The notes beneath the pieces are model-generated. The model was given only the letters and a program-made list of their open reading frames with translations. It was not told the origin of the DNA and did not search any database. From assembly GCA_001871015.1 (NCBI GenBank), contig MNUO01000107.1, forward strand, positions 1 through 6,850: DNA of 6,850 nt. The letters run 5' to 3'. Origin of the DNA: Candidatus Desantisbacteria bacterium CG1_02_38_46. GTDB taxonomy: Bacteria; Desantisbacteria; UBA1551; UBA1559. The stretch's first letter is position 1, and every line of letters begins with the position of its first letter. This document shows, piece after piece, positions 1 through 6,850 of this stretch. The position numbers and the translations under genes are program-made.

Positions 1-82
1 CTATACCCACAGGAAGATATTTTTCTTTTTGTTCTTTATCCGGTTTTTGCTCTTGCTTATCCTGTGTTTCTATCATAATCAT
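1..82 (-). CDS. N-terminal fragment of an unidentified protein, cut by the left edge
   Basis: Read on the minus strand, an ATG at 82-80 (or a second in-frame ATG at 76-74) opens a frame that stays open for 27 codons to the window edge. The peptide begins MIMIETQDKQEQKPDKEQ and continues KEKYLPVGI. The first twenty or so residues are very rich in Lys, Gln, Glu and Asp, typical of a flexible N-terminal tail before a folded domain. No convincing Shine-Dalgarno sequence precedes either ATG. I do not recognise the family. The gene would diverge from the PIN-macrodomain cluster that begins at 302. The short length makes this call tentative. Confidence 0.4.
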   Translation of the reverse strand, partial: MIMIETQDKQEQKPDKEQKEKYLPVGI

Positions 83-95
83 AAAATTAAAGCAA

Positions 96-177
96 GGATT
101 GAGGACGATGTAGCAATCTCCATTGCATCCTCGACATGGTCTGGATAGGACTAATGACGCTCTTACGTCCCCAATCC
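96..177. repeat. Structured intergenic element with nested inverted repeats
   Basis: The ends GGATTGAGGAC (96-106) and GTCCCCAATCC (167-177) are inverted repeats with one mismatch in 11. Inside are a hairpin GCAAT-CTCC-ATTGC (113-126), extendable by GAGG/CCTC (101-104/129-132), and a second small hairpin GACG-CTCTTA-CGTC (156-169). The layout can be drawn as a closed two-armed fold on either strand. It could be a miniature repeat, a structured leader or a small RNA. No promoter or U-run was recognised that would decide between these. Confidence 0.4.
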
Positions 178-213
178 AAAAAATCTAAGAGAAAGGTGGT
201 GAAATTTGTATAA

Positions 214-285
214 ATAGTTAGGACTACGAAAAATCTTTACCAGACAGCAGAGTAAACTCTGCCACTACAATAATTGCCTAACTAT
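214..285. repeat. 72-bp inverted-repeat element with a central hairpin, just upstream of the PIN gene
   Basis: Perfect 9-bp inverted repeats ATAGTTAGG (214-222) and CCTAACTAT (277-285) enclose 54 bp that contain a perfect hairpin GCAGAG-TAAA-CTCTGC (247-262). The right arm ends 16 bp before the PIN start codon, so the structure lies in the likely leader or promoter of the cluster. It may be a miniature repeat that inserted where an antitoxin gene or native promoter would be expected, or an operator-like structure. There is no run of T after the hairpin, so an ordinary terminator is unlikely. Confidence 0.4.
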
Positions 286-301
286 ATTATACAAGGTAAA
301 T

Positions 302-703
302 ATGTACCTCGTAGACGCCAACGTAATCCTTAGATACTTAACAGAAGATGATAAAAAAAAAGCTGACGCATGTGAAAAGTTACTGGAAAGAGCTGTAGAC
401 GGAAAGGAAAAACTATTTATCTCTGATATGGTTATTGCTGAAATAATCTGGGTTTTAGAGAAAATTTACAAATATGAAAAAGACGCAATTCGGTTTAGAA
501 TTGAGAAAATCTTGAATACACCTAATCTTATTTTTCAAAACAAGAATTTATTAGAGGAAAGCATCAGTCTATATGAAGAAGCGAATATTGATTTTATTGA
601 TGCCTACCATATAATATTGATGAGAGAGAATAATATTGAAGAGATTTATTCCTATGATACCGATTTCGATAGAGTTCCGCAGATAAAGAGAAAAGAACCG
701 TAG
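302..703 (+). CDS. PIN-domain ribonuclease, VapC-toxin-like
   Basis: The 133-residue length fits a single PIN domain. The four acidic positions of the Mg-dependent PIN active site are visible: Asp5 in the opening VDAN motif, Glu47 in IAEIIWVLE, Asp100 in FIDAYH, and Asp119 in the SYDTDFDRV terminal motif. Proteins of this kind cleave RNA; VapC toxins cut tRNA or rRNA and are normally held inactive by a small VapB antitoxin encoded just upstream. No such antitoxin is visible in 83-301; that space is filled by two fold-back structures. AAGG at 293-296 lies 5 nt before the ATG and can serve as ribosome binding site. The macrodomain gene follows after 11 bp, implying cotranscription. The fold and active site are clear; toxin activity and target are inferred. 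Confidence 0.88.
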   Translation: MYLVDANVILRYLTEDDKKKADACEKLLERAVDGKEKLFISDMVIAEIIWVLEKIYKYEKDAIRFRIEKILNTPNLIFQNKNLLEESISLYEEANIDFIDAYHIILMRENNIEEIYSYDTDFDRVPQIKRKEP

Positions 704-714
704 GGAGGTCAGCA

Positions 715-1272
715 ATGAGAATAAAAGAGACAGAAATCAAAGTTATCCAGGGCGATATTACTGAGCAGGAAACAGAAGCAATTGTCAATGCTGCTAATAA
801 CCGCCTGATTATGGGCGGCGGTGTGGCTGGAGCAATTCTACGCAAAGGCGGGCAATCCATACAGGACGAATGCAATAAAACTGGTCCAATTGCCATTGGA
901 GAGGCGGCTGTAACAGGCGCAGGGAACCTCAAGGCAAAATATGTGATTCATGCGGCAACAATGGGAATGAATTTTGACACCGATGAAGAAAAAATCAGAA
1001 CTTGCACAAGAAATTCGCTAAAACGCGCGGAAGAAAAGAAAATGAAATCTGCTGCGTTTCCAGCGCTTGGCTGTGGTGTAGGTGGGTTTCCTGTGAAAAA
1101 AGCAGCAGAAATAATGATGGAGGAAGTAAAGGCACATCTTGAAGAAATTGACAAATCTTCTCTGAAGGAAATTGTGTTTGTTTTATTTAATAAACCAGCA
1201 TTCGAAGCATTTAAGAAGGTAGTGGTGACGCAGTTCTGTCATTGCGAGAAACGAAGTGACGAAGCAATCTGA
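715..1272 (+). CDS. Macrodomain protein, ADP-ribose binding or hydrolysing, with a repeat-derived C-terminus
   Basis: Residues 1 to about 170 form one macrodomain. GDIT (13-16) supplies the adenine-contacting Asp14. IVNAANN (23-29) and the Gly-rich GGGVAGAI (34-41) form the ribose and distal-ribose pocket. AAFPALGCGVGGFP (113-126) is the phosphate loop. Family members bind ADP-ribose or remove it from proteins or nucleic acids. A strong GGAGGT (704-709), directly after the PIN stop and 5 nt before the ATG, fixes the start. The domain should end near FKKVV. The last residues include [11 protein letters not shown] (175-185), which is the translation of the palindromic repeat at 1237-1270, and the TGA stop uses the repeat's last base. 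The tail is therefore probably an insertion artefact rather than native sequence. The gene overlaps the GIY-YIG gene by 17 bp. The family is confident; substrate and any link with the PIN protein are inference. Confidence 0.92.
   Translation: MRIKETEIKVIQGDITEQETEAIVNAANNRLIMGGGVAGAILRKGGQSIQDECNKTGPIAIGEAAVTGAGNLKAKYVIHAATMGMNFDTDEEKIRTCTRNSLKRAEEKKMKSAAFPALGCGVGGFPVKKAAEIMMEEVKAHLEEIDKSSLKEIVFVLFNKPAFEAFKKVVVTQFCHCEKRSDEAI
1237..1270 (+). repeat. Left palindromic repeat (CATTGCG...GAAGCAATCT type)
   Basis: This 34-bp sequence is an imperfect palindrome in itself: ATTGC near one end and GCAAT near the other, with an AACGAAGTGAC-type centre. I recognise it as a dispersed repeat whose translation CHCE(K/E)RSDEAI recurs as a spurious C-terminus in protein databases; that recognition is from memory. 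Here it encodes the last residues of the macrodomain protein in one frame and the first residues (MTKQS) of the GIY-YIG protein in another. Confidence 0.75.
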
Positions 1273-1558
1273 TGAAAGAAATTATTATGTATACATAATG
1301 ACAAATTACAAAAATACCGTTCTTTATACTGGCGTTACGAATAATTTGAAAAAGAGAGTGTATGAGCATAAATTAAAATTGGTTGATGGTTTTACAAAAA
1401 AATATAATGTTAACAAATTAATATATTATGAGATTTTTAATGATATTAATAATGCCATAGCAAGAGAAAAACAAATTAAAAGCGGATCCAGAAAGAGAAA
1501 AATTGATTTGATTAATAGATTGAATAAAGACTGGAAAGATTTATATGAAGAAATATAG
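1256..1558 (+). CDS. Small GIY-YIG nuclease (YhbQ/UPF0213-like)
   Basis: The 100-residue protein is a complete minimal GIY-YIG domain. YYVYI (10-14) matches the GIY strand and LYTGVTNNL (23-31) the YIG strand. Arg34 in KKRVYEH is the expected catalytic arginine, and Glu71 in [11 protein letters not shown] the metal-ligand glutamate. The family cleaves DNA in many settings (UvrC, homing endonucleases, restriction); the role of these short stand-alone versions is poorly defined. The GTG start at 1256 is inside the left repeat and is the only reasonable start upstream of YYVYI; the Shine-Dalgarno is weak. The stop overlaps the right repeat. The gene overlaps macrodomain and Nudix genes by 17 and 14 bp and is clearly richer in A+T (many Lys, Asn and Ile codons), suggesting separate origin. 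A part in moving the repeat is inferred from position only. Confidence 0.88.
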
Positions 1559-2036
1559 ATTGCTTCACCCCGCAGGGGTTCGCAATGACAAAATTAAAAG
1601 AATACCAAAAATAACAGTTGATATAATTATTGAAATTGACAATGGCATTATCCTTATCGAGCGCAAAAATCCACCATATGGATGGGCTATTCCTGGTGGA
1701 TTTGTTGATTATGGGGAAAGTCTGGAATCTTCAGCAGTAAGGGAAGCAAAGGAAGAAACTGGACTTGATATTGAAAATTTGCATCAATTCCATACCTATT
1801 CTCAACCCGGAAGGGACCCCAGAGGACATACAATTTCCACTGTTTTCATCGCAAAAGGCAAAGGTATTCCAAAAGCAAGTGATGACGCTATAGACATAGG
1901 AATTTTCATAAAAGATAATTTACCTGAAAACCTTGCCTTTGACCACCGTCAAATTCTTGAAGATTATTTCAAAAATAGAAAAATAGGGACAGCGACCATT
2001 TTTGATTCACAATTCAAAGGGGTCCCCAAAAAGTGA
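1545..2036 (+). CDS. Nudix hydrolase (ADP-ribose-pyrophosphatase-like), N-terminus replaced by repeat-encoded sequence
   Basis: The Nudix signature is complete: Gly52-x5-Glu58-x7-Arg66-Glu67-x2-Glu70-Glu71-x-Gly73-Leu74, in a GGFVDYGES context. Nudix enzymes hydrolyse nucleoside diphosphates linked to another group; [17 protein letters not shown] resembles the ADP-ribose/NADH-type group, but the substrate is not proven. The conserved domain begins near residue 21 ([10 protein letters not shown]). Residues 5-15 ([11 protein letters not shown]) are the translated right repeat, and no ATG, GTG or TTG lies in frame between the repeat and the Nudix box. The only starts are therefore the ATG at 1545, inside the GIY-YIG gene with GGAAAG 6 nt upstream, or a TTG at 1560 inside the repeat. 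Residues after FKNRK (about 147 on) look non-native and coincide with an imperfect hairpin. Nudix plus macrodomain in one cluster suggests ADP-ribose handling. Confidence 0.88.
1557..1590 (-). repeat. Right palindromic repeat, inverted copy of 1237-1270
   Basis: Read on the minus strand this is TGTCATTGCGA, a centre that itself forms ACCCC-TGC-GGGGT, then GAAGCAATCT. The outer 11 and inner 10 bases equal the left copy exactly and the total length is also 34 bp. The different 13-bp centres suggest either two sub-types of the repeat or arms conserved by selection while centres drift. It is translated as [11 protein letters not shown] in the Nudix frame. Confidence 0.75.
1986..2026. repeat. Imperfect hairpin at the Nudix 3' end (GGGAC...GTCCC)
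   Basis: GGGAC (1986-1990) and GTCCC (2022-2026) can pair around a 31-nt loop. The left arm GGGACAGCGACC resembles GGGGACAGGCAC at the left arm of the much better hairpin at 5551-5591, which suggests a degraded copy of a related repeat. It encodes the Nudix tail from about IGTATIFDS onward. AGGGG at 2018-2022 in the right arm is also the best ribosome binding site for the next gene. Homology between the two hairpins is tentative. Confidence 0.35.
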
Positions 2037-3421
2037 ATTATGGTGACACGATAATCCTTAAAATTGAAAAATTCGATTCCACGGGCAAAGGCGTTGCAAA
2101 GCCAGAAGGATTTGTTATATTTGTGGCTGGAGGAATCCCCGGACAGAAATTAAAAGTAAGAATTGATAAGAAAAAACATAATTATGCAGAAGGCTCAATT
2201 GTAGAAGTCTTAGAGAAATCTCCAATAGAAACAAATCCGCTCTGCTCGGTATTTCCAAAATGTGGAGGGTGTGCCTGGCAGACTATACCATACGAGGAAC
2301 AGGGACGTATAAAAGAAGAACTGGTAAAGGAAATGCTTGCTCATATTGGTAAATTAGAAACTCCCCTTCTGCCCATTTTGCTAAGTCCCCAGTATATCTA
2401 TTATCGCAACAAAATGGAATTTTCCTTTGGATTGGACGAAAAAAACGAACCGATTGTGGGAATGCATGAAAGGGGATTTTTCTCGCGCATTGTGGAAATA
2501 AAAGACTGCATCCTGCTCAGTCCTGAATCCAATAAAATTCTCCTGTTCTTCAGCCAGTTTGCAAGAAATTTCAATCTTTCTGTATATAACCCAAAAACAC
2601 ACCTGGGACTTTTACGCCATCTGATTATTCGGGAAGGAAAAAACACCGGCGAAAGAATGGTAAACCTCGTCACCACTTCGCACCCTTCCCCGCCCACTAC
2701 GTGGGTCAGCTGGACTGATGACCTGGTACATCAGTTTTCAACTTTCCTCCAGAGAGAAAATATTGAAGTTCATTCTTTGCTGCACACAATCAATGACCGG
2801 GTGTCTGACATTGCGGTTGGAGAAAAAACAAATGTTATGAAAGGTCGCAGTTATATCACAGAAAGGATTGATAATCTTCTATTCAAAATCTCGCCATATT
2901 CATTCTTTCAGACAAATTCAAGCGCAACCGCCATCCTTTATAAAAAAATTAGTGAATTGGTTGTACCTCAAAAAGAAATGAGCATAATAGACCTCTACTG
3001 CGGTACAGGTGGCATAGGAATCTACCTGGCAAAAGAGGCCCAGATAGTTATTGGAGTGGATTCTTTTCCTCAGGCAATCAAAGACGCAAAGGAAAATGCA
3101 AAGCTGAATGATATTACTAATACGGGATTCTACACAGCCGAGATTAAGAATTTTATATCTGAAATGGTAAAGAGGAAAGATGGAGTTGATGTGATGATAT
3201 TAGACCCACCCAGGGAAGGGTTAAATCCAAAAATCATAAAGGGAATCTCTCTTATCCGCCCAAAGAAGATAATTTATGTCTCCTGTAATCCGGCGACAAT
3301 GGTGCGTGACCTTGCAATGCTGGGAAAATTCAATTTTAAAATAAATAACATCCAGCCTATTGACCTCTTTCCCCACACACCACACATTGAATGTATCGCA
3401 GACCTGACCCCATTTACTTGA
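2033..3421 (+). CDS. rlmD: 23S rRNA (uracil-5-)-methyltransferase, RlmD/RumA family, TRAM domain
   Basis: This 462-residue protein has the family architecture in order. A TRAM RNA-binding domain (about 1-62) carries the FDSTGKGVA motif. Next are iron-sulfur cysteines Cys71, Cys77, Cys80 ([10 protein letters not shown]) and Cys159 (EIKDC). The SAM-binding motif [15 protein letters not shown] lies near residue 320. Then come DPPREGLNP, the catalytic nucleophile Cys418 in [13 protein letters not shown], and the general base Glu453 in HTPHIEC. Such enzymes transfer a methyl group from SAM to C5 of a uridine in 23S rRNA. Some close relatives methylate tRNA or a different 23S position, so exact site specificity is not settled. 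The GTG start overlaps the Nudix stop (GTGA, 4 bp), implying translational coupling; AGGGG at 2018-2022 lies 10 nt upstream. Its end overlaps the convergent arsenite pump gene by 8 bp. Confidence 0.93.
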
Positions 3422-4484
3422 ACCAGTTTTTTGTTGCCAGACAGATTTTAACCAGGGTAAGCATTATCGGAACTTCAACAAGCACTCCTACTACTGTTGC
3501 AAGAGCTGCACCAGAGTTAAGTCCGTAGAGCATTGTGGATGTTGCAATTGCCACTTCAAAATGGTTGGAAGCTCCTATCATTGCCGAAGGCGCTGCGTCT
3601 TCGTAGGTCAGCTTAAGGATTTTGGCAAGCCAGTAAGTTATCCCGAATATTAAAAAAGTCTGGATTGTAAGAGGGATTGCTATCAACCCTATAACCTGTG
3701 GCTGAGCAATTATCAAATCGCCCTTGAAAGAAAAAAGAAGTATAAGCGTAAAGAGTAAAGCGACAATCGAAACAGGAGTCAGGTATGGCAGGAATTTTTT
3801 CTCAAACCATTCCTTGCCCTTTATCTCAAGCACTTTTTTCCGCGTGAAATAACCCGCAATTAATGGTAGTGCAACATATATCATCACTGAAAGAAAAATC
3901 GTAATCCAGGGAATTGGCATTTTGTTAACCTTCAGAAGAAATCCGCCGAGCGGCGCATAAAGGAAAAGCATTGTCAGGGAGTTTATAGCAACCATAACAA
4001 GCGTGTGCCCGTCATTTCCCTTTGCAAGGTATCCCCACATCAGAACCATTGCTGTGCAGGGTGCAATTCCAAGAAGTATCGCTCCAGAAATATATGACCT
4101 GAACAATTCCACAGTGGCGCCGTCCTTCACAACCTCTGTTCCGGGAAGCATGCCCTTAAACACATACGCAAGAAAAAATCCTGCAATTGCATACATCGTG
4201 AAAGGTTTTACACCCCAATTGATAGCGAGGGTCAATAGAACTGGCTTTGGAGTTTTTCCTGCCTTGACAACTTCAGCAAAGTCAATCTTCACCATAATCG
4301 GATACATCATAAAGAACAGGCAGATTGCTATAGGTATGGATACATGAGCCACTGAAAGGCTATCGAGATATTTTGCAACCTGTGGGAAAAACCTTCCCAG
4401 CAATATCCCCGCCACAATACACAATCCAACCCAGACGGTCAGATACTTTTCAAAAATGCTCAATTTCCTTTCTGTCTGCTGCAT
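3414..4484 (-). CDS. acr3: Acr3-family arsenite efflux permease
   Basis: This is an approximately 356-residue integral membrane protein with about ten hydrophobic segments, the usual size for Acr3 of the BART superfamily. It exports As(OH)3, sometimes antimonite, by exchange with protons. Hallmarks are the segment-4 motif [18 protein letters not shown], with the conserved Cys (about residue 143) needed for transport, and [13 protein letters not shown] late in the protein. A TTG at 4496-4494 would also open the frame, but GGAG (4494-4491) sits 6 nt before the ATG at 4484, so the ATG is chosen. Immediately upstream on the same strand lies a broken arsR. A strong promoter at 4789-4762 is the best candidate driver, so expression may now be constitutive. 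No arsC reductase or arsA ATPase is present here. Confidence 0.95.
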
Positions 4485-4508
4485 TTCAATCTCCAAAAAT
4501 CTATTGCC

Positions 4509-4697
4509 CTACTTACAGAAATTCCCTCTGTTCAATTCCACTGCTTTTGTTAATCTTTTTCTATCTTCCAAAACAACCTGCTCATTTTCCAGCCACTTGT
4601 TCAACATTGATTCTATAGTCCGGTGATATTCATTTACTTTATCTTTGTTTATAGAATAGTGGACCCATGGACCTTTGCGTTTGTCAAGGTTCTTGAC
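4509..4697 (-). pseudogene. ArsR-family repressor remnant, C-terminal part only
   Basis: On the minus strand, codons from 4697 down to the TAG at 4511-4509 read VKNLDKRKGPWVHYSIN, then a helical stretch with MLNKWLENEQVVLEDRKRL, ending GNFCK. This matches the wing and C-terminal helix of arsenic-type ArsR repressors, where RKGPWVHYSIN is the beta-hairpin wing and PVV/QVVLEDRKRL is typical of those linked to ars pumps. The DNA-recognition helix and everything before it are missing. An in-frame stop lies in the palindrome just upstream, and the tract beyond the palindrome gives only MHIYEY before another stop. The position 24 bp upstream of acr3 is exactly where its regulator would lie. It is judged non-functional as a repressor. 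It overlaps the palindrome boundary by a few bases. Confidence 0.75.
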
Positions 4698-4743
4698 CCC
4701 CGCATCTTGCTATCGCAAGATAGCAGCGGGGGGAAAGGTTCTT
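4686..4743. repeat. 40-bp palindrome flanked by 9-bp direct repeats
   Basis: AAGGTTCTT occurs at 4686-4694 and again at 4735-4743, like a target-site duplication. Between them 4695-4734 folds as CCCCCGC-ATCTTGC-TATC-GCAAGAT-AGCA-GCGGGGG (stems 4697-4710 with 4715-4732, AGCA bulged). An alternative stem GCTATC/GATAGC is also possible. Removing the palindrome and one repeat copy (49 bp) would join TATAAGAACCTTGAC and keep the ArsR remnant frame open back to an ATG at about 4760. The element looks like a small inserted repeat. Confidence 0.6.
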
Positions 4744-4761
4744 ATATTCGTATATGTGCAT

Positions 4762-4789
4762 ATTATACTATAAAACCAAATTTTGTCAA
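4762..4789 (-). promoter_or_regulatory. Near-consensus sigma-70 promoter toward acr3
   Basis: The minus strand has a perfect TTGACA (4789-4784) and a perfect TATAAT (4767-4762) separated by 16 bp. Transcription would start near 4755 and run through the palindrome and arsR remnant into acr3, giving a leader of roughly 270 nt. The -35 box lies inside one arm of the inverted repeat 4778-4836. No intact repressor gene is left in this window to control it. Confidence 0.7.
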
Positions 4790-4836
4790 ATTTCTGTGTT
4801 TATTTTTACCACGAAACATATAATTTGACAAAATTT
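4778..4836. repeat. 59-bp inverted-repeat module with 15-bp perfect arms
   Basis: AAATTTTGTCAAATT (4778-4792) and AATTTGACAAAATTT (4822-4836) are exact inverted copies around a 29-bp A+T-rich centre. Each arm contains an outward-facing TTGACA -35 box, and a -10 box follows 16 bp away on each side. The structure may be a divergent promoter with a symmetric operator, or a miniature inverted-repeat element that brings outward promoters. It separates the arsR/acr3 side from the tRNA-binding-domain remnant and the RRM gene. Confidence 0.6.
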
Positions 4837-4852
4837 CAAAAATGAGTATACT
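4825..4852 (+). promoter_or_regulatory. Sigma-70-type promoter facing right
   Basis: TTGACA (4825-4830) is followed after 16 bp by TATACT (4847-4852), one base from the -10 consensus. Transcription would start near 4860, run through the tRNA-binding-domain remnant and could reach the RRM gene at 5202, with no clear terminator between. It is the mirror partner of the leftward promoter at 4762-4789. Confidence 0.6.
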
Positions 4853-4887
4853 AAGTGGTAACGGGGGTTTGTTCTCCTGTTCGATGA

Positions 4888-5097
4888 ATCAAGCCGCTAC
4901 ATATTGTAGCCGGTATCAGAGATTACTATAAGAAAGAAGATCTGGAAGGAAAAAATATTGTAGTTATCACAAATCTCGAACCCAGAGCAATCCGTGGAGT
5001 AGAAAGTAATGGAATGCTCCTCGCAGCCCAGGATGAATCTGGCATTCATATTCTTATCCCGGAAAAATCAGTGAAGCCAGGTAGTCCGATATCGTAA
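4888..5097 (+). pseudogene. Remnant of a tRNA-binding (OB-fold) domain as in the C-terminus of methionyl-tRNA synthetase
   Basis: The frame from 4888 to the TAA at 5095-5097 gives about 69 residues: IKPLHIVAGIRDYYK, then LEGKNIVVITNLEPRAIRG, VESNGMLLAAQ and a tail ending PEKSVKPGSPIS. These are the second half of the tRNA_bind domain found at the end of bacterial MetG and in free-standing Trbp111 or CsaA proteins. About the first 30-40 residues (the DIRVG strand region) are absent. A TGA at 4885-4887 precedes it in frame, and no ATG, GTG or TTG begins it before the internal GGMLL-like Met. A faint possible continuation (FVLLFDE) lies in another frame at about 4868-4888, hinting at a frameshift. 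It is best read as a decaying fragment; a non-standard start (ATC or ATT) cannot be wholly excluded. Confidence 0.75.
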
Positions 5098-5201
5098 AAA
5101 CAATTTTTAACCAATTATCTGGTGAAATAATTTCAACATGTCTCGAGGCCGCATGGAAAGGAGGAACAGTATAGGCCCCAGAATAGTGAAAAGGAGAAAA
5201 A
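5098..5201 (+). promoter_or_regulatory. Leader region of the RRM gene with strong ribosome binding site
   Basis: These 104 bp lie between the tRNA-binding-domain remnant and the RRM gene. AAGGAG at 5191-5196 sits 5 nt before the TTG start and decides it. Earlier in the stretch is another purine-rich AAGGAGG (about 5158-5164) followed by no convincing gene, and GAGGCC (5144-5149) could pair weakly with GGCCCC (5174-5179). Genes for Gly-rich RRM proteins are often cold-regulated through their leaders; here that is only a possibility. No consensus promoter is evident in this segment. Confidence 0.4.
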
Positions 5202-5537
5202 TTGACAAAACTTTATGTTGGGAATTTGAGTTATGAAACCACTGAAGACCATTTGAAGGAACTGTTTTCACAGGTCGGAACTGTGCAGAGCGTCAACATC
5301 ATTAAAGACAAGTACTCTGAAAGGTCAAAGGGTTTTGGGTTTGTGGAAATGTCCACTGAGGAAGAAGCAAAAAAAGCTATTGCAGAACTGAATGAAAAAG
5401 ATTTTATGGGCCGTAATATTGCTGTTGCTGAAGCAAAGCCTCCGCGTGAGCATGGTAGCGGTGGCGGCGGATATCGGCAAGGCAGAGGCGGCGGCGGTGG
5501 CGGTGGATTTGGCGGAAGAAGACGGGAAAGATATTAA
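5202..5537 (+). CDS. Gly-rich RRM RNA-binding protein
   Basis: The 111-residue protein has one RNA recognition motif (about 2-82) followed by a low-complexity tail. RNP2 is KLYVGNLSY (3-11) and RNP1 is KGFGFVEM (about 44-51), with the aromatic residues that stack on RNA. The tail (about 83-111) is almost all Gly and Arg, resembling RGG-type extensions that add nonspecific RNA binding. Bacterial proteins of this layout, first known in cyanobacteria and found in many other phyla, act as small cytoplasmic RNA chaperones, often cold-inducible. The start is TTG at 5202, supported by AAGGAG 5 nt upstream and by the RRM beginning directly after it. The gene appears monocistronic; the rightward promoter at 4825-4852 may contribute. 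A hairpin terminator follows 7 bp or more after the stop. Confidence 0.92.
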   Translation: MTKLYVGNLSYETTEDHLKELFSQVGTVQSVNIIKDKYSERSKGFGFVEMSTEEEAKKAIAELNEKDFMGRNIAVAEAKPPREHGSGGGGYRQGRGGGGGGGFGGRRRERY

Positions 5538-5544
5538 GTAAATC

Positions 5545-5607
5545 AAAAAAGGGGACAGGCACTCCGATGTTAAATCGGAGAGCCAGTCCCCTTTAGTCCC
5601 CTTTTTT
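5545..5607. terminator. Bidirectional terminator made of a REP-like palindrome
   Basis: GGGGAC (5551-5556), GGC (5558-5560) and CTCCGAT (5562-5568) pair with ATCGGAG (5574-5580), GCC (5582-5584) and GTCCCC (5586-5591) around a GTTAA loop, interrupted by two symmetric A-A mismatches. AAAAAA at 5545-5550 becomes a U-run for leftward transcripts (radical SAM gene). For rightward transcripts (RRM gene) the stem is followed by TTTAGTCCCC and TTTTTT. AAAAAAGGGGAC (5545-5556) can also pair with a second GTCCCCTTTTTT (5596-5607). The T-run overlaps the radical SAM stop codon. The regular mismatches and the related arm at 1986 suggest it is also a dispersed repeat. Confidence 0.75.
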
Positions 5608-6850
5608 AATCCACTTCCAAGCCTGCCTTCTTTCTGCGGTAATCATCCCTGGCAATTCTCCACATCCCTTTATTTACTTCATCTTCCCAGATTTTCTGAT
5701 AAAGTTTTTTGACTTCTTCCGAGTAATTATCCAGTTCCTGACGAATTTTTGGGTCTGTGAGCATTTTCCTTGCTCCTTCATGTGTGGGATAGGGATTGGT
5801 CTCTTCATATACCTGACGGATTACCTCGGGGTGGTCAATGAGCGTGCAGGGAAGGTACATATTCTCATCGTATGGCTGCCTGTCCTTAAGTGCTTTAAAG
5901 AATGGAGATTTCAATGCCTGTCTGAGACCTGAAGTTTTGATATTATCACTAGCAAAATGCGCAAAGATACAGGGCTCAATATCACCACGGGAATTTATAT
6001 GAATAAATTGCCTTGCAGCAATGCAGCCCCGCACAAAAGGAGCATCATTCCAGAAATCAATAATAAATAATGGTTTATTATCTCGAATATAATCCCGTCT
6101 GAGTTTCAAATAAAGTCTTTGTTGTGGAGTTGGCATAAATTCTGTTGTAGGGTCTTTTCCTACTGGCATACACAGAAAATACCAGCCAATATAAGCTCCC
6201 TTGTTTATCATTAAATCAATAAACTCATCGCTCATTATTGTCTCAACATTGTATTTTGTAACATAACAGGAATAACCAAACAGTATTCCCGCTTCCCTTG
6301 TCCTGTCCATAGCATCCATTACCTTATCATAAACACCTGGAGCCCGCCTTTCATCTGTTTCTTTTTTAAAACCTTCTAAACTGAACATAAGTGCTACATT
6401 CCCGAGTTTCACAAGCTTCTTTATAGTATTATCATCTAACAGGGTTCCATTTGTATAAATCTGAAAATAGCAATCGCTATGACCAGCCAGGAATTCAAAA
6501 AGATGTGGGTATATAAATGGCTCTCCACCGAGGATTGTGAAAAACGAACTTCCGATTTCATTGCTTTCTTTGACTATTTTGTTCATTATTTCAAGACTTA
6601 AGTCATCTTCTCTTACATAATCTGCAGCATAACATCCCTGGCATCTGAGGTTACATTTCATTGTGGGACTGATAAGAATTGTTGTGGGTGGCTGAAAACC
6701 TTCTTTTTTTCTAAAGCTTTCTCTTATTCCATTGTTGATAAGGAGATGATTAACTATCAAATTAACTGAAAATTTATCACGGCAATTGGGATGAAGTTTA
6801 CCAAGGATTTTCTTGGCATAAATCACGCTGGGATGCTCTTCTTCAAAGCA
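5606..6850 (-). CDS. Radical SAM protein with SPASM/twitch-like extra cysteines, N-terminus probably beyond the right edge
   Basis: Counting from a GTG at 6826, the 406 residues carry the radical SAM cluster CNLRCQGC (Cys58, Cys62, Cys65), GGEP (100-103) for SAM binding, and YTNGTLL (124-130) in the barrel. Beyond the barrel, Cys219, Cys268 (VRGCIAARQ), Cys286 (GDIEPC) and Cys327 (MYLPC) are spaced like ligands of auxiliary iron-sulfur clusters in SPASM or twitch proteins, which modify peptides or act in cofactor and lipid pathways. The C-terminus is an amphipathic, charged helical region. The frame stays open upstream of the GTG for eight more codons to the window edge and the GTG lacks a good ribosome site, so the true start is probably outside. 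No precursor peptide gene is visible nearby in the window. The substrate is unknown. Confidence 0.88.
   Translation of the reverse strand, partial: CFEEEHPSVIYAKKILGKLHPNCRDKFSVNLIVNHLLINNGIRESFRKKEGFQPPTTILISPTMKCNLRCQGCYAADYVREDDLSLEIMNKIVKESNEIGSSFFTILGGEPFIYPHLFEFLAGHSDCYFQIYTNGTLLDDNTIKKLVKLGNVALMFSLEGFKKETDERRAPGVYDKVMDAMDRTREAGILFGYSCYVTKYNVETIMSDEFIDLMINKGAYIGWYFLCMPVGKDPTTEFMPTPQQRLYLKLRRDYIRDNKPLFIIDFWNDAPFVRGCIAARQFIHINSRGDIEPCIFAHFASDNIKTSGLRQALKSPFFKALKDRQPYDENMYLPCTLIDHPEVIRQVYEETNPYPTHEGARKMLTDPKIRQELDNYSEEVKKLYQKIWEDEVNKGMWRIARDDYRRKKAGLEVD

Follow-up and report, generated by a model that had tools for sequence, protein, structure and literature searches.

A small GIY-YIG nuclease gene between inverted CGTC-type REP sequences in Candidatus Desantisbacteria and its relatives in other bacterial phyla

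A contig of Candidatus Desantisbacteria bacterium CG1_02_38_46 carries a small GIY-YIG nuclease gene fitted between two inverted palindromic repeats. Is this nuclease the repeats' own enzyme, and does it move them? The window, that is, the whole stretch of DNA analysed, is 6850 bp long and comprises an entire contig (G000:C11) of a genome assembly of 1.73 Mb in 133 contigs.

The unit in the window and its host genes

The two 34-bp arms of the unit, 1237-1270 (TGTCATTGCGAGAAACGAAGTGACGAAGCAATCT) and 1557-1590 (reverse-complemented, TGTCATTGCGAACCCCTGCGGGGTGAAGCAATCT), are identical in their outer 11 and inner 10 bases and match at 24/34 positions overall, confirming the coordinates and identities given in the sequence-only reading of this DNA (table 1). 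Both arms bear a TGTC tag; the tags of relatives are CGTC, TGTC or CCTC. The only general stem that the arms share is the 5-bp ATTGC/GCAAT and their loops differ. Beyond these 5 bp, pairing continues as an inner stem in the right arm and amounts to little in the left, the norm for CGTC REPs being a stem of 8-9 bp and a loop of 4-5. The right arm has a clear DNA fold (z -2.7) and the left a weak one (z -0.7). The pattern CATTGCGAN{8,24}GCAATC has 17 copies in the genome of 1.73 Mb, and its reversed-pattern control has none. Only the window pair among these copies encloses a nuclease gene, and gene-less close inverted dimers are found at C6 5881/5927 and C98 13118/13161.

Table 1. Features of the unit and its surroundings. 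Residues of the nuclease are numbered from the E encoded at 1274; positions refer to the window unless another contig is named.
Feature	Position	Strand	Remarks
Macrodomain gene (host context)	715..1272	+	Reading frame enters left REP
Left CGTC-type REP	1237..1270	+	Tag TGTC 1237-1240, stem ATTGC 1241-1245, stem GCAAT 1264-1268, tail CT; tag outward
GIY-YIG nuclease gene, 100 aa	1256..1558	+	PF01541 match; GTG start within left REP
Family-invariant residues of the window protein			Y7 (1292-1294), Y18, R28 (1355-1357), H32, E65 (1466-1468), N84; all present
Codons of residues 70-72 (S-G-S)	1481..1489	+	Three columns best separating REP stem classes; candidate specificity residues
Nudix gene (host context)	1545..2036	+	Sole ATG upstream of the conserved domain falls within the unit
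Right CGTC-type REP, inverted	1557..1590	-	Tag outward; contains AG of the nuclease gene's TAG stop
RAYT-like unit at the G001 junction	L347 2570-3100 (G001:C57)		Palindromes GTAGCTGCAGGGCTTGCCCTGC, 21 copies in G001

CGTC REPs are characterized by an unpaired CGTC/TGTC/CCTC tag, a stem starting with AT, a short CC-type tail and a dominance of head-head dimers, which in several families are mostly heterodimers (PMC3733652). The repeats of the window and of its relatives agree with this description in tag, AT-starting stem, tail, head-head dimers and dispersal (the 17 copies against none in the control), whereas their loops are often longer and the stem is sometimes only 5 bp.

The protein encoded between the arms matches PF01541 (E 1.4e-16); it is a single-domain protein of 100 aa in which PF01541 was the only match and no NUMOD or other DNA-binding domain was found. 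As the sequence-only reading had noted, the GTG start (1256) lies within the left arm and the AG of the TAG stop (1556-1558) within the right. Translation appears to begin inside the left REP because this GTG is the only usable in-frame start, a protein begun at the next ATG lacking the fold's first strand. The view of nuclease and repeats as one closed unit, with start and stop inside the repeats, holds for the window copy and fails as a general rule, since relatives such as L024, whose gene starts after the repeat, start and end outside the repeats.

The left REP supplies the last codons (11 residues) and the stop of the macrodomain gene. In G001, a genome of the same order, the macrodomain homologue has the C-terminal sequence ..REAIL followed by TAG, and the Nudix homologue starts MEQPRITVD, which aligns to KRIPKITVD in the window. 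With the macrodomain end and the only Nudix ATG both provided by the unit, its insertion may have changed the two host proteins. The gene order macrodomain, Nudix, RNA methyltransferase is kept in G001, and the macrodomain-Nudix junction of that genome is one of several sites found free of the GIY-YIG unit. It holds instead a Y1_Tnp (RAYT-like) ORF between GTAG-tagged palindromes, so that the same gap is taken by two unrelated REP-nuclease units in the two genomes sampled from this order. Elsewhere in the window, a strong nested inverted repeat (5536-5616, AAAGGGGACAGGCACTCCGAT...) lies 3' of an RRM protein gene; it may be a terminator acting in both directions or a further dispersed palindrome.

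Repeats around related nuclease genes

A protein search of 41 genomes recovered homologues at 48-73% identity in scattered genomes. The closest lie between the same CATTGCG repeats as the window gene and the more distant between other common dispersed repeats, GTCATTCTGAGCGCAGCGAAGAATCT and GTCATTCCCGCGAAAGCGGGAATCCAG, all with a common layout of [C/T]GTC tag, AT-nnn stem, loop, complementary stem and C[C/T] tail. At least three repeats of the two common types are present in 7/7 of these 41 genomes with a strong subfamily gene and in 3/34 of the others. One genome, G033, has 35 repeats and no detected nuclease gene, which counts against a cognate nuclease.

Our main sample consists of the best 80 of at least 578 genome loci from a profile scan, chosen by protein only and spanning about 25 phyla. 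Among these best 80 of at least 578 loci, a strict REP lies within 300 bp of the gene in 71, on both sides in 53 and as an outward-facing inverted pair in 48; related genes are thus mostly flanked by repeats. Shifted control positions in the same loci (n=917) gave a REP on either side in 80 cases, on both sides in one and as an outward pair in none. Orientation is equally marked in the same best 80 of at least 578 loci, the nearest left repeat being on the plus strand in 48 and the minus strand in 11, and the nearest right repeat on the minus strand in 55 and the plus strand in 10. The median tag-to-tag length of outward pairs is 384 bp (n = 40).

Inverted similarity scored without the motif agreed with these counts, reaching at least 14 in 40/79 loci and in 0.8% of 597 controls, and stem complementarity, which was not assumed, was found in 209/282 flanking candidates as compared with 48-77 in shuffles. 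An independent sample of 386 genomes had a repeat at 48/62 subfamily genes and at 2/41 other GIY-YIG genes that came from the same search (Fisher 6e-14). Strict repeats are absent from about 10-23% of the main samples, and some of these loci carry CTC- or GTCGT- variants; the association counts are therefore lower bounds, as the strict motif misses variants with these tags. Among relatives on viral contigs, 19/39 have a strict repeat and 20/39 do not, and phage records yielded only distant GIY-YIG matches (36-38%).

Several loci depart from the simple layout. Two related units in G053 (L208/L235) combine GTC-GTTCCC repeats with a second palindrome (GTCTCACCCGCG...CGCGGGTG), a tag and stem variant outside the strict motif. 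At L237/L240 (G345:C1:598606-599960) the nuclease gene is tandemly duplicated inside a long array whose TTC-class repeats measure about 106 bp each. On a Planktothrix agardhii plasmid (L180) the unit sits between an MmeI-type restriction gene and DISARM drmA, that is, inside a defence region; a search for a defence role of the nuclease gave only sub-threshold PADLOC matches.

Intergenic repeats are common in many of these genomes, and it might be argued that repeat-rich intergenic places simply collect small genes, the nuclease being functionally unrelated to its neighbours. The absence of outward pairs at the 917 shifted positions and the scarcity of repeats at other GIY-YIG genes contradict such chance hitchhiking, as does the predictability of repeat class from protein sequence described below; we rejected this candidate and give it almost no credence.

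Protein sequence, repeat class and known systems

A protein tree was built from 98 sequences; it has few columns and many open forks, and the counts given here draw on its clades, not on the finer branching. On this tree the coarse stem class changes 13 times (null 29-39) and phylum, with 36 changes (null 46-55), more often than stem class. Among 48 new loci, the nearest protein of the first set gave the right stem class in 41 (mean 32% and maximum 54% under the null). Where one genome holds paralogues, each goes with its own clade and repeat, as with TGC and TCC in G021, TCT and TCC in G025, and TCC and TTC in G345. Residues 70-72 are the most informative columns for stem class, followed by 15, 75 and 13, with per-column information inflated by shared ancestry. 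By class, residues 70-72 are A/G-G-S for TGC, G-W-L for xCT, K-W-N for xCC and K-W-R for TTC. That the protein predicts its stem class, mainly via residues 70-72, implies cognate recognition.

The earlier proposal that the nuclease is the repeats' own enzyme is thereby strongly supported: the association crosses phyla in the expected orientation, is absent at other GIY-YIG genes and involves a repeat class that is tracked by the protein. Neither of the two outcomes that the sequence-only reading gave as refuting it was seen: most relatives do carry repeats at their flanks, and empty sites exist, the macrodomain-Nudix junction of G001 among them. From these sequence comparisons, the nuclease subfamily is probably the dedicated enzyme of the CGTC REP superfamily.

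Y7, Y18, R28 and E65 are present in at least 99% of 193 sequences. An AF2 model of the nuclease (pLDDT 94.8) has UPF0213 1zg2 as its nearest solved fold (E 1.5e-4), followed by Slx1 and UvrC; Slx1 is described in PMC6902002 as a structure-selective endonuclease acting on branched DNA. The subfamily is similar in size to UPF0213/YhbQ and has its nearest solved fold in that family, whereas the scores of subfamily sequences separate cleanly and the other GIY-YIG genes of that search are not repeat-flanked (the 2/41 above).

GIY-YIG is also a homing endonuclease domain, and relatives of the window protein are weakly similar to the group I intron endonuclease model TIGR01453, below its cut-off. A homing-type element would cut both strands of unit-free alleles, and repair would copy the unit in. 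We rejected this candidate, and consider it quite improbable, on the grounds that the 100-aa window protein is single-domain with neither NUMOD nor other DNA-binding domain, that the insertion contexts are unrelated rather than allelic, and that the specificity of the protein tracks the flanking repeats and not the disrupted site.

The nearest analogue is the RAYT/REPtron system (TnpA-REP, Y1 HUH) with its GTAG REPs and REPINs. Like RAYT, the nuclease gene is small and lies between inverted copies of its own dispersed palindrome, copy number is low and the repeat class is tied to the enzyme. The enzyme folds are unrelated, GIY-YIG with PF01541 as the only match and no Y1_Tnp/HUH match in our case, and the RAYT/REPtron tag is GTAG as opposed to TGTC in the window. 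Unlike in RAYT/REPtron, several clades may coexist per genome here, and one genome has two copies that are 96% identical.

A 2013 survey found CGTC REPs without a dedicated transposase and met transposase genes beside them in a few fortuitous cases only (PMC3733652). According to the same study the superfamily includes Neisseria dRS3 and Rickettsia RPE-4/RPE-6, CGTC-1 being dRS3 in Neisseria (PMC3733652). We found the nuclease gene in species named there or in close genera, namely Azospirillum lipoferum, Sinorhizobium meliloti, Novosphingobium aromaticivorans, Sphingobium and Neisseria. The Neisseria gonorrhoeae homologue lies inside an array of GTCATTCCC (dRS3-like) repeats, and a Neisseria homologue is about 58-60% identical to a subfamily member.

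This Neisseria homologue may be Ssn itself, and the nuclease subfamily of the present analysis is probably the Ssn family. The position of the gonococcal gene in its GTCATTCCC array, together with the equation of CGTC-1 with dRS3, supports this identity. Chenal et al. (Nature Communications, 2025) are said to have described Ssn as site-specific single-stranded GIY-YIG nucleases with NTS repeats in Neisseria. That work was reportedly centred on single-stranded DNA cleavage by Ssn and on transformation, the Neisseria enzyme cutting a repeated single-strand target and modulating natural transformation; the cognate sequence is said to be present in hundreds of copies and homologues to differ in specificity. 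The likeness to this family is of a small GIY-YIG protein with a repeated cognate sequence and specificities that differ among homologues. The Ssn work is not known to have drawn a link to the CGTC superfamily, to a residue 70-72 code or to unit mobility, and our literature searches found no paper relevantly linking GIY-YIG to REP, RAYT, dRS3 or CGTC, queries with the repeat sequences returning nothing relevant. The sequence-only reading had suggested an undescribed class of element, a term that we drop because the repeats fit the CGTC REP superfamily and the nuclease probably belongs to the Ssn family. Given the probable Ssn identity and the Neisseria evidence, the window locus probably belongs to a known kind, its reading as a mobile element being plausible.

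Mobility and a possible mechanism

Units are patchily distributed, and homology between loci of different phyla is limited to gene and repeats. In Azospirillum lipoferum 4B (L174) the unit splits sufB-sufC, which is unit-free in four other Azospirillum species, and in Shinella sp. PSBB067 (L186) a different, independent unit with CCT stems occupies the same sufB-sufC gap. These empty sites have diverged, so that neither the insertion junction nor a target-site duplication can be read from them; among Rhizobium and Sinorhizobium strains, the unit was present at the same place or the flanks were too different for an empty site to be recognized.

Two units in G054, on two contigs, are 96% identical, with homology that begins at the left tag and ends within the right repeats. 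Paralogue pairs within one genome are mostly only 45-80% identical, suggesting that complete units are seldom multiplied in any one genome. That the nuclease mobilizes the unit and that solo repeats are its derivatives, as the sequence-only reading suggested, we retain as plausible. Near-identical copies occur in only three of the genomes holding several. About 35 near-identical repeat pairs in G001 were considered as recent REP amplification and rejected, their flanks placing them inside an unrelated MITE with CTAGTGTGGTGTC ends. This MITE (L187-L202; ~166 bp, ends CTAGTGTGGTGTC...GACACCACACTAG) has captured an outward-facing REP pair, and its many near-identical copies often lie at contig ends.

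Taken as a whole with its conjectural steps, we consider it fairly probable that the unit is a CGTC-superfamily REP element carrying its own cognate nuclease. We predict that the protein, relying on residues 70-72 and on the loop near 13-15, recognizes the tag and stem of its own REP class in repeats that are single-stranded or form an extruded hairpin. The probable substrate of the nuclease is the tag or hairpin of single-stranded DNA, and one strand would be cut near the GTC tag using Y7/Y18/R28/E65, possibly during replication or on incoming single-stranded DNA. Such a cut would allow the head-out pair, with anything between, to be copied to or joined at another place, and would leave solo repeats and pairs without a gene behind. 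This role would be that proposed for RAYT with GTAG REPs, performed here by an unrelated nuclease.

Some observations count against this explanation, namely the weak left-arm hairpin of the window unit and the relatives lacking a strict repeat on viral contigs and in the main samples. That the near-identical pairs of G001 ride on a MITE, together with the low identity of same-genome paralogues, speaks against high activity of the unit.

The specificity data fit equally an alternative that we judge rather unlikely and that differs from the preferred explanation in its last step only. The nuclease may be a site-specific single-strand cutter for which the REPs are landmarks in some other task, for example editing or curbing the single-stranded DNA that enters in transformation, or removing hairpins at forks. 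In that case the repeats would be attracted or preserved by cutting and repair at its gene, the nuclease mobilizing nothing and the unit spreading by repeat recombination or with horizontally acquired DNA. The reported activity of Neisseria Ssn agrees with this alternative, as do the differing repeat numbers in arrays around nuclease genes, the small number of near-identical dispersed copies and the G054 pair, whose homology stops within repeat arrays, an outcome that recombination would yield as well. Against it, the patchy occurrence in many phyla and the unit-free sites of close relatives look like those of a mobile gene.

Returning to the cognate nuclease of a REP element, we put forward tentatively a wider reading in which minimal autonomous elements of about 350-450 bp occur across most bacterial phyla, their GIY-YIG single-strand nuclease moving CGTC-type REPs, and itself when located between two, with the repeat class set by a residue 70-72 code. 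If true, the REP lifestyle would have two unrelated enzymatic bases, RAYT and this nuclease.

CGTC REPs are widespread, and their origin was left open in 2013 because a dedicated enzyme was not found. Now that one small GIY-YIG subfamily is paired with them and a sequence rule is at hand, the question can be tested with short oligonucleotides and a protein of 100 residues. If Ssn acts as reported, the biochemistry is already partly in place and the addition made here is the evolutionary and mobile-element side. The residue rule would also predict the targets of many unstudied members of the subfamily.
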